Shown: piece by piece, positions 1-64,000 of the stretch
Numbering within the stretch: the first letter of the stretch is position 1
How the letters are laid out: each line of letters starts with the position of its first letter
NCBI RefSeq assembly: GCF_900188205.1
Contig: NZ_FZOH01000002.1
Location: 248,001-312,000 of the forward strand
DNA: 64,000 nt
Direction of reading: 5' to 3'
Origin: Geodermatophilus saharensis
Lineage (GTDB): Bacteria > Actinomycetota > Actinomycetes > Mycobacteriales > Geodermatophilaceae
The notes under the pieces: model-generated
What the model saw: only the letters and a program-made list of their open reading frames with translations
What the model was told of the DNA's origin: nothing
Databases searched by the model: none
Position numbers and translations under genes: made by a program

Positions 1-793
1 ACAGCTTCTCCTTCGGGTGCTCGTAGTGGCGCAGGTTGTCGCGGGCGATGCCCAGGTCGACGTACCAGCGGGTGCGCTCGTCGATCCAGTACTGGTGCCA
101 CTCCTCGTCGGTGCCCGGCTCGACGAAGAACTCCATCTCCATCTGCTCGAACTCGCGGGTGCGGAAGATGAAGTTGCCCGGCGTGATCTCGTTGCGGAAC
201 GACTTGCCGATCTGGCCGATGCCGAACGGCGGCTTCCTCCGCGCCGCGCCCATCACGTTGGCGAAGTTCACGAAGATGCCCTGCGCGGTCTCCGGGCGCA
301 GGTAGTGCAGCCCCGACTCGTCCTCGACGGGGCCGAGGTAGGTCTTGAGCATCATGTTGAAGTCGCGCGGCTCGGTCCACTGACCGGTCACGCCGCAGTT
401 GGGGCAGGTGATGTCGGCCAGGCCGTTCTCCGGCAGCCGGCCCTTCTTCTCCTCGAAGGCCTCCTCGAGGTGGTCGGCCCGGAAGCGCTTGTGGCAGTTC
501 TGGCACTCGGTGAGCGGGTCGGTGAAGACGCCCACGTGGCCGGAGGCCACCCACACCTGCCGCGGGAGGATCACCGAGGAGTCCAGGCCGACGACGTCGT
601 CCCGGCTCTGGACGACGGTGCGCCACCACTGCTTCTTGATGTTCTCCTTGAGCTCGACGCCGAGGGGCCCGTAGTCCCAGGCCGAGCGGGTGCCGCCGTA
701 GATCTCGCCGGAGGGGAAGACGAACCCCCGGCGCTTGCAGAGGTTGACCACCTTGTCGAGGCGGGCGGGGTCGTGGGTGGTGCTGGCGCTCAC
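1..793 (-). CDS. glyS: Glycyl-tRNA synthetase, N-terminal part (cut by window edge)
   Basis: Class II glycyl-tRNA synthetase of the dimeric alpha-2 type, which charges tRNA-Gly in the cytoplasm. The visible 264 residues begin [19 protein letters not shown] and run through the family segments [15 protein letters not shown] and [16 protein letters not shown], then a Cys-rich insert ([13 protein letters not shown]), the ATP-site region [13 protein letters not shown] and the motif 2 region [20 protein letters not shown]. The GTG at 793 is chosen because the conserved N-terminus starts just after it. The C-terminal half, with motif 3 and the anticodon-binding domain, lies outside the window. In many actinobacteria glyS lies near uppS; here about 12 kb of other genes separate them. 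Confidence 0.95.
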
Positions 794-1049
794 GAGCTCG
801 GTGCTCCATCCGGCTGGCGGTCGGCGGCTGACCCGCCCACGGTAGTCGGGCGGCACGTGGCGTCGCCGTCCGTCCCCGGCCACACTGGCCCCCCTGGGCG
901 GCGCCGAGACGCCGCCGGGGGCCGGCGGCCACGCCGAGGAGGTCCGGTGGCCAGGTCAGACCGCCCCCGAGCCGCCGGGGACACCCCGCTGGAGGACGTC
1001 GCCGCCGCGTTCCCCCACGCGCCACCACCCGCGCCCCGAGGTCCGGGAC

Positions 1050-1432
1050 GTGCCCGAGGAGCCGCGCCGGTACCTGCGGCTGATCGGCCCGGGCGTCGTC
1101 GCCGCCGACGTCATCACGACCTCCTACGCCCGCGACGCCGAGGAGAGCGAGGTCTACTCGGCACTGGTGTGGGGCCTGATCCTCATCGGCGTCGTGGTCC
1201 TGCTCGCCGGCCTCGACCATCAGCTGGTGCTGCTGGTCATCTCCGCCGTCGTCGGCGGGTTCATGATGTTCCTCTACGCGGGCCTGCTGATCCTGGTCGA
1301 ACCGCAGGATCCTGCCCGCACCGATCCGGGTGCGGGGCGTGCGGCTGGGTGCCCTGGTGGGCGATCCTGCTGTTCGGCACGCTGTCGGTGCTCACCTTCC
1401 GCGCCCCGCTGCAGACCCTCTCCGGCGGCTGA
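1050..1432 (+). pseudogene. Decayed Nramp-family divalent metal transporter
   Basis: Remnant of an H+-coupled Mn2+/Fe2+ transporter. From a GTG at 1050 the reading gives a typical Nramp start (RRYLRLIGPGVVAA), then jumps to C-terminal helices (SALVWGLILIGVVVLLAGLD, LVLLVISAVVGGFMMFLYAG). About 300 central residues are missing. After LLILV the frame breaks: the expected NRRILPAPIRVRGVRLGALV is in a second frame, and WAILLFGTLSVLTF then returns in a third, ending at the TGA at 1432. One internal deletion plus two frameshifts make it non-functional as read. The family call rests on the helix and NRR-LP-PIR pattern. Errors in the sequence could explain single frameshifts but not the central deletion. 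Confidence 0.6.
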
Positions 1433-1442
1433 CCGGGCCGCG

Positions 1443-2423
1443 TCAGGCCTCCGTGTACCCGCAGACGGCCGGCCCGCCCTCGTCGACGACGGTGACGACG
1501 AAGGAGGCCTGGCTGCCGTCGTCGAGGGTGACGTCGAAGGTGACCTCGTCGACGTCGCCCGCGGGTGCCGCGCCGGTGGCCGTGCCCTCGGTGATCTGCC
1601 CGCCGAGGAAGGCGTCGAAGTCGGCCAGCAGCGCGGCGGCGTCGGGGAGCTGGGCCTGCCCGTCGGCGCACAGGTCGGCGCGGGCCGTCTCGCCGTCTCG
1701 GTTCACCACCGCCTGCACCCAGGCCGCGGCGAACTCCGGGCTCTCGGGGAGGTTGAGCTCACCGGCGCCGGCCCCGCCGCCCCCGCCGCCGGTGGGTGTC
1801 CCCGCGCCGCCGCCGAAGCCGCCCCCGCCGGTGGGCCCGGCCGGCGACGACGGCGCCGAGGACGAGGTCGGTGCGCTCGAGGAGGCGGTCGCCGAGGTGC
1901 TCGCCGGCGCCGCCCCGGTGCCGCCGTCGTCCCGGTTCAGCAGCAGGACGGCCAGCACGCCGCCGCCGACGAGCAGGACGCCGAGCGCGGCGAGCAGGGC
2001 GATCAGCGGGCCGCGGCTCCGCCTCGGCGGCTGCGGCGGCCCGTAGCCGGGGGCGCCGTGACCGGGAGCGCCGTAGCCCGGAGCGCCGTAGCCCGGAGCG
2101 CCGTAGCCGGGAGCGCCGTACGGCGGCTGCTGCCCCCACGGGGGCTGCTGCCCGTAGGGCGGCCGGTGCCCCGGCTGGTGCCCGTACGGCGCCTGGCCCC
2201 ACGGGGGCTGCTGGCCGTACGGGGGCGGCTGGGGCCCGGGCGCCGCGGGGCCGCCGAGCCGCAAGGTCGGGTCCCGCTGATCGGGCGGGCCGCCGGCGAG
2301 CCGGTCGGTGGGCTGGTCGGGCACGGCCGGCCGGCCGGGCGCCGGCGGGCGGCCCGGCACCGGTGGCAGGCGGGCCTCGCGGGTGCGGTCGGGCGGTGTC
2401 CCGTCCTGCGGCGGCTGGGTCAT
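1443..2423 (-). CDS. Membrane-anchored protein with Pro/Gly-rich cytoplasmic tail and extracellular domain
   Basis: A 326-residue protein of unknown function. Residues 1-130 are a Pro/Gln/Gly/Tyr-rich tail with tandem YGAPG pentapeptides. After a basic RRSRG segment comes one membrane helix (GPLIALLAALGVLLVGGGVL), then a Ser/Thr/Gly-rich linker and a C-terminal domain of about 95 residues starting near LPESPEFAAAWVQAVVNRDG, with two Cys (ADLCADGQ, AVCGYTEA). This points to a cytoplasmic N-terminus and an exported C-terminal domain. The gene at 2851-3792 has the same layout and a related C-terminal domain, so the two look like diverged duplicates. The tail resembles those of proteins that sit with Ser/Thr kinases, and a kinase gene lies at 4064. 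Start ATG at 2423. Confidence 0.8.
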   Translation of the reverse strand: MTQPPQDGTPPDRTREARLPPVPGRPPAPGRPAVPDQPTDRLAGGPPDQRDPTLRLGGPAAPGPQPPPYGQQPPWGQAPYGHQPGHRPPYGQQPPWGQQPPYGAPGYGAPGYGAPGYGAPGHGAPGYGPPQPPRRSRGPLIALLAALGVLLVGGGVLAVLLLNRDDGGTGAAPASTSATASSSAPTSSSAPSSPAGPTGGGGFGGGAGTPTGGGGGGAGAGELNLPESPEFAAAWVQAVVNRDGETARADLCADGQAQLPDAAALLADFDAFLGGQITEGTATGAAPAGDVDEVTFDVTLDDGSQASFVVTVVDEGGPAVCGYTEA

Positions 2424-2488
2424 CGCGCCTGTCCTCCCCCGGCTCGTCCTGTCCGACGCAGGCTACGCACCCGCGCGGTGACGGCGGC

Positions 2489-2767
2489 TCATCCCGGCGG
2501 GAGGTAGGCCCCCGGCTCGTCGACGGCGTGCAGCCACACCGGCGCGCCAGCGATCTTCACCTCCGCGGCCGACAGCGCGCGGCGGTAGGCACCGACGCCG
2601 TCCCAGCGGGTGACCAGCGCCCACAGGCCCGGGTCGTCGGCGCACCGGCCGGCCTCGCCGCCGCGGAAGCCGGGGCGTGCGGCGAGCGCCCCCAGCAGCC
2701 GGTCGAGGTCGGTGGACAGGTCGGCGGCCGCCGACGGGGACACCCGCAACCGGGTCACCGCGAACAC
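2489..2767 (-). CDS. Antibiotic biosynthesis monooxygenase (ABM) domain protein
   Basis: A small cytoplasmic protein of 92 residues. It reads as a single ferredoxin-like ABM fold: a first strand FAVTRLRVSP, a helix DLDRLLGALAARPGF, the central strand LWALVTRWDGVGAYRRAL and a final strand VWLHAVDEPGAY. The family includes heme-degrading and quinol-oxidising enzymes, but many members have unknown substrates and no diagnostic catalytic residue is recognisable here. The GTG at 2767 is chosen because it puts the first strand at the N-terminus at normal family length; an upstream start at 2890 would add a basic tail overlapping the next gene. It sits between the two paralogous membrane-protein genes. 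Confidence 0.6.
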   Translation of the reverse strand: MFAVTRLRVSPSAAADLSTDLDRLLGALAARPGFRGGEAGRCADDPGLWALVTRWDGVGAYRRALSAAEVKIAGAPVWLHAVDEPGAYLPPG

Positions 2768-2850
2768 CGGCCCATGGTGCAGCAGCCGCGGCCGGACGGA
2801 CGCCGACGGCCGGCCCCGCGGGTGCGGAGCCGGCCGTCGGGTCGGTGCGG

Positions 2851-3792
2851 TCAGCCGAAGTTGCAGACGAGCAGGTTCTGGTCGACCCACAGCTGGACGG
2901 TCTGGACGCTGCCGTCCTCGAGGGTGAGCTCGAAGGTGGCGACGTCGACGGCGTTGGCCGCGTCGTACTCGACGCTCACCAGGACGCCGTCGGTGATGGC
3001 CAGGCCACCGAGGACCTCGGTGTAGAAGAAGTAGGTGAGGTACTCGTCGGGCGCGAACTCCGTGCCCTGCGACCCCTGCACCGCGGCGTCCTGCAGCTCG
3101 GCGCAGGAGATGTTGTAGACCGTCGCGACGTCGAGGTCGAAGGCCGCCTGCACCCAGGCGAGCGCGATGTCGGCCGAGCCCTCGTACTGGCCGGTGTCGG
3201 TCCCGCCGGTCTGCTCGGTCATCCCACCACCGGTGCTGCCACCGCCGGTGCTGCCACCGCCGGTGCTGCCACCGCCGGTGCTGCCGCCGCCGGTGCTGCC
3301 GCCGCCGGTGCTGCCGCCACCGGTGCTGCCGCCACCGCCGGGCGTGCCCGCGCCGCCGGGGACGGTGACGGGGCCGCCCATCTCCATCCCGCCGCCGGCG
3401 CCCGCGCTGCCGCCGCCCTCCCCGGAGCCCTCGCCGGAGCCCTCACCCGAACCCTCGGAGGACTCGGCCGACGAGGACGAGCCCGCGGCCTGCGTGGCGG
3501 GGGTGTCGTCGCCGCGGAGCAGGAAGAACAGGAGCACGCCGACGCCGGCCGCGACGACGACCACGGCGGTGACCACCCAGGGCAGCACGCTCTTCTTCTG
3601 CGGTGGCCGGCCGTAGCCGCCGGGGCCGAAGCCACCCGGACCGCCCGGACCGCCCGGCCCGAAGACGCCGGGGCCGCCGGGGCCTGCGGGGGCGCCGTAC
3701 TGGCCGGGGGCGCCGTACTGGGCGGGGGCGCCGTACTGACCGGGCGGGGCGTACTGGCTCGGCGCGCCGTACGGGCCGGGGGGCTGACTCAT
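2851..3792 (-). CDS. Membrane-anchored protein, paralogue of the 1443-2423 product
   Basis: A 313-residue protein of unknown function. It has a Gly/Pro/Gln/Tyr-rich N-terminal tail (MSQPPGPYGAPSQYAPPGQY, repeated QYGAP), a basic stop, one membrane helix (SVLPWVVTAVVVVAAGVGVL), a Ser/Glu/Gly linker, a run of seven STGGG repeats and a C-terminal domain of about 110 residues (IALAWVQAAFDLDVATVYNI to the end, with Cys in ISCAEL and LVCNFG). The WVQA start and two-cysteine pattern match the neighbouring paralogue. The C-terminal domain is predicted to be outside the cell. ATG at 3792. It is divergent from the kinase gene at 4064, so the 271-bp gap must hold promoters for both; I could not identify clear boxes. 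Confidence 0.8.
   Translation of the reverse strand: MSQPPGPYGAPSQYAPPGQYGAPAQYGAPGQYGAPAGPGGPGVFGPGGPGGPGGFGPGGYGRPPQKKSVLPWVVTAVVVVAAGVGVLLFFLLRGDDTPATQAAGSSSSAESSEGSGEGSGEGSGEGGGSAGAGGGMEMGGPVTVPGGAGTPGGGGSTGGGSTGGGSTGGGSTGGGSTGGGSTGGGSTGGGMTEQTGGTDTGQYEGSADIALAWVQAAFDLDVATVYNISCAELQDAAVQGSQGTEFAPDEYLTYFFYTEVLGGLAITDGVLVSVEYDAANAVDVATFELTLEDGSVQTVQLWVDQNLLVCNFG
3225..3336 (-). repeat. 15-bp tandem repeat coding for (STGGG)n
   Basis: Seven to eight head-to-tail copies of a 15-bp unit (CCGGTGCTGCCACCG-like on the plus strand) that keep the reading frame and code for STGGG pentapeptides in the linker of the 2851-3792 product. The third-base differences between units are few, so copy number may vary between strains. 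Confidence 0.85.
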
Positions 3793-4063
3793 CGTGCTTC
3801 TTCCGTTCGCAGGGACGGGCGTGGGGGCCCGAGAGCGAGTGCAAGCTAGTGACGCTCCGCCGATCCGCCTACCGGTTCCTGCGCGCCGGTTCTGCGACCT
3901 CGCCCGTGCGGGCGAGGGCCGGACCGCCGATGCGCAACCGCGACCACCTGCCGTGGCGAGGACGCTGGTCGGGGTCGGTCGCCGTCCCTAGACTCCGCCG
4001 ACGACCCGCACCCGGCGCCCGGATCCGGCGAGCGCCCGGGCTGCGGCACACGGAGGAACACCG

Positions 4064-5983
4064 GTGGAGTTGCAACAGTTCGGCCCCTATCGCATCGAGG
4101 CGCTGCTCGGCCGCGGCGGGATGGGCGAGGTCTACCGCGCCTTCGACACCGAGCACGACCGCACGGTCGCGCTCAAGGTGCTCTCCGAGCACCTGGCCTC
4201 CGACACCGGGTACCGGGAGCGGTTCCGGCGGGAGGCGCACCTGGCGGCCCGGCTCAACGAGCCGCACATCGTCCCGATCCACCGCTACGGCGAGATCGAC
4301 GGGCGGCTGTTCCTCGACATGCGCCTGGTGCCCGGCCGCGACGTGGCCGCGGTGCTGGCCGAGGAGGGGCCGATGAGCCCCGAGCGGGCGGTGTCGATCG
4401 TCAGCCAGACCGCGCGGGCCCTCGACGCCGCCCACGCCGACGGCCTGGTGCACCGCGACGTCAAGCCGTCCAACGTGCTGCTCACCGGCACCGGCGACGA
4501 CGAGTTCGTGTACCTGGTCGACTTCGGCATCGCCCGGTCGACGTCGGACGGGCAGGGGCCGGCGCTCACCCAGACCGGCGCGGCGCTCGGGTCGTTCGAC
4601 TACATGGCGCCCGAGCGGTTCCTCGAGCAGCCGATCGACAAGCGGGTCGACGTCTACGCGCTGGCCTGCGTGCTGTTCGAGTGCCTCACCGGCCGCCGGC
4701 CGTTCACCGGCGACGGGCTGGCCACGCTCATGTTCGCCCACCTCAACAACCCGCCCACGCCGCCCTCGCAGCTGCGGCCGGGCCTGCCGCACGGCCTCGA
4801 CGACGTCGTCCTCAAGGGCCTGGCCAAGGAGCCCGGCGAGCGCTACGGCACGTGCGGTGAGCTCGCCGCGGCCGCGCGGGCGGCGCTGTCCTCGGCCGGG
4901 GTCGCGCCGCGGCCCGAGGCCGCGCCGCCGACCTCGGTCACGCCGCTGCCCGTGCGGCCGCACACCGTGGGCTTCTCCAACCCGGGCCCGCCCGGCACGT
5001 ACGGCGCCCCCTCGATCAGCGGTGTCCCGGCGGCGGCCTACGCGGCGCCGGCGGGCCCCGGCGTCGCGACCGGCTACGGCCCGCCGTCCGACCCCGGCGC
5101 CCCCACCGGCTACGGCCCGCCGTCCAACCCGGGCGCCCCCACCGGCTACGGGCCGCCGTCGAACCCGGGCCCGCCGACCGGGTACGGCCCGCCGTCGAAC
5201 CCCGGCGCTCCCACCGGGTACGGCCCGCCGTCCAACCCCGGCGCCCCCACCGGGTACGGCCCCCCGCCGGGCCGGGGCTTCGTCCAGCCCCCCGCCGGCG
5301 CCACGCCGACCGGCGCCCGGAAGCGCAACCGGATGCCGCTGCTCATCGGCGGGATCGCGGCGGCGCTGGTGGCCGTGGTCATCGGCGTCATCGCGCTGGC
5401 CGGCGGCTTCGGCGGGAGTGACACCACGACCGACACCACCGCCGACGGCGGTGGCGGCTCCGACACCGGCACGGACACCGGCACCGGCACGGACACCGGC
5501 ACGGGCGGGGGCACCACCGAGCCCGACCCGGAGGAGCAGCTGCTCGGGATCATCCCCGGCGACTTCGACCCCGCCGCCTGCCAGACCGGCGACCCGGCCG
5601 GCGACGGCGACATCGCGACCGTGAACTGCGGTCCCGCCGCGACCCAGCCCGGCCCCGAGGCGTCGTCGTTCTACCTCTACGAGGACGCGGCATCCGTCAG
5701 CGAGGTGTTCCTCGCCGACATGGAGCGCGAGGGCGTCAGCGCGTTCACCGGCCAGCCGGACTGCACCACCGGTCAGGGGTACGACGAGTACACGATCAAC
5801 GGGCAGAGCGCCGGCCGGCTCGGCTGCTTCGTCAACGCCGACAACAACGCCGTCCTGTACTGGACGCAGGACGAGTTCGCCGCCGAGGGCATCGTCGTGA
5901 TCGCCAACGGCGGCCAGGAGGGCCTGGCCACCCTCTACCAGTGGTGGCAGGACAGCGCGCACAGCGACTTCGTGCAGCGCTGA
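4064..5983 (+). CDS. Transmembrane Ser/Thr protein kinase (PknB-like, non-PASTA)
   Basis: Hanks-type receptor kinase of 639 residues. The kinase domain, residues 7-275, has a complete set of motifs: Gly loop GRGGMGEVY (16-24), ATP-binding Lys38, catalytic HRDVKPSN (130-137), metal-binding DFG (153-155) and APE (182-184). Then come a Pro/Gly-rich juxtamembrane region with five 12-residue repeats of the type GYGPPSNPGAPT (337-396), one membrane helix (424-448), a Thr/Gly/Asp linker and an extracellular domain of about 140 residues containing Cys. There are no PASTA repeats, so the ligand is unknown. GTG at 4064, preceded by CGGAGGA. It converges with a second kinase gene at 6067-6900 across a strong hairpin. 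Confidence 0.93.
   Translation: MELQQFGPYRIEALLGRGGMGEVYRAFDTEHDRTVALKVLSEHLASDTGYRERFRREAHLAARLNEPHIVPIHRYGEIDGRLFLDMRLVPGRDVAAVLAEEGPMSPERAVSIVSQTARALDAAHADGLVHRDVKPSNVLLTGTGDDEFVYLVDFGIARSTSDGQGPALTQTGAALGSFDYMAPERFLEQPIDKRVDVYALACVLFECLTGRRPFTGDGLATLMFAHLNNPPTPPSQLRPGLPHGLDDVVLKGLAKEPGERYGTCGELAAAARAALSSAGVAPRPEAAPPTSVTPLPVRPHTVGFSNPGPPGTYGAPSISGVPAAAYAAPAGPGVATGYGPPSDPGAPTGYGPPSNPGAPTGYGPPSNPGPPTGYGPPSNPGAPTGYGPPSNPGAPTGYGPPPGRGFVQPPAGATPTGARKRNRMPLLIGGIAAALVAVVIGVIALAGGFGGSDTTTDTTADGGGGSDTGTDTGTGTDTGTGGGTTEPDPEEQLLGIIPGDFDPAACQTGDPAGDGDIATVNCGPAATQPGPEASSFYLYEDAASVSEVFLADMEREGVSAFTGQPDCTTGQGYDEYTINGQSAGRLGCFVNADNNAVLYWTQDEFAAEGIVVIANGGQEGLATLYQWWQDSAHSDFVQR
5072..5251 (+). repeat. 36-bp in-frame tandem repeat in the kinase juxtamembrane region
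   Basis: Five copies of a 36-bp unit coding for GYGPPS(N/D)PG(A/P)PT, residues 337-396 of the kinase. Units are nearly identical at the DNA level. Confidence 0.85.
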
Positions 5984-6005
5984 CCCGCACCCGACGGTCC
6001 TGACA

Positions 6006-6053
6006 CGACGAGGGCCCCGTCCCCACCGGCCGGTGGGGACGGGGCCCTCGTCG
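6006..6053. terminator. Bidirectional terminator between convergent kinase genes
   Basis: Perfect inverted repeat with two 24-base arms (CGACGAGGGCCCCGTCCCCA... and its complement) and essentially no loop. It lies 23 bases after the stop of the plus-strand kinase and 13 bases after the stop of the minus-strand kinase, so it can serve both. There is no U-tract, as is usual in high-G+C actinobacteria. Confidence 0.85.
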
Positions 6054-6066
6054 TCGGGCGCCGTGG

Positions 6067-6900
6067 TCAGGCGCGGGTCGCCGCCGCCAGCGCGTCGAGG
6101 CGCTCGGCCACCTGCAGCGCGGTCGCCGGCCGCTGACCGACCGGCGCCAGGCAGCCGGAGACCAGCGCGGCCTCGTCGTCGGTCAGCCCGGCGCTGATCG
6201 CCGGCTCGGCGCTCATCACCCGGCGGATCGCCAGCAGCGGCTCGCCGTCGGGCAGCTCGCCGTAGAGGCCGGTGCCGGTGAGCGCGCGGTTGAGGGTGGC
6301 GCCCAGGGCGAACACCTCGGTGGCCCGGGAGGGCCGCTCACCACGCAGCAGCGCCGGGTCGAGGTACTCGACGGACGCGGCGCTGGCCATGCCGGTGAGC
6401 GTGACACCGGGCGCGAGGTAGCGGGCCAGGCCGAGGTCGGAGAGCTTGCCGCCGTCGTCGGTGAGCAGGATGTTGGCCGGCTTGATGTCGCCGTGGGTCA
6501 GCCCGGCCTCGTGCAGCGCGTGCGCGGCGTGCGCGGCGTGCGCCACCGCCCGCAGCACCTCGCCGCGGCTCAGCGGGCGGGCCGGGGCGGCCAGCGAGCC
6601 GAGCGGGCAGTACTCCATGGCGTACAGGAAGCTGTCCTGCAGCACCGCGTCGTAGACCTTCACCAGGTAGGGCGAGGCCACCTGGGCGAAGGCCCGCAGC
6701 TCCCGCACCCCGCGCTCGTAGGCCTGCTCGCTGTGCGTGCCGGTGAACACCTTCACGGCGACGTACTCGTCGGGCAGACCGAGCCGCGCCGGCGGGCGGG
6801 CGAGGTAGAAGCGGCCGTTGTTGCCCTCACCGAGCACGCGGACCACCTGGTAGTCCGCGATGGTGGCAGGCGCCGGGCCCGCCAGGCCGACGGCATCCAT
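6067..6900 (-). CDS. Soluble protein kinase-like protein with HGD catalytic loop
   Basis: A 277-residue Ser/Thr kinase-fold protein without membrane helix. Gly loop GEGNNG (24-29) and Lys50 (YVAVKVF) are present. The catalytic loop reads THGDIKPANILL, so the usual HRD Arg is Gly137, while Asp138, Lys140 and Asn143 remain. The metal motif is DLG (155-157) rather than DFG, and the activation region is short (ASVEYLDPALL instead of a classical APE). Phosphate transfer is still plausible because the catalytic Asp, Asn and Lys remain, but regulation through the activation loop probably differs. The ATG at 6900 is preceded by AGGAGG at good spacing. No extracellular sensor, so it may act downstream of other signals. 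Confidence 0.85.
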   Translation of the reverse strand: MDAVGLAGPAPATIADYQVVRVLGEGNNGRFYLARPPARLGLPDEYVAVKVFTGTHSEQAYERGVRELRAFAQVASPYLVKVYDAVLQDSFLYAMEYCPLGSLAAPARPLSRGEVLRAVAHAAHAAHALHEAGLTHGDIKPANILLTDDGGKLSDLGLARYLAPGVTLTGMASAASVEYLDPALLRGERPSRATEVFALGATLNRALTGTGLYGELPDGEPLLAIRRVMSAEPAISAGLTDDEAALVSGCLAPVGQRPATALQVAERLDALAAATRA

Positions 6901-7181
6901 CCCTGTCCTCCTGAAACGCTGCTCTCCCCCCGGAACGACCGGGACGCCGCGACGCGGCAGCGCGACAGTGTGCCTGCCGGACCGCCGTCCGGGAACCCGA
7001 TCCGCCCCGCCGGATCGGTCCCGCACAGCCGCGTGCCGAAGACCCCCACGTCCCGCGGACCGCCGTTACGCTCCGCGCCCGTCGCCGCCCGGGACCCCTC
7101 GGACGGCCCGCGCCCGCGCCGCGGTCGCGACAGTCCCCGGGTGACCCGCACCCACCCGTCCACACGCCATCCGGAGATCTC

Positions 7182-9290
7182 GTGGAGCCGCGCCCCGTCG
7201 CAGAGATCGTCGCCTACGTCTTCATCGACCTGGCCGTGATCATGGTCCTCGCCCGCCTGATGGGCCGACTCGCCCGCAGGGTCGGCCAGCCGGCGGTGAT
7301 CGGCGAGATCGTCGCCGGCATCCTGCTCGGGCCCACCCTGCTGGGCGCGCTGCCCGGCGACCTGGACACCCTGCTGTTCCCGCCGGACATCCGGCCGTTC
7401 CTCAACGTGCTGGCCCAGCTCGGCCTGGTCCTGTTCATGTTCCTCATCGGCCTCGAGGTCGACCTGTCGTTCATCCGCGGACGCGAGAAGATCGCGGTGT
7501 CGGTGTCGCTGGCCTCGATCCTGCTGCCCTTCGCGCTGGGCGTGCTGCTGGCCACCTACCTGCACACCCACCACGACGTCTTCACCGCCGAGGACGGCAC
7601 GACCTCGGCCATCTCCTACCTCGGCTTCGCGCTCTTCCTCGGTGTGGCGATGTCGATCACCGCGTTCCCGGTGCTGGCCCGCATCCTCGCCGAGCGGCAG
7701 ATGCACCGGATCCCCACCGGTGTCCTCGCGCTGGCCTGCGCCGCGGTCGACGACGTCCTCGCCTGGTGCCTGCTCGCCGTCGTCGTGGCGATCGTCGCGG
7801 CCGGTTCGTTCTCCGGCGTCGTGCTCATCCTGGGCCTGTCGATCGTGTTCGCGCTGGTGATGTTCCTGGTGGTCAAGCCGGTGCTGCGGGTGCTGGTCAC
7901 CCGCTACGAGCGGCTGGGCCAGCTCACCCCGGAGATGCTCGCCGGGGTGCTGATCGGCATCCTGGCCAGCGCCTGGGTGGCCGAGGAGATCGGCATCCAC
8001 TTCATCTTCGGCGCATTCCTCTTCGGCGTGGTCATGCCCCGCAAGGGCGCCGCCCGGCTCAACCACGAGATCATCGACCGGCTCGAGCAGGTCAGCGTGC
8101 TGCTCCTGCTGCCGGTCTTCTTCGTCGTCACCGGCCTGCAGGTCGACATCGGCGCCATCGACCTCACCGGCCTCGGCGAGCTGGCGCTGATCCTGCTGGT
8201 GGCCATCTCCGGCAAGTTCGTCGGCGCCTACGCCGCCGCCCGCGCCCAGCGGGTGCCGCACCGGCAGGCCAGCGCCCTCGCCACCCTGATGAACACCCGC
8301 GGACTGACCGAGTTGGTCATCCTCAACATCGGCGTCCAGCAGGGTGTGCTCGACGGCGAGATGTTCACGCTCATGGTGATCATGGCCGTCGTCACCACGG
8401 TCATGGCCTCGCCGCTGCTCAACGTCATCTACCCGCAGCGGATCATCGACCGCGACATCGCCGCCGCCGAGCGGGCCGAGATGGGGCTCACCGACGCCTA
8501 CACGGTCGTCGTCGTGGTGGACGACGTCGACCGTGACGCCGGCCTGGTCGACCTCGCCTGCGACCTGGTCGGCCGCGAGCAGCCGGCGCAGGTCGTCCTC
8601 ACCCGCGTGGTGCGGCGGTCACGGCCCAAGCCGGAGGTCTCCTCCGGGCTGGGCGCCGACCTCGAGCTCATGGCCACCGTCGCCGACGAGCTGCGCACGC
8701 TGGCCCGCCAGGTCGAGGCCCGCGGGCTCAGGGCATCGGTGGCCTCCCGGTTCAGCGAGGACCCGTGGGCCGAGGTCGCCGACCTGGCCGGCAGCAGCGA
8801 CGCCGACGTGGTGCTGGTCCGCAGCGGCTGGGGCCTCGCCGAGGGCGTCCTGACCGCCGACGGCGACACCCCGTGGCCCGCGTCGCTGAACGGCTCGGTC
8901 GTGACCGTCTCCGGCGAGCTCGGCTCCGCGGCGCTGCAGCCGCACGGGCCGGTGGCGGTGCTGCAGGACGGCGGCGCCGACGGCCGGGCCGCGCTCCGGC
9001 TGGCCGCGCACGCCGCGCTGGGCCGCCAGGTGCCGCTGCAGCTGCGCGCCGGTGACGGCCGCCGCGGGGTCAAGCGCGGCGTGGCCGACTCGCTGCGCCG
9101 GGCCGGGGTGCAGGTCGAGCCGGAGAGCCAGGCGCTGCCCGCGCTGCTGGTGGTCCCGGCGGGTGCGGGCGCCGTCCCGGCCGGCGACGACCTGACGCCG
9201 ATCCTGCTGGTGCACGCGGGCACGGCCGACGCCGACCGGGACATGGACGAGACCCTCGCCGGCATCGCCGCCCGGCCCGGGGCCGCCTGA
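7182..9290 (+). CDS. CPA2-family cation/H+ antiporter with C-terminal cytoplasmic domain
   Basis: A 702-residue monovalent cation:proton antiporter. The first 430 or so residues form 12-13 membrane helices typical of the family (GQPAVIGEIVAGILLGPTLL; FLNVLAQLGLVLFMFLIGLE; AVDDVLAWCLLAVVVAIVAA; GIHFIFGAFLFGVVMP; LATLMNTRGLTELVILNIG). The remaining 270 residues are soluble and look like a USP-type nucleotide-binding or regulatory region rather than a TrkA-N domain (no clear GxGxxG). GTG at 7182 after GGAGA. The ion carried (Na+ or K+) cannot be read from the sequence. Its 5' region of 281 bp is shared with the divergent kinase-like gene. Confidence 0.9.
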   Translation: MEPRPVAEIVAYVFIDLAVIMVLARLMGRLARRVGQPAVIGEIVAGILLGPTLLGALPGDLDTLLFPPDIRPFLNVLAQLGLVLFMFLIGLEVDLSFIRGREKIAVSVSLASILLPFALGVLLATYLHTHHDVFTAEDGTTSAISYLGFALFLGVAMSITAFPVLARILAERQMHRIPTGVLALACAAVDDVLAWCLLAVVVAIVAAGSFSGVVLILGLSIVFALVMFLVVKPVLRVLVTRYERLGQLTPEMLAGVLIGILASAWVAEEIGIHFIFGAFLFGVVMPRKGAARLNHEIIDRLEQVSVLLLLPVFFVVTGLQVDIGAIDLTGLGELALILLVAISGKFVGAYAAARAQRVPHRQASALATLMNTRGLTELVILNIGVQQGVLDGEMFTLMVIMAVVTTVMASPLLNVIYPQRIIDRDIAAAERAEMGLTDAYTVVVVVDDVDRDAGLVDLACDLVGREQPAQVVLTRVVRRSRPKPEVSSGLGADLELMATVADELRTLARQVEARGLRASVASRFSEDPWAEVADLAGSSDADVVLVRSGWGLAEGVLTADGDTPWPASLNGSVVTVSGELGSAALQPHGPVAVLQDGGADGRAALRLAAHAALGRQVPLQLRAGDGRRGVKRGVADSLRRAGVQVEPESQALPALLVVPAGAGAVPAGDDLTPILLVHAGTADADRDMDETLAGIAARPGAA

Positions 9291-9302
9291 GCCAGCTCGG
9301 TC

Positions 9303-9339
9303 CGGAGCCCGCGTCCCGTTCGACGGGACGCGGGCTCCG
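9303..9339 (+). terminator. Terminator of the antiporter gene
   Basis: Hairpin with a perfect 17-bp stem (arms CGGAGCCCGCGTCCCGT and its complement) and a 3-base loop, 12 bases after the antiporter stop codon. Confidence 0.8.
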
Positions 9340-9394
9340 TCGCGTCGCGGGGAGTCGCCCCGGAGGTTCCCGCCCGGGGTCCTGCTGCCAACGG

Positions 9395-9429
9395 TCGTGC
9401 TCTGGTCCGCACCGAGGGGCAGAGCACGA
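9395..9429. repeat. Dispersed palindrome family B, copy 1
   Basis: Inverted repeat TCGTGCTCTG ... CAGAGCACGA with a 15-base loop (GTCCGCACCGAGGGG). A near-identical element, with the same loop length and a related loop, is at 30775-30813, and a degenerate one at 30845-30879. It lies between two terminators of convergent genes, so a terminator role is not needed; function unknown. Confidence 0.65.
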
Positions 9430-9450
9430 GCGTCCGCGGGACCCCGACGA

Positions 9451-9492
9451 CCCGACGGCGCCCGTCCCTCACGGGGGACGGGCGCCGTCGGG
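9451..9492 (-). terminator. Terminator of the FHA-protein gene
   Basis: Perfect 18-bp stem (CCCGACGGCGCCCGTCCC and complement) with a 6-base loop, directly adjoining the TGA at 9493-9495 of the minus-strand FHA gene. Confidence 0.85.
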
Positions 9493-10911
9493 TCAGTAGG
9501 CCCCGTGCGGGGACTCGAAGGCGAACTGCCGGCCGCCCATGCGGACCGCCATGCCCGGGGTCAGCCGGACCGGCTGGTGGGGCACCAGTGACCCCCATCC
9601 CGGGGCTCCGCGGGGGGCGACGAGCGTGCCGTTGGCCGAGCCGGTGTCGACCAGCAGCACGTCCCACCCCTCGAGGCGGATCTCGGCGTGGTGCCGGCTG
9701 ACGCCGCCGGTCGGGTCGACGACGAGCAGGGGTCGCAGGTCCCCGGAGGCCACGCGCGCGTCGGTCTCGGGCTCCCGGCCCAGCAGGTAGTCCGCGTCCA
9801 GGCTCACCGTCGCGCCGTCGTCGAACACGAGCAGGCCCAGCGGCGGGCGCACGCCCTCGACCAGCACGGCGGTCTGCTGGGTCGTGCGGATCCCGCACAG
9901 GGCGCAGAAGCTCACGCGGGGGTCGTTGAGGTGACCGTTCTTGCAGACGATCCCCTTGACCCGCGCCCGGTCGTCCTCCGGCTCCGCGGCCGGGGCCGAC
10001 GTCGGCTCGGCGCCGGGGATGGGCAGCGGCTCGCGGGGCGGCTCGGCGTCGGCCGGCGCGTCGAACAGCCGCGCCGACCTCTTCGGCGCGGGCAGCTCCG
10101 GCGCCGGCGGCGGGGGCGCTGCCGGCGCCGGTGGCCGGGCCGGCCCGGCGGCGGAGGCGGCTGCCGGGTGCTCGCCCACCGGCGGGACCTTGACCAGCGG
10201 CGTCGCGGCGTGCGGCGCGGGGAGGCGGCCCACCGCCGTCCCGGACGGCGGCGGGGGCGCCGCGGAGGGCGCCGGTGCCGGCGAGAGCACCGCGGCGGCG
10301 CCGGGGACGACACCGGCCACCAGGTCGGCCAGCGGGTGCGGCGCCGTGGTCACCGGCGAGCCGGCCGAGACCTGCAGCGCCGCCGGCGGCCAGGCGACGA
10401 AGCGGTCGAGGACCGACGTCCCGTGGCCCAGCTCCTCCCCCTGCGCCGCGGTCAGCCGCAGCCCGAGGTCGGGCACCTCGGCGGTCCCGCCGCCGACGAG
10501 CACGAGCGCCAGCCCGTCCTCGGTGGCGGCGACGACGGCGAACGAGGGCGGGGTGGCCACCGTGCCCAGCCAGGCGCGCAGTTCCTCGTGCAGCCGCACG
10601 CCGGGGGCGCGCGCACCGGCGGCGGAGACCCGGCGGCAGATGGTGACCAGCTCGCCGACGGGCGCGTCACCGGCCGGCACGGCCACGGGTGGGGCCGGCA
10701 CCGGTGCCGGCCCCCAGCCCGCGAGTGTCGGGCGGGGCGGGGGCGGGGCACTCGCGGCGGACTGCCGAGGAACCGCCACGACGAGGAGCACGCCGGGCAG
10801 CCGGACGACGAGGTCGGGGCCCTGCGCCACCTGGACCGCGACCTGGTCGAAGGGGGTGACCGTGGCCCCCGCCGAGGCGTCACCGGGAAGCGGAGGCGGG
10901 GGACTCGACAT
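9493..10911 (-). CDS. FHA-domain protein with zinc-ribbon-like motif
   Basis: A 472-residue cytoplasmic protein. The C-terminal 100 residues form a forkhead-associated domain, which binds phosphothreonine: LLGREPE, VSRHHAEIR and GSANGTLV match the conserved GR, SRxH and NG positions. Just before it is a compact Cys/His motif (VCKNGHLNDPRVSFCALCGI) likely to bind zinc. The N-terminal 200 residues form a globular region (QVAVQVAQGPDLVVRLPGVL...) I do not recognise, followed by a long Ala/Pro linker. The ATG at 10911 overlaps the stop of the upstream membrane-protein gene by one base (TGATG), implying translational coupling. The FHA domain suggests a link to Ser/Thr kinases, two of which are encoded nearby. 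Confidence 0.88.
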   Translation of the reverse strand: MSSPPPPLPGDASAGATVTPFDQVAVQVAQGPDLVVRLPGVLLVVAVPRQSAASAPPPPRPTLAGWGPAPVPAPPVAVPAGDAPVGELVTICRRVSAAGARAPGVRLHEELRAWLGTVATPPSFAVVAATEDGLALVLVGGGTAEVPDLGLRLTAAQGEELGHGTSVLDRFVAWPPAALQVSAGSPVTTAPHPLADLVAGVVPGAAAVLSPAPAPSAAPPPPSGTAVGRLPAPHAATPLVKVPPVGEHPAAASAAGPARPPAPAAPPPPAPELPAPKRSARLFDAPADAEPPREPLPIPGAEPTSAPAAEPEDDRARVKGIVCKNGHLNDPRVSFCALCGIRTTQQTAVLVEGVRPPLGLLVFDDGATVSLDADYLLGREPETDARVASGDLRPLLVVDPTGGVSRHHAEIRLEGWDVLLVDTGSANGTLVAPRGAPGWGSLVPHQPVRLTPGMAVRMGGRQFAFESPHGAY

Positions 10912-11342
10912 CAGACGAGTTTCCCGCCCTGGTTGCGCCAGTGCACGAACGGCACGCGCATCGGGCCGTTGGCGACGAGGAACACCAGCAGCCAGGTGGT
11001 CGAGAACAGGAGGACGAACGCCGGGCCCGGCATGCTGTCGACCCAGGTGGCGCCGCCGGCCAGCAGGAACCAGACCAGCAGCCCCTCGGGGATGCCGGTG
11101 ACGAGCGTGAAGAAGGTCGGCCAGTCCTTCTCCCACCGGAACTGCTGCAGGCCGTGGTAGACGAACTCCCAGAGCACGCCGAGCACGGTGACGAGGAGCA
11201 GCACCGAGAAGGTGGCCCCGTAGGAGGCGCCCAGCGGCGCCCCGGTGGGCAGCAGCGGGGTGAACACGAGCGTCCACAGGACGCCGACGGTGGCCAGCAG
11301 GAAGACGCGGGTCTGGATGCGGCCGCTGAGGGTGGGGATCAC
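10911..11342 (-). CDS. Four-helix integral membrane protein of unknown function
   Basis: A 143-residue membrane protein with four predicted helices: VFLLATVGVLWTLVFTPLLP, FSVLLLVTVLGVLWEFVYHG, FTLVTGIPEGLLVWFLLAGG and AFVLLFSTTWLLVFLVANGP. It carries a charged loop RWEKDWPT between helices 2 and 3 and a basic tail (VHWRNQGGK). No recognised family. It lies 30 bases downstream of the flavoprotein gene and overlaps the FHA gene by one base, so the three are probably one operon. Confidence 0.8.
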   Translation of the reverse strand: MIPTLSGRIQTRVFLLATVGVLWTLVFTPLLPTGAPLGASYGATFSVLLLVTVLGVLWEFVYHGLQQFRWEKDWPTFFTLVTGIPEGLLVWFLLAGGATWVDSMPGPAFVLLFSTTWLLVFLVANGPMRVPFVHWRNQGGKLV

Positions 11343-11372
11343 GGGTGTCTCTCTCGCAGGTCGGGAGGGCGG

Positions 11373-12917
11373 TCAGATCGTGGTGTTGCGGACCCACTTC
11401 CACCACTGGCTCGTGGACCGCCCCGGGCTGAGCTTCCGGGCGAACCCCTGGGCCGCGAGGTCGTCGGTGATCTCCTGGGCGGCCACCAGCAGGCCGAGGA
11501 AGCTGTCCACGCCGGCGAAGTAGCCGCCGAGCGTGGCGCTGCCGGAGGCGTACACCTTGCCGCCGTTGCGGGTGCCGGTGACCTCGAAGTCGGCCTCGAC
11601 GTCGAGACGGCCGAGCGGGTTGCGCTGGGCGTTGGAGTGGTCGAGCAGGTCGGCGAGCAGACGGTGCTCGCGGATGTCGGCCTCCAGGCCGGTGCAGTCG
11701 ACGACGTGGTCGAACGTGCCGACGTGCCGCCCCTGGTCGGTGTCCACCGAGACCTCGACCAGGTCACCGACCGGTCGCATGCCGTCGATCTGCCCGATGA
11801 CGACGCGGTACCAGCCCTGCTGCCGACCGCGGGCCAGCTGCTCCTGCCAGTCCTGGCGCATCGGGGTGTTGGTGCCGCCCATCTCCTTGTAGATCCGGAC
11901 GCGGTCCTCGCCCTCGAGCTCGGCCATCCGGGCCCGCAGCTGGCCGCCCCAGGTCGACTTGGGCCAGTTGAAGCCCTGGTAGGCCCAGCCGTCGGCGCCC
12001 TTGCGGCGCATGAAGACGCTCGGCCCGTGCGGCTTGTCCACGTAGGAGCGGAACAGGTGCACGATCTGGGTGTTCAGGCCGCGCCGGTCGCGGTCGTCGA
12101 TGAGCCGCTGCAGGACGCGGGAGGCGACGATGCCGCCGCCGCGGACCAGCACCGTCCCGGGGCGCAGGGCCAGCCGCTCGTAGACGTGCTCGTGCGGCTC
12201 GTAGGCGTTGACCACCCGCCGGTAGTCGTTGTGCTCCGCCCGGTACCGCTGCAGGTCGGGCAGGAAGCGCAGGCCCGGGTAGCCGACGGCGACGTGCACG
12301 AACTGGCTGCGGTAGGCGATCCGCCGGGTCGGCGTGGCGCCCTCCGGCGGGGTCAGGACGGTGAAGTACCCGCCGCCGGCCCGCCGGCGGACCATCCGGA
12401 CCTGCCCGGGGACGACCATCTCCGGCCACCGGATCCGGTGCATCTCCTTCTCCATCGACTCGAAGACCATCCCGGCCTTCGGCGTGTAGTAGTCGGCGAA
12501 CACCGGCTCGACGAGGACGTTCCACGCCGCCCGGAGGTTGCCCTGCAGGGCCTCGCGGATGGCGTAGCCGGGGAACCCCCAGATGTTGTCCGGGGTGCCG
12601 GAGGAGTCCGAGCGCAGCCGCTCACCGCGCGGGATCTGGGAGACCGTCGTCAGGTACTCGTAGCTCTCCCAGGGGGTGCGCAGCGGCGTCAGGACGCGGA
12701 TGGCGTCGGTGGGGACACCGCAGATGCGCAGGTAGTCGACGAGCACGAACGAGCCGACGCCGCCGCCGACGGTGACGAACGGGACGTCGACGACGGGGAT
12801 GCCCGCGTCGCTCAGCATCTGGTCGGTCCAGACGTCGGTGGCGACCAGGTGGTCGGTCAGGTCACCGGGCTGCGCCGGGGTCGGGGCGTGCGGGGGCGCG
12901 GCGGTGCTCTCGCTCAC
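11373..12917 (-). CDS. Flavin-dependent oxidoreductase/monooxygenase-like protein
   Basis: A 514-residue protein with two dinucleotide-binding motifs typical of two-domain flavoproteins: an N-terminal VTVGGGVGSFVLVDYL (FAD) and a central VLVRGGGIVASRVLQRLI (NAD(P)H). A VVDCTGLEADI segment resembles the ATG-like motif of such enzymes, and the C-terminal VYASGSATLGGYFAGVDS looks like the FAD-closing segment. There is no signal peptide or membrane helix. The substrate cannot be told; it may be an FMO-like or lysine/ornithine-monooxygenase-like enzyme, or a regulator using the fold. First gene of the cassette with the membrane and FHA genes. GTG at 12917. It lies 96 bases after a hairpin repeat that follows uppS. 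Confidence 0.75.
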   Translation of the reverse strand: MSESTAAPPHAPTPAQPGDLTDHLVATDVWTDQMLSDAGIPVVDVPFVTVGGGVGSFVLVDYLRICGVPTDAIRVLTPLRTPWESYEYLTTVSQIPRGERLRSDSSGTPDNIWGFPGYAIREALQGNLRAAWNVLVEPVFADYYTPKAGMVFESMEKEMHRIRWPEMVVPGQVRMVRRRAGGGYFTVLTPPEGATPTRRIAYRSQFVHVAVGYPGLRFLPDLQRYRAEHNDYRRVVNAYEPHEHVYERLALRPGTVLVRGGGIVASRVLQRLIDDRDRRGLNTQIVHLFRSYVDKPHGPSVFMRRKGADGWAYQGFNWPKSTWGGQLRARMAELEGEDRVRIYKEMGGTNTPMRQDWQEQLARGRQQGWYRVVIGQIDGMRPVGDLVEVSVDTDQGRHVGTFDHVVDCTGLEADIREHRLLADLLDHSNAQRNPLGRLDVEADFEVTGTRNGGKVYASGSATLGGYFAGVDSFLGLLVAAQEITDDLAAQGFARKLSPGRSTSQWWKWVRNTTI

Positions 12918-13013
12918 GGTGGTGTCGTCCGTCCTCTGTCGGGGGAGCCGCCACTGTCGGGCCGGTCCGCCGGGCTGTCAACGGATTCCGCCGCGCGCCC
13001 TGGTGACGGGATG

Positions 13014-13076
13014 CAACGGCCTGCCTGCAGGGTCCCGCCGCGAGCGTGCGAGTGGTGGGGGCAGGCAGGTCCTTCC
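13014..13076 (-). repeat. Dispersed hairpin element A, copy 1 (after uppS)
   Basis: Element of about 60 bp starting GGAAGGACC directly after the uppS TGA (minus strand). Outer stem arms CCTGCCTGC (13020-13028) and GCAGGCAGG (13061-13069) pair at 9 of 9 positions and enclose the conserved core with CGCTCGCGGCGGG. Likely a terminator or mRNA 3' structure. Confidence 0.8.
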
Positions 13077-13841
13077 TCAGGCCCTGCCGAAGCGGCGCTG
13101 GCGGGAGGCGAACTCCTCGCACGCGGCCCACAGGTGCCGGCGGTCGAAGTCGGGCCAGAGGGTGTCGAGGAAGACGAACTCCGCGTAGGCCGACTGCCAG
13201 AGCAGGAAGTTGCTCGTCCGGTTCTCCCCGGAGCTGCGGACGAACAGGTCGACGTCGGGCATGTCGGGCTCGTCGAGGAACCGCGCGACGGTGCGCTCGT
13301 CGACCTTGCCCGGGTCGAGGCGGCCGGCGGCTGCCTCCCGGGCGATGGCCGCGGCGGCGTCGGCGATCTCGGCGCGGCCGCCGTAGTTGACGCACATGGT
13401 GAGGGTGAGGACGTCGTTGTCCTTCGTGAGCTCCTCGGCGATCTCGAGCTCCTTGATCACGCTGCGCCACAGCCGCGGGCGGCGGCCGGCCCAGCGCACC
13501 CGCACACCGAGCTCGTGCATCTCGTCGCGGCGGCGGCGGATGACGTCGCGGTTGAAGCCCATGAGGAAGCGGACCTCCTCGGGGCTGCGCCGCCAGTTCT
13601 CCGTGGAGAAGGCGTAGGCGCTGATCGCCCCGACGCCGAGTTCGATGGCCCCCTCGACGCAGTCGAACAGCGAGGACTCCCCCGCCTCGTGACCCGCCGT
13701 CCGGGGCAGCCCGCGCTCCTTGGCCCACCGCCCGTTGCCGTCCATGACGATCGCCACGTGGCGGGGCACCCGGTCGGCCGGGATCGCCGGCGGCCGGACA
13801 CCCGAGGGGTGCGGGTTCGGCGCCTTCACCTCACGCCTCAC
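13077..13841 (-). CDS. uppS: Isoprenyl diphosphate synthase (undecaprenyl/decaprenyl type)
   Basis: A 254-residue cis-prenyltransferase that adds isopentenyl diphosphates to make the C50/C55 lipid carrier for wall synthesis, acting at the membrane face. Family motifs are present: [20 protein letters not shown] (diphosphate-binding Asp and Arg), the hydrophobic-cleft region [16 protein letters not shown], the N-Y-GGR segment [11 protein letters not shown], and the late substrate-binding block [20 protein letters not shown]. The GTG at 13841 overlaps recO by 11 bases; a GTG at 13829 would start just after the recO stop and is also possible. Last gene of the era-recO-uppS run and followed by a hairpin repeat. 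In related taxa the product is Z-decaprenyl diphosphate; chain length cannot be read here. Confidence 0.95.
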
Positions 13842-14619
13842 TCAGCAGGCCCGCCTCCCGCCGCGGCGCGACGTCGGAGCGGTCGACCAGCGGCAGCGAC
13901 CGCAGGCCGCGCTCGAGGTGCCACTGCAGCAGGGCCGCGACCAGGCCGCTGCCCTCCCGGCGCTGCGCGTTCTCGCTGGCCTCGGCCCGCTCCCAGTCGC
14001 CGGACAGCAGCGCCTCCAGGTGTTCGATGGTGACCGGGCTGGGCATGGCCGAGCCGGTCGGGCGGCACTCGCGGCACACCGAGCCACCGGCCGGCACGGA
14101 GAAGTGCCGGTGCGGGCCCTCGGTGCCGCAGCGCGCGCAGTCGCCCAGCGCCGGCTCCCACCCCGCCACCGACATGGCGCGCAGCAGGAAGGCGTCGAGC
14201 ACCAGCCCGGCGGGGCGGGTGCGGTCCGACAGCGCCCGCAGCGCGCCGACGACGAGGAGGAACAGCCGCAGGGAGGGCTCCTTCTCCTCCGCCGTCAGCC
14301 GGTCGGCGGTCTCGAGCACCGCGGTGCCGGCGGTGTAGGCCGGGTAGTCAGCGGCGATGACCGAGCCGTAGGAGCGGATGGACTCGGCCTGGCTGACGAC
14401 GTCGAGGCTGCGGCCGGTGTAGAGCTGCAGGTCGACGTGGCTGAACGGCTCGAGCCGGGCACCGAACTTGCTCTTGGTGCGGCGCACGCCCTTGGCCACC
14501 GCCCGCACCTTGCCGTGCCGGCGGGTGAGGACCGTGACGATCCGGTCGGCCTCCCCCAGCTTCTGGGTGCGCAGGACGACCCCCTCGTCGCGGTAGAGCG
14601 ACTTCGGCGTGGTGCTCAC
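13831..14619 (-). CDS. recO: DNA repair protein RecO
   Basis: RecO, 262 residues, which loads RecA on SSB-coated DNA with RecR in the RecFOR pathway. It has an N-terminal OB-fold ([20 protein letters not shown]), the conserved [17 protein letters not shown] stretch, a central helical domain and a zinc-binding module with paired cysteines (CARCGTEG and CRECRPTG). The GTG at 14619 directly adjoins the stop of era, and the gene's end overlaps the longest reading of uppS. The Ser/Ala-rich tail is short. Confidence 0.96.
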
Positions 14620-15534
14620 TCAGTAGCCCAACCGGTTGAGCTTCTTGGGGTCGTCCTGCCACTCACCGAGGACGGTGACGTGCAGGTCGAGGTGGACGCG
14701 CGCGCCGAGCAGCTGCTCGAGGCCGGCGCGGGCCTCGGTGCCGATCGCCTTGATCACCGACCCGCCCTTCCCGAGCAGCATCGGCTTCTGGGTCGGGCGC
14801 TCGACGTGCAGCAGCGCGTGCACCTCGACCAGCTCGGCGCCCTCCCGCTTGGGGTCGGGGCGGCGGACGAGCTCCTCGACGGTGACGGCGAGGGAGTGCG
14901 GCACCTCCTGGAACACCTTCTCCAGCGCCGCCTCGCGGATCAGCTCGGCGATCTGCCGGTCGGTGTCCTCGTCGGTGGTCTGCTCCTCGGGGTAGAGCGG
15001 CGGCCCCTCGGGCAGCAGGCCGACGAGCAGGTCCTCCAGCAGCTCGACCTGGTCGCCCGCCACCGCGCTGACCGGCACGACCTCGGCGGCCTCGACCAGC
15101 GCGCTGGCGGCCACCAGCTGCTCGGCGACCTGCTTCTTGCTCGCGGCGTCGGTCTTGGTGACGACGACGACCACCGGCGCCGTCACCTCCTGCAGCTGGC
15201 GGGCGATGAACCGGTCGCCGGTGCCGACGGGCTGGTCGGCCGGGATGCAGAACACCACGACGTCGACCTCGGAGAGGGTGTCGCGGACGACGTCGTTGAG
15301 TCGGCGGCCGAGCAGGCTCTTCGGCTTGTGCAGGCCGGGGGTGTCGACGAGCACGAGCTGCCCGCCGGGCCGGTGGACGACGCCGCGGATGGCGTGCCGG
15401 GTGGTCTGCGGCCGGTTGCTGACGATGCCGACCTTCTCGCCGACCAGGGCGTTGGTCAGCGTGGTCTTGCCGGCGTTGGGGCGGCCCACCAGGCAGGCGA
15501 AGCCGCTGCGGTACGGCTGCTCCGGCGTGCTCAC
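14620..15534 (-). CDS. era: GTPase Era
   Basis: Ribosome-assembly GTPase, 304 residues, which binds the 3' end of 16S rRNA. G-domain motifs in order: G1 GRPNAGKTT, G2 region RPQTTRHAIRG, G3 DTPG, G4 TKTD and G5 SAVAG. The C-terminal KH domain carries GKGGSVIKAIG. The GTG at 15534 (VSTPEQPYRSGFACL) gives normal length; upstream in-frame codons would add an unlikely tail. The stop is immediately followed by the recO GTG. Confidence 0.97.
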   Translation of the reverse strand: MSTPEQPYRSGFACLVGRPNAGKTTLTNALVGEKVGIVSNRPQTTRHAIRGVVHRPGGQLVLVDTPGLHKPKSLLGRRLNDVVRDTLSEVDVVVFCIPADQPVGTGDRFIARQLQEVTAPVVVVVTKTDAASKKQVAEQLVAASALVEAAEVVPVSAVAGDQVELLEDLLVGLLPEGPPLYPEEQTTDEDTDRQIAELIREAALEKVFQEVPHSLAVTVEELVRRPDPKREGAELVEVHALLHVERPTQKPMLLGKGGSVIKAIGTEARAGLEQLLGARVHLDLHVTVLGEWQDDPKKLNRLGY

Positions 15535-15661
15535 CGGTCCAGTCTCCCACTGCCGGGTGACACCCACGCGGAGGCAGCGGTGATCAGGTGACCGGATCCC
15601 GCGGTGTCCCACCGCACGTCCCACGGTGGGGTGGGACGCTCCCCGATCGGGTCGCCCGGGC

Positions 15662-16003
15662 TCAGGGGACCCAGACGGTGGCGCGGACGGCGCCGTCGGG
15701 GCCGGCGAGGAACACCGGGGCCGACGGCGTGAGGTCGTGCACGGCGGCCAGCCCGGCCTGCTCGACGGCGTCGGCGCCGGACACCACCGCGGCGGCCTCC
15801 AGCCCCTCGACCCCGCTGGAGACGGCGGCGGCGACGGCGGCCTGCAGCGCCGAGAGCGTCAGCGAGGGCAGCGCCACCGACGCGGCGACGTAGGTGCGCC
15901 CGTCGGTGTCGCGGACCGCGGCGCCCTCGGCGGCGCCGGTGCGGCCGCGCGCGGAGCGGGCGAGGGTGACGAGCTTGGCGTCCTCGGGCTGCAGGTCGGG
16001 CAC
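15662..16003 (-). CDS. Cytidine-deaminase-like protein lacking catalytic residues
   Basis: A 113-residue protein that resembles the small actinobacterial deaminase-fold gene found just upstream of era (PEDAKLVTLARSARGRTGAA, AVRDTDGRTYVAASV, TLSALQAAVAAAVSSGVEGL). Cytidine deaminase needs a (C/H)AE motif and a PCxxC motif to hold the catalytic zinc; this protein has no Cys or His in the corresponding segments (ALQAAVAAAV; TPSAPVFLAG). It contains no cysteine at all. It is therefore probably not a deaminase and may have a structural or binding role with Era or the ribosome. GTG at 16003. Confidence 0.75.
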   Translation of the reverse strand: MPDLQPEDAKLVTLARSARGRTGAAEGAAVRDTDGRTYVAASVALPSLTLSALQAAVAAAVSSGVEGLEAAAVVSGADAVEQAGLAAVHDLTPSAPVFLAGPDGAVRATVWVP

Positions 16004-16024
16004 CGGACAAGTCTCCTACCGGTG

Positions 16025-16089
16025 GAACCGGCCCTCGCGCAGGGGCCCGCCGCGAGCCTGCGAGCGGTGGGGGGCGGGAGGGTCCTTAC
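16025..16089 (-). repeat. Dispersed hairpin element A, copy 2 (after the CNNM/CBS gene)
   Basis: Element starting GTAAGGACC after the TGA of the CNNM/CBS gene. It has the conserved core CGCTCGCAGGCTCGCGGCGGG; the outer stem pairs CCCTC with GAGGG, and the remainder is imperfect. Confidence 0.75.
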
Positions 16090-17421
16090 TCAGCTCTCCA
16101 CCGCCGCTGAGACCTCGGCCCGGGTGGCCCCGGACTGGTGATCGGGGTCGGCGTCGGGCAGGCGGGTGACCAGGATCGTGTCGATGCGGTTGCGCCGCCC
16201 ACCGGTGCTCTCGGCGACCAGGTGCAGGCCGGCGACGTCGGCCGAGGACCCCTCGATCGGCACCAGCCCCAGCTCGCGGGCGAGCAGGCCGCCGACGGTC
16301 TCGACGTCGTCGTCACCGGGCAGCTCGACGTCGAAGAGCTCGGCGAGGTCCTCGACCGGCAGCCGGGCGGTGATCCGCACCGAGCCGTCCTCGAGGTGCT
16401 CGACCGGCGGACGCTGGACGGCGTCGTGCTCGTCGGCGATCTCACCGACGATCTCCTCGAGGATGTCCTCGATGGTCACCAGGCCGGCGAACCCGCCGTA
16501 CTCGTCGACGACGATGGCGATGTGGGTGCGGCGGGCCTGCATGTCGCGCAGCAGCTCGTCGACCGGCTTGGACTCCGGCACGAACGCCGGCGGGCGCATG
16601 AGCTCCTCGACCCGCGGACCGCGGGCGTCGCCGAGGTTCTGCGACCGGCGCACGAGGTCCTTGAGGTAGACGACGCCCACGACGTCGTCGACGTTCTCCC
16701 CGATCACCGGGATGCGGCTGAACCCGCTGCGCAGCGCCAGGGCCAGGGCCTGCCGGACGGTCTTGGTGCGCTCGATCCAGACGACGTCGGTGCGCGGCAC
16801 CATGACCTCGCGGGCGATGGTGTCGCCGAGCTCGAACACCGAGTGGATCATGTTGCGCTCGCCGGACTCCACCACGCCGCGCTCCTCGGCGAGGTCGACG
16901 AGCTCGCGCAGCTCCACCTCGGTGGAGAACGGGCCGTCGCGGTAGCCGCGACCGGGGGTGATGGCGTTGCCGATCAGGATGAGCAGCGTCGCGACCGGCC
17001 CGAGGACCCGCACCAGCAACCGCACGACGCCGCCGGTGGCCAGCGCGATCGGGTAGGCGTTCTGGCGGCCGAGCGTGCGCGGGCCGACGCCGACCAGCAC
17101 GTAGCTGACCACCACCATGACGCCGGCCGCGGCCAGCACCGCCTGCCAGCCCATGCCCAGGACCCGGACGAACAGCACGGCGACGAGCACCGCCGCCACC
17201 ATCTCGCAGACGATCCGCAGCAGGAGCAGCAGCGCCACGGCGCGGGCGCGCTCGCCGAGCACCTGCTCGAGGCCGGCCGCGCGCCGGACGCCGTCGCGGC
17301 GCAGCTCCTCGACGCGGGCGAGCGACACCCGCTGCAGGGCGGCGTCCATGGCGCCGAAGGCGCCCGCCAGCGGCACCAGGCAGATCGCGACGACCAGCAG
17401 GGTCACCGCGCCGGCGCTCAT
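16090..17421 (-). CDS. CNNM/CBS-domain membrane protein (HlyC/CorC family)
   Basis: A 443-residue inner-membrane protein with an N-terminal CNNM (DUF21) domain of four helices (residues 1-150), two CBS domains ([17 protein letters not shown] and [16 protein letters not shown] regions, with [20 protein letters not shown]) and a C-terminal CorC/HlyC domain ([20 protein letters not shown]). Relatives move or sense Mg2+ or Co2+; older hemolysin labels are historical. The ATG at 17421 overlaps the ybeY stop by four bases (ATGA). Position between ybeY and era is the normal actinobacterial order. Confidence 0.92.
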
Positions 17422-17921
17422 CGGGTGCCGGGCCCCCGCTCGGCCGGCTCACCGGTGACCGGCTGCCGCGGCGCGGACCGCCAGCCCTCGAGCAGGCGGT
17501 TCTGCAGGCCGAACATCTCCCGCTCCTCCTCCGGCTCCATGTGGTCGTAACCGAGCAGGTGCAGCACGCCGTGGGTGGCCAGCAGCAGCAGCTCGTCGTC
17601 CATGGTGTGCCCGGCGGCGCGGGCCTGGCGGACGGCGACCGAGGGGCACAGCACGACGTCGCCGAGCAGCGCCGGGCCGGGCTCGGGGTCGTCGGGCCGG
17701 GCGGTGTCGAGCTCGTCCATGGGGAAGGCCAGGACGTCGGTCGGGCCCTTCTCCCCCATCCAGCGCTCGTGCAGCACCGACATGTAGTCCGGGTCGACGC
17801 ACAGCACCGACAGCTCGGCCATCGGGTTGACGCCCATCTCGGCGAGCACGTACCGGCAGATCCCGGTCAGCTCGGCCTCGTCGACGGCGATCTCGGACTC
17901 GTTGGCGACCTCGACCGGCAC
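17418..17921 (-). CDS. ybeY: Endoribonuclease YbeY
   Basis: A 167-residue metal-dependent endonuclease for 16S rRNA 3'-end maturation and ribosome quality control. The diagnostic zinc motif [11 protein letters not shown] (H3xH5xH) is present, as is the upstream block [23 protein letters not shown] at 17921, five bases after the phoH stop, so translation is likely coupled. A Pro/Arg-rich tail of about 20 residues follows the core. Confidence 0.96.
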
Positions 17922-17926
17922 CGCGC

Positions 17927-19087
<1,161 letters not shown>

Positions 19088-19148
19088 GGGGATCTGACCG
19101 CCCGAGTCTACCCGCGGGCCGCCACCGGGAATCCCGCCCGCGACGGGG

Positions 19149-19976
19149 TCAGCGGCCCCCGTAGGTGGCCTTGCCGGGTCCCTCCTCGAGGAACGAGGCG
19201 ACGGCGCCGCGCAGGTCGGTGGTGGCGAACAGCGGCCCGGAGACCTGCGGGGTGATGTCGTCGGCGGCCCGGGCGCCGTGCCGCACGGCGGTGGTGACCA
19301 GCCGCTTGGTCGCCGCGTGCGCCACCGTGGGGCCGGCCGCCAGCCGGGAGGCGGTGTCGCGGGCGGCCGCGGCGAAGCCCTCGTCGGGCAGCACGCGGTT
19401 GACCACGCCCCACCGCTCCAGCACCGCGGCCGGGTACCGCTCGCCGGTGAAGATCAGCTCCTTGGCCCGCGCCGGCCCGGCCCGCTCGGCCAGCCGCTGC
19501 GGCCCGCCCATCGACGGGGTGAGCCCGACGACGATCTCCACCAGCCCGAACGACGCCCGCTCGGCGGCCAGCAGCAGGTCGCAGGCCAGCGCCAGCTCGA
19601 AGGCGGCGGTGAGGGTCAGCCCGTGCGCGGCGAATACGGTGGGCACCGGCAGGTCCTCGACGGTCTGCGCCACGCGCAGCAGCCGCGCCCACAGCGCCGC
19701 GCCGACCTGCGCCGGGTCGGGGCCCTCGGCGATGTCGCGGAAGGCGGTGACGTCGACCCCGCCGGAGACGACCCGCCCGCGGGCCTCGACGAGCACCGCG
19801 CGGGCGCGGTCGGGGCGGCCGGGCGCGGTGAGCGCGACCAGCTCGGCGGCCACCTGCTCCAGCGCGGCGAACACCGGCTCGTCGAAGAGGTTCAGCGGCG
19901 GCTTGTCGAGCACGACGACGGCGACGTCGCCGTCCCGCTCGATCCGGACGGGGGCGGCGCTGCCGGCGTCGGTCAT
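19149..19976 (-). CDS. Enoyl-CoA hydratase/isomerase family protein
   Basis: Crotonase-fold enzyme of 275 residues acting on an acyl-CoA thioester in the cytoplasm. The oxyanion-hole stretches are VVSGGVDVTAF and HGLTLTAAFELALACDLLLA. The block SFGLVEIVVGLTPSMGGPQR keeps the first catalytic-type Glu, but the second is replaced, so hydratase activity is uncertain; it could be an isomerase or hydrolase of the same fold. The ATG at 19976 (MTDAGSAAP) is preferred over an ATG nine bases upstream. 29 bases separate it from the HIT gene upstream. Confidence 0.88.
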   Translation of the reverse strand: MTDAGSAAPVRIERDGDVAVVVLDKPPLNLFDEPVFAALEQVAAELVALTAPGRPDRARAVLVEARGRVVSGGVDVTAFRDIAEGPDPAQVGAALWARLLRVAQTVEDLPVPTVFAAHGLTLTAAFELALACDLLLAAERASFGLVEIVVGLTPSMGGPQRLAERAGPARAKELIFTGERYPAAVLERWGVVNRVLPDEGFAAAARDTASRLAAGPTVAHAATKRLVTTAVRHGARAADDITPQVSGPLFATTDLRGAVASFLEEGPGKATYGGR

Positions 19977-20005
19977 GCCGGCCACCCTGCCACCGCCCGC
20001 GCGGC

Positions 20006-20365
20006 TCAGCCCGGGGGCCAGCGCAGGTCGCGGCCGCCGAGGACGTGCAGGTGCACGTGGTCGACCGACTGACCGGCCTGCGGGCCGGTGTTGGTGACCA
20101 CCCGGTACCCCGGCTCGACGCCGTCCTCGGTAGCCAGGCCCTCCTGGACGGCGACCGCCGACACGTCCCGCACCACGGCGCCCAGCAGGTCGGGGTCGGC
20201 GTGCGCCAGCGCAGCCACGGTCGGGTGGTGGTCCTTGGGGATCACCAGCACGTGCGTCGGGGCCTGCGGGTTGACGTCGCGGAAGGCGAGCGTGCGGTCG
20301 GTCTCGTGCACGACGTCGGCGGGGATCTCCCGGGCGACGATCCGGCAGAACAGGCAGTCGGTCAC
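20006..20365 (-). CDS. HIT-family nucleotide hydrolase
   Basis: A 119-residue histidine-triad protein that hydrolyses nucleoside phosphoramidates or related compounds. The N-terminal CLFCRIVAREIPADVV motif and the triad HVHLHVLGGRDL (HxHxH) are complete. A GTG at 20365 gives VTDCLFCRI; an in-frame GTG at 20374 (VHDVTDC) is an alternative. The rsmE terminator hairpin lies just upstream, so this gene may have its own promoter. Confidence 0.94.
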   Translation of the reverse strand: MTDCLFCRIVAREIPADVVHETDRTLAFRDVNPQAPTHVLVIPKDHHPTVAALAHADPDLLGAVVRDVSAVAVQEGLATEDGVEPGYRVVTNTGPQAGQSVDHVHLHVLGGRDLRWPPG

Positions 20366-20385
20366 GTCGTGCACCCTAGGGCGCG

Positions 20386-20425
20386 CCTGAGGGCGGGCAC
20401 TTCCGCGGCAGTGCCCGCCCTCAGG
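20386..20425 (-). terminator. Terminator of rsmE (TCCGCGGA-core hairpin, copy 1)
   Basis: Perfect 16-bp stem, arms CCTGAGGGCGGGCACT and complement, with loop TCCGCGGC. The stem overlaps the rsmE stop codon. The (T)TCCGCGGA core recurs after pgeF and ftsI. Confidence 0.85.
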
Positions 20426-21188
20426 CCCAGCGGGTGCGGACCGACAGGGCGGCCAGCGCGGCGGCGCCGGCGGTCGAGGTCCGCAGCACCTCCGGGCCCA
20501 GCCGCACCGCCCGCGCACCGGCGGCGCGCAGCGCGACCACCTCGCCGTCGGTCAGCCCGCCCTCGGGCCCGACGACGACGGCGACCGTGCCGGTGCGCGG
20601 CACGTCGACGCCGGTGAGCGGGGTGCGGGCCTGCTCGTGCAGGACCAGCGCGAGGTCGACGTCCTCGAGCTCGCCGCACACCTGCCGGGTGGTGAGCAGG
20701 TCGGCGACCTCGGGCACCCGCGGCCGGCGCGCCTGCTTGGCCGCCGCCCGCGCCGCCGCCCGCCAGCGCGCCAGGCCCTTCTCCACGCGGTCCTCGCGCC
20801 AGCGGGTGACGCAGCGAGCGGCGGCCCACGGCACGATCCGGTCGACCCCGAGCTCGGTGGCCAGCTCCACCGCGAGCGGGCCGCGGTCGCCCTTGGGCAG
20901 CGCCTGCACCAGCACGAACTCCGGCTCCGGCGCGGGCACCTCGTGCCGGGCGGTCACCCGCACGCGCAGGCCGGCCGGGCCGGCGTCGAGCACGGTCGCC
21001 TCGACGACGGTGCCGCGGCCGTCCCCCACCCGCACCGGCTCGCCGCGGGTCAGCCGCAGCACGTCGACGGCGTGCCGGCCCTCGGCGTCCCCGACGACCA
21101 GCTCCGCCGCGTCGGGGAGCTCGTCGAGCAGGAACAGCGGGGAGCCGTCCTGCGCCGGGTGCTGGTCGTCGGTGGCCGGGGCGCTCAC
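20421..21188 (-). CDS. rsmE: 16S rRNA (uracil-1498-N3) methyltransferase
   Basis: SPOUT-class methyltransferase of 255 residues using SAM to methylate U1498 of 16S rRNA. It has an N-terminal PUA-like domain ([20 protein letters not shown]) and a C-terminal knot with [14 protein letters not shown] and [14 protein letters not shown], plus the helix block [20 protein letters not shown]. The GTG at 21188 overlaps the dnaJ stop (GTGA), the usual hrcA-dnaJ-rsmE arrangement of actinobacteria. Confidence 0.96.
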
Positions 21189-22327
21189 CTGAACGGGTTC
21201 CGGACCCGGGAGAACAGCCCCCCGTGCCCCTCGGCGGCCGGCTGGCGCTGGTCCTCACCGCGCAGCGCGGCGAGCTCGCGCAGCAGCTTCTCCTGCTCGG
21301 CGTCGAGCCGGGTCGGCGTCTGGACGTCGACGTGCACCTGCAGGTTGCCCCGGCCGGTGGCCCGCAGCCGCGGCGCGCCCTTGCCGCGCAGCGTGAGGAC
21401 GGTGCCCGACTGGGTGCCCGGCCGCACGTCGACGTCGGTGTCCTCGCCGTCGAGCAGGGTCAGCGGCAGCGTGGTGCCCAGTGCCGCGGCGGTCATCGGC
21501 AGCGTGACGTGGCAGTGCAGGTCCTCGCCGTCGCGGGTGAAGACCTCGTGCGGGCGCTCGCGGATCTCCACGTAGAGGTCGCCGGCCGGCCCGCCGCCGG
21601 GGCCGACCTCGCCGCGGCCGGTGAGCCGGATGCGCATGCCGTCCTCGACGCCGGCCGGCACCTTGACCGGGATGGTCCTGCGGGCGCGGACCCGGCCCTC
21701 GCTGCCGCACTCGGGGCAGGGGTCGGGGATGACCTGGCCGGTGCCGGCGCACGTCGGGCACGGCCGGGAGCTGACCACCTGGCCGAGGAAGGAGCGCTGC
21801 ACGCTCTGCACCTCACCGCGGCCGGAGCAGGTGGAGCAGGTGACCGGGTGGGTGCCCGGGGCGGTGCCCGCACCGCTGCAGGTGCCGCACAGGACGGCGG
21901 TGTCGACGGTGATCTCCTCGGTCGTGCCGAAGACCGTCTGCTCGAGGTCGAGCTCGAGGCGGATGAGCGCGTCGTCCCCGGCGCGGACCCGGCTGCGCGG
22001 GCCCCGGCCGCCCATGGCGCCGCCACCGAAGAATGCGTCCATGATGTCGCCGAGCCCGCCGAAGCCGGCCCCGGCGCCGAAGGGTGAGCCGCCGGCGGCC
22101 CCGGCGCCGGCGTCGAAGGGGTCGCCGCCGAGATCGACGATGCGGCGCTTGTCCGGGTCGGTCAGCGCCTGGTAGGCGCGGCTGACCTCCTGGAAGCGCT
22201 CCTTGGCCTCGGGATCGGGGTTGACGTCGGGGTGCAGGTCGCGCGCCAGCCGCCGGTAGGCCTTCTTGATGTCGGCGTCGGACGCGCCCCGGGACAGCCC
22301 GAGGACGCCGTAGTAGTCGGTTGCCAT
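21185..22327 (-). CDS. dnaJ: Chaperone DnaJ (type I)
   Basis: Hsp40 co-chaperone of 380 residues that delivers clients to DnaK. J domain residues 1-70 contain the HPD triad ([12 protein letters not shown]). A Gly/Phe-rich region follows ([13 protein letters not shown]). The zinc domain has four CxxCxG-type repeats ([32 protein letters not shown]), and the C-terminal substrate domain is complete. ATG at 22327, 14 bases after the hrcA stop. With hrcA upstream this is the heat-inducible dnaJ2-type copy rather than the one in dnaK-grpE. Confidence 0.97.
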
Positions 22328-22341
22328 CTGGTGTACAGACC

Positions 22342-23364
22342 TCAGCTCTCGGCCAGCAGCTGGCCGACGTAGCGGGCCACGGCGCGGACCGCGGCCATGT
22401 TGCCCGGGTAGTCCATGCGGGTCGGGCCCACGATGCCCAGCCCGCCCAGCGCCCGGTCGCCGGTTCCGTACCCCACGGAGACGACCGACGCACCGGCCAG
22501 CGCCTCGTGGGCGTTCTCCTCGCCGATGCGCACGAGCACCGCACCGCCGGAGTCGACCTCGCTGATCAGCCGGAGCACCACGACCTGCTCCTCGAGCGCC
22601 TCCAGCAGCGGCCGCAGGCTGCCGGGGAAGTCCACGGCGACCCGCGCCAGGTTCGCCGTCCCGCCCACGACCAGGCGGTCCTCCCCCGGCTCGACCAGCG
22701 TCTCCACCAGCGCCGCGCTGACCGCGGCGACCAGCACGCGCAGGTGCGGCGGGGCGGTGTCGAGCAGGTCGGGCACCTTGCCGCCGGCGTCGGCGAGCCG
22801 GGCGCCGGTGAACGCGGCATTGAGCAGCGTGCGCAGGTCGGCGACGTCGTCGCGGGTGACGTCGGCCGGGCAGTCGACGACCCGCTGCTCGACCCGGCCG
22901 GTGTCGGTGATGAGCACCAGCAGCAGCCGCGAGCCGGTCAGCTGCACCACCTCGAGGTGGCGGACGGCGCTGCGCGAGAGCGTGGGGTACTGCACGACGG
23001 CGACCTGGTGGGTCAGCTGCGCGAGCAGCCGCACCGTGCGGCCCAGCACGTCGTGCAGGTCGACGGCGCCGTCGAGGAACCGCTCGATCGCCTTGCGCTC
23101 GGCGGCCGACAGCGGCTTGACCGAGGAGAGCCGGTCGACGAACAGCCGGTAGCCCTTGTCGGTGGGCACCCGGCCGGCGCTGGTGTGCGGCTGGGTGATG
23201 TAGCCCTGCTCCTCGAGCACCGCCATGTCGTTGCGGATCGTCGCCGGCGAGACCCCGAGGTCGTGCCGTTCGGCCAGGGCCTTGCTGCCCACCGGGTCGT
23301 TGGTGGAGACGAAGTCCTGGACGATGGCCCGCAGGACCTGCAGGCGGCGTTCGTCGTGCGCCAC
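22342..23364 (-). CDS. hrcA: Heat-inducible transcription repressor HrcA
   Basis: Winged-helix repressor of 340 residues that binds CIRCE operators and is kept active by GroEL. The N-terminal wHTH reads [19 protein letters not shown] and [35 protein letters not shown], followed by the conserved effector domain and IGEEN motif ([12 protein letters not shown]). The GTG at 23364 has GGGGAGG seven bases upstream and fits the conserved N-terminus. A CIRCE element lies 86 bases upstream, so autoregulation is expected. Confidence 0.97.
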
Positions 23365-23449
23365 GGTGACACCTCCCCGTACCGGTCGACGTCGTCGTGC
23401 GGGCGGGCCCGGGTGCGCGGTCGGGGCGCGCCGGCCGCCCTGCGGCGGG

Positions 23450-23476
23450 CTGGCACTCGCACGGACTGAGTGCCAG
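23450..23476. promoter_or_regulatory. CIRCE operator (HrcA binding site)
   Basis: Inverted repeat CTGGCACTC - 9 bases - GAGTGCCAG. Each arm matches the CIRCE consensus TTAGCACTC/GAGTGCTAA at seven of nine positions, with the exact 9-base spacer. It is placed upstream of hrcA-dnaJ. Confidence 0.9.
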
Positions 23477-23487
23477 ACCAGCATACG

Positions 23488-23551
23488 CGAAGGACCCCGT
23501 CCTCCTCTCCGCCCGCGAGCTCGCGGTGGGCCTCCGGACGGGGCCGAACGC
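23488..23551 (+). repeat. Dispersed hairpin element A, copy 3 (divergent region, plus orientation)
   Basis: Element with GAAGGACC at its start. Arms CCCCGTCC (23495-23502) and GGACGGGG (23536-23543) pair perfectly around a core with CCCGCGAGCTCGCGG. It is unlike the other copies in lying between divergent genes, not after a stop codon, and in facing the plus strand. Confidence 0.75.
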
Positions 23552-23623
23552 ATCACCCGGACGGTCGATAGGGTGACGGCGGACGGTGCCGGCACGGGGT
23601 GGGTTCGGACGGAGGTCGGGTCC

Positions 23624-23944
23624 CTGATCTTCAAAGCGGTGCGCGACGGCCGCCCCTATCCCGAGCACGGCCTGGCCCCGCGGGACTGGGCGATGATCCC
23701 GCCCCGTCAGATCCGGCTCGACACGCTGGTCACCACCAAGCGCGAGCTGGCCCTCGACACGCTGCTCGCCGACGACTCGACCTTTTACGGCGACCTGTTC
23801 CCGCACGCCGTCCAGTGGCACGGCGACCTCTACCTCGAGGACGGCCTGCACCGGGCGCTGCGGGCCGCGCTGCAGCAGCGCACCGTCATCCACGTGCGGG
23901 TCCTCGACCTCGACGCGCTCATGCCCGCCGACCCGGCCCGGTGA
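23624..23944 (+). CDS. Conserved actinobacterial ParB-N-like protein next to hrcA
   Basis: A protein of about 106 residues of a family found beside hrcA in actinobacteria. It reads [20 protein letters not shown] then [20 protein letters not shown] and [20 protein letters not shown]. The layout (a PxxxIxLDxLV strand, then a DGLHR motif) is that of ParB-N-like folds; database labels as a VapB antitoxin exist for relatives but no toxin partner is seen here. Start is unusual: GGAGG at 23611-23615 lies eight bases before a CTG at 23624, where the family normally begins (M/LIFK). The nearest in-frame GTG is at 23573 and would add 17 residues. Confidence 0.75.
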
Positions 23945-23958
23945 CGGACCCCGTCACC
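23940..23958. terminator. Small hairpin between convergent genes
   Basis: GGTGACG/CGTCACC stem of 7 bp with a 5-base loop at the stop of the ParB-like gene, 20 bases from the end of the convergent response regulator gene. Weak; no U-tract. Confidence 0.4.
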
Positions 23959-23977
23959 GACCCCGTGCTCTGAGCCG

Positions 23978-24583
23978 CTAGAGCCAGCCCTTGTCGGCCG
24001 CCACGCGGGCGGCCTCGACCCTGGTGCGGGCGCCGGTCTTGCCGATCGCCGAGGACAGGTAGTTGCGCACCGTGCCCTCCGACAGGAACAGCCGGCGGGC
24101 GATGTCGGCCACGGTCGCGCCGTCGGCGGCCTCGCGCAGGACGTCGGCCTCGCGCGCCGACAGCGGCGTCGCCCCGAGGGCGAGCGCGGCGGCGGCCAGG
24201 TCCCGGTCGATCACCCGCTCCCCGGCGACGACGGCGCGGATCGCCCTCGCCAGCTCGGCGACCGGGGCGTCCTTGACCAGGAACCCGGCCGCGCCCACCT
24301 CCATCGCGCGGCGCAGGAAACCCGGCCGGCCGAAGGTGGTCAGCACGACGGCGCGCACGGCGGGCAGCGCGGCGGCCAGCTCGCGCGCGGCCTCGATGCC
24401 GTCCTGCCCGGGCATCTCGATGTCGAGCAGCGCGACGTCGGGGCGGTGCGCTCGGGCGGCGGTGAGCACCTCGTCGCCGCGGCCGACCTCGGCGACGACC
24501 TCGATGTCCTCCTCCAGCTCCAGCAGCGCCCGCAGCGCGCCGCGGACCATCGACTGGTCCTCGGCCACCAGGACGCGGATCAC
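23978..24583 (-). CDS. DesR-type response regulator (NarL/LuxR family)
   Basis: A 201-residue DNA-binding response regulator. The receiver domain has the acidic pair AEDQ, phospho-acceptor Asp in VALLDIEMPG, Thr in VVLTTF and Lys in FLVKDAPV. The C-terminal LuxR-type HTH reads LSAREADVLREAADGATVAD-IARRLFLSEGTVRNYLSSAI. The GTG at 24583 overlaps the kinase stop (GTGA). The gene ends in TAG, of note in an organism with a UAG-reading tRNA-Sec. Likely controls the ABC exporter genes immediately upstream, as in DesKR or BceRS-like pairs. Confidence 0.92.
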   Translation of the reverse strand: MIRVLVAEDQSMVRGALRALLELEEDIEVVAEVGRGDEVLTAARAHRPDVALLDIEMPGQDGIEAARELAAALPAVRAVVLTTFGRPGFLRRAMEVGAAGFLVKDAPVAELARAIRAVVAGERVIDRDLAAAALALGATPLSAREADVLREAADGATVADIARRLFLSEGTVRNYLSSAIGKTGARTRVEAARVAADKGWL

Positions 24584-25701
24584 CGGGCGGCCCCCGCCGG
24601 GACCGCCGCGGGCGCCAGCGGCAGCACGGCCCGCAGCTCGTACCCGCCGGTGCGGCCGGCACCGCCGGTCAGGGCGCCGCCCAGGGCGCCCACCCGCTCG
24701 GCGAGGCCGGTCAGCCCCGACCCGGGCTCGGTGTCGTCCGCCGGGCCGCGGCCGTCGTCGGTCACGGTGAGCACCGCTCGGGTGCCGTCGTCGGTGAGGG
24801 CGACGGCGACCGAACGGGCGCCGCTGTGCCGCAGCACGTTCGTCGTCGCCTCGCGCACCACCCAGCCCAGCGCGGCGTCGACCGGACCGGGCAGCGCGGG
24901 CACCCGGCCGGGCAGCCGCACGGCGATCCCGGCGCCGGACAGCGCCGAGCGGGCCTCGGCGAGCGCCTGGGCGCAGCTGACCTGGCGGTAGCCGCTGACG
25001 GCGTCGCGGACCTCGGCCAGCGCGCGGCGGGCAGCGGCCTCGACGTCGGCCATCTCGGTGCGCGCCCGGGCGGGGTCGACCTCGGCGAGGCGGCCGGCCA
25101 GCTCGCTCTTGAGCGCGATGAGCGACAGGCTGTGGCCGAGCAGGTCGTGCAGGTCGCGGGCGAAGCGCAGCCGCTCCTCGGCGACGGCGTTGCGGGCCAG
25201 CTCCTCCCGGGCCTCGGCGAGCTCGCCGTTGACCTCGACCAGGTGGCGCGTGCCGCGCAGCGCGAACGCGGTGAGCAGGCACATGGCCGGGAGGATGAAC
25301 AGGTCGCCGAACATCCCGTGGGCGGTGACGACACCCGTGCAGACCGCGGCGGCGGCCAGCACCGCCGGCCACACCCAGCGCTGCGGGAGGGCCGCCGCCG
25401 AGGCGGCCGACACGTAGATCATCAGCCCGGCCCAGGACGGTCCCAGCCAGACGGCGAGCGCGGCCCCGAGGCCCGCGACCACGAGCAGCCGCCCCAGTGT
25501 CGACCCCGACCAGCAGCCGTCGAACCCCCGGCGGAAGACGTCGAGGTAGACGACGGTGAACACCAGCAGGCCGGCGCCGGCGACCACCTGCACGGCGGGC
25601 GACCGGTCGGCGCCGAAGAACAGGTCGGCCAGCGGGAAGAGCTGGAACAGCAGCCACGGGAGCGGCCACCCGAGGCGCTGCCATCGCGTGCGGGGTCCCA
25701 C
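24580..25701 (-). CDS. DesK-type sensor histidine kinase
   Basis: A 373-residue membrane histidine kinase with five or six N-terminal helices (residues 10-155), a coiled linker (EVNGELAEAREELARNAVA), a HisKA_3 dimerisation domain with phospho-His in FARDLHDLLGHSLSLIALKS, and a HATPase domain with N-box VVREATTNVLRHSGA and G-boxes DDGRGP and GSGLTGLAERV. The extracellular part is short, so the signal is likely within the membrane, as in DesK-type thermosensors or envelope-stress sensors. GTG at 25701, overlapping the response regulator start. Confidence 0.92.
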   Translation of the reverse strand: MGPRTRWQRLGWPLPWLLFQLFPLADLFFGADRSPAVQVVAGAGLLVFTVVYLDVFRRGFDGCWSGSTLGRLLVVAGLGAALAVWLGPSWAGLMIYVSAASAAALPQRWVWPAVLAAAAVCTGVVTAHGMFGDLFILPAMCLLTAFALRGTRHLVEVNGELAEAREELARNAVAEERLRFARDLHDLLGHSLSLIALKSELAGRLAEVDPARARTEMADVEAAARRALAEVRDAVSGYRQVSCAQALAEARSALSGAGIAVRLPGRVPALPGPVDAALGWVVREATTNVLRHSGARSVAVALTDDGTRAVLTVTDDGRGPADDTEPGSGLTGLAERVGALGGALTGGAGRTGGYELRAVLPLAPAAVPAGAAR

Positions 25702-25723
25702 GGGAAGCGACCGTAGCCCGGGG

Positions 25724-26464
25724 TCAGCCGGCGACGGCGGCGAGCGGGCGCCGCCGCGCCACGACGACGGCCAGCGCGGCGAAGGCCAGGGCGAAGGCGG
25801 CGAGCACCAGCAGCGGCAGCGCGGCGGGCACGCCGTCGGCGGCGGCGTCCCGGCCCGCCTGGGCGTACCAGTACGACGGCAGTGCGTGCGCCACCACGCG
25901 CAGGCCCGACGGGAAGACCTCGACCGGCACCCACAGCCCGCCGAGGGCGGCCAGCACCACGCTGGTGATGCCGATCGCGCCGCCGGCCGCCTTCTCCTCC
26001 AGCGCCCAGCCGAGCAGCAGCCCCAGCGCCACGAACACCGCCGACCCGAGCCACAGGACGCTCACCAGGGCCACCCACGCGCCGGGCTCGAGCCGTACCC
26101 CGTTGACGAACCTGCCGACCAGCGCCACGACGAGCAGCGGCGGCAGCGTGAGCAGCATCCCCACGGCGACGTCGACGGCGACCACCGAGCCCGGCGGCAC
26201 CGGCGTCACGCGCAGCTGCCGCAGCCAGCCCGAGGCCCGGTCGAACGACAGCCGGATCGTGGCGCCCAGCGCCGCGCCGATCGCGCCGTAGGCCATCATC
26301 GCGACCATCGTGGCCGCGGCCACGTCCTGGCTGACGCCGCCGGGCGCGGCGGCGAAGACCTGCGTGAAGAAGACGGTGAAGCCCGCGGGCAGCAGCGCGG
26401 TGAAGAACAGGAACTGCCGGTTGCGCCCGATCCGGCGCAGCTGGAAGGCGAGCAGCGGGCTCAT
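25724..26464 (-). CDS. ABC-2 type exporter permease
   Basis: A 246-residue membrane protein with six helices typical of ABC-2 exporters of drug or lipid type (RIGRNRQFLFFTALLPAGFT; SFDRASGWLRQLRVTPVPP; AIGITSVVLAALGGLWVPVE). The ATG at 26464 overlaps the ATPase stop (ATGA). With the ATPase and the downstream HK/RR pair it forms one exporter-plus-sensor locus. The substrate cannot be inferred. Confidence 0.9.
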   Translation of the reverse strand: MSPLLAFQLRRIGRNRQFLFFTALLPAGFTVFFTQVFAAAPGGVSQDVAAATMVAMMAYGAIGAALGATIRLSFDRASGWLRQLRVTPVPPGSVVAVDVAVGMLLTLPPLLVVALVGRFVNGVRLEPGAWVALVSVLWLGSAVFVALGLLLGWALEEKAAGGAIGITSVVLAALGGLWVPVEVFPSGLRVVAHALPSYWYAQAGRDAAADGVPAALPLLVLAAFALAFAALAVVVARRRPLAAVAG

Positions 26465-27342
26465 CGGGCGGCTCCCGTCGTGAGGGTGAGGACGGCGTCC
26501 TCGAGGCTCGCGCCGCGCACCTCGAGGTCGGTCAGCGGAACGCGGTGGTCGAGCAGCGCCCGGAGGGTGGCCTCGACGTCGGCGGTGGCCAGGGTGGCGA
26601 CGGCGCCCTGGCGGGTCACCGCGGTGACGCCGGGGAGGTCGTCGGGCAGCCGCTCGGCGGTGAGCCGGACGCTGCGCCCGGACACCGCCGAGCGGACCGC
26701 CGCGGACGACCCGTCGGCCACCAGCCGCCCGCCGGCCAGCACCACCACCCGGTCGGCGACGGCATCGGCCTCCTCGAGGTGGTGGGTGGCGAAGACGACG
26801 GTGGTGCCGCGGGCGGCCAGCGCGCGCATCGTGACCCAGAAAGCGCGGCGGCCCTCGACGTCCATGGCCGAGGTGGGCTCGTCGAGCAGCAGCAGCGGCG
26901 GTTGGCCGGCGAGCGCGAGCGCGAGCAGCACCCGCTGCCGCTGCCCGCCGGACAGCGCCTCGACCGGGCGGCCCAGCAGCCCGTCGATGCCGGTGGTGGC
27001 GACCAGGTCGTCCGGCGGCCACGGGTCGGGGTAGCTGCGGCGCACCAGGTGCAGCACCTCGCCGACCCGCGCCTCGGTCGGCAGGCCGCCGTGCTGCAGC
27101 ATCGCACCGACGCAGCCGGCCCGGACCGCGTCGGCAGGCGCGCGGCCGAGCACGCGCACGCCGCCGGCGGCGGGTCGCACGAGCCCGAGGGCGGCGGAGA
27201 CGGTGGAGGACTTGCCGGCGCCGTTGGGGCCCAGCAGCGCGACGGTCTCGCCACGGCCGATGCGCAGGTCGAGGCCGTCGACGGCGAGCACGTCGCCGTG
27301 CCGCACGGTGAGGCCGGAGACGTCGAGGGCGGGGGTGGTCAC
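26461..27342 (-). CDS. ABC exporter ATP-binding protein
   Basis: A 293-residue ATPase partner of the ABC-2 permease. Walker A GPNGAGKSS, Q-loop MLQHGG, signature LSGGQRQR, Walker B PPLLLLDEP and H-loop FATHH are complete. A C-terminal extension of about 80 residues follows, as in drug-exporter ATPases of the DrrA/CcmA group. GTG at 27342. Confidence 0.94.
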   Translation of the reverse strand: MTTPALDVSGLTVRHGDVLAVDGLDLRIGRGETVALLGPNGAGKSSTVSAALGLVRPAAGGVRVLGRAPADAVRAGCVGAMLQHGGLPTEARVGEVLHLVRRSYPDPWPPDDLVATTGIDGLLGRPVEALSGGQRQRVLLALALAGQPPLLLLDEPTSAMDVEGRRAFWVTMRALAARGTTVVFATHHLEEADAVADRVVVLAGGRLVADGSSAAVRSAVSGRSVRLTAERLPDDLPGVTAVTRQGAVATLATADVEATLRALLDHRVPLTDLEVRGASLEDAVLTLTTGAAR

Positions 27343-27416
27343 GCCGTCGAGCCTGGCCGGGCGGGCGGTGCCGGCAGTAGTGCGGGACGTCGCCGGTCCG
27401 CCCTGACATCCGTCAG

Positions 27417-27477
27417 TTCGGCCCCGTCCGGAGGCTCGCGCCGAGCCTGCGAGGCGTGAGGAGGACGGGGTCCTTGC
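27417..27477 (-). repeat. Dispersed hairpin element A, copy 4 (after hemW)
   Basis: Element starting GCAAGGACC after the hemW TGA. Arms CCCCGTCC (27422-27429) and GGACGGGG (27463-27470) pair at 8 of 8 positions around the core CGCCTCGCAGGCTCGGCGCG. Confidence 0.8.
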
Positions 27478-28701
27478 TCAGTCCGTGAGGTCGCGGACGA
27501 CGGCGTCGGCGAGCAGCCGGCCGCGGTCGGTGAGCACCGCCCGCCCGGCCGCGTGCGCTCCCGGGTCGAGCAGCCCGCGGGCGACGGCGTCGGCGGCACG
27601 CAGCCGGCCGGCGTCCGACAGCGCGGTCAGCGGGAGCCCGTCGCGCAGCCGCAGGCCGAGCATCACCGTCTCCAGCGCGCGGTCGGCGTCGCCGAGGACC
27701 TCGCGGTCGGCCACCGGGCTCTCCCCCGCGGCCAGGCGCTGCGCGTAGGCGGCGGGGTGCTTGACGTTCCACCACCGCACGCCGCCGACGTGGCTGTGCG
27801 CACCCGGGCCGATCCCCCACCAGTTCGCGTTGGCCCAGTAGAGCTCGTTGTGCCGGCAGCGGGCCGCCTCCCCGCGCGACCAGTTGCTGACCTCGTACCA
27901 GTCGAACCCGGCGCCGCGCAGCACCGTGTCGGCCTGCACGTAGCGGTCGGCGAGGACGTCGTCGTCGGGCAGCGGCAGCTCGCCGCGGGCGATCCGGCGG
28001 GCCAGCCGGGTGCCCTCCTCGACGATGAGCGCGTAGGCGCTGACGTGGTCGACCGGCGCGGCGAGGACGGCGTCGAGGGAGGCCGCCCAGTCGGCGTCGG
28101 TCTCACCGGGGGTGCCGTAGATCAGGTCGAGGTTGACGTGCCCGAACCCGGCCTCGACCGCCTCGCGGGCGGCCTGCGCCGCGCGGCCGGGGGTGTGCCG
28201 CCGGTCGAGGACGGCGAGGACGTGCTCGGCGGCCGACTGCATGCCCAGGCTCAGCCGGGTGAAGCCCGCCGCGCGCAGGGTGGCCAGCGACGCCGGGGTG
28301 ACCGACTCCGGGTTGGCCTCGGTGGTCACCTCGACGGCGGGGTCGACCGGGAACAGCTCGCGGACGGCGGCCAGGACGGCGGCCAGGTCCTCGGCGGGCA
28401 GCAGCGTCGGGGTGCCGCCGCCGACGAAGACCGTGGACACCGTGGGCAGGTCGGGCCCGAGGACCTCCGCGGCGCGGCGCAGCTCGGCGATCGCGGTGCC
28501 GGCGTACTCGGCTCGGTTCGCGCCGGGCCCCAGCTCGTCGGAGGTGTAGGTGTTGAAGTCGCAGTAGCCGCAGCGGGTGGCGCAGAAGGGCACGTGCACG
28601 TAGAGGCCGAACGGCGTCGTCGGCAGGTGCTCGCGGGCGGCGTCGGGGAGGTCGGACGGGCTCGCCGGGGACCCCGGGAGCAGCGGCAGGACGGTGTTCA
28701 T
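27478..28701 (-). CDS. hemW: Radical SAM protein HemW (heme chaperone)
   Basis: A 407-residue radical SAM protein of the HemN-like group, now regarded as heme chaperones and formerly called oxygen-independent coproporphyrinogen oxidase. The [4Fe-4S] motif is CATRCGYCDF (CxxxCxxC), with SAM-binding VFVGGGTPTLL and the downstream block SLGMQSAAEHVL. The ATG at 28701 (MNTVLPLLPG) is preferred over a longer upstream reading that would reach into the divergent gene's leader. Followed by a hairpin repeat. Confidence 0.92.
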   Translation of the reverse strand: MNTVLPLLPGSPASPSDLPDAAREHLPTTPFGLYVHVPFCATRCGYCDFNTYTSDELGPGANRAEYAGTAIAELRRAAEVLGPDLPTVSTVFVGGGTPTLLPAEDLAAVLAAVRELFPVDPAVEVTTEANPESVTPASLATLRAAGFTRLSLGMQSAAEHVLAVLDRRHTPGRAAQAAREAVEAGFGHVNLDLIYGTPGETDADWAASLDAVLAAPVDHVSAYALIVEEGTRLARRIARGELPLPDDDVLADRYVQADTVLRGAGFDWYEVSNWSRGEAARCRHNELYWANANWWGIGPGAHSHVGGVRWWNVKHPAAYAQRLAAGESPVADREVLGDADRALETVMLGLRLRDGLPLTALSDAGRLRAADAVARGLLDPGAHAAGRAVLTDRGRLLADAVVRDLTD

Positions 28702-28748
28702 CTGCTCCCAGTGTGCCGCGCCGCCGCCAGGGTGGGCAGGATGCCGGG

Positions 28749-29531
28749 GTGAGCTCTGCACCCGTGGACGACGGCCGGCTGCTGCAGCGAACCGTCGAGG
28801 GAGGCGTGGCCCGGCTCGTGCTGGACTCGCCGGCCAACCGCAACGCGCTCTCCCGCCCGCTGCGGGCGCAGCTGCGCGAGGCGCTGGACGCCGCCCTCGC
28901 CGACGACGCCGTCCGGGTGGTGGTGCTCGACCACACCGGCCGGGTCTTCTGCTCGGGGATGGACCTGTCGGAGGCGGCCGGGGCGGGCGTGGGTGACCAG
29001 GGCGTGCGCGAGCTGCCCGACCTGCTCGAGACGGTCTGGACCTCGCCCAAGCCGGTGGTCGCCGTCGTCCGCGGTCCGGCCAGGGCCGGCGGGGTGGGGC
29101 TGGCGGCCGCCTGCGACGTCGTGGTGGCGGCGGCCTCGGCGACCTTCGGCATGTCCGAGGTGCGGCTGGGGCTGGTGCCCGCGGTCATCTCCGCCGTCGT
29201 GCTGCCGCGGATGCTGCCGCACGTGGCGCACCGGCTGATGCTGACCGGCGAGGTCTTCGACGCGCCGGCGGCCGCCGCCGGCGGGCTGGTCGACCTCGTC
29301 GCGCCCGACGGGGAGGTCGACGCCGCCGCCGACGTGCAGGTGCGCGCGCTGGCGGCCGGATCGCCGTGGGCGCTGGCCGAGACCAAGCGGCTGCTGCGGG
29401 CCGGCGGGCTGCGCGGCTCGTTCGACGACCTGCTGGAGCTCTCCGCCCGGGCCTTCGCCGGCGAGGACGGGCAGGAGGGGATCGCGGCGTTCCGGGAGAA
29501 GCGCCCGGCGCGCTGGGTGCCCTCGCTGTAG
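28749..29531 (+). CDS. Enoyl-CoA hydratase family protein
   Basis: A 260-residue crotonase-fold enzyme. Oxyanion-hole segments are DSPANRNALSRPL and RVFCSGMDLSEA, then VRGPARAGGVGLAAACDVVV. The SFGMSEVRLGLVPAVISAVV block resembles methylglutaconyl-CoA hydratase type enzymes. The GTG at 28749 (VSSAPVDDGRLL) is the likely start. The gene stops with TAG; reading through it would add only about nine codons before a TGA. Confidence 0.88.
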   Translation: MSSAPVDDGRLLQRTVEGGVARLVLDSPANRNALSRPLRAQLREALDAALADDAVRVVVLDHTGRVFCSGMDLSEAAGAGVGDQGVRELPDLLETVWTSPKPVVAVVRGPARAGGVGLAAACDVVVAAASATFGMSEVRLGLVPAVISAVVLPRMLPHVAHRLMLTGEVFDAPAAAAGGLVDLVAPDGEVDAAADVQVRALAAGSPWALAETKRLLRAGGLRGSFDDLLELSARAFAGEDGQEGIAAFREKRPARWVPSL

Positions 29532-29557
29532 CCGGCCGGGCGCGGGATGCTGCGCCG

Positions 29558-29713
29558 GTGACCGCACCCGAGGACCCCCGCGCGCGCTTCCGCACCCTGC
29601 CCGAGCCGGTCGACCCGGAGGACACGGTGGAGACCGTGGACGCCGGCACGACGCGGCCGGACACCACCGACGGCGACGAGCGGGACACCCTGCTGCGCCA
29701 GGCCGGGGGCTGA
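29558..29713 (+). CDS. Small acidic protein of unknown function
   Basis: A 51-residue acidic, disordered-looking protein (APEDPRARFRTLPEPVDP, then TVDAGTTRPDTTDGDE) starting at a GTG 26 bases after the enoyl-CoA hydratase. Codon usage shows strong third-position G/C as in real genes here. No recognised family; coding status not certain. Confidence 0.5.
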   Translation: MTAPEDPRARFRTLPEPVDPEDTVETVDAGTTRPDTTDGDERDTLLRQAGG

Positions 29714-29724
29714 CCTCCGCACCG

Positions 29725-30681
29725 TCAGTCGTCGACGGTCACCTGGTCGAGGCCCTCCTCGGCCTCCGGGTACCGCGGGTCCATCGCCTCGAGGGTGTCG
29801 GCGATGGTCCGGGCGATCACCAGGTTGCGGTACCACTTGGTGTTGGCCGGCACGACGTACCAGGGCGCGACGTCGGTCGAGGTGTTGCTGATCGCCTCCT
29901 CGAAGGCGGCCATGTAGTCGTCCCAGTACCCCCGCTCGCGCAGGTCGTTGGCGGAGAACTTCCAGCGCTTGTCGGGGTCGGCCAGCCGGCTCTCCAGCCG
30001 CCGCTTCTGCTCCTCCTTGGAGATGTGCAGGTAGAACTTCAGCACCGTGACGCCGCTGAGCGACAGCGCCTGCTCGAACTGGTTGATCACCTCGTAGCGG
30101 GGCCGCCAGACCTCCTCGGGCACCAGCCCCTTGACCCGCACGACCAGCACGTCCTCGTAGTGCGAGCGGTTGAAGATGCCGATCATCCCGCGGGAGGGCA
30201 CCCGCTGGTGGTAGCGCCAGAGGAAGTCGTGGGCGGACTCCTCCGCGCTGGGCGCCTTGAACGACGACACCTGGCAGCCCTGGGGGTTCACGCCCTGGAA
30301 GACGTGCTTGATGGTGCCGTCCTTGCCGCCGGTGTCCATGGCCTGCAGCACCAGCAGGAGGCTGCGCCGGTTCTCCCCGTACAGCCGGGCCTGCAGGTCG
30401 GCGATGCGGTCGCGGTGGCGGGCCAGCTCGGGGGCGGCGTCCTTCTTGCGCCCGAAGTGCTCGGACTCGTCCGGGTCGACGTCGGCCAGCCGGACGCCGG
30501 CGCCGGGCTCCACCCGGTACCGCGGGTAGTCCGGCTCGGGCGGCGGGTCGGCCACGACGACCTGCTCGGGCCGGGTCTCCCGCGACCGGCGCCCCGCGGC
30601 CGACCGCGCGGCCCGCTGCGTCTGCCCCGACTCGGCGGCACCGGCTGCGCGGCGGCCCGCGGTCCTCGTCTCCTCGGCCAT
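29725..30681 (-). CDS. ppk2: PPK2-family polyphosphate kinase
   Basis: A 318-residue enzyme that transfers phosphate between polyphosphate and nucleotides. It has a PPK2 core with Walker A MDTGGKDGTIKH, lid residues in VNPQGCQVSSFKAPS, Walker B IFNRSHYEDVLV and the C-terminal block WYVVPANTKWYRNLVIARTI. It precedes the core with about 70 Arg/Ala-rich residues. The ATG at 30681 is chosen because a longer frame would be low-complexity. Subclass (direction of transfer, nucleotide) cannot be fixed from these motifs. Confidence 0.92.
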   Translation of the reverse strand: MAEETRTAGRRAAGAAESGQTQRAARSAAGRRSRETRPEQVVVADPPPEPDYPRYRVEPGAGVRLADVDPDESEHFGRKKDAAPELARHRDRIADLQARLYGENRRSLLLVLQAMDTGGKDGTIKHVFQGVNPQGCQVSSFKAPSAEESAHDFLWRYHQRVPSRGMIGIFNRSHYEDVLVVRVKGLVPEEVWRPRYEVINQFEQALSLSGVTVLKFYLHISKEEQKRRLESRLADPDKRWKFSANDLRERGYWDDYMAAFEEAISNTSTDVAPWYVVPANTKWYRNLVIARTIADTLEAMDPRYPEAEEGLDQVTVDD

Positions 30682-30774
30682 GCTGCCCTCCCTGGCGGCG
30701 GCCCCGGCAGGCAGGGACGGCGGCCGGGGGTGCGGGGCTACCCGTCCCGGTGCCCGGGCTACCGCACCCGTGCG

Positions 30775-30813
30775 GCTCGTGCTCTGACCTCGCATCGGGG
30801 GCAGAGCACGAGC
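30775..30813. repeat. Dispersed palindrome family B, copy 2
   Basis: GCTCGTGCTCTG ... CAGAGCACGAGC, a perfect 12-bp stem with a 15-base loop, matching the element at 9395-9429. Confidence 0.65.
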
Positions 30814-30844
30814 GGCGCGGGGACGGACCAGCTGTCCGCGGAGG

Positions 30845-30879
30845 TCGTGCCCTGAGTCCCCCGCGGACTGGGGAGCACG
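30845..30879. repeat. Dispersed palindrome family B, copy 3 (degenerate)
   Basis: TCGTGC ... GCACGA with an inner CCCCCGCGGACTGGGG region. A weaker relative of the element 32 bases upstream; the two together fill the ppk2-selB gap. Confidence 0.5.
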
Positions 30880-30933
30880 AGTGTCCGAGCACGCGGAGGT
30901 GGCGGTCGCCCGGCCGAGCCGGCGGGCGCGGGC

Positions 30934-32679
30934 TCAGCGCAGCCGGCGGGTCGCGTCGGGCAGCCGCTCGGTCACCCCGCGCGCGTCCAGCCACTCCATG
31001 AGCGGCACGGCGACGCGGCGGGAGGTGCCCCACGCCGAGCGCGCCTGGCTGAGCGTGACCGGCTGCGGCAGGGCGGCCAGCCGCTCGCGCGCCACCCGCT
31101 CGACGCCCGGGGCCAGGTACACGCCCTCGGCGACGCGGACGAGCTGACCGTCGCGCACCGCCGCCGCCAGCTCGCGCGGGCCCAGCCCCGACGCGCGCAG
31201 CTCCTCGGCGTCGGGGGCGGCGAAGGGGTCGACGGCCAGCCGCGCCCGGATCGTGTCGACCGCGCGCTGCACCGCCGGCGGCAGCCCCGCGGCGGCCACG
31301 ACCACCCGCCCCTCGCGCAGGGCCAGCGGCGGGCGGACCGCCAGCCGCACCAGGTCGTCGTCGGGCAGGTCCAGCTCCCGGCGGACGACGGCGACCGGCG
31401 GCCCCGGCTCGAGCGGGAAGGCCTGCCGGTGCGCGGCCACCAGCCCGGGCACCCGCCGGGCCAGCGTCTCGACCAGCCCCGGGGCCAGCAGCCACGGCCC
31501 GGCGCGGACGGCGTCGTCGGGCACCGGCCAGCCCATCGCGGTGAAGTCGTCGGCGCGCATCACCCGGCGGCGGACCAGGTCGGCCGTGGCGCCGGCCGGT
31601 CCGGTGTCCTGCCCGGCCAGGTCCGCGGCGCGCTGCCGGGCCGCGCCGCGGCGGCGCAGCTCGGGCGGGGCGACGTCGCGCACGTCGGCGCCGAGCACCC
31701 GCCGGGCGCCGGGGTCGCGCAGCAGCACGCGGTCGCCCACCCGCAGCGGCAGCGCCGAGGCCAGCCGCAGCCGCACCGCGGTCCCGTCGAGTGGCCGCAG
31801 CCGCACCGGCACCGCCGCCGAGCCGACGTGCAGCACCGCCTCGGCCGGCAGCCGGTCGGCGGGCTCGCGGTCGAGGACGACGTCGACCTCGGCGGTGTCG
31901 CGGTAGGCCCCGGGGGTGAGCAGCGCGTCGCCGCGGGAGAGGTCCTCGACAGCGAGGCCGCGCAGGTTGAGCGCCACCCGCGCGGTCGCCGTCGCCCGGG
32001 CCACCGGCCGGCCCAGCGACTGCACGCCGCGGACGCCCACCTCGCGGTCGCGCAGCCGCAGCCGGTCGCCGGCGGCCACCGTGCCGGCGGCGAGGGTCCC
32101 GGTGACCACGGTGCCGGCGCCGCGCACGGGGAACGCGCGGTCGATCCACAGCCGCACGGGCGCGGCGGCGTCGGGTGCGGGCAGGCCGGCGAGCAGCGTC
32201 TCCAGGGCGGCGGCCAGCTCCGGCACGCCGCGGCCGGTGGGCGCGCTGACCGCCACCCCCGGCACCGCGCCCAGCGAGGTGGCCGCCAGCCGCTCGGTGA
32301 CGTCGGCGAGCACGGGCGCGGGGTCGGCGAGGTCGGCCTTGGTGACGGCGAGCAGCGCGTGCCGCACGCCGAGCGCGTCGAGGACGGCGACGTGCTCGGC
32401 GGTCTGCGCCGACCAGCCGTCGTCGGCGGCGACCACGACCAGCGCCGCGGGCACCGACCCGACCCCGGCGAGCATGTTGCCGACGAACCGCTCGTGCCCG
32501 GGCACGTCGACGACGGCGACCACCCGGCCCGAGGGCAGCGTCGTCCAGGCGAAGCCGAGGTCGATGGTCAGGCCGCGGCGGCGCTCCTCCTCCCACCGGT
32601 CGGGCTCCATGCCGGTGAGCGCGCGGACCAGCGTCGACTTGCCGTGGTCGACGTGGCCGGCGGTCGCGATCACCTCCAC
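30934..32679 (-). CDS. selB: Selenocysteine-specific elongation factor SelB
   Basis: A 581-residue GTPase that carries Sec-tRNA to recoded stop codons and binds the SECIS hairpin of the mRNA. G-domain: G1 GHVDHGKST (8-16), switch region RRGLTIDLGFAW, G3 DVPGHERFV, G4 TKAD. EF-Tu-like domains II-III follow, then C-terminal winged helices (PPAVQRAVDTIRARLAVDPF onwards; last one VPLMEWLDARGVTERL) that bind mRNA. Start at GTG 32679 or GTG 32673 (VIATAGHVDHG); the region is a triplicated TGGAGGTGA motif. It lies 18 bases after selA. Given the tRNA-Sec anticodon CUA, it is expected to act at UAG codons. Confidence 0.95.
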   Translation of the reverse strand: MEVIATAGHVDHGKSTLVRALTGMEPDRWEEERRRGLTIDLGFAWTTLPSGRVVAVVDVPGHERFVGNMLAGVGSVPAALVVVAADDGWSAQTAEHVAVLDALGVRHALLAVTKADLADPAPVLADVTERLAATSLGAVPGVAVSAPTGRGVPELAAALETLLAGLPAPDAAAPVRLWIDRAFPVRGAGTVVTGTLAAGTVAAGDRLRLRDREVGVRGVQSLGRPVARATATARVALNLRGLAVEDLSRGDALLTPGAYRDTAEVDVVLDREPADRLPAEAVLHVGSAAVPVRLRPLDGTAVRLRLASALPLRVGDRVLLRDPGARRVLGADVRDVAPPELRRRGAARQRAADLAGQDTGPAGATADLVRRRVMRADDFTAMGWPVPDDAVRAGPWLLAPGLVETLARRVPGLVAAHRQAFPLEPGPPVAVVRRELDLPDDDLVRLAVRPPLALREGRVVVAAAGLPPAVQRAVDTIRARLAVDPFAAPDAEELRASGLGPRELAAAVRDGQLVRVAEGVYLAPGVERVARERLAALPQPVTLSQARSAWGTSRRVAVPLMEWLDARGVTERLPDATRRLR

Positions 32680-32708
32680 GCCGTCACCTCCACGCCGTCA
32701 CCTCCACG
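32671..32708 (-). repeat. Triplicated TGGAGGTGA motif at the selA-selB junction
   Basis: Two full 14-base units TGGAGGTGACGGCG and a third TGGAGGTGATCGCG. The first holds the selA stop (TGG AGG TGA), the second supplies GGAGG as ribosome binding site and the third holds the selB start region. Confidence 0.8.
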
Positions 32709-34008
32709 ACCGGGCCACCTCCAGCACCGCGGCGGCCAGGTCGTCGTCGGCCGGCGGCGGCACGCTGCGCAGGTCGAGCAGGGTCCGGCCGTCGGCGACG
32801 TACCCGACCACCGGCCGCGGCCCGGTCCGCAGCGCCCCGGCGAACGGCTCGGGCAGCGAGACGGCCGCGCTGGGCAGTGGGTGCTCGGGCGCCCCGCCGC
32901 CGCCGACCCGGGCCGCCGAGTCCACGGCGACCGCGTCCACACCGGCGGCGGCGAGCCGGGCGGCCAGCGCCCCGGCCCGCGCGCGCAGGCCGTCGACGTC
33001 GGCGGCGAGCATCCGCTGCACCGGCGGCAGCGGGCCGCGCAGCGTCGCCTCCAGCGCGGCCAGCGTCGTCTTGTCCACGCGCAGCGCCCGGTAGAGCGGG
33101 TGCCGGCGCAGCCGCTGCACCAGGTCGGCGCGGCCCAGCACCAGCCCGGCCTGCGGGCCGCCGAGCAGCTTGTCACCGCTGGCCAGCACCAGGTCGGCGC
33201 CGTCGGCGAGGGTGGTCTGCAGGTCCGGCTCGTCGGGCAGCACCGGGTGCGGCCGCAGCAGGCCGGAGCCGACGTCGGCCACCAGCGGCACCCCGGTGCC
33301 GGCGAGCGCCGCCGCCAGCCCGGCGACCGGGACGGCCGTCGTGAAGCCGCGGACGACGAAGTTGGACGGGTGCACCTTGAGCACCGCGCCGGTGCCCGGG
33401 CCGAGCGCGCGGGTGTAGTCGGCCGGCGCCACCCGGTTGGTCGTGCCCACCTCGCGCAGCCGCGCGCCGGTGGCCTCCAGCAGCTCGGGGATGCGGAACC
33501 CGTCGCCGATCTCGACCAGCTCGCCGCGGGCGATGACCAGCTCCCCCCCGAGGGCGGTGGCCACCAGCGCGAGCGCGGCCGCGCAGTTGTTCACCACGAC
33601 CGCCGCCTGCGCGGCGGGGACGGCGGCCAGCAGCGCGGCGATCGCCGCCTCTCCGCGCGGCCCGCGCCGGCCGGTGCGCAGGTCGAGCTCGACGTCGGTG
33701 GTGCCGCTCGCCGCGACCACCGCCTCGACCGCGGCCTCCGACAGCGGCGCCCGCCCGAGGTTGGTGTGCACCAGGACGCCGGTGGCGTTGAGCACCGGCC
33801 GCAGGCTGCCCGCCGTCACCGGCAGGGCGGCGAGGGCGGCGCCGACGGCGTCCTCGGGGGCGAGCGAGCCGTCGCGGACCCGCTGCTGCACGGTGCGCAC
33901 GGCGTCCTTGACCAGGTCGCGGCCCAGCCGGGCGGCCGCGGCGGCCAGCGCGGGGTCGGCCAGCAGCGTGTCGGTGCGGGGCACTGCCCGCCGCGGGTCG
34001 GCGCTCAT
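32698..34008 (-). CDS. selA: L-seryl-tRNA(Sec) selenium transferase SelA
   Basis: A 436-residue PLP enzyme that converts Ser-tRNA-Sec to Sec-tRNA-Sec with selenophosphate. It has the bacterial SelA N-domain (residues 1-70), the PLP fold with NATGVLVHTNLGRAPLS, and the Schiff-base Lys280 in ASGDKLLGGPQAG. The ATG at 34008 is 38 bases from the 3' end of tRNA-Sec, on the same strand, so the tRNA, selA and selB probably form one transcript. Length is normal for the family. Confidence 0.97.
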   Translation of the reverse strand: MSADPRRAVPRTDTLLADPALAAAAARLGRDLVKDAVRTVQQRVRDGSLAPEDAVGAALAALPVTAGSLRPVLNATGVLVHTNLGRAPLSEAAVEAVVAASGTTDVELDLRTGRRGPRGEAAIAALLAAVPAAQAAVVVNNCAAALALVATALGGELVIARGELVEIGDGFRIPELLEATGARLREVGTTNRVAPADYTRALGPGTGAVLKVHPSNFVVRGFTTAVPVAGLAAALAGTGVPLVADVGSGLLRPHPVLPDEPDLQTTLADGADLVLASGDKLLGGPQAGLVLGRADLVQRLRRHPLYRALRVDKTTLAALEATLRGPLPPVQRMLAADVDGLRARAGALAARLAAAGVDAVAVDSAARVGGGGAPEHPLPSAAVSLPEPFAGALRTGPRPVVGYVADGRTLLDLRSVPPPADDDLAAAVLEVARSWR

Positions 34009-34045
34009 CGCTGCGGAGCGTATGCGCGCCGGCCCGCGGGGAGGC

Positions 34046-34141
34046 TGGCGGAGGCGGACGGGAATCGAACCCGCCTGACCGAGCTGCTCGGCCACGTCGG
34101 CTTTAGAGGCCGCGGGGGCCACCAGACACCCTGACGCCTCC
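34046..34141 (-). tRNA. selC: tRNA-Sec with anticodon CUA (reads UAG)
   Basis: A 96-nt tRNA including encoded CCA. The acceptor stem pairs 7 bp (GGAGGCG / CGCCTCC) and the T stem 6 bp, giving the 13-bp stacked helix typical of tRNA-Sec. The variable arm has 8 bp (TGGCCGAG-CAG-CTCGGTCA). The T loop is TTCGATT and the discriminator is G. The anticodon loop reads CTCTAAA, so the anticodon is CTA (34106-34104) in place of the usual TCA. The anticodon stem has 4 clear pairs plus a G-A, and the D stem only GGG/CCC plus a wobble as I fold it. Location between selA and selD fixes identity. UAG-decoding tRNA-Sec is reported for Geodermatophilus and Blastococcus. Confidence 0.93.
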
Positions 34142-34164
34142 GCCGGGCAGCCTACGGTGGCCGC

Positions 34165-35172
34165 GTGACGACCGCGCAGGAGAAGGTCCGGCTGACCCGG
34201 TACGCCCACGGCGGCGGATGTGCCTGCAAGATCCCGCCCGGCGAGCTCGAGGCCGTCGTCGCCGGGTTGACGCACACCGGGCCGGCCGCCCCGGCCGCCG
34301 AGCTGGTCGTCGGCCTCGACGACGGTGACGACGCCGCCGTCGTCCGGATCGCCGGCGGGCAGGGGCTGGTGCTGACCACCGACTTCTTCACCCCGGTCGT
34401 CGACGACGCGCACACCTTCGGCCGGATCGCCGCGGCCAACGCGCTCTCCGACGTCTACGCCATGGGCGGCACCCCCGTCGTCGCGGTCAACCTGCTCGGC
34501 TGGCCGCGCGACGTGCTGCCGGCCGAGCTCGCCGCCGAGGTGCTGCGCGGCGGGCTGGAGACGGCGCAGGAGGCCGGCTGCCACGTGGGCGGGGGGCACT
34601 CCATCGACGACCCCGAGCCCAAGTACGGCATGGCCGTGACCGGTGTGCTCGACCTCGACCGGGTCATCCGCAACGACGCCGCCGTCGCCGGGACGCCGCT
34701 GTCGCTGACCAAGCCGCTGGGCGTCGGGGTGCTCAACAACCGGATGAAGGCCACCGGCGAGGTCAGCGAGGAGGCGGTGGCGTCGATGTGCGCGCTCAAC
34801 CGGGACGCCTCCCTGGCCGCGCTGGCCGCGGGCATCCGCGCGGGCACCGACGTCACCGGGTTCGGCCTGCTCGGGCACCTCTACAAGATGGCGCGGGCCA
34901 GCGGGGTGACCGCGGTCGTCGACGCCGCCGCCGTCCCCTACCTGACCGGCGCGCGCGAGGCGCTGGCCGCCGGGTTCGTCTCCGGCGGCACCCGGCGCAA
35001 CCTCGACTGGGTCCGGCCGCACACCGACCTGTCCGCGGTGGACGGCGACGAGGCGCTGCTGCTGGCCGACGCGCAGACCTCCGGCGGGCTGCTGCTGGCA
35101 GGTGAGGTGCCCGGCGCGCCGGTGATCGGCGAGTTCGTCCCGCGGCAGGACGCCGTCGTCGTCGTCCGCTGA
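34165..35172 (+). CDS. selD: Selenide, water dikinase SelD (Cys form)
   Basis: A 335-residue enzyme making selenophosphate from selenide and ATP. The N-terminal catalytic loop HGGGCACKIPPGELE aligns with the GAGCGCKISP-type motif: Cys19 holds the position that is Sec in some homologues, and Lys22 is conserved. ATP and metal Asp residues appear in VVGLDDGDDAAV, LTTDFFTPVVDD and ANALSDVYAMGG. GTG at 34165, only 23 bases from the tRNA-Sec 5' end on the other strand, so the tRNA promoter must overlap the selD leader and coding start. No in-frame UAG or UGA. Confidence 0.97.
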   Translation: MTTAQEKVRLTRYAHGGGCACKIPPGELEAVVAGLTHTGPAAPAAELVVGLDDGDDAAVVRIAGGQGLVLTTDFFTPVVDDAHTFGRIAAANALSDVYAMGGTPVVAVNLLGWPRDVLPAELAAEVLRGGLETAQEAGCHVGGGHSIDDPEPKYGMAVTGVLDLDRVIRNDAAVAGTPLSLTKPLGVGVLNNRMKATGEVSEEAVASMCALNRDASLAALAAGIRAGTDVTGFGLLGHLYKMARASGVTAVVDAAAVPYLTGAREALAAGFVSGGTRRNLDWVRPHTDLSAVDGDEALLLADAQTSGGLLLAGEVPGAPVIGEFVPRQDAVVVVR

Positions 35173-35308
35173 CGGGTCCGGCGCGTCCCGGGCGACACGC
35201 CGTCCTCCGGCACCGCCGCGCGCGGAGGCGTTCCGGCCCGGCCGTGCCGCTGCCAGCCTGCCGGCCGCGCCCACCCCGGACGGACCGGGCGGCGCGGAGG
35301 AGGGCGAC

Positions 35309-35896
35309 ATGAGGACGAGGACGGCCGGCGCGGTGACCCTGCTGCTGGCCGCCGGCACCGTGGGCCTGCTGCCGGGGACCGCCGCGGCGGCGCCGGCCGA
35401 CGGGCGCGGGGCGACGACGGAGTACAAGGCGACCACGCAGCTGGGCACCGCCCAGGGCGCCCCGCTCACCGTGGCCGCCGCGGTCACGCGCGACACCACG
35501 GGCGCGCTGGTCACCCCGATGGAGGTCTACGTCGACGGTCTGGTGTGCACACCCCTGGGCGACCTGACGGCGTCGCTGGTGTCGCTGGAGTCGGCGACGC
35601 TGACGGGCTCGGACGTGCCGGTGACCTGCGCGCCGGCCGGGGGCCAGGGCCTGGCGGCGACGGCGGGCACCGTCGACGTCGACCTCGCCTGGACCGGCAC
35701 CGGCCCGACGGAGCGGGAGGGGCGGACGGGCAACCGGGACCACTGCGTCGGCCGGGTGCTGCACCGCGCCGCCGCCCTGACCGGTTCGGTCACGGTCACG
35801 CTCGAGGGCGGGCAGCCGTTGACGGTCGGCGCCGCGGACGGCCACGACAGCGCGCTGTCCTACTACCACACCGCCTGCCCGCCGCCGGCCTCCTGA
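35309..35896 (+). CDS. Secreted protein of unknown function
   Basis: A 195-residue protein with a clear signal peptide: RTRTAGAV basic start, hydrophobic core TLLLAAGTVGLL and cleavage site after TAAAA near residue 28. The mature part is beta-rich (YKATTQLGTAQGAPLTVAAA; GSVTVTLEGGQPLTVG) with four Cys, which may form two disulfides. The ATG at 35309 has GGAGGAGGG seven or eight bases upstream. No family recognised. The unusual base composition of selD's flanks does not extend here. Confidence 0.75.
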   Translation: MRTRTAGAVTLLLAAGTVGLLPGTAAAAPADGRGATTEYKATTQLGTAQGAPLTVAAAVTRDTTGALVTPMEVYVDGLVCTPLGDLTASLVSLESATLTGSDVPVTCAPAGGQGLAATAGTVDVDLAWTGTGPTEREGRTGNRDHCVGRVLHRAAALTGSVTVTLEGGQPLTVGAADGHDSALSYYHTACPPPAS

Positions 35897-35955
35897 GCGC
35901 CGGTCCGGCGGGCGCGCTGTCGCCCGCCGGACCGCCGTGTCCTAACGTCCGGCCC

Positions 35956-36921
35956 ATGCGCGCCGTCTTCGTCTCCTCCCCCTCGCCCGACGACCCGCTG
36001 TCCGTGCTGGAGGTCGGCGAGCGTCCCGAGCCCGAGGTCCCCGACGGCTGGACGACGGTGCAGGTGCGGGCGGTCTCGCTCAACCACCACGACCTGTTCA
36101 GCCTGCGCGGCGTCGGCCTGCCGCAGGAGCGGATGCCGATGGTCCTGGGCACCGACGCGGCCGGGCTCGACGAGGACGGCAACGAGGTCGTCGTCCACGG
36201 CGTCGTGGCCAGCCCCGGCTGGACCGGCGACGAGACCCTCGACCCGAAGCGGACGCTGTTCTCCGAGCTGTACCAGGGCACGATGGCCGAGCGGGTCGCG
36301 GTGCCCCGGCGCAACCTGCTGCCCAAGCCGGCCGAGCTGTCCTTCGCCGAGGCCGCGTGCCTGCCGACCGCCTGGCTGACCGCCTACCGCATGCTCTTCG
36401 TCCGCTCCGGCCTGCGGCCGGGGCAGACGGTGCTCGTGCAGGGCGCCAGCGGCGGGGTGGCCACCGCGCTGGTCGTCCTCGGCCGGGCCGCCGGCTTCCG
36501 GGTGTGGGTGACCGGCCGCAGCGAGGAGAAGCGGGCCGCGGCGCTCGAGCTCGGCGCCGACCGGGCCTTCGAGACCGGCGCCCGGCTGCCCGAGCGGGTC
36601 GACGGCGTCATGGAGACCGTCGGCAAGGCGACCTGGGGCCACAGCGTCAAGTCCCTCAAGCCCGGCGGGGTCATCGTCACCTCCGGGGCCACGACCGGCT
36701 TCGACCCCAGCGCCGAGCTCAACCGGGTCTTCTTCACCCAGCTGTCGGTGGTCGGCTCGACGATGGGCACCCGCGAGGAGCTGGAGTCGCTGGTGCAGAT
36801 GTGCCGGGTCAGCGGCGTGCGGCCGGTCATCGACGTCGAGCTGCCCCTGGACCAGGCGCGCGAGGGCTTCGCCCGCATGCTCGAGGGCCGCACCGCCGGA
36901 AAGATCGTCTTCACCCCGTGA
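35956..36921 (+). CDS. Zinc-free MDR-type quinone oxidoreductase
   Basis: A 321-residue medium-chain dehydrogenase/reductase family protein. The N-terminal GroES-like domain has SLNHHDLFSLRGVGLPQERM. The NAD(P)H Rossmann site reads VLVQGASGGVATALVVLGRA, and substrate-side residues lie in VTSGATTGFDPSAELNRVFF. Zinc ligands of alcohol dehydrogenases are not obvious, which favours a quinone-oxidoreductase-like enzyme using NADPH. ATG at 35956. Ends 10 bases before a hairpin shared with the convergent ATPase gene. Confidence 0.9.
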   Translation: MRAVFVSSPSPDDPLSVLEVGERPEPEVPDGWTTVQVRAVSLNHHDLFSLRGVGLPQERMPMVLGTDAAGLDEDGNEVVVHGVVASPGWTGDETLDPKRTLFSELYQGTMAERVAVPRRNLLPKPAELSFAEAACLPTAWLTAYRMLFVRSGLRPGQTVLVQGASGGVATALVVLGRAAGFRVWVTGRSEEKRAAALELGADRAFETGARLPERVDGVMETVGKATWGHSVKSLKPGGVIVTSGATTGFDPSAELNRVFFTQLSVVGSTMGTREELESLVQMCRVSGVRPVIDVELPLDQAREGFARMLEGRTAGKIVFTP

Positions 36922-36931
36922 GCGCGGGGAG

Positions 36932-36957
36932 GGCCCCCGGGCGGGTGTCCGGGGGCC
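36932..36957. terminator. Bidirectional terminator
   Basis: GGCCCCCGG / CCGGGGGCC, 9-bp stem with an 8-base loop, between the oxidoreductase gene and the convergent ABC ATPase gene. Confidence 0.7.
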
Positions 36958-36984
36958 GTCTCACCCGTGCTCAGTGTCGGGGGG

Positions 36985-38106
36985 TCAGCGCTCGTCCTGG
37001 GAGACCCGCAGCCCCGACTCCGGGGAGAACACGTGCGCCTCTCCCGGGCGGATCGCCACGTGCACCACCTCACCCTTGGCCGGCGGCTTGCGCGCATCCA
37101 CCCGCAGGGTCAACAGCTTGTCCTCACCTCCGGCCGCCCCGCCGGCGTCGGCGGCGTGCAGGTTGCCGTAGGCGTAGGCATCCGAGCCCAGCTCCTCGAC
37201 CACCACCACCTCCACCGGGAACCCCTCCCCGGCGCCGACCAGCTCCACCGACTCCGGGCGGAACCCCAGCGTCGCCGTGCGCGCACCCTCACTGCCCAGC
37301 GCGGCCACCGCGGTACGCGGCAGCGGCACCGTCGACCCGCCCAGCCGCGCTCCCCCCTCGGCCAGCTCCACGGTCACCAGGTTCATCGCCGGCGAGCCGA
37401 TGAACCCGGCCACGAACTCGTTGACCGGCTTGTCATAGAGGTTGCGCGGGGTGTCGACCTGCTGCAGCAGCCCGTCCTTGAGCACCGCCACCCGATCGCC
37501 CATCGTCATCGCCTCGACCTGGTCGTGGGTGACGTAGACGGTGGTGATGCCCAGCCGCCGCTGCAACGCCGCGATCTCCGTGCGGGTCTGCACCCGCAGC
37601 TTGGCGTCCAGGTTGCTCAACGGCTCGTCCATCAAGAACGCCTGCGGCTGGCGCACGATCGCCCGGCCCATCGCCACCCGCTGCCGCTGCCCACCCGACA
37701 GCGCCTTGGGCTTGCGGTCCAGATACGGAGTGAGGTCGAGCACCTTGGCCGCCTCCTCCACCCGGGAGCGGATCTGGTCCTTCTTCATCCCGGCGATCTT
37801 CAACGCGAAGCCCATGTTGTCCGCCACCGTCATGTGCGGATACAGGGCGTAGTTCTGGAACACCATCGCGATGTCGCGTTCCTTGGGCGGCAGGTGGGTG
37901 ACGTCGCGGTCGCCGATCCGGATCGACCCCTCGGTCACCTCCTCCAACCCGGCCAGCATCCGCAGCGCGGTGGACTTCCCACTCCCCGACGGGCCGACCA
38001 GCACCAGGAACTCCCCGTCGGCGACGTCGAGGTCCAGCCCGCTGACCGACGGCGCGGAGGCCCCCGGATAGGTCAAGGTGGCGTGGTCGTAGGTGATGGC
38101 GGCCAT
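36985..38106 (-). CDS. Sugar ABC importer ATPase (UgpC/MsiK type)
   Basis: A 373-residue ATPase energising sugar importers. It has Walker [11 protein letters not shown]-loop [10 protein letters not shown], signature [15 protein letters not shown], Walker [17 protein letters not shown] and H-loop VTHDQ. A C-terminal OB-type regulatory domain (residues 240-373) is typical of MalK, UgpC and MsiK. ATG at 38106 after AGAGGAA. It is divergent from the SBP gene, with 319 bases between. In Streptomyces one MsiK serves several importers; this copy may serve at least the neighbouring one. Confidence 0.94.
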
Positions 38107-38425
38107 GAGGTTCCTCTGATCGTCCCTTCTGCGCCGGTGCAGATCACCTCACTGTGACACGCCGGCCGCCGTCGGGACCACGGGGCACCGGCGTGGCAAC
38201 CCGTCCGGGGCACGGGGACCGTCTTGCGACCTGCACCGATTCCGGAACGACCCGTCCGGATGAGCGAGTGGTGCCGTTGCATAACGGTTTCAACACTGTT
38301 GCGCGAAACCGACCGCCCGGCCGCTTATCGTCCCCGGGCGAACACGGCGACCGGCACGGGATGCCGGTCGGTCCGCGTGCGAGGACGCAGGGCGGCGACG
38401 ACGCCGCAGAACCGAAGGGGAACAC
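38107..38425. other. Divergent promoter region of the sugar transport locus
   Basis: A 319-base gap between the ATPase gene and the SBP gene. It holds a candidate operator at 38286-38310 within a stretch of locally lower G+C (CATAACGGTTTCAACACTGT), a likely promoter area for the plus-strand genes. No coding region or repeat is seen in the rest. Confidence 0.5.
38286..38310. promoter_or_regulatory. Putative LacI-type operator
   Basis: Nested palindrome: GGTTTC ... GAAACC enclosing CAACACTGTTG (38291-38301). The A/T content stands out in this genome. Position between divergent sugar-transport genes suggests binding of a LacI-family regulator or similar; no regulator gene is in the window. Confidence 0.45.
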
Positions 38426-39802
38426 ATGACGATGCGCGCGAGAGGCCGGCGCTCCACGGCGCTGGCCGGTGGCCTGGGTGTGGCGCTGGTGCTCGCCGGC
38501 TGCGGTGCCAGCGAGACCAGCGGCGGCGGCGAGGGGGGGACCACCGACGCCTCCGAGCTCAGCATCGACTGCGCCCCCTACGAGGAGTTCGGCGACCTGG
38601 AGGGCGAGACGGTCAGCGTCTACACCTCGATCGTCGACCCCGAGGACCAGCCGCACATCGACTCCTACGTGCCCTTCGAGGAGTGCACCGGCGTCGACGT
38701 CCAGTACGAGGGCTCGCGCGAGTTCGAGGCCCAGCTGGTCGTCCGCGTCCAGAGCGGCAACGCCCCCGACATCGCCTTCGTGCCGCAGCCGGGTCTGCTG
38801 GCCAACCTGGTCGCGCAGGGCGCCGTGGTCCCGGCCCCGGCCCAGACCGAGGCCAACGTCGACGAGTACTGGGACGAGAGCTGGAAGAACTACGGCTCGG
38901 TCGACGGCGAGTTCTACGCCGCCCCGCTCGGCGCCAACGCCAAGTCCTTCGTCTGGTACTCGCCGTCGGCCTTCGAGGAGGCCGGCTACGAGGTGCCGCA
39001 GACCTGGGACGAGATGATCGCCCTGTCCGACCAGATCGCCGAGTCCGGCGCCAAGCCGTGGTGCGCGGGCATCGGCTCCGGTGACGCCACCGGCTGGCCG
39101 GCCACCGACTGGCTCGAGGACGTCGTCCTGCGCTCGGCCGGCCCCGACGTCTACGACCAGTGGGTCAGCCACCAGATCCCGTTCAACGACCCGCAGATCG
39201 CCGAGGCGCTCGACACGGTCGGCGGCATCCTCAAGAACCCCGACTACGTCAACGGCGGCCTGGGCGAGGTGCAGTCCATCGCGACCACCGAGTTCACCGA
39301 CGCGGGCCTGCCCATCCTCGACGGCAGCTGCTTCATGCACCGCCAGGCGTCCTTCTACCAGGCCAACTGGCCGGAGGGCACCGACATCTCCGAGGACGGC
39401 GACATCTTCGCCTTCCCGCTGCCGCCCATCGAGGGCGACACGGCGCCGGTCCTCGGCGGCGGTGAGTTCACCGCGGCCTTCAACGACGACCCGGCCACCC
39501 AGGCGTTCCAGACCTACCTCTCCTCCCCGGAGTGGGCCAACATCAAGGCCCAGGTCTCCGGCCCCGGCTGGGTCAGCGCCAACACCGGCCTCGACGTCGA
39601 GAACCTGACCTCGCCGATCGACCAGCTGGCCGCCGAGCAGTTCCAGGACCCGAACGCGGTCTTCCGGTTCGACGGTTCGGACCTGATGCCGGGTGAGGTC
39701 GGCGCCGGTGCGCTGTGGACCGAGCTGACCAACTGGATCGCGAACGACAAGCCGACCCAGCAGGTCCTCACCGACGTCGAGAACGCCTGGCCGACGTCCT
39801 GA
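38426..39802 (+). CDS. Sugar ABC importer substrate-binding lipoprotein (AglE-like)
   Basis: A 458-residue extracytoplasmic binding protein anchored by lipid. The signal peptide ends in lipobox LAGC with Cys26. The mature protein resembles the alpha-glucoside binding group (YEGSREFEAQLVVRVQSGNA; IAFVPQPGLLANLVAQGAVV; FYAAPLGANAKSFVWYSP). ATG at 38426 after AAGGGG. The next genes are the two permeases, and two strong hairpins lie between. Substrate likely an alpha-glucoside such as maltose or trehalose, by family resemblance only. Confidence 0.9.
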   Translation: MTMRARGRRSTALAGGLGVALVLAGCGASETSGGGEGGTTDASELSIDCAPYEEFGDLEGETVSVYTSIVDPEDQPHIDSYVPFEECTGVDVQYEGSREFEAQLVVRVQSGNAPDIAFVPQPGLLANLVAQGAVVPAPAQTEANVDEYWDESWKNYGSVDGEFYAAPLGANAKSFVWYSPSAFEEAGYEVPQTWDEMIALSDQIAESGAKPWCAGIGSGDATGWPATDWLEDVVLRSAGPDVYDQWVSHQIPFNDPQIAEALDTVGGILKNPDYVNGGLGEVQSIATTEFTDAGLPILDGSCFMHRQASFYQANWPEGTDISEDGDIFAFPLPPIEGDTAPVLGGGEFTAAFNDDPATQAFQTYLSSPEWANIKAQVSGPGWVSANTGLDVENLTSPIDQLAAEQFQDPNAVFRFDGSDLMPGEVGAGALWTELTNWIANDKPTQQVLTDVENAWPTS

Positions 39803-39808
39803 TCCCCG

Positions 39809-39843
39809 CGGTCCCGGTCAGCCGCCCCGGCTGACCGGGACCG
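39809..39843 (+). terminator. Intra-operon hairpin 1 (after the binding-protein gene)
   Basis: Perfect 15-bp stem, CGGTCCCGGTCAGCC and complement, with a 5-base loop, six bases after the SBP stop. Likely a partial terminator or RNA-stabilising hairpin that raises the level of binding protein over the permeases. Confidence 0.7.
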
Positions 39844-39863
39844 TCCGTCCCACCACCCTGGAG

Positions 39864-39917
39864 GCCGGGGGGAGCGCGGCGCCACCGCACCTGCGGCGGC
39901 GCCGCGGTCCCCCCGGC
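39864..39917 (+). terminator. Intra-operon hairpin 2 (before the permease genes)
   Basis: GCCGGGGGGA plus CGCGGCGCC pair with GGCGCCGCG and TCCCCCCGGC, a 19-bp stem with one G-G mismatch and a 14-base loop, ending 29 bases before the first permease start. Confidence 0.65.
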
Positions 39918-39946
39918 GTTCCGTTGCCGAGAGAAGGTCGTCAGCG

Positions 39947-40936
39947 GTGCAGTGGTTCCTCGACGCGAGCACCACGGGGCACAAGTTCGCCCTGATGGTG
40001 TTCGCCATCCTCCTGTTCGCGGCCGTGATGGGTCTGATCCTGTTCGCGGTCGACCGGCCCAAGCGGGTCCCCAACTGGGTCGTCGCGGCCGGCTTCGTCG
40101 GCCCGACGCTGCTCCTGCTGGGCGTCGGCCTGGTCTACCCGGCCGTCGAGACCGTCCGGGGCTCGTTCTACAACCGGGACGGCTCGGAGTTCGTCGGCCT
40201 GGACAACTACGCCACGGTGTTCTCCGAGGACAACTTCCAGCGGGTCCTGCTCAACACCTTCCTGTGGGTGGTCCTGGTCCCGCTGCTGACCACCGGCCTC
40301 GGCCTCGTCTACGCCTACCTCGTCGACCGCACGCGCTTCGAGAAGCTGGCCAAGGCGCTGGTCTTCCTCCCGCTGGCGATCTCGATGGTCGGCGCCAGCG
40401 TCATCTGGAAGTTCGTCTACGAGTACCGCCCCGACCAGCCGGGCGTGCGCCAGATCGGCCTGCTCAACCAGCTGCTGGTGCTGATCGGCGTGGAGCCGCA
40501 GCAGTTCCTGCTGAACTGGCCGTCGAACACCTTCTACCTGATCGTCGTCATGATCTGGATCCAGGCCGGGTTCGCCATGACCGTGCTGTCGGCGGCCATC
40601 AAGGCCATCCCCGACGACGTCGTGGAGGCCGCCCGCCTCGACGGCGTGGGCGGCGTGCAGATGTTCCGCTACGTGACCGTGCCGAGCATCCGCCCGGCGC
40701 TGGTCGTCGTCCTCACCACGGTCGCCATCACCACGCTGAAGGTGTTCGACGTCGTCCGCACCATGACCGGTGGCCAGTTCGGCACCAGCGTGGTGGCGAA
40801 CGAGTTCTACACGCAGGCCTTCCGGCAGTTCAACTTCGGTCTCGGTGCGGCGCTCGCGGTGCTGCTGTTCGTCCTGGTCATCCCGATCATCGCCTACAAC
40901 GTCCGCCAGCTGCGTCTCGCCGAGGAGATCCGATGA
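39947..40936 (+). CDS. Sugar ABC importer permease 1 (AglF-like)
   Basis: A 329-residue membrane protein of the MalF group with eight predicted helices, two near the N-terminus (FALMVFAILLFAAVMGLILF; VVAAGFVGPTLLLLGVGLVY). The EAA loop, which docks the ATPase, reads DDVVEAARLDGVGGVQMFRY. GTG at 39947. The stop overlaps the next start (ATGA). Confidence 0.93.
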   Translation: MQWFLDASTTGHKFALMVFAILLFAAVMGLILFAVDRPKRVPNWVVAAGFVGPTLLLLGVGLVYPAVETVRGSFYNRDGSEFVGLDNYATVFSEDNFQRVLLNTFLWVVLVPLLTTGLGLVYAYLVDRTRFEKLAKALVFLPLAISMVGASVIWKFVYEYRPDQPGVRQIGLLNQLLVLIGVEPQQFLLNWPSNTFYLIVVMIWIQAGFAMTVLSAAIKAIPDDVVEAARLDGVGGVQMFRYVTVPSIRPALVVVLTTVAITTLKVFDVVRTMTGGQFGTSVVANEFYTQAFRQFNFGLGAALAVLLFVLVIPIIAYNVRQLRLAEEIR

Positions 40937-41856
40937 CCACGACCACGCCGGTCATGGCGCCCGTCCCCCCGGACGAGCGCCGGCTGACCCGGAGCGAGCG
41001 CCGGGCGGTGGCTGCCAAGAACAAGCTCAGCTCCCCGGCCGCGTCGATCATCGCGCTGGTCATCGCGGTGCTCTGGACGGTGCCGACCCTCGGTCTGCTC
41101 ATCACGTCCTTCCGGCCCGAGCTCGACATCCGCCGCTCGGGCTGGTGGTCGTTCTTCACCGACCCGCAGTTCACCCTCGACAACTACAACGAGGTGCTCT
41201 ACGGCGGCGGGACGAACTTCGCGGCGCTGTTCGTCAACTCGCTGGTCATCACCCTGCCGGCGGTGGTCATCCCGATCTCGCTGGCACTGCTGGCCGCGTA
41301 CGCGTTCGCCTGGATCAAGTTCCCGGGCCGCAACATCCTGTTCGTCGCGGTGTTCGCGCTGCAGGTGGTCCCGATCCAGGTGACGCTCATCCCGCTGCTG
41401 AGCCTGTACGTCGACACGGGGCTGGCCGGGTCCTTCTGGACCATCTGGCTGTCGCACTCGATCTTCGCGCTGCCGCTGGCGATCTTCCTCCTGCACAACT
41501 TCATGAAGGAGATCCCGGCGTCGCTGGTGGAGGCCGCCCGCATGGACGGCGCCGGTCACGTGAAGATCTTCTTCCAGGTGCTGCTGCCGCTGCTCACGCC
41601 CGCGATCGCGGCGTTCAGCGTCTTCCAGTTCCTGTGGGTGTGGAACGACCTGCTGGTCGCGCTCACCTTCGCCGGCGGCGCCCCCGACGTCGTCCCCCTC
41701 ACCGTCCGGGTGGCCGAGCTCGCCGGCACGCGCGGGTCGGACTGGTTCCTGCTGGCCGCGGGCGCCTTCGTGTCGATGGTGCTGCCGCTCATCGTCTTCC
41801 TGAGCCTGCAGCGCTACTTCGTCCGCGGGCTGCTGGCCGGCAGCGTCAAGGGCTGA
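40933..41856 (+). CDS. Sugar ABC importer permease 2 (AglG-like)
   Basis: A 307-residue membrane protein of the MalG group with six helices. The EAA loop is ASLVEAARMDGAGHVKIFFQ and the C-terminal block is VSMVLPLIVFLSLQRYFVRG. ATG at 40933 in ATGA overlap with permease 1. Last gene of the importer operon; a strong hairpin follows. Confidence 0.94.
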   Translation: MTTTTPVMAPVPPDERRLTRSERRAVAAKNKLSSPAASIIALVIAVLWTVPTLGLLITSFRPELDIRRSGWWSFFTDPQFTLDNYNEVLYGGGTNFAALFVNSLVITLPAVVIPISLALLAAYAFAWIKFPGRNILFVAVFALQVVPIQVTLIPLLSLYVDTGLAGSFWTIWLSHSIFALPLAIFLLHNFMKEIPASLVEAARMDGAGHVKIFFQVLLPLLTPAIAAFSVFQFLWVWNDLLVALTFAGGAPDVVPLTVRVAELAGTRGSDWFLLAAGAFVSMVLPLIVFLSLQRYFVRGLLAGSVKG

Positions 41857-41879
41857 CGGCCGGCCCCGTACGGGGCGCA

Positions 41880-41926
41880 CACACGAGAGAGGCCCCCGGA
41901 CCTGGTCCGGGGGCCTCTCTCGTGTG
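41880..41926 (+). terminator. Terminator of the sugar importer operon
   Basis: Perfect 22-bp stem (CACACGAGAGAGGCCCCCGG... and complement) with loop CTG, 24 bases after the last permease stop. Confidence 0.9.
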
Positions 41927-41929
41927 GTG

Positions 41930-41996
41930 AGGTGCTGGAACGGCCGCCCTCCAGGGGCCCGTGCCGAGCTCGCGAGGCGCGGGGGGTGGTCCTTCC
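41930..41996 (-). repeat. Dispersed hairpin element A, copy 5 (after divIVA)
   Basis: Element starting GGAAGGACC right after the divIVA TGA and ending GGCCGTTCCAGCACCTC. The outer stem pairs 7 of 9 (CCGCCCTCC against GGGGGGTGG). Core CGCCTCGCGAGCTCGGCACG. Confidence 0.75.
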
Positions 41997-42716
41997 TCAG
42001 GCGGGCGCGTGCTGCGTCTGCCGGCTGGCCGACGACGGCTCGGCCGAGCCGCGGCTGTCGAGGTCGCGCAGGTGCGACTCGAGGTAGGAGCGGAACCGCG
42101 TGCGGTACTCGCGCTCGAAGGTGCGCAGCTCCTCGATCTTGCGCTCGAGGTTGGCGCGCTTCTCCTCCAGGCCGCCCATGACCTCGCGGTGCCGGCGCTC
42201 GGCGTCCTGGTCGAGGGCCGCGGCCTTGGCCCGGGCCTCGCGCTCCATCGTGTCGGCGCGGGTGCGGGCGTCGTTGACCATCGACTCCGCGCGGGCGCGG
42301 GCGTCGTTGACCATCTGCTCGCTCTTGGACCGGGCGTCGGACAGCAGCCGGTCGCTGGTGGCCTTGGCGCTGGAGACCATCTGGTCGGCCTGCGCCTTGG
42401 CCTCGTTGACGTAGCGGTCGGCCGTCTCGGAGGCGAGCGCCAGCATCCGGGAGGCACGCGCGGTGTCGTCCTCGCGCGCCACGGGCTGCGGCGGCGGCGC
42501 GGGCGCCGGCGGCGGCTCGGGCGCGGCGGCCTGGGCGGCGACCCGGCCGGTGCTCGACCCCGAGCGCAGCTCGTTGTTCTCCTCGATCAGCCGGGCGAGC
42601 TCGGCCTCCACCACGTCGAGGAACGCGTCCACCTCGTCCTCGTCGTAGCCACGCTTACCGATCGGCGGCTTCTTGAAGACGACGTTGTGCACGTCGGCTG
42701 GCGTGAGTGGCAAGGG
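41997..42716 (-). CDS. divIVA: DivIVA/Wag31 polar growth protein
   Basis: A 239-residue coiled-coil protein that marks the cell poles and recruits the wall-synthesis machinery. The membrane-binding N-domain is [20 protein letters not shown] followed by [21 protein letters not shown] Pro/Ala linker (residues 65-80) separates it from a long coiled coil (residues 90-225) with Ala-rich heptads. Start: TTG at 42716 gives [10 protein letters not shown] as in known Wag31 proteins and has GAGG eight bases upstream; a GTG at 42722 would have no such site. Probably a substrate of PknA/B-type kinases, by analogy. Confidence 0.94.
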
Positions 42717-42755
42717 GCTCACCTCGGGTCGGACGGCGGGGACGGGGACGGTCGA

Positions 42756-42774
42756 TCACGCGCGGGCCGCGTGA
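42756..42774 (-). terminator. Small hairpin between yggT and divIVA
   Basis: TCACGCG / CGCGTGA stem with a 5-base loop, seven bases after the yggT stop. Weak candidate. Confidence 0.35.
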
Positions 42775-42781
42775 GAGGTGG

Positions 42782-43078
42782 TCACGCGGTGAGGGCGAGA
42801 CCGGTCGTGATGTTCCGCAGGATGTACACGGCGATCAATAACACCATGAAGGCGAGGTCCAGGCGGATGGACCCCAGGTTCAGCGGTGGGATCACCTTCC
42901 GGATCGCCTTGAGCGGCGGGTCGGTGGTCGCGTAGACGACCTCGAGACCCGCGGCCACGAAGCCCGACGGGCGCCAGCTGCGCGCCAGGACCATCACCCA
43001 GTCCACGACGAAGCGCGCGAACAGCAGGATCAGGAAGACGAGCAGGATCGACGAGACGATCTGCCAGAAGAGAGCCAC
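42782..43078 (-). CDS. yggT: YggT-family membrane protein
   Basis: A 98-residue protein with two helices (IVSSILLVFLILLFARFVVD and FMVLLIAVYILRNITTGLAL) around an amphipathic segment TTDPPLKAIRKVIPPLNLG that is the family signature. Found in most actinobacterial dcw regions between sepF and divIVA; function not established. GTG at 43078. Confidence 0.93.
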   Translation of the reverse strand: MALFWQIVSSILLVFLILLFARFVVDWVMVLARSWRPSGFVAAGLEVVYATTDPPLKAIRKVIPPLNLGSIRLDLAFMVLLIAVYILRNITTGLALTA

Positions 43079-43141
43079 TGTCCTCGCTCGTCCCGGGGCA
43101 CGCGCGGTGCCGTGTGTCTGCCAGCGCCCCGGCCGACGACC

Positions 43142-44098
43142 TCAGGACTCGGCGAAGAACCCGCCCTCGCGGATCCGGGCCTTGTCCTCGGCCGTCACGT
43201 CGACGTCCCTGGGGCTGAGCAGGAACACCTTGGCCGTGACGGGCTCGATGCTACCGCGCAGGCCGAAGATCAGTCCCGCTGCGAAGTCCACGAGCCTGCG
43301 CGCGTCGGCGTGGTCGAGGTCGGTGAGGTTCATGATGACCGGGCTGCCCTCGCGGAAGGCCTCGCCGATGGCCCGCGCCTCGTTGTAGGTCTTGGGGCTC
43401 AGCGTGGTGATCCGGTAGGGCTGCGGCGCCGGAGCCGGCTCCGCGGCCGCGACCGGCTCGCGGGCGGCCAGCCCGGCGGCCGCGGCGGAGCCGGCGGCGC
43501 CGACCGCCGCCGCGCCGGTGCCGCCGCCCCCGCCGGCACCGACGGTGCCCAGCCGCGGGGACGGGGTGCCGGCCGACGCCGACACGCGGGACTCACCGGA
43601 GGACCCCGGTGCCGGCACCGGTCCCGAGGACGCCAGCGGGGTGGCCAGGCCCAGCCGGGTCGCGCCGCGGCGGGGCAGGGCCGGCTCCGGGTCGGCGAGC
43701 TCGGCGTCGCGCGGGTCGAGGCCGCGCGGGTCGAGGCCGCGCGGGTCGAGGCCGCGCGGCTCGGGACCCCGCGGCTCGGCGCGCTCGTCGTCGTAGCGGC
43801 GGTCGTAGCGCTCGTCGTAGCCGGGGTCGCCGGTCAGCGAGTCGTAGCCGCCGTAGCCGGACCCGCCGCGCCCCTCGGAGGCGTAGCGGTCGTCGGGGCG
43901 GTCGTCGAAGCGGCCCTCGTAGCGGCCGGCACGGCGCTCGTCGTAGCGCCCGTCGTCGTAGCGCTCGTCGTAGCGGCCGTCGTCGTCGTACCGGTCGTGG
44001 TGGTCGGCCTGCCGGGCGTCGTAGCGCCCGTAGGCGCGGGCGTCGTCGTCCTCGACGAGTCCGAGGTAGATGCCCATCTTCCGCATGGCCCCGGCCAT
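43142..44098 (-). CDS. sepF: Cell division protein SepF with expanded linker
   Basis: A 318-residue membrane-tethered FtsZ anchor. The N-terminal amphipathic segment is [13 protein letters not shown]. The C-terminal SepF core starts near [20 protein letters not shown] and ends GGFFAES. Between them is a low-complexity linker of about 200 residues, rich in Asp, Arg and Tyr ([13 protein letters not shown]) with RGLDP repeats, then an Ala/Gly part. Actinobacterial SepF is usually 150-220 residues, so this is long. The ATG at 44098 has GGAGGAGG upstream and overlaps the yggS stop by one base; an ATG at 44086 is possible. Confidence 0.93.
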
Positions 44099-44844
44099 CA
44101 GACCTCCTCCGGGGACCCGGGTGGGACCCCTGTGACTCGTGTGACTCGGGGCGAGGTTAGGGGCCGGGAGCCGAAGAGCGCGGTTCCGACACGCACCAGC
44201 GTGGCGCCCGCCGCGACGGCCTCCTCGAGGTCGCCGCTCATGCCGGCCGACAGCTCGGCGGCGGCGGGGTGGTCGGCCCGCACCCGCTCCGCGAGCGCGG
44301 CCAGGCGGGCGAAGGCCGGGCCGGGCTCCTCGTCGCGCGGGGCGACGGCCATCAGCCCGCGCAGCCGCAGCCCGGGCAGCCCGGCGACGGCGTCGGCCAG
44401 CGCCGGGACGTCGTCGGGTGCCGCGCCGCCGCGCTCGGCGGTCTCGCCGGCGGCCCCGCCGAGGTCGACCTGCACGAACACCTCGACCGGCCGGCCGGTC
44501 TCCTCCCCCACCCGCGCCAGCGCCCGGGCCAGCGGCAACCGGTCGACGGAGTGGACGACGGCGCCGGTGCGGGCCACCGCGGCGGCCTTGTTGCGCTGCA
44601 GCTGGCCGACGAAGTGCCACTGCAGCGGCAGGTCGGCGAGCTCGGCGGCCTTGGCGGTGAGCTCCTGGGCGCGGTTCTCGCCGAACGCCGTCTGGCCCAG
44701 GGCCGCCAGGGCGCGGACGTCGTCGGCCGGGAAGGTCTTGCTGATGGCCAGCAGCGCCACCGAGGAGGGATCGCGGCCGGCGGCGCGGGCGGCGTCGGCG
44801 ATGCGCCGGCGGACGGCGGCCAGGCGGTCGGCCGGGGAGGTCAT
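44098..44844 (-). CDS. yggS: PLP homeostasis protein YggS/PROSC
   Basis: A 248-residue PLP-binding TIM-barrel protein. The PLP Lys is in [13 protein letters not shown], then [23 protein letters not shown], and phosphate-binding [13 protein letters not shown] and RVGTALFG. Usual neighbour of sepF and ftsZ. The Val/Pro-rich tail overlaps the sepF start. Confidence 0.95.
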
Positions 44845-44862
44845 GCGCCGATCCTCCCGGAT

Positions 44863-44902
44863 CGGACCCGTGCACCTCCGCGGACGTGCACGCGGGGGTC
44901 CG
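44863..44902 (-). terminator. Hairpin after pgeF (TCCGCGGA-core, copy 2)
   Basis: CGGACCC and GTGCAC pair with GTGCAC and GGGTCCG around a CTCCGCGGAC centre, three bases downstream of the pgeF stop. A four-base bulge on one side. Confidence 0.65.
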
Positions 44903-44905
44903 CCG

Positions 44906-45637
44906 TCAGGACAGCCAGGTGACGCCGGCCTGGCGTCCGGTGACGCCGTCGCGGCGGTGGCTGAACAGCCGCCGGTCCTCGACGGTGCAGCGCGGGTCGT
45001 GGACCACCTGGGCCAGGCCGGCGCGGGTCAGCAGCTCGTCGAGGCCGGCGCGCAGGTCCAGCCCCGGGGTGCCCCGCCGGGTCCGGACGGCGGCCGCCGG
45101 GGCGACGCGGGCCACCTCGGCCTGCATCGCGCGCGGCACCTCGTAGCAGGGGCCGCAGACGGCCGGGCCGAGCAGCGCGGTGGTGTCGGCCGGGCGGCTG
45201 CCGAGCCGGGCCATGGCGGCCAGCGTCGCGGGGACCACGCCCTGCCGGACGCCCTCGCGGCCGGCGTGGACGGCGGCGACCACCCCGGCGACCGGGTCGG
45301 CCAGCAGCACCGGGACGCAGTCGGCGACGAGCACGCACAGCACCACGCCGGGCGTGCGGGTGACCAGCGCGTCGGTGGCCGGCAGCGGCGCCTCGACCGG
45401 CCCGTCGACGACGGCGACGGCGGTGCCGTGGACCTGGTCCATCCACACCAGCCGCTCCCCGGGCACGCCGAGCTCGCGGGCGAGGCGCTCGCGGTTGGCC
45501 GCGACGTCGACGGGGTCGTCCCCGACGTGGACCCCGAGGTTGAACGCGTCGTAGGGCGGACGCGAGCGGCCGCCCCGCCGGTCGGTGACCACCCGTCGAG
45601 GGCGCACCGCCGGCCGGGCGGCCGGGATCTCGCTCAC
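44906..45637 (-). CDS. pgeF: Peptidoglycan editing factor PgeF (multi-copper polyphenol oxidase/laccase family)
   Basis: A 243-residue protein of the YfiH family that corrects wrong L-Ser incorporation into peptidoglycan stem peptides; also described with purine nucleosidase-like activities. Metal ligands are visible in WMDQVHGTAV, VLVADCVPVLLAD and AAVHAGREG, with CGPCYEVP. GTG at 45637 directly adjoins the hairpin element that follows ftsZ. The frame is open upstream to the ftsZ TAG, so a readthrough fusion is possible on paper. Confidence 0.93.
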   Translation of the reverse strand: MSEIPAARPAVRPRRVVTDRRGGRSRPPYDAFNLGVHVGDDPVDVAANRERLARELGVPGERLVWMDQVHGTAVAVVDGPVEAPLPATDALVTRTPGVVLCVLVADCVPVLLADPVAGVVAAVHAGREGVRQGVVPATLAAMARLGSRPADTTALLGPAVCGPCYEVPRAMQAEVARVAPAAAVRTRRGTPGLDLRAGLDELLTRAGLAQVVHDPRCTVEDRRLFSHRRDGVTGRQAGVTWLS

Positions 45638-45697
45638 GCGGCCCCCGTGCAGGGGCCCGCCGCGAGCGTGCGAGCGGTGGGGGGCACGGGGGTCCTT
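45638..45697 (-). repeat. Dispersed hairpin element A, copy 6 (ftsZ-pgeF gap)
   Basis: This 60-base element makes up the whole gap between the ftsZ TAG and the pgeF GTG. Arms CCCCCGTGC (45642-45650) and GCACGGGGG (45684-45692) pair at 9 of 9 positions. Begins AAGGACC. It contains 20 sense codons in the ftsZ/pgeF frame. Confidence 0.82.
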
Positions 45698-46975
45698 CTA
45701 CTGGCGGAGGAAGTCCGGGATGTCGAGCTCCTCCTCGAAGTCCTCGTTGCCCAGCGGCCGGCGGCCGGCGGCCCCGGACGCGGCACCGTGGACCGGCGGC
45801 AGCGGCGGGACGGTGATGCCGCCGCCGGGCGGGGTCGCGCGGGACACCGGGGCCGGCGCCGGGGAGACGGGGGCCGGCGGGACCGACCCGACCAGCCGCT
45901 CCCCCGTGGCCCGCGGCAGGCCGGCCGACGGCGCCGGGGCGACCGGCGGCGACGGCAGCCGCCCGGGGGCGGTCGTGGGCCCGGCGGACGGGACGGCCGC
46001 GACCGCGCCGTCCTTGCGCGAGGACGGGCGCCCGCCGTCGAAGCCGGCGGCGATGACGGTCACGCGGACCTCGTCGCCGAGGGCGTCGTCGATGACCGCA
46101 CCGAAGATGATGTTGGCGTCGGCGTGGGCCGCGTCGGACACCAGCGAGGCGGCCTCGTTGATCTCGAACAGGCCCAGGTCCGAGCCGCCGGAGATCGACA
46201 GCAGGACGCCGTGGGCGCCCTCCATGGAGGCCTCCAGCAGCGGGCTGGCGATCGCCTGCTCGGCGGCGAGCAGCGCGCGGTTGTCCCCGCGGGCGCTGCC
46301 GATGCCCATGAGGGCCGAGCCGGCGCCGGACATGACCGACTTGACGTCGGCGAAGTCGAGGTTGATCAGGCCGGGGGTGGTGATCAGGTCGGTGATGCCC
46401 TGGACACCGGAGAGCAGCACCTGGTCGGCGGTGCGGAAGGCGTCCATCACGCTGACGTTGCGGTCACCGAGCTGCAGCAGCCGGTCGTTGGGGATGACGA
46501 TGAGCGTGTCGCACTCGTTGCGCAGCTCCTCGATCCCCGACTCGGCCTGCACGGCGCGCCGCTTGCCCTCGAAGGAGAACGGGCGGGTGACCACGCCGAT
46601 GGTGAGCGCGCCGAGCTTGCGGGCGATCGAGGCCACCACCGGCGCGCCGCCGGTGCCGGTGCCACCACCCTCGCCGGCGGTCACGAAGACCATGTCGGCG
46701 CCCTTGAGCACCTCCTCGATCTCCTCGCGGTGGTCCTCGGCCGCCTGGCGGCCGACGTCGGGCTGCGCGCCGGCACCGAGGCCGCGGGTGAGCTCCCGGC
46801 CGACGTCGAGCTTGACGTCGGCGTCGCTCATCAACAGCGCCTGGGCGTCGGTGTTGATGGCGATGAACTCCACCCCCTTCAGACCGACCTCGATCATCCG
46901 GTTCACCGCGTTCACGCCGCCGCCGCCGATGCCGACGACCTTGATGACCGCGAGGTAGTTGTGCGGAGGTGTCAT
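45698..46975 (-). CDS. ftsZ: Cell division GTPase FtsZ
   Basis: A 425-residue tubulin-like GTPase forming the Z ring. N-domain [17 protein letters not shown], signature GGGTGTG (103-109), T7-loop region [20 protein letters not shown], a Pro/Ala-rich linker of about 80 residues and the C-terminal peptide LDIPDFLRQ that binds SepF. ATG at 46975. The stop is TAG, followed at once by a hairpin element, in an organism whose tRNA-Sec reads UAG. Confidence 0.98.
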
Positions 46976-47333
46976 GTGGGGCTCCCGACCTCGACCCTCA
47001 TCCTCAAGTGGAGACTTAGCGTTATGTCAACTGGGTCGACGCGGACGAAGTTAGGTGGGCCCTGTCGGCACCATCAAGCACCCTCCTCGGACCGGCGTGT
47101 CGCGACCCCCGCTTCTCACGGATCTCCGGCGACCCGCTGGTCACATCTGCACCACCGATCGTGACGACCCGCGGTCGGCGATCCCTCATGCCGGGGTCGA
47201 GACCGTGAGCACCGGCACCCGTGGCCGGATTCGGTCCCGATGTCGTGTCGGGCGTGTCGCCGCAGCGGGCGTGTCGGCGGCGCGCCGGTCGATCAGCGGT
47301 CCGCACGCGGGCACGCACGCACGGCAACGGGAT
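46976..47333 (-). promoter_or_regulatory. ftsZ promoter/leader region
   Basis: A 358-base non-coding stretch upstream of ftsZ. A perfect -35-like TTGACA (47030-47025, minus strand) sits in a locally A/T-rich section (AGTTGACATAACGCTAAGTC). A matching -10 is not obvious. The section resembles the conserved ftsZ leader of other actinobacteria. The rest shows no gene or repeat. Confidence 0.5.
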
Positions 47334-47399
47334 GGAACGGCCTTCCTGCAGGGTCCCGCCTCGAGCGGAGCGAGGGGTGGGGGGCAGGACGGTCCTCCG
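47334..47399 (-). repeat. Dispersed hairpin element A, copy 7 (after ftsQ)
   Basis: Element starting CGGAGGACC after the ftsQ TGA and ending GGCCGTTCC. Arms CCTTCCTGC and GCAGGACGG pair 8 of 9. The core is divergent (CCTCGCTCCGCTCGAGG, a good inner hairpin). Confidence 0.75.
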
Positions 47400-48194
47400 T
47401 CACCGGAGGACGACGGCGTCCGGCGCGCTGACGTCGATGGTCGCGGCCGGCTCGAGGGCGCCGGAGGCGAGCCGGTCCAGCAGGGCCACCAGCGCGGCGG
47501 CGCGGCGGTCGTCGTCGGCGTCGTCGCCGGTGCCGCCCCACACGACGGTGGTGCCGTCGGTGAGCGTGAGCGTCACGTCGTCGGTGGAGGGGGCCGACGC
47601 CCGGGCGACCTGCTGCCGGACCGCGGCGGGCAGCGCGCCCAGCGCGTCGAGCCCGGCCCGGGTGGCGGCGTCGTCGGGACCGGGGTCGGCGACGTCGAGC
47701 GGCACCACCCCGGCCGGCGCCTCGCCGGTGACGGTGTCGAAGAGCACGCCGGAGGCGTCGACCAGAGAGCGGGTGCCGCCGTCCTCGACGACGGCGACCG
47801 GCCGCCGCTCGGCCACGGTGACCACGACGCTGCCCGGCCAGCCGCGGGCGACCTGCACCGAGGCGACCTGCGGCAGCCGGGCGACCCGCGCCTCGGCGGC
47901 CTCGACGTCGACCCGCAGCAGCGGCGTCCCCTCGGCCACCCCGGCGGCGGTGCGCACCTGCTCGGCGGTCAGCGTGGTGGCCCCGTCGACGCGGACCCCG
48001 CGCACCGCCAGCAGCGGGCTGGCCCACAGCGCCCACCAGGCCAGCGCCAGGACGAGCAGGGCCGCGGCGGCGCCGACCAGTCGGCGCCGGCGCCGGTCGC
48101 GCGGGGTGTCCCGGCGCCGCCGGCGGGCCGGCCGGGCGACCTCGACCGGCGTCCCGCGCTCGCGGTCGGCGGTGGTGAGGCCGGCGCGGCTCAC
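47400..48194 (-). CDS. ftsQ: Cell division protein FtsQ
   Basis: A 264-residue bitopic divisome protein. A basic cytoplasmic tail (RRRRRDTPRDRRRRR), one helix (LVGAAAALLVLALAWWALWA), a POTRA domain (LAVRGVRVDGATTLTAEQVR ... GTPLLRVDV) and the FtsQ beta domain (GWPGSVVVTVAERRPVAVVE). The GTG at 48194 overlaps the murC stop (GTGA). Confidence 0.95.
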   Translation of the reverse strand: MSRAGLTTADRERGTPVEVARPARRRRRDTPRDRRRRRLVGAAAALLVLALAWWALWASPLLAVRGVRVDGATTLTAEQVRTAAGVAEGTPLLRVDVEAAEARVARLPQVASVQVARGWPGSVVVTVAERRPVAVVEDGGTRSLVDASGVLFDTVTGEAPAGVVPLDVADPGPDDAATRAGLDALGALPAAVRQQVARASAPSTDDVTLTLTDGTTVVWGGTGDDADDDRRAAALVALLDRLASGALEPAATIDVSAPDAVVLR

Positions 48195-49630
48195 CGGACG
48201 GCGTCCCCGCCGCCCGGGCCGGCCAGCGCGGCCAGCACCTCCGGGCCGACCATGGAGACGTTGCCGGCGCCCATGGTGATGACCAGGTCGCCGGGCCGCG
48301 CCCGGGCGGCCAGGGCCGGGGCGGCCGCCGACCAGGAGGGCTCGAAGTGCACCCGCTCGGGCGGCAGCGGGACGGCGTCGGCGACCATCGCGCCGGTGAC
48401 ACCGGGCACCGGGTCCTCGCGGGCGCCGTAGACGTCCATGACCACGACCTCGTCGGCCAGCCCCAGCGCCTCGCCGAAGGCCGCCGCGAACTCGCGGGTC
48501 CGGCTGTACAGGTGCGGCTGGAAGGCCACCACCACGCGGCCCTCCCCCGCCACCGCGCGCGCGGCCCGCAGCTGCGCGGTGACCTCGGTCGGGTGGTGGG
48601 CGTAGTCGTCGTAGACCCGCACGCCGGCGGCGGTGCCCTTGAGCTCGAAGCGGCGGTGCACCCCGCCGAAGCGCTCGAGCCCGGCGACCAGCCCCTCGGC
48701 GGGCAGCCCCAGCTCCAGGCCGGCCAGCAGCGCCGCGGCGCTGTTACGGGCCATGTGCTCCCCCGGGACCCGGATGCGCACGCGGCCGAGCACGGCGCCG
48801 TCGAGCACGGCGGTCCAGGCGGTGGCGTCGGCGCCGACGTCGAGGTCGACGATCCGCAGGTCGGCGTCCTCGGCGGTGCCGTAGGTGCGCAGGCGAGCCG
48901 GGGTGGGCACGTCCCGCAGCCGGGCCGAGCCGGGGTCGTCGGCGCAGACGACGACGAAGCCGTCGGGGTGGACGGTGCCCAGGAAGCGGTCGAAGGCGGC
49001 CTCGACGGCGGCGAGGTCGCCGTAGTTGTCCAGGTGGTCGGCCTCGACGTTGGTGACGACGGCCCCGTACGGCGCGAGCAGCAGGAAGGACCGGTCGCTC
49101 TCGTCGGCCTCGGCGACGAAGACGTCGCCCTGCCCCGCGTGCGCGTTGCTGCCCGACTCGTTGAGGGTGCCGCCGATGGCGAAGGAGGCGTCGACGCCGC
49201 AGGCCTGCACCGCGACGGTGAGCATCGAGGTGGTCGAGGTCTTGCCGTGCGTGCCGGCGACGGCGACGCTGCGCCGGCCGGACATCACCGCGGCCAGCGC
49301 GACGGCGCGGGGCAGCACGGTCAGCCCGCGCGCCCGGGCGGCGGCCAGCTCCGGGTTGTCCTCGCGGATGGCAGAGGAGACGACGACGGAGTCGGCGTCG
49401 CCGAGGTGGGCGGCGTCGTGGCCGGTCTCGACCCGGGCACCGAGGGCCCGCAGCGCCAGCAGGGTCGGGGTCTCGCGGCGGTCGCTGCCGGAGACGCGCA
49501 CCCCGCGGGCGAGCAGGATCCGCGCGATGCCGCTCATGCCGGCGCCGCCGATGCCGATGAAGTGCACGGCGCCGAGGTCGGCCAGGGAGGGCACCGGGCC
49601 GGTCCAGGCCGCGGTCGCGTCAGCCGTCAC
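48191..49630 (-). CDS. murC: UDP-N-acetylmuramate--L-alanine ligase MurC
   Basis: A 479-residue ATP-dependent ligase adding L-Ala to UDP-MurNAc. N-terminal Rossmann [20 protein letters not shown] loop [11 protein letters not shown], metal/His region [12 protein letters not shown] and [12 protein letters not shown], and [11 protein letters not shown] in the C-domain. The GTG at 49630 has GGAGG nine bases upstream and overlaps murG by 11 bases. Confidence 0.97.
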
Positions 49631-50711
49631 CGGTGGCCACCTCCAGCACGATGTCGGCCAGCCGCTCGTCGGCGTCGGGCACCCCGGCCGCGGCGGCGTG
49701 GGCGGCGTACCCGGCCAGCGCCGCGGGGTCGGTGAGCAGCGGCACCAGGGTGGCCTCGATCCAGGCGGGTGAGAGGTCGGCGTCGTCGACGAGCAGCCCG
49801 CCGCCGGCCTCGACGACCGGCAGCGCGTTGCGGCGCTGCTCGCCGTTGCCGATGGGCAGCGGCACGAACGCCGCCGCCAGCCCGACGGCGGACAGCTCCG
49901 CGACGGTGACCGCCCCCGAGCGGCACAGCGCGAGGTCCGCGGCGGCGTAGGCGAGGTCCATCCGCTCCAGGTAGTCGACGACGACGTAGGGCGCCGACCC
50001 GGCCGGCCGCGGGGGCACCGTGACGTCGGTGTTCTTGGGCCCGCGGGCGTGCAGCACCTGCACCCCCGCGGCGGTGAGCGCGTCGGCCGCGGCGACCGCG
50101 GCGCGGTTGAGCGAGGCCGCGCCCTGCGACCCGCCGAAGACCAGCAGCGTCGGGCGGTCGGCGTCCAGACCGAACTGCGCGCGGGCCGCGGGCCGGGTGG
50201 CGGCGCGGTCGAGGGTGGTGATCGCCGAGCGCAGCGGCATGCCGACGTGCTCGCCGCGGTGCAGCGGCGTCCCGGGCACGGTGACCGCGACCCGGGCGGC
50301 CACCCGGGCGCCGACCCGGTTGGCCAGACCCGGCAGCGCGTTCTGCTCGTGCACGACCACCGGCACGCCGGCCCGCTTCGCGGCCAGGTAGGCCGGCAGC
50401 GCGACGTACCCGCCGAACCCGACGACGACGTCGGCGGCGAGCTCGGTGAGCAGGGCATGGGTCTCGGCGACCGCGCGGCGCACCCGGCCGGGTACGCGCA
50501 GCAGGTCGGGGGTGGGCCGGCGCGGCAGCGGGACCGGCGGGATCAGCCGCAGGTCGTACCCGCGGGCGGGGACCAGCCGGGTCTCCATGCCCCGCTCGGT
50601 GCCCAGGCAGGTGATCCGCGGCGCGGGGTCGCGACGCCGCAGCGCGTCGGCCAGCGCCAGCATCGGCTCGATGTGGCCGCCGGTGCCGCCGCCGGCGAGG
50701 ACGACGCTCAC
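49620..50711 (-). CDS. murG: UDP-GlcNAc transferase MurG
   Basis: A 363-residue GT-B glycosyltransferase that makes lipid II from lipid I on the inner membrane face. It has [20 protein letters not shown], the G-G-Y block [32 protein letters not shown], the second Gly-rich loop [12 protein letters not shown] and the donor-binding [19 protein letters not shown] at 50711, 32 bases after ftsW. Confidence 0.97.
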
Positions 50712-50743
50712 CGGACGGCCGCCCGGGCGGGCGGCCGGGCCGG

Positions 50744-52201
50744 TCACCGGGACCGTCCCGGGCGGTCGGCGAGACCCCGCCGGTCGCGGTCGGGACGGCG
50801 GGCGGCCGGCGGCGGCACGCGGCGGGCGGTGCCGCGGTCCTCGGCGGGCCGCCGCAGGGGGTGGGCGCCGACCGGCCGGCGCGGGGCCGGGCGGGCCGGG
50901 TCGGGCTCGGGCCGCGGCCGGCGCTGGCGGACCGGGTCGACGGCGAGCTCGGGCACCGGCAGCAGCCAGCGGGCCGGCCGGCCGCGGTCGCGGCTGCGGG
51001 CGTACTCGATGGCCGCGGGCTCGGATCGGGCGAAGCGGATGAGGATCCCCACGATGAACAGGGTGAGCACCAGCGAGGTGCCACCGGCGGAGACCAGCGG
51101 CAGGGTGACCCCGGTGACCGGGAGGACGCCCACCACGTAGCCCATGTTCATGGCCGCCTGGCCGACCAGCCAGACGGTGATCGCCACGCTGGCCAGCGAC
51201 ACGAAGCGGTCGGCGGTCCGGCGGGCGATGCGGAAGCCGGCGTAGGCCAGCACCGCGTAGAGCGTGACGACGACCAGGCAGCCGAGGAAGCCGAGCTCCT
51301 CGCCGATGATCGCGAAGATGTAGTCCGACTCGGCCTCGGGCAGCAGGTTCCACTTCATGGCGCTGTTGCCCAGGCCCACCCCCCACAGCCCGCCGTTGGC
51401 CAGCGCGTAGAACCCGCGGACGGCCTGGAAGCCGGTGTCGGTCGGGTCGTCGAAGGGGTGCAGGAACGAGGTGACCCGCTCCAGGCGGTACTCCGAGGTG
51501 CCGACCATGAGCCAGACCAGCGTGGCGACGCTCGCGGTGCCGATCCCCCACAGCCGCCCCGGCAGGCCACCGGCCCACAGCAGCCCGGCGACGACGAGCA
51601 GCAGGCTGACCACCGCGCCGAAGTCCGGCTCGAGCATGAGCAGGCCGCTCATCAGGACGAAGACCGGCAGCAGGGGCACCAGCAGCGTCCGGACCGTCAG
51701 GTGGCGGCCGCGCAGGGCGAGCACGTGCGCGCCCCACAGGGCGACGACGAGCTTGGACAGCTCCGAGGGCTGGAAGTCGGTGAACCCGAGGCTGATCCAG
51801 GCCCGCGAGCCGTTGTACTCGACCCCGATGCCCGGGACGAGCACCGCGACCAGCAGCACGGTGACGACGACCAGCGCGACCGGTGACCAGCGGCGGACCA
51901 GCCCGGCGGGCAGCCGCACCGCGACGCCGAGCGCGACGAGACCGAGGACGGCGAAGACGAGCTGGTCGACGCCCGGGCGCCAGGCGGGCTGGTCGTCGAG
52001 GGCGGCCTCGATGGCCGAGGCGGAGAACACCATGACCAGCCCGATGGCCAGCAGCAGTCCGGCCGCGCCGATGACCAGGTGGCAGCTGGTCATCGGCCCC
52101 TCGAGCCAGGCCGGGCCGCGCAGCCGCCGTCGCAGGGGCGCCGCTGTGGACGTCCGGCGGGGCGTGCGCCGGGCGCGGGTGGACTCGCTGCGGCCGTCCA
52201 T
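50744..52201 (-). CDS. ftsW: Peptidoglycan glycosyltransferase FtsW
   Basis: A 485-residue SEDS-family lipid II polymerase with ten helices that works with FtsI. Conserved signatures: [26 protein letters not shown] and [13 protein letters not shown]. Long Arg/Pro-rich tails at both ends (residues 1-35 and 405-485) are cytoplasmic. ATG at 52201; the upstream 188 bases hold hairpin repeats in place of murD. Confidence 0.95.
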
Positions 52202-52269
52202 CCGGCCATCGTCGCCGAGCCGGGCGTGCGGTCCCGGCAGGGCTCCCGCGTGTCGCGTTCGTCGGCGCG

Positions 52270-52314
52270 GTGAGGTGCTGGAACGGCCCCCTCGCAGGGA
52301 CCCGCGGCGAGCAG
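52270..52314 (-). repeat. Half copy of hairpin element A
   Basis: Contains only the distal half of the element: GCTCGCCGCGGGTCCCTGCG, then AGGGGGCCGTTCCAGCACCTC (minus strand). It directly follows the full copy at 52317-52389, so the two are in tandem with the first half of this one missing. Confidence 0.7.
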
Positions 52315-52316
52315 GT

Positions 52317-52389
52317 GAGGTGCTGGAACGGCCGCCCTCCAGGGGCCCGCGCCGAGCCTGCGAGGCGTGGGGGGGAGGGTGGTCCTTCG
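52317..52389 (-). repeat. Dispersed hairpin element A, copy 8 (after mraY)
   Basis: Full copy starting CGAAGGACC after the mraY TGA and ending GGCCGTTCCAGCACCTC. Arms CCGCCCTCC and GGAGGGTGG pair 8 of 9; core CGCCTCGCAGGCTCGGCGCGG. Confidence 0.8.
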
Positions 52390-53469
52390 TCACAGGCCCG
52401 TGAGGGACAGCCAGTCGGCGTAGAACAGCCCCAGCCCGAAGGCCACGGCCATCCCGGTGACCAGCCAGAACCGCACGATGACGGTGTTCTCCGCCCACCC
52501 GGCGAGCTCGAAGTGGTGGTGCAGCGGGGCCATCCGGAACACCCGCCGGCGGGTCGCGCGGAAGAAGGCGACCTGGATGACCACCGACAGCGTCACCGCG
52601 ACGAACAGGCCGCCGAGGACGATGAGCAGCAGCTCGGTGCGGGTGACGATGGCCATCCCGGCGAGCAGCCCGCCCAGGGCCAGCGAGCCGGTGTCGCCCA
52701 TGAAGATCCGCGCCGGGCTGGTGTTCCACCACAGGAAGCCCAGGCAGGCGCCCAGCGCCGCGGCGGCCACCAGCGTGACGTCGAGCGGGTCCCGCACCTG
52801 GTAGCAGCCGTCGACCGCGGCGGTGGCGCAGTCGTGGGTGAACTGCCAGAAGCTCATGACGACGTAGGCGCCGAACACCATCGCCGAGCACCCGGCCGCC
52901 AGCCCGTCGAGGCCGTCGGTGAGGTTGACCGCGTTGGAGAACCCGGCGATGAACAGGTAGGCCAGGACCACGAAGCCGATGGCGCTGACGAACAGCGGCT
53001 CGATGTCGCGGACGTAGGAGACGAACTCCGACGCCGGCGTCACCCCGGCCTCGTCGGGGAAGTTCAGCGCCAGGACGGCGAAGGTGAGCCCGACGACGAG
53101 CTGCCCGACGAGCTTGGCGGTCTTGTTCAGCCCGAGGCTGCGCCGGTGACGGATCTTGAGGTAGTCGTCGAGGAAGCCGACGGTGCCCAGGCCCACCATG
53201 AGGAACAGCAGCAGCAGGCCGGTGGCGGTGACACCGCGTCCGGGCTGGCCGATGAGGAAGAGGTGGGCGATCAGGTAGCCGCCGACCGTGGCCCCGACGA
53301 TGACGGTGCCGCCCATGGTGGGCGTGCCCTTCTTCGACAGGTGCGACTCGGGGCCGTCGTCGCGGATCTCCTGGCCGAAGCCGCGCCGCCGGAAGGCGCG
53401 CACGGCCAGCGGCGTGGCCAGGATGGAGATGAACAGCCCGAACGCCGCGGCGATGAGGACGGACTTCAC
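52390..53469 (-). CDS. mraY: Phospho-MurNAc-pentapeptide transferase MraY
   Basis: A 359-residue ten-helix membrane enzyme making lipid I. Catalytic and substrate motifs: [20 protein letters not shown] (Asp pair), [15 protein letters not shown] (Asp), [15 protein letters not shown] (metal Asp) and the basic [15 protein letters not shown] block. The GTG at 53469 overlaps the murF stop (GTGA). Normally followed by murD, which is not present here. Confidence 0.97.
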
Positions 53470-54884
53470 GCGCCTGCCCCGGCGCTCAGCAGGCCCTCGG
53501 CCAGGACCTCCAGCCCGTTCGACCGGCTGGCCTTCACCAGCACGACGTCACCGGGCACGAGCACCTCCGAGAGCAGGTCGAGGGCGGCCGCCCGGTCGGG
53601 CACGGACACGGCGCGCGTCGCGGCGTCGGTGCTGCTGCCCTCCGCCTCGCGGGCACCGGCGGCCGTGGCACCCCTCACCATCCCTACCGCATCGGGTCCG
53701 ACGGCGACGAGCAGGTCGACGCCCGCGGCGACCGCGTCGCGGCCGAGCCGCTCGTGCTCGGCGACGGCGTCGGCGCCGAGCTCGGCCATCCCGCCGAGGA
53801 CGGCGACCCGCCGGCCCGCCGGCAGCCCGGCGAGGGCGGCCAGCGCCGCGCGCATGGACTCGGGGTTGGCGTTGTAGGCGTCGTTGACCACGGTCACGCC
53901 GTCGGCGCGGCGGGTGACCTCCATGCGCCAGCGGCTGCGCGGCTGGGCCTGCGACAGCGCGCCGGCGACGGCGGCCGGTGTCATCCCGGCGGCGAGCGCG
54001 GCGGCCGCGGCCGACAGCGCGTTGGCCACCTGGTGCTCACCGACCACCTGCAGCGCCACGGGGTGCCGCTCGCCGCCGGCGACGAGGGTGAACCGGGCGC
54101 GGGCGGTGTCGTCGAGGACGACGTCGGTGGCGCGGACGTCGGCGTCGGCGGTGCGCCCGGTGGTGACCACCCGGGCGCGGGTGCGCGGCGCCATCCCGAG
54201 CACGCGGGCGTCGTCGGCGTTGAGGACGGCGGTGCCGGCCTCCGGCAGCGCCTCGACCAGCTCGCCCTTGGCCACCGCGATGGCGTCGGCCGACCCGAAC
54301 TCGCCGAGGTGGGCCGAGCCGACGTTGAGCACCACCCCGACGTCGGGACGGGCCAGCGTGCACAGCCGCGCGATGTGGCCGATCCCGCGGGCGCCCATCT
54401 CCAGGACCAGGTACCGGGTGTCCTCGCCGGCCGAGAGCACGGTGAGCGGCATGCCGATGTCGTTGTTGTAGGAGCCGGGCGGGCTGACGGTGGGACCGGC
54501 GGCGGCCAGCACCTGGCCGAGCAGGTCCTTGGTGGAGGTCTTGCCCGAGGAGCCGGTGATGCCGACGGTCAGCAGGCCGCCGGCGGCGAGCCGGGTGTGC
54601 ACCAGCGCGGCCAGCCGGCCGAGCGCGACCACGGTGTCGTCGACGACGAGGGCCGGCAGCGGGCCGCCGGGGCGGGTGGTCAGCGCGGCGACGGCGCCGG
54701 CGGCCGCGGCGGCGTCGAGGAAGTCGTGCCCGTCGACCCGCTCGCCGGCGACGGCGACGAACAGGTCGCCGGCCGAGACGCCGCGGGAGTCCAGCGTCAC
54801 GCCGGTGACGGCGAGGTCACCGGCGCCGGGCGGCACGGCCGCGCCGACGGCCTGCGCGACCTCGGCCAGGGAGAGGGCGATCAC
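53466..54884 (-). CDS. murF: MurF ligase (UDP-MurNAc-tripeptide--D-Ala-D-Ala)
   Basis: A 472-residue ATP-dependent ligase adding D-Ala-D-Ala. ATP loop GITGSSGKTSTKDLL, then SYNNDIGMPLTVL, LEMGARGIGHIARL, NVGSAHLGEFGS and NDAYNANPESMRAAL, all typical of MurF. The GTG at 54884 overlaps the murE stop (GTGA). Confidence 0.97.
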   Translation of the reverse strand: MIALSLAEVAQAVGAAVPPGAGDLAVTGVTLDSRGVSAGDLFVAVAGERVDGHDFLDAAAAAGAVAALTTRPGGPLPALVVDDTVVALGRLAALVHTRLAAGGLLTVGITGSSGKTSTKDLLGQVLAAAGPTVSPPGSYNNDIGMPLTVLSAGEDTRYLVLEMGARGIGHIARLCTLARPDVGVVLNVGSAHLGEFGSADAIAVAKGELVEALPEAGTAVLNADDARVLGMAPRTRARVVTTGRTADADVRATDVVLDDTARARFTLVAGGERHPVALQVVGEHQVANALSAAAAALAAGMTPAAVAGALSQAQPRSRWRMEVTRRADGVTVVNDAYNANPESMRAALAALAGLPAGRRVAVLGGMAELGADAVAEHERLGRDAVAAGVDLLVAVGPDAVGMVRGATAAGAREAEGSSTDAATRAVSVPDRAAALDLLSEVLVPGDVVLVKASRSNGLEVLAEGLLSAGAGA

Positions 54885-56446
54885 CGGGAGGCCGCCCCGG
54901 CGGGGGCCGACGCCCCCGGCTGCAGGGCGGCGAGCACCTCGCGCAGCACGGCGCGGTCGTCGAACGGCGTCACGGTGCCGGAGACCTCCTGTCCCGACTC
55001 GTGTCCCTTGCCGGCGACCAGCACCGTGTCGCCGGGGCGGGCCAGCGCGACGGCGCGGGCGATGGCCGCCCGGCGGTCGCCGACCTCCTCGACGGCGGCG
55101 CGGCGTCCCGCCGGCACCCCGGCCAGCACGGCGGCGCGGATGGCGGCGGGGTCCTCCGAGCGCGGGTTGTCGTCGGTGACCACGACCAGGTCGCTGCCCA
55201 GCGCCGCCGCCGCGCCCATCGCCGGGCGCTTGCCCTGGTCGCGGTCGCCGCCACAGCCGAGCACGGTGATCAGCCTGCCCCGGGTGGCGGCGCGCAGCGC
55301 GGCGAGCGCGGTGGCCACGGCGTCGGGGGTGTGGGCGTAGTCGACGACGGCGGTGAACGGCTGGCCGGCGTCGACCGGCTCCATGCGGCCGGGGACGACG
55401 GTGGCCGCCACGCCGGCGAGCGCCTGCGGCACCGGGACACCCACGGCGTCGAGCAGGGCGACGGCGAGGACGGCGTTGGTGACGTTGAACCGCCCGGGCA
55501 GCCGCACGCTGCCCGGCCAGCTGCCGCCGGGGCCGGTGAGGGTGAAGGTGGAGCCGCCGTCGGGCGCGGTCGCGACGCCGGTGGCGGTCCAGGTGGCGGG
55601 GGCGCCGTCGGCGGAGACGGTGACCGCCCGCTCCCCCAGCATCCCGGCCAGGCGGCGGCCGGCGTCGTCGTCGACCACGACCACCTCGGTGGCCGCGCGG
55701 CCGTCGAAGAGCAGCGCCTTGGCCCGGAAGTAGCTCTCCAGGTCGCCGTGGAAGTCGAGGTGGTCCTGGCTGAGGTTGGTGAAGCCGGCCGCGGCGAAGG
55801 GCACCCCGCCGACCCGGCCCTGCACCAGCGCGTGGCTGGAGACCTCCATGACGACGGCGTCGACGCCGGACTCGGCCATGGTGGCCAGCAGCGCGTGCAG
55901 CACCGGCGCCTCGGGCGTGGTGCGGACGCTGGGGAAGGTCGTCTCCGCGCCGTCGCGGCCGCGGGTGCGCGACTGCACGGTGCCGATCAGCCCGGTGCCG
56001 CGGCCCGCGGCGGCCAGCCCCGCCTCGACCAGGTAGCTCGTCGTCGTCTTGCCGTTGGTGCCGGTGATGCCGATGACCGGCAGCCGGCGGGCGGGCTCGC
56101 CGTAGACGCGGGCGGCGACGGCGCCGAGGCGGGCGCGGGGGTCGTCGACGACGCACACCGGCAGGCCGGTGGCGGCGGCCTGCTCCCGGCCGGCGGGGTC
56201 GGTGAGGACGGCGACCGCACCGCGCGCGGCGGCGTCGGCGGCGTAGCGGGCGCCGTGGGTGCGGGCCCCGGGCAGGGCGGCGTAGAGGTCGCCGGGGGCC
56301 ACCTCGGTGGAGGCGAGGGTGACGCCGCGGACCGCGGTGGCGGGGTCGCCCTGCACGGGGTCGCCGACGAGGTCGGCCAGCGCGCTGAGGGCGAGCGGGC
56401 GGTTCCCCGCGGGCCGGGGCGCCGACCCGGGTCCGGTCGGGCTCAC
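54881..56446 (-). CDS. murE: MurE ligase (meso-diaminopimelate adding)
   Basis: A 521-residue ligase. ATP loop GITGTNGKTTTSYLVEAG, carbamylated-Lys region GDLESYFRAKALLF, and the amino-acid selectivity motif DNPRSEDP, which in MurE marks meso-DAP rather than L-Lys. This predicts A1gamma-type, DAP-containing peptidoglycan, as in Geodermatophilaceae. The GTG at 56446 gives normal length. Confidence 0.97.
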   Translation of the reverse strand: MSPTGPGSAPRPAGNRPLALSALADLVGDPVQGDPATAVRGVTLASTEVAPGDLYAALPGARTHGARYAADAAARGAVAVLTDPAGREQAAATGLPVCVVDDPRARLGAVAARVYGEPARRLPVIGITGTNGKTTTSYLVEAGLAAAGRGTGLIGTVQSRTRGRDGAETTFPSVRTTPEAPVLHALLATMAESGVDAVVMEVSSHALVQGRVGGVPFAAAGFTNLSQDHLDFHGDLESYFRAKALLFDGRAATEVVVVDDDAGRRLAGMLGERAVTVSADGAPATWTATGVATAPDGGSTFTLTGPGGSWPGSVRLPGRFNVTNAVLAVALLDAVGVPVPQALAGVAATVVPGRMEPVDAGQPFTAVVDYAHTPDAVATALAALRAATRGRLITVLGCGGDRDQGKRPAMGAAAALGSDLVVVTDDNPRSEDPAAIRAAVLAGVPAGRRAAVEEVGDRRAAIARAVALARPGDTVLVAGKGHESGQEVSGTVTPFDDRAVLREVLAALQPGASAPAGAASR

Positions 56447-56546
56447 GTCGGGCCAATCTACCGGCGCACCGACCGCGGCCCGCGCACCCGCGGCCGCTCG
56501 GCGGTGTCCGACCCCGTGCACGTCCGCGGAAGTGCTCGCCGGACGA

Positions 56547-56572
56547 CCGGGCACTTCCGCGGAAGTGCCCGG
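56547..56572 (-). terminator. Terminator of ftsI (TTCCGCGGAA palindrome)
   Basis: A 26-base perfect palindrome centred on TTCCGCGGAA with arms CCGGGCACTTCCG, one base after the ftsI TGA. A second, imperfect GTGCACGTCCGCGGAAGTGC lies at 56517-56536. Together with the hairpins after rsmE and pgeF these share the TCCGCGGA core. Confidence 0.8.
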
Positions 56573-56573
56573 C

Positions 56574-58607
56574 TCAGTCGCCGGCGGGCGGGCCGGCGGC
56601 GGCCGCCGCCTGGTCCTCGCGGGTGAACGCGAAGTCCGGGCGCGGCGTGCCGGAGGGCACCACGCCGGCGGAGGTGAGCACGTACCGCATGACGTCGGCG
56701 AACACCGGCGCGGCGACCTGCCCGCCCTCCGCGGAGCTGGTGGGCCGCTCGAGGTCGACGGCGACGACGTACTGCGGGTCGTCGGCGGGGGCGAACCCGA
56801 CGAACGTCGTCACGTAGCCGCCGCCGTCGTAGCAGTTGCACTCGGGGTTGGCGCGCTGGGCGGTGCCGGTCTTGCCGGCGACCCGGTAGCCGTCGACCTG
56901 CGCGAGCGGCGCGGTGCCGCCGGGGCCGACGACGGCCTCCAGCATGTGCGCGAGGTCGGCGGCGGTGTCCTCGCTGACGACGCGGGTCGGCTCGGGCGCG
57001 TCCGGCGTGGTCGTCGTCCCGTCGGGGGCGGTGACCGAGGAGACCACGCGGGGGGCGATGCGGACGCCGTCGTTGGCGATGGCCTGGTAGACCGAGGCCA
57101 TCTGCAGGGTCGTCACCGACACGCCCTGCCCGATCGCGATGTTGGCCGCGCGGCTGTCCTCCCACTCGTCGGCGCCCTGCAGGATCCCGGCGCTCTCGCC
57201 GGGCAGCTCCACCCCGGTCTTCGCGCCGACGCCGAACGCGCGCAGGTACTGCTCCAGCTTCGCGTCCCCGACCTCGCGGGCCAGCATGATCGTGCCGACG
57301 TTGCTGGACTTGGCGAGGATGCCGGTCACCGTCCAGTCGATCGGCTCGTGGTCGTGGGCGTCGGTGACCACCGTGTCGCCGGCCCGGATGTGGCCGTCGA
57401 CGGTGAGCACGGTGTCGGGGGTGGTCACGCCCTCCTCGAGCGCGGCGGCCATGGTCACCGCCTTCATGACCGAGCCGGGCTCGAAGACGTCGCTGACGAC
57501 GGGGTTGCCGAGCAGCTCGGGGTCGGTGCGGCCGGCCTGCGCGGGGTCGTAGCCGGGGCAGGAGCCCATGGCGACGACCTCGCCGGTGTGCACGTCGAGC
57601 ACGACGGCCGAGGCACGGGTGGTCGCGCCGTCGGCGCAGGCCGCGGCGAGCCGCTGCTCCACGACGTACTGCACGTCCTGGTCGAGGGTGAGCTCGACGG
57701 TGCTGCCGTCGGTGGCCGGCGTCGACTCGTCGATGCCCGCCGGGATCGGGTTGCCGCCGCTGCCGACCTCGACCCGGCGGCGGCCGTCGGTGCCGGCGAG
57801 GGTGTCCTCGAAGCGCAGCTCGACCCCGCCGAGGCCGGTGCCGTCGCGGCCGGTCCAGCCGACCACCTGCCCGCCGACGGCGCCGGCCGGGTAGAGCCGC
57901 ACCGGGTCGTCCTCGAAGTACACCCCGGGCAGGCCGAGCTCCTCGATGGCCTCCACGGTCTCCGGCGGAACCTGCCGGGCGAGGCTGACGTAGCGCCCGT
58001 CGGAGGAGAGCTGCTCGGTGAGCTCGTCGACCGGGACGTCGATCAGCGCGGTCAGCGCCAGCGCGGCGCGCTCGGGGTCCTCGACGAGGGAGGGGTCGGC
58101 GGTGACCCGCGAGGCGTCGACGGTGTAGGCGAGGGGGTTGCCGTCCCGGTCGACGACGGCGCCGCGCAGCGCGGCGAGGGGGACGTCGGCGAGCCGGTCC
58201 TGCTCGGCGCGGTAGGCGAGGTCGGCGCTGTCGACGCCCTGCAGCAGCACCAGCCGTCCGGTGACCACCAGCAGCGGGACGACGACGAGCACCAGCCCCC
58301 ACCACAGGCGCGCAGGGGCGGCGCTCAGCGGCCGGCCGCTGTGCCGGCGTCCCTGCGCGCGCCGCGGGACGAACGCGCCGGCGCGGGTCGCTCCCCCGCC
58401 CCGAGGGGCGGCACCACGGCGTTCGGGGCTGCGGCGCTCGACACCTCGGCGCTCGGGGGTCCGGCGTTCGGGGCTGCGGCGTTCGGGGCTGCGGCGCTCG
58501 GGGGTCCGGCGCTCGGGGCTGCGGCGCTCGGGGCTGTGGCGCTCGGAGGCGCGCCGCCCGGGGTCGCCGGGGCGGGCGGTCTCGCGGGACAGGTCGCGGG
58601 GCGCCAC
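56574..58607 (-). CDS. ftsI: Septal transpeptidase FtsI (PBP3) with pentapeptide-repeat tail
   Basis: A 677-residue class B penicillin-binding protein that crosslinks septal peptidoglycan. Cytoplasmic tail of 100 residues with (S/T)PERR repeats (21-64), one helix (101-121), a dimerisation/pedestal domain (RGAVVDRDGNPLAYTVD) and the transpeptidase with SVMK (active Ser), SSN and KTGTAQ. The GTG at 58607 starts one base after the ftsL stop. Confidence 0.96.
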   Translation of the reverse strand: MAPRDLSRETARPGDPGRRASERHSPERRSPERRTPERRSPERRSPERRTPERRGVERRSPERRGAAPRGGGATRAGAFVPRRAQGRRHSGRPLSAAPARLWWGLVLVVVPLLVVTGRLVLLQGVDSADLAYRAEQDRLADVPLAALRGAVVDRDGNPLAYTVDASRVTADPSLVEDPERAALALTALIDVPVDELTEQLSSDGRYVSLARQVPPETVEAIEELGLPGVYFEDDPVRLYPAGAVGGQVVGWTGRDGTGLGGVELRFEDTLAGTDGRRRVEVGSGGNPIPAGIDESTPATDGSTVELTLDQDVQYVVEQRLAAACADGATTRASAVVLDVHTGEVVAMGSCPGYDPAQAGRTDPELLGNPVVSDVFEPGSVMKAVTMAAALEEGVTTPDTVLTVDGHIRAGDTVVTDAHDHEPIDWTVTGILAKSSNVGTIMLAREVGDAKLEQYLRAFGVGAKTGVELPGESAGILQGADEWEDSRAANIAIGQGVSVTTLQMASVYQAIANDGVRIAPRVVSSVTAPDGTTTTPDAPEPTRVVSEDTAADLAHMLEAVVGPGGTAPLAQVDGYRVAGKTGTAQRANPECNCYDGGGYVTTFVGFAPADDPQYVVAVDLERPTSSAEGGQVAAPVFADVMRYVLTSAGVVPSGTPRPDFAFTREDQAAAAAGPPAGD
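58416..58547 (-). repeat. 15-bp tandem repeat coding for (S/T)PERR
   Basis: About eight units of a 15-bp repeat in the cytoplasmic tail of FtsI (residues 21-64): SPERR, SPERR, TPERR, SPERR, SPERR, TPERR, GVERR, SPERR. Each carries a Ser or Thr before Pro. Confidence 0.85.
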
Positions 58608-58608
58608 G

Positions 58609-59208
58609 TCAGCCGCCGTCCGCTGCGGGCTGCTCGGGGCCCGGCGCCGGCTCGGGGGTGCCGCGCAGCGTGGCGCTCCCGTCGGGACCGATGACGAGGT
58701 AGGCGGCGGCACCGGCGGGGACCAGCCCGGCGGCGGCCGCGGCGGCGGCGAGCTGGGCCGGGGCGCCGCCGGCCACCACCTGCTGCTCGAGCTGCTGGAC
58801 CTCCTCGGCCTTCTCGGCGTTGGCGGCGCGCAGCTCGGTGGCCTTGAGCGAGTTGACCGCGATGGCCGTGTTGAGGACCAGCAGGCCGATGGTGGTGGCC
58901 ACCAGGAGCACGAGGACGAACAGCACGAACGGCGCCCGGCGGCCGGCGGCCGCGGCGCGCGCCCGGCCGGCGACGCCGCTCGCCGGCCGCGGCTCGGCCG
59001 TCGACGGCACGCCCGGTGCCGGACCGGTGCCGCGCGAGGGCCGGACCGGCACGCCGCGCACCGGCCGGGAGGGCAGCGTCCGCACCGGCCGGGAGGGCAG
59101 CGCGCGCAGCGGCCGGGACGGGACCACGTGCGGCGTCTGCGGCGTGGCGGTCGCCTTCGGGGTGGTGCGGGTGGCGCCGTCGCGCGGCGCGCGGGCAGCG
59201 GCGCTCAC
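58609..59208 (-). CDS. ftsL: FtsL-like divisome protein
   Basis: A 199-residue bitopic protein in the ftsL position between rsmH and ftsI. Basic Pro-rich cytoplasmic tail with PSRP-VR repeats ([20 protein letters not shown]), one helix ([20 protein letters not shown]), then a coiled coil ([20 protein letters not shown]) and a short extracellular end. FtsL is recognised by position and layout rather than by sequence. The GTG at 59208 overlaps the rsmH stop (GTGA). Confidence 0.85.
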
Positions 59209-60182
59209 GCGGCTCTCCGGATGCGCTCGGCGGCCCGGACGCGGGCCGAGGCCGCCCGCGGGTTGGCGGCGAGCTCCTCCTCGGAGGGCGCCTCGCCGCC
59301 ACGGGTGAGCAGCCGCAGCACCGGGCCGTACTCGGGCAGCCGGACCGGCAGCTCCGGCGGCGTCCGGTCGGTGGCGCCCGCGGCGAGGATCTGCTTGACG
59401 ATCCGGTCCTCCAGCGAGTGGAACGTGATGACGGCGATGCGGCCGCCCACCGCGAGCGCATCCAGCGCCGCCGGCAGCGCCCGCTGCAGCACCCCCAGCT
59501 CGTCGTTGACCTCGATCCGCAGCGCCTGGAAGGTCCGCTTGGCGGGGTGGCCGCCGGTGCGCCGGGTGGCCGCCGGGATCGACTCGCGCACCAGGTGGGC
59601 CAGCCGCTCGGTGCCGGTGAACGGCTCGCGGGCGCGCTCGCGCACGATCGCCCCGGCGATGCGGGCGGCGAAGCGCTCCTCGCCGTAGACCCGCAGCACC
59701 CGGGTCAGCTCGGCGGCGGAGTAGGTGTTGACGACGTCGGCGGCCGACCTCGGCGCGTCGGGGTCCATGCGCATGTCCAGCGGGCCGTCGGCGGCGTAGC
59801 TGAAGCCGCGGTCGGCGCGGTCGAGCTGCAGCGAGGACACGCCGAGGTCGAACAGCACCGCCTGCACCTCGGTCAGCCCGAGCCGGTCGAGGACGTCGGG
59901 CAGCTCGTCGAAGACGGCCGGCACCAGCGTGGCGCGGTCGCGGTGGCCGGCGGCGGCGATGCGGGCGGCGGCCTCGACGCGGGCGTGCGGGTCGCGGTCG
60001 AGCCCGACCAGCCGCAGGCCGGGGTGGGCGTCGAGCAGGGCCAGGGCGTGCCCGGCGAGGCCCAGGGTGGCGTCGACGAGGACGGCGCCGTCGCGGGCGC
60101 AGGCGGGGCCGAGCAGCTGGGCGACCCGGTCGAGGAGGACGGGCACGTGCACCGCGGGCCGGGTCGGCTCGGGCGTGCTCAT
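59205..60182 (-). CDS. rsmH: 16S rRNA (cytosine-1402-N4) methyltransferase RsmH (MraW)
   Basis: A 325-residue SAM-dependent methyltransferase. N-terminal [14 protein letters not shown] and SAM site [20 protein letters not shown], then [44 protein letters not shown] and the conserved [15 protein letters not shown] at 60182. Separated from mraZ by 460 bases. Confidence 0.97.
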
Positions 60183-60642
60183 CGTCGGTCTCCTCGGGTC
60201 GGGCTCCCGCGCGGGACGCGTCGTCGCCGGTCGGGTGCGCCCATGGTGGCGCGGGCAGCGGGTCGGCTGGGGGAGCTCGGCGGCGTGCCGCGGGACGGAC
60301 GGGACGCGAGGGACGCCGTGCGGCAGGGCGCGGGCAGGCCGGAGGCCACCCGGGCGGGACGCGCGGGTGGGGCCGTGTGGGGTCCGGGGGGCGGGGTGGA
60401 GCGGGGGTGGGGACCCCCACCCCCCGCGGGACCGCCTGGCGCCGGGGAAGTGCGTCAGGAGGGGGCCGCGGGGGGCGGAGGCCGCCGATGCCGGTCACCG
60501 GCGGGGCCGGTGGCGTGGGGACGCCGGGGTCCGCGCGGGGACCGAGCCGCGGGGAAGGCGGTTCGGGCCGTACCCGGTCGAGCCGCGGGGAAGTCGGCTC
60601 GCGGTCGGGTGCGCGGCGGCCGGGGCGACCGGCTGGACGGGG
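60183..60642 (-). other. mraZ-rsmH intergenic region with G-rich block and hairpin
   Basis: A 460-base non-coding gap. At 60368-60411 the plus strand has six runs of four or more G in 44 bases, a G-quadruplex pattern on the template strand of the minus-strand genes. At 60402-60423 GGGGGTGGGG/CCCCACCCCC forms a tight hairpin. Near 60546-60600 there are two copies of GAGCCGCGGGGAAG. No open frame with gene-like codon use. Confidence 0.6.
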
Positions 60643-61077
60643 TCAGGACAGCGTGGGCATCCCCTCGCTCTCCATGGCGGCGAACGCCGCCTCCTGCTCG
60701 GCCTCGTAGGAGTCCCACGTGGCCTGGTCCCAGATCTCGAAGCGGGTGTCGACGCCGACCACCACGACGTCGCGGTCGAGGCCGGCGTACTGGCGCAGGC
60801 TCGCGGGGATGGTGATGCGGCCGGCCTTGTCCGGCTCGACCTCGACCATCGAGCCGAAGCTCAGGCGGGCGCGCATGCGGGCCTCGGCGGTGTCGGCGGG
60901 GGCCATCGCGGCGGCGGCGCGGCTCTGCTCGGCGACGCGGGCCATGGTGAGGCCGTAGACACAGCGCTCCTGGCCCTTCTTGATCACCATGCCGTCGGCC
61001 ACCTGGTCCCGGAAGCGCACGGGGAGCGCGAGCCGGCCCTTCTCGTCGAGCCGCAACGAGTAGCTGCCGACGAACAC
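60643..61077 (-). CDS. mraZ: Transcriptional regulator MraZ
   Basis: A 144-residue AbrB-fold DNA-binding protein with two MraZ repeats: residues 1-60 (GSYSLRLDEKGRLALPVRFR) and 80-130 (DKAGRITIPASLRQYAGLDR). The GTG at 61077 (VFVGSYSLRL) has GGAGG seven bases upstream. Controls its own dcw operon in other bacteria; direct repeats upstream fit this. Confidence 0.96.
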   Translation of the reverse strand: MFVGSYSLRLDEKGRLALPVRFRDQVADGMVIKKGQERCVYGLTMARVAEQSRAAAAMAPADTAEARMRARLSFGSMVEVEPDKAGRITIPASLRQYAGLDRDVVVVGVDTRFEIWDQATWDSYEAEQEAAFAAMESEGMPTLS

Positions 61078-61149
61078 CGGATCACCTCCCCCATGCGCCC
61101 TCCTCGCGTCCACTGCGGACCCGGGACGGGCCCTGGCTCCCCACCGCGC

Positions 61150-61183
61150 CACACACTAACCCACTACGCCCCACCCAACACCA
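61150..61183 (-). promoter_or_regulatory. Putative MraZ-binding direct repeats
   Basis: Upstream of mraZ on the minus strand TGGT, TGGG, TGGG and TGTG occur exactly ten bases apart (61183, 61173, 61163, 61153). MraZ of E. coli binds TGGG-type repeats with about ten-base spacing. Position 73 bases before the start is fitting. Confidence 0.45.
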
Positions 61184-61415
61184 CTCGACACCATGTCGTG
61201 ACCGGTTCTCCCCACCGCTCCCCGCGCAGGTCAGCGGCGGTTCCCCGGGCTCCCCGCCGGCAGGGGGGCGCGGGTGGGGCCGGGTGGGGCGCGCGACCCC
61301 CGCGGGGCCGGCCCGGGAGCCCCTGCCGACCGTGCCGGTGGGGTCTCCGGACGGTCCCCGGCAGCCGGTGCGCGGACCTGCTCCGGAACGGCGGTGGGCA
61401 CGTACCGTGGGCCGG

Positions 61416-62399
61416 GTGACCGACACCATGCGTGCGGCGGACGGGACGGCGGGGCTGCCGGTCGACGTCGCCGCGGAGGGCGCGCGCATCACGGCCAACG
61501 TCGCGCGGGTCGTCCAGGGCAAGCCCGACGTCGTCCGCCTGGCCCTGGTCGTGCTCCTCGCCGAGGGTCACCTGCTGGTCGAGGACGTGCCCGGCACCGG
61601 CAAGACGACGCTGGCCAAGGCGCTGGCCGCGTCGATCGACGCCAGCGTCCGCCGCATCCAGTTCACGCCCGACCTGCTGCCCAGCGACGTCACCGGCGTG
61701 TCCATCTACGACCAGGAGACCCGCGCGTTCGAGTTCCGGCCGGGCGCGGTCTTCGCCAACGTCGTCGTCGCCGACGAGATCAACCGGGCCTCGCCCAAGA
61801 CCCAGTCGGCGCTGCTGGAGTGCATGGAGGAGCGGCAGGTCACCGTCGACGGCGTCAGCTACGAGCTGGCCCGGCCGTTCCTGGTGATGGCCACGCAGAA
61901 CCCGGTGGAGATGGAGGGCACCTACCCCCTCCCCGAGGCCCAGCGCGACCGGTTCACCGCACGGGTGTCGATGGGCTACCCCGACCGCGAGGCCGAGGTC
62001 GCCATGCTCGACGACCGCGGCACCGGCGACCCGCTGGCCACGCTCGCCCCGGTGGCCGACGCCGGCACGGTGCGCGCTCTCGTCGCCGCCGTCGGCACGC
62101 TGCACGTCTCCGACGCGCTGCGCCGGTACGTCGTCGCGCTGGTCGAGGCCACCCGCCGCTCCCCCGACCTGCGCCTGGGCGCCTCGCCCCGGGCCGGCCT
62201 GCAGCTGCTGCGCACCGCCCGGGCCTCGGCGGCGCTGGCCGGCCGCGACCACGTCCTGCCCGACGACGTCCAGGAGATGGCCCTGCCGGTGCTCGCCCAC
62301 CGCCTGCTGCTCACCGCCGACGCCGCCGCCGCCCGGCGCACACCCGAGCAGGTGGTGCGCGGGCTGCTGGGCAGCGTGCCCGTCCTCCGCGGGCGCTGA
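61416..62399 (+). CDS. MoxR-family AAA+ ATPase
   Basis: A 327-residue AAA+ chaperone. Walker A EDVPGTGKTTLAKAL, Walker B VVVADEINRASPK, sensor 1 LVMATQNPVEMEGTYPLPE and the arginine finger region EAQRDRF. GTG at 61416 (VTDTMRAADG). Together with the DUF58 and transglutaminase genes it forms the common moxR-DUF58-tgpA arrangement, thought to assemble or activate envelope protein complexes. Divergent from mraZ with 338 bases between, which hold the mraZ-side repeats and no gene. Confidence 0.95.
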   Translation: MTDTMRAADGTAGLPVDVAAEGARITANVARVVQGKPDVVRLALVVLLAEGHLLVEDVPGTGKTTLAKALAASIDASVRRIQFTPDLLPSDVTGVSIYDQETRAFEFRPGAVFANVVVADEINRASPKTQSALLECMEERQVTVDGVSYELARPFLVMATQNPVEMEGTYPLPEAQRDRFTARVSMGYPDREAEVAMLDDRGTGDPLATLAPVADAGTVRALVAAVGTLHVSDALRRYVVALVEATRRSPDLRLGASPRAGLQLLRTARASAALAGRDHVLPDDVQEMALPVLAHRLLLTADAAAARRTPEQVVRGLLGSVPVLRGR

Positions 62400-62402
62400 G
62401 CC

Positions 62403-63785
62403 GTGGCCGGCCCGCTCCGGACGGCGCTGACGTCACTGACGCTGCGCGGCCGCTGCCTGGTCGCCGCGGGGCTCACGCTGCTGGCGCTGGGCGCGCTGCT
62501 CGGTGAGCGGCCCCTGGTGCAGATCGCCGTCTTCCTGCTCGCGCTGCCGCTGCTGTCGGCGGTCGCCGTCGCCCGCCAGCGGTTCCGGGTGGGCGTCCGG
62601 CGCACGGTGACCCCGGCCCGCGTCCCCCGCGGGGAGGGCGCCGACGTGCTGCTCGAGGTCACCAACGCCGACCGGCGCACCGGCCGGCTGTGGCTGCTGT
62701 CGGAGCAGCTGCCGGCCGAGCTGGGGCGCTCTCCCGGCTTCGTCGTCGAGCGGCTCCCCGGCGGGCGGGCCGCCGCGCTGCCCTACCGGGTGCACGGCGG
62801 CCGCCGGGGCCGGTTCCGCCTCGGCCCGCTGCAGCTGCGGCTCGTCGACCCCTTCGGCCTGGTGCAGCGCACCACCAGCGGCAGCGACGGCACGCCGCTG
62901 GTGGTCGTCCCCCGGGTGCGGCCGCTGGGTCCCGGCGGCCCGGCCGGCGGGCACGGTGGCGGGGGCGAGGGCGCCCGCCGCTCGATCGCGGTGCACGGCG
63001 AGGACGACGTCAGCACCCGCGCGTACCGGCACGGCGACGACCTGCGCAAGGTGCACTGGCGGGCGACGGCGCGCACCGGCGAGCTCATGGTGCGGATGGA
63101 GGAACGGCCGTGGCGGGCGCAGGCCGCGCTGCTGCTCGACACCCGGGTGCACGCCCACCTGCTCGTCCGGGCCGCGGGTCCGGGGCCGGCCGCCACACCC
63201 GCCGTGCCCGGGCCGCCGGGTGACCCCGCCCCGCCGCCGGACAGCCTCGAGTGGCTGGTCGAGGCCGCGGCCAGCATCGGCAGCGCGCTGGCCCGCCGCG
63301 GCTCGGCGCTGCGCGTGGTGACCGCCGAGGGCGAGCTGCGCCCGGCGGAGGGCACGGGCGGGCTGGGCCCCACCGAGCTGCTCGACCGGCTGGCCGTGCT
63401 CTCCCCGACCCGCGGGTCCTCGCTGCGGCCGGCCGTCGAGCAGCTGCGCCGGGTCGCCGGCGACGCGCCGGTGGTGGCGGTGCTCGGCGCGGTCGCCCCC
63501 GACGACCTCGCCGAACTGCTCGCGGCCCGCTCGGGCCCGCACAGCGACGTCGCCGTCCTCCTCGACGTGGCCAGCTGGGCCGAGGCCGGCGGCCGCACCC
63601 GCCGGGGCCTGTCGGCCACCGCCCGCGCGCACCTGGCCGCGCAGGTCGAGGAGTCCGCGTCGCTGCTGCGCGGCGCGGGCTGGCAGGTCACCGTCGCCGG
63701 CGCCGGCTCCTCGGTGGAGGCCGTGTGGGCCGAGCTCGCCGCGCAGCGCGGCACCGCCGCCCGTCCCGCGGGGGTGCCGGCATGA
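62403..63785 (+). CDS. DUF58 domain protein
   Basis: A 460-residue membrane-anchored protein. Two N-terminal helices (LVAAGLTLLALGALLGERPL, VQIAVFLLALPLLSAVAVA), a beta-rich middle (RRGRFRLGPLQLRLVDPFGL) and the DUF58 signature RAYRHGDDLRKVHWRATART (63022 onwards), then a vWA-like C-terminal part with DTRV. GTG at 62403, three bases after moxR; stop overlaps the next gene (ATGA). Confidence 0.92.
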   Translation: MAGPLRTALTSLTLRGRCLVAAGLTLLALGALLGERPLVQIAVFLLALPLLSAVAVARQRFRVGVRRTVTPARVPRGEGADVLLEVTNADRRTGRLWLLSEQLPAELGRSPGFVVERLPGGRAAALPYRVHGGRRGRFRLGPLQLRLVDPFGLVQRTTSGSDGTPLVVVPRVRPLGPGGPAGGHGGGGEGARRSIAVHGEDDVSTRAYRHGDDLRKVHWRATARTGELMVRMEERPWRAQAALLLDTRVHAHLLVRAAGPGPAATPAVPGPPGDPAPPPDSLEWLVEAAASIGSALARRGSALRVVTAEGELRPAEGTGGLGPTELLDRLAVLSPTRGSSLRPAVEQLRRVAGDAPVVAVLGAVAPDDLAELLAARSGPHSDVAVLLDVASWAEAGGRTRRGLSATARAHLAAQVEESASLLRGAGWQVTVAGAGSSVEAVWAELAAQRGTAARPAGVPA

Positions 63786-64000
63786 CGACGCTCGCCCCGC
63801 CGCCGGCGCCGTCGGCCCCGCTGCCGCCGCCCCGGCCGCCCACCCCCGCCGCCCGCCCGACCCCGGCGCGGCCGGCCGCGGCCGGGCAGCACGACGGCCC
63901 CACCACCCTCGCCGCCGCGGTGGCCACCGCGCTCGGCGCGTGCGCACTGCTGCCGGTCTTCACCCGCCCGGCGTGGCTGCCGCCGGCGCTGGCGGCGATC
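63782..64000 (+). CDS. TgpA-like transglutaminase-domain membrane protein, N-terminus (cut by window edge)
   Basis: 73 codons visible: a Pro/Ala-rich start (PPPAPSAPLPPPRPPTPAAR) and a first hydrophobic helix (LAAAVATALGACALLPVF). The identity comes mainly from context, because moxR and DUF58 genes are usually followed by a transglutaminase-core membrane protein. ATG at 63782 in ATGA overlap. Confidence 0.6.
   Translation, partial: MTTLAPPPAPSAPLPPPRPPTPAARPTPARPAAAGQHDGPTTLAAAVATALGACALLPVFTRPAWLPPALAAI

Follow-up and report, generated by a model that had tools for sequence, protein, structure and literature searches.

The closest described counterpart of the locus analysed here is the L-Glu route, in which MurD2 ligates L-Glu and MurL carries out an epimerization that turns ATP into AMP, in organisms that are without D-Glu-forming genes (available part of PMC8788868). 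Specificity for L-Glu is assigned there to residues E197 and R358 of X. oryzae, equivalent to D182 and K348 of E. coli; MurL is said to be without known conserved domains, and the route has been proposed as a narrow-spectrum drug target. The same part of that source names the actinobacteria Micromonospora, Actinoplanes, Verrucosispora, and Salinispora for the pathway, not Geodermatophilaceae, and reports in vitro proof for Micromonosporaceae. Among the papers listed in literature searches, none dealt with MurL in Geodermatophilaceae.

The genome of Geodermatophilus saharensis (G000; 4.89 Mb in 20 contigs, completeness 99.98%) has very probably exchanged the MurI racemase and the MurD D-Glu ligase for a MurD2-MurL branch, with the activities of the pair predicted by comparison. 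The pathway itself is a known alternative; the family is new to the available part of the PMC8788868 account, and within it the exchange has left a clear genomic fingerprint and seems to have recurred. At the level of sequence, the case comprises a murD-less cluster, no murI found, a new linked gene pair with its specificity residues, mutual exclusion of old and new genes, and separate origins of this pair inside the family. As in the known system, a MurD-like ligase gene lies beside a MurL homologue, no D-Glu-forming gene of the two families searched (murI and TIGR01121 aminotransferase) was found above cut-off, and the ligase has E and R at the two L-Glu specificity residues. The difference lies in the gene order, with murD2 followed by an overlapping murL here, whereas other groups of the order have murL-murD2, divergent, or convergent arrangements.

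On its minus strand, the window, a stretch of 64,000 nucleotides from this genome, carries a dcw cluster that reads murE, murF, mraY, ftsW, murG, murC, ftsQ, and ftsZ (NCBIfam naming, with murC, murG, and murF scored as parts of longer ORFs and ftsQ scoring under the cut-off of its model). It also holds a selenocysteine tRNA at 34050-34141 on the minus strand (RF01852, 65.4 bits). The NCBIfam murD model was compared with eight proteins of the window and reached its cut-off with none of them. The stop codon of mraY (52390..53469, minus strand; TIGR00445, 308.3 bits, cut-off 192) is at 52390-52392 and the in-frame ATG of ftsW (50744..52201, minus strand; TIGR02614, 370.9 bits, cut-off 337.5) at 52201-52199. 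The junction between them, exactly 52202..52389 or 188 bp, is the place of canonical murD in murI-bearing relatives and contains none, and the absence of murD from this position, first remarked in a sequence-only reading of the stretch, is thus correct to the base.

The same kind of junction is found throughout the relatives that have MurL. Of 96 family genomes sampled out of a larger set, 32 carry MurL and 64 do not. In every one of the 32, all separate assemblies, mraY and ftsW are separated by 29–251 bp that hold no murD; in canonical genomes the distance is 1374–1477 bp with murD inside (n = 5 measured), and all these lengths except that of G. saharensis run to an extrapolated first ftsW residue rather than a proven start codon. 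In a sixth canonical genome (G019) the contig ends at this place, with murD behind mraY. Beyond the family, nine MurL genomes with a readable dcw cluster from five other families (f2, f4, f8, f11, f16) have mraY followed by ftsW and no murD; G237 and G287 fall outside this scoring. No credible murD relic was found in the junctions of the family MurL genomes. Scattered murD matches in G041, G092, G082, and G057 (28–36% identity, E 7e-5 to 7e-4) were rejected, as they fall in or across the neighbours mraY and ftsW. The length of the mraY-ftsW gap may serve as a simple marker of organisms using the L-Glu route.

The sequence-only reading had argued that murD must lie elsewhere, unless the assembly or strain had lost the segment, and had suggested a genome search, which yields a single copy at C10:158303-159559, the sole murD above the family cut-off (253 bits, TIGR01087 cut-off 212). 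What that reading missed was the divergent type of this copy, the adjoining putative epimerase gene, and the loss of murI. Directly after murD2, in the same direction and with an overlap of up to 41 nt, follows an ORF of 454 aa. Its match to the MurL model NF041275 has an E value of 5e-92 and spans positions 7–444 of the 447 in the profile. Its score of 308.7 bits is under the curated cut-off of 700 of this model, which is named for Xanthomonadales, and by this measure the protein is classed as a homologue of MurL and not as a member of the narrow Xanthomonadales equivalog. Searches of Pfam and of PDB sequences gave no match to it. The two genes are adjacent in all 32 MurL-bearing family genomes.

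MurD2 sequences form a clade separate from canonical MurD with support of 100/100. Canonical full-length murD rows score 338–381 bits against 253 for the MurD2 of G. saharensis; shorter rows, from murI-bearing or incomplete genomes, score 221 (G076) and 316 bits (G084). At the positions of E. coli D182, K319, and K348, canonical MurD has D/K/K in 12 of 12 rows, whereas the G. saharensis protein has E, L, and R. This E/L/R combination is found in 34 of the 55 MurD2 rows (its own included), next to E/I/R in three, D/L/R in 17, and one partial row. Since 17 MurD2 rows retain D, the residue at position 182 does not by itself define the MurD2 type.

No murI match was found in G. saharensis at E 0.001. 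Within the family, no MurL genome (0 of 32) has a murI that exceeds the cut-off, as compared with 62 of the 64 others, the two exceptions among the latter being 79% (G005) and 76% (G084) complete. Six of the 32 (G004, G015, G030, G013, G034, G048) have weak racemase-family matches of 24–30 bits against a cut-off of 147. In the murI-bearing relatives G053, G006, G043, and G085, murI is located upstream of rph, flanked on one side by a cysM-like gene and on the other by a hydrolase gene. Within the compared loci, cysM, hydrolase, HAD, nhaA, and ygfZ are names that we assigned presumptively. The slot from the cysM-like to the hydrolase gene is free of murI in all six genomes where it is readable (G000, G051, G078, G034, G011, G052), in a comparison in which some matches are in overlapping frames and some genes were missed by the gene-finder; G001, with a stretch without the cysM-like gene, was left out of the count. 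The aligned parts of the two flanking genes are 7–84 bp apart in G078, G034, G011, and G052. The former slot in G. saharensis (L283:9864-10519) contains an unrelated ORF of approximately murI length, which we take to be HAD-like by motif, and the spacing in G051 is similar. No credible murI relic was detected when the corresponding loci of six genomes were searched: five gave nothing better than E 0.04, and the match in G052 (E 4.9e-4) is positioned outside the slot.

One alternative is that the divergent murD is a relocated but ordinary D-Glu ligase, fed by an unrecognised racemase or aminotransferase. MurD2 does pass the TIGR01087 murD cut-off (253 against 212 bits), and all 32 MurL genomes have weak matches to D-amino-acid aminotransferase (TIGR01121); these matches are nevertheless far under the cut-off of 277 bits in every one of the 32 (36 bits in G. 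saharensis, 96 at best, in G066). The separate MurD2 clade, the different residues at the Glu-specificity sites, and the MurL homologue next door in 32 of 32 genomes, none with murI above cut-off, likewise speak against it, and we consider this alternative very unlikely. In the preferred reading, an exchange for the MurD2-MurL branch, MurD2 would ligate L-Glu first, and the product of the overlapping downstream gene, MurL, would then epimerize this terminal residue to D-Glu with conversion of ATP to AMP. Once MurD2-MurL had been acquired, the dcw copy of murD and the murI gene behind the cysM-like gene would have become dispensable, and both may then have been deleted with no detectable relic, the 188-bp mraY-ftsW junction being the result.

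MurL is carried by all 21 sampled genomes of the own genus (g1) and all three of g2, by seven genomes of g11, and by one of g6. Entire sampled genera (g1 and g2) thus live without murI and canonical murD, textbook essential genes of the cell wall. At the order level (298 genomes), 80 genomes match the MurL query and 77 were counted; left out were G118 (33 bits), G160 (21 bits, with stops), and G304 (MurL-like, murI present), while G100, a fragment at the edge of a contig, is among the 77 but was omitted from the MurL tree. Above cut-off, murI is found in 0 of these 77 as compared with 204 of the 221 others, and G239 and G257, both with MurL, have murI matches of 91–93 bits, under the cut-off. 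G304 has its MurL-like gene alongside murI and a canonical murD in the dcw slot, and MurL homology alone is therefore no proof of the exchange.

A different origin of the junction was suggested in the sequence-only reading, namely that recombination between hairpin repeats after mraY and after murD had recently deleted murD, leaving one full element and half of another. The repeats themselves are as described: a full unit of 76 nt (52314..52389, minus strand) starts immediately behind the stop codon of mraY and is adjoined by the distal part of a second copy (45 nt, 52269..52313, minus strand) with 84% identity to the distal part of the 76-nt unit, and such units could recombine. Seven units lie in the window, each on the minus strand and directly behind a TGA or TAG. 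Besides the one after mraY, they follow the stops of ftsZ (45639..45698, 81.7%) and ftsQ (47333..47399, 79.1%) and, in the case of the units 41926..41995 (88%), 27419..27475 (84.7%), 16023..16087 (79.1%), and 13002..13075 (77.3%), TGA triplets; five of the seven pass a strict reading-frame filter for anchoring, which those at 47333..47399 and 27419..27475 fail. The 121-bp composite (76 + 45 nt) has at least 41 matches in the genome including itself, of which at least 10 cover 119 or more of the 121 bases, both counts being lower bounds from 40 scored of 272 first-look candidates. Among the best copies, 22 of 28 have their first base at a stop codon that closes an open frame of 100 codons or more, as against 156 of 18,000 random positions, and 26 of 29 pass a looser stop-codon filter. 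Beyond the best copies, stop anchoring is seen in one of two in other G. saharensis stretches, five of seven in G078, none of two in g11, and one of two in G052; the stretches of G051 and G001 contained no copies.

The copies of the unit can be aligned to a stem with compensatory changes. In 31 near-full copies (30 best genome loci), pairing holds in 95.3% of pair cells and 60 cells carry a double change (shuffle mean 18.4), neither value being reached by any of 500 shuffles; nine pairs have a double change, a number reached by 3 of 500, and in its count of pair types the stem does not exceed shuffles (346 of 500 reach it). These figures are favoured by the derivation of the structure from the same 31 copies. 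The whole 188-bp gap folds no better than shuffles (z +0.46), and no Rfam family matches the repeat at gathering thresholds. Mycobacterial interspersed repetitive units are short dispersed repeats that lie next to stop codons where genes end. By description, the repeat analysed here resembles them in this position, and it has a stem with compensatory changes. Its role may be guessed to be in termination or mRNA stabilisation.

Repeat units are present in the mraY-ftsW gap of 12 of the 32 MurL genomes and none is shown in the other 20. Because the copies are dispersed and mostly anchored at stop codons, and because 20 of 32 gaps show no unit, the repeats in the gap are a dispersed 3´-end element unrelated to the loss of murD rather than its scar. 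In g1 and g2, murD is absent from this place in 24 of 24 sampled genomes and 12 of the 24 gaps show no repeat; the seven g11 genomes and G052 are without murD and without such a repeat found in the gap; and the full-plus-half composite recurs at at least nine other places in the genome. A deletion between two repeats is accordingly highly improbable despite their adjacency. A loss specific to this strain, also raised at the time, does not agree with the absence of murD from the junction in all 32 family MurL genomes. Comparison with relatives, named in advance as a way to refute the deletion, revealed an old and fixed murD-less arrangement, but the repeat pair is not common to all. Assembly collapse or a missing segment, conceivable at repeats in an assembly of 20 contigs, can practically be discounted, as the same kind of junction recurs in 32 separate assemblies, three of them single-contig (G030, G059, G078), and completeness is 99.98%.

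The exchange for MurD2-MurL appears to have taken place more than once. MurL of g1 is only 33–37% identical to that of g11 and G052, and 37–43% to that of the order group f16, which we take to be Micromonosporaceae; MurL of g11 is 61–63% identical to that of an f10 genome and 52–57% to that of f4. The MurL and MurD2 trees agree in splitting g1 and g2 from g11 and G052, in a MurL tree that holds only 10 f16 rows and in which long branches limit the placement of outer MurL groups. A single clade for all 32 family MurL sequences is rejected (AU p 1.3e-60). In a mraY-ftsW tree of 38 genomes, three state changes are found, in g1 plus g2, a subgroup of g11, and G052, a count limited by the presence of only six canonical genomes among the 38. 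The order is murD2-murL in g1 and g2 and murL-murD2 in g11, G052, and the f4, f8, f10, and f11 genomes compared; it is divergent in two f16 genomes compared and convergent in f2, and in G296 the genes are on different contigs. One murD2-murL site is common to G000, G051, G078, and G001 (g1, g2) and a different murL-murD2 site to G034 and G027 (g11), and the match between the G052 and G034 loci is confined to the two genes, in a comparison for which the gene-finder likewise missed some genes. Taken together, the trees, the order of the two genes, and their insertion sites point to three independent switches in this family. In our reading, the pair was gained horizontally several times and both canonical genes were lost afterwards, an order of events and a route of transfer that these comparisons suggest. 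Close relatives with and without the swap (within g11, and G052 as compared with other g6) allow the replacement of an essential step to be put to a direct test.

The structure of MurL was predicted with AlphaFold from 55 homologues with L130 (92% identical to the G. saharensis copy) as the first sequence. The full-length model has a pLDDT of 92.3 and a pTM of 0.92, and the catalytic part alone 92.1 and 0.91. With VIA-align, used as a second look at the list from Foldseek, the catalytic part is closest to QatC (9y02; Z 15.8, rmsd 3.2, 214 aligned), QueC (3bl5; Z 15.1, rmsd 3.2, 178 aligned), and Cap9 (Z 14.7, rmsd 2.7, 160 aligned), with YcfA, thiouridine synthetase, and LarE at Z 10.5 and below; QueC is also top for the full-length model (Z 13.2). 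G157, G158, G159, D161, and S162 of the PP-loop GGGxDS are invariant in the 55 sequences, as are the cysteines C313, C331, C334, C337, and C383, including those of a WCxxCxKC motif. QueC has a cysteine zinc site. Likeness to QueC, QatC, and Cap9 extends to the loop, the invariant cysteines, and the modelled fold of the catalytic domain (Z 14.7–15.8), but identity is only 12–16%, and Foldseek found nothing at E 0.001 or better for the catalytic part (LarE best at 1.7e-3, QueC at 2.5e-3) and an unrelated enzyme as the best match (E 0.07) for the full-length model. MurL is therefore likely, though not proven, to be a QueC-like PP-loop enzyme, as judged from the model. Such a fold would fit the published ATP-to-AMP reaction of MurL and the adenylation idea of its authors, because PP-loop enzymes make AMP. 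If MurL is QueC-like, a concrete mechanism follows, in which the alpha-carboxylate is adenylated, the substrate deprotonated, and the adenylate hydrolysed. Among the papers listed in literature searches, none presented MurL as a QueC-like protein, and the term MurL is absent from the available main text of a 2026 paper on the QueC family (PMC13279940). We hold it to be rather likely that MurD2-MurL is a transferable module that has repeatedly evicted the essential genes murD and murI from actinobacteria (three times in one family, from at least two sources, with the murD-less dcw cluster as its fingerprint) and that MurL represents an undescribed QueC-like branch of PP-loop enzymes, which would explain its ATP-to-AMP epimerase chemistry.

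Further variants of these genes were seen in single records. The MurL-like gene of G304 (L316, G304:C2) has a GGKDS loop and lies on a 242-kb contig, with no murD2 found in the surrounding 13-kb stretch. MurL homologues adjoin a MurD-like gene in records from Lachnoclostridium (L176), Falkowbacteria (L155), and a Bacteroidetes MAG (L204), outside the groups named in the available part of PMC8788868. In six of 78 database loci (L156, L162, L164, L166, L170, L174), from records of Falkowbacteria (two), Parcubacteria, Alphaproteobacteria, Acetobacteraceae, and Lysobacterales, MurL and MurD2 are fused in one uninterrupted ORF of 832–881 aa.
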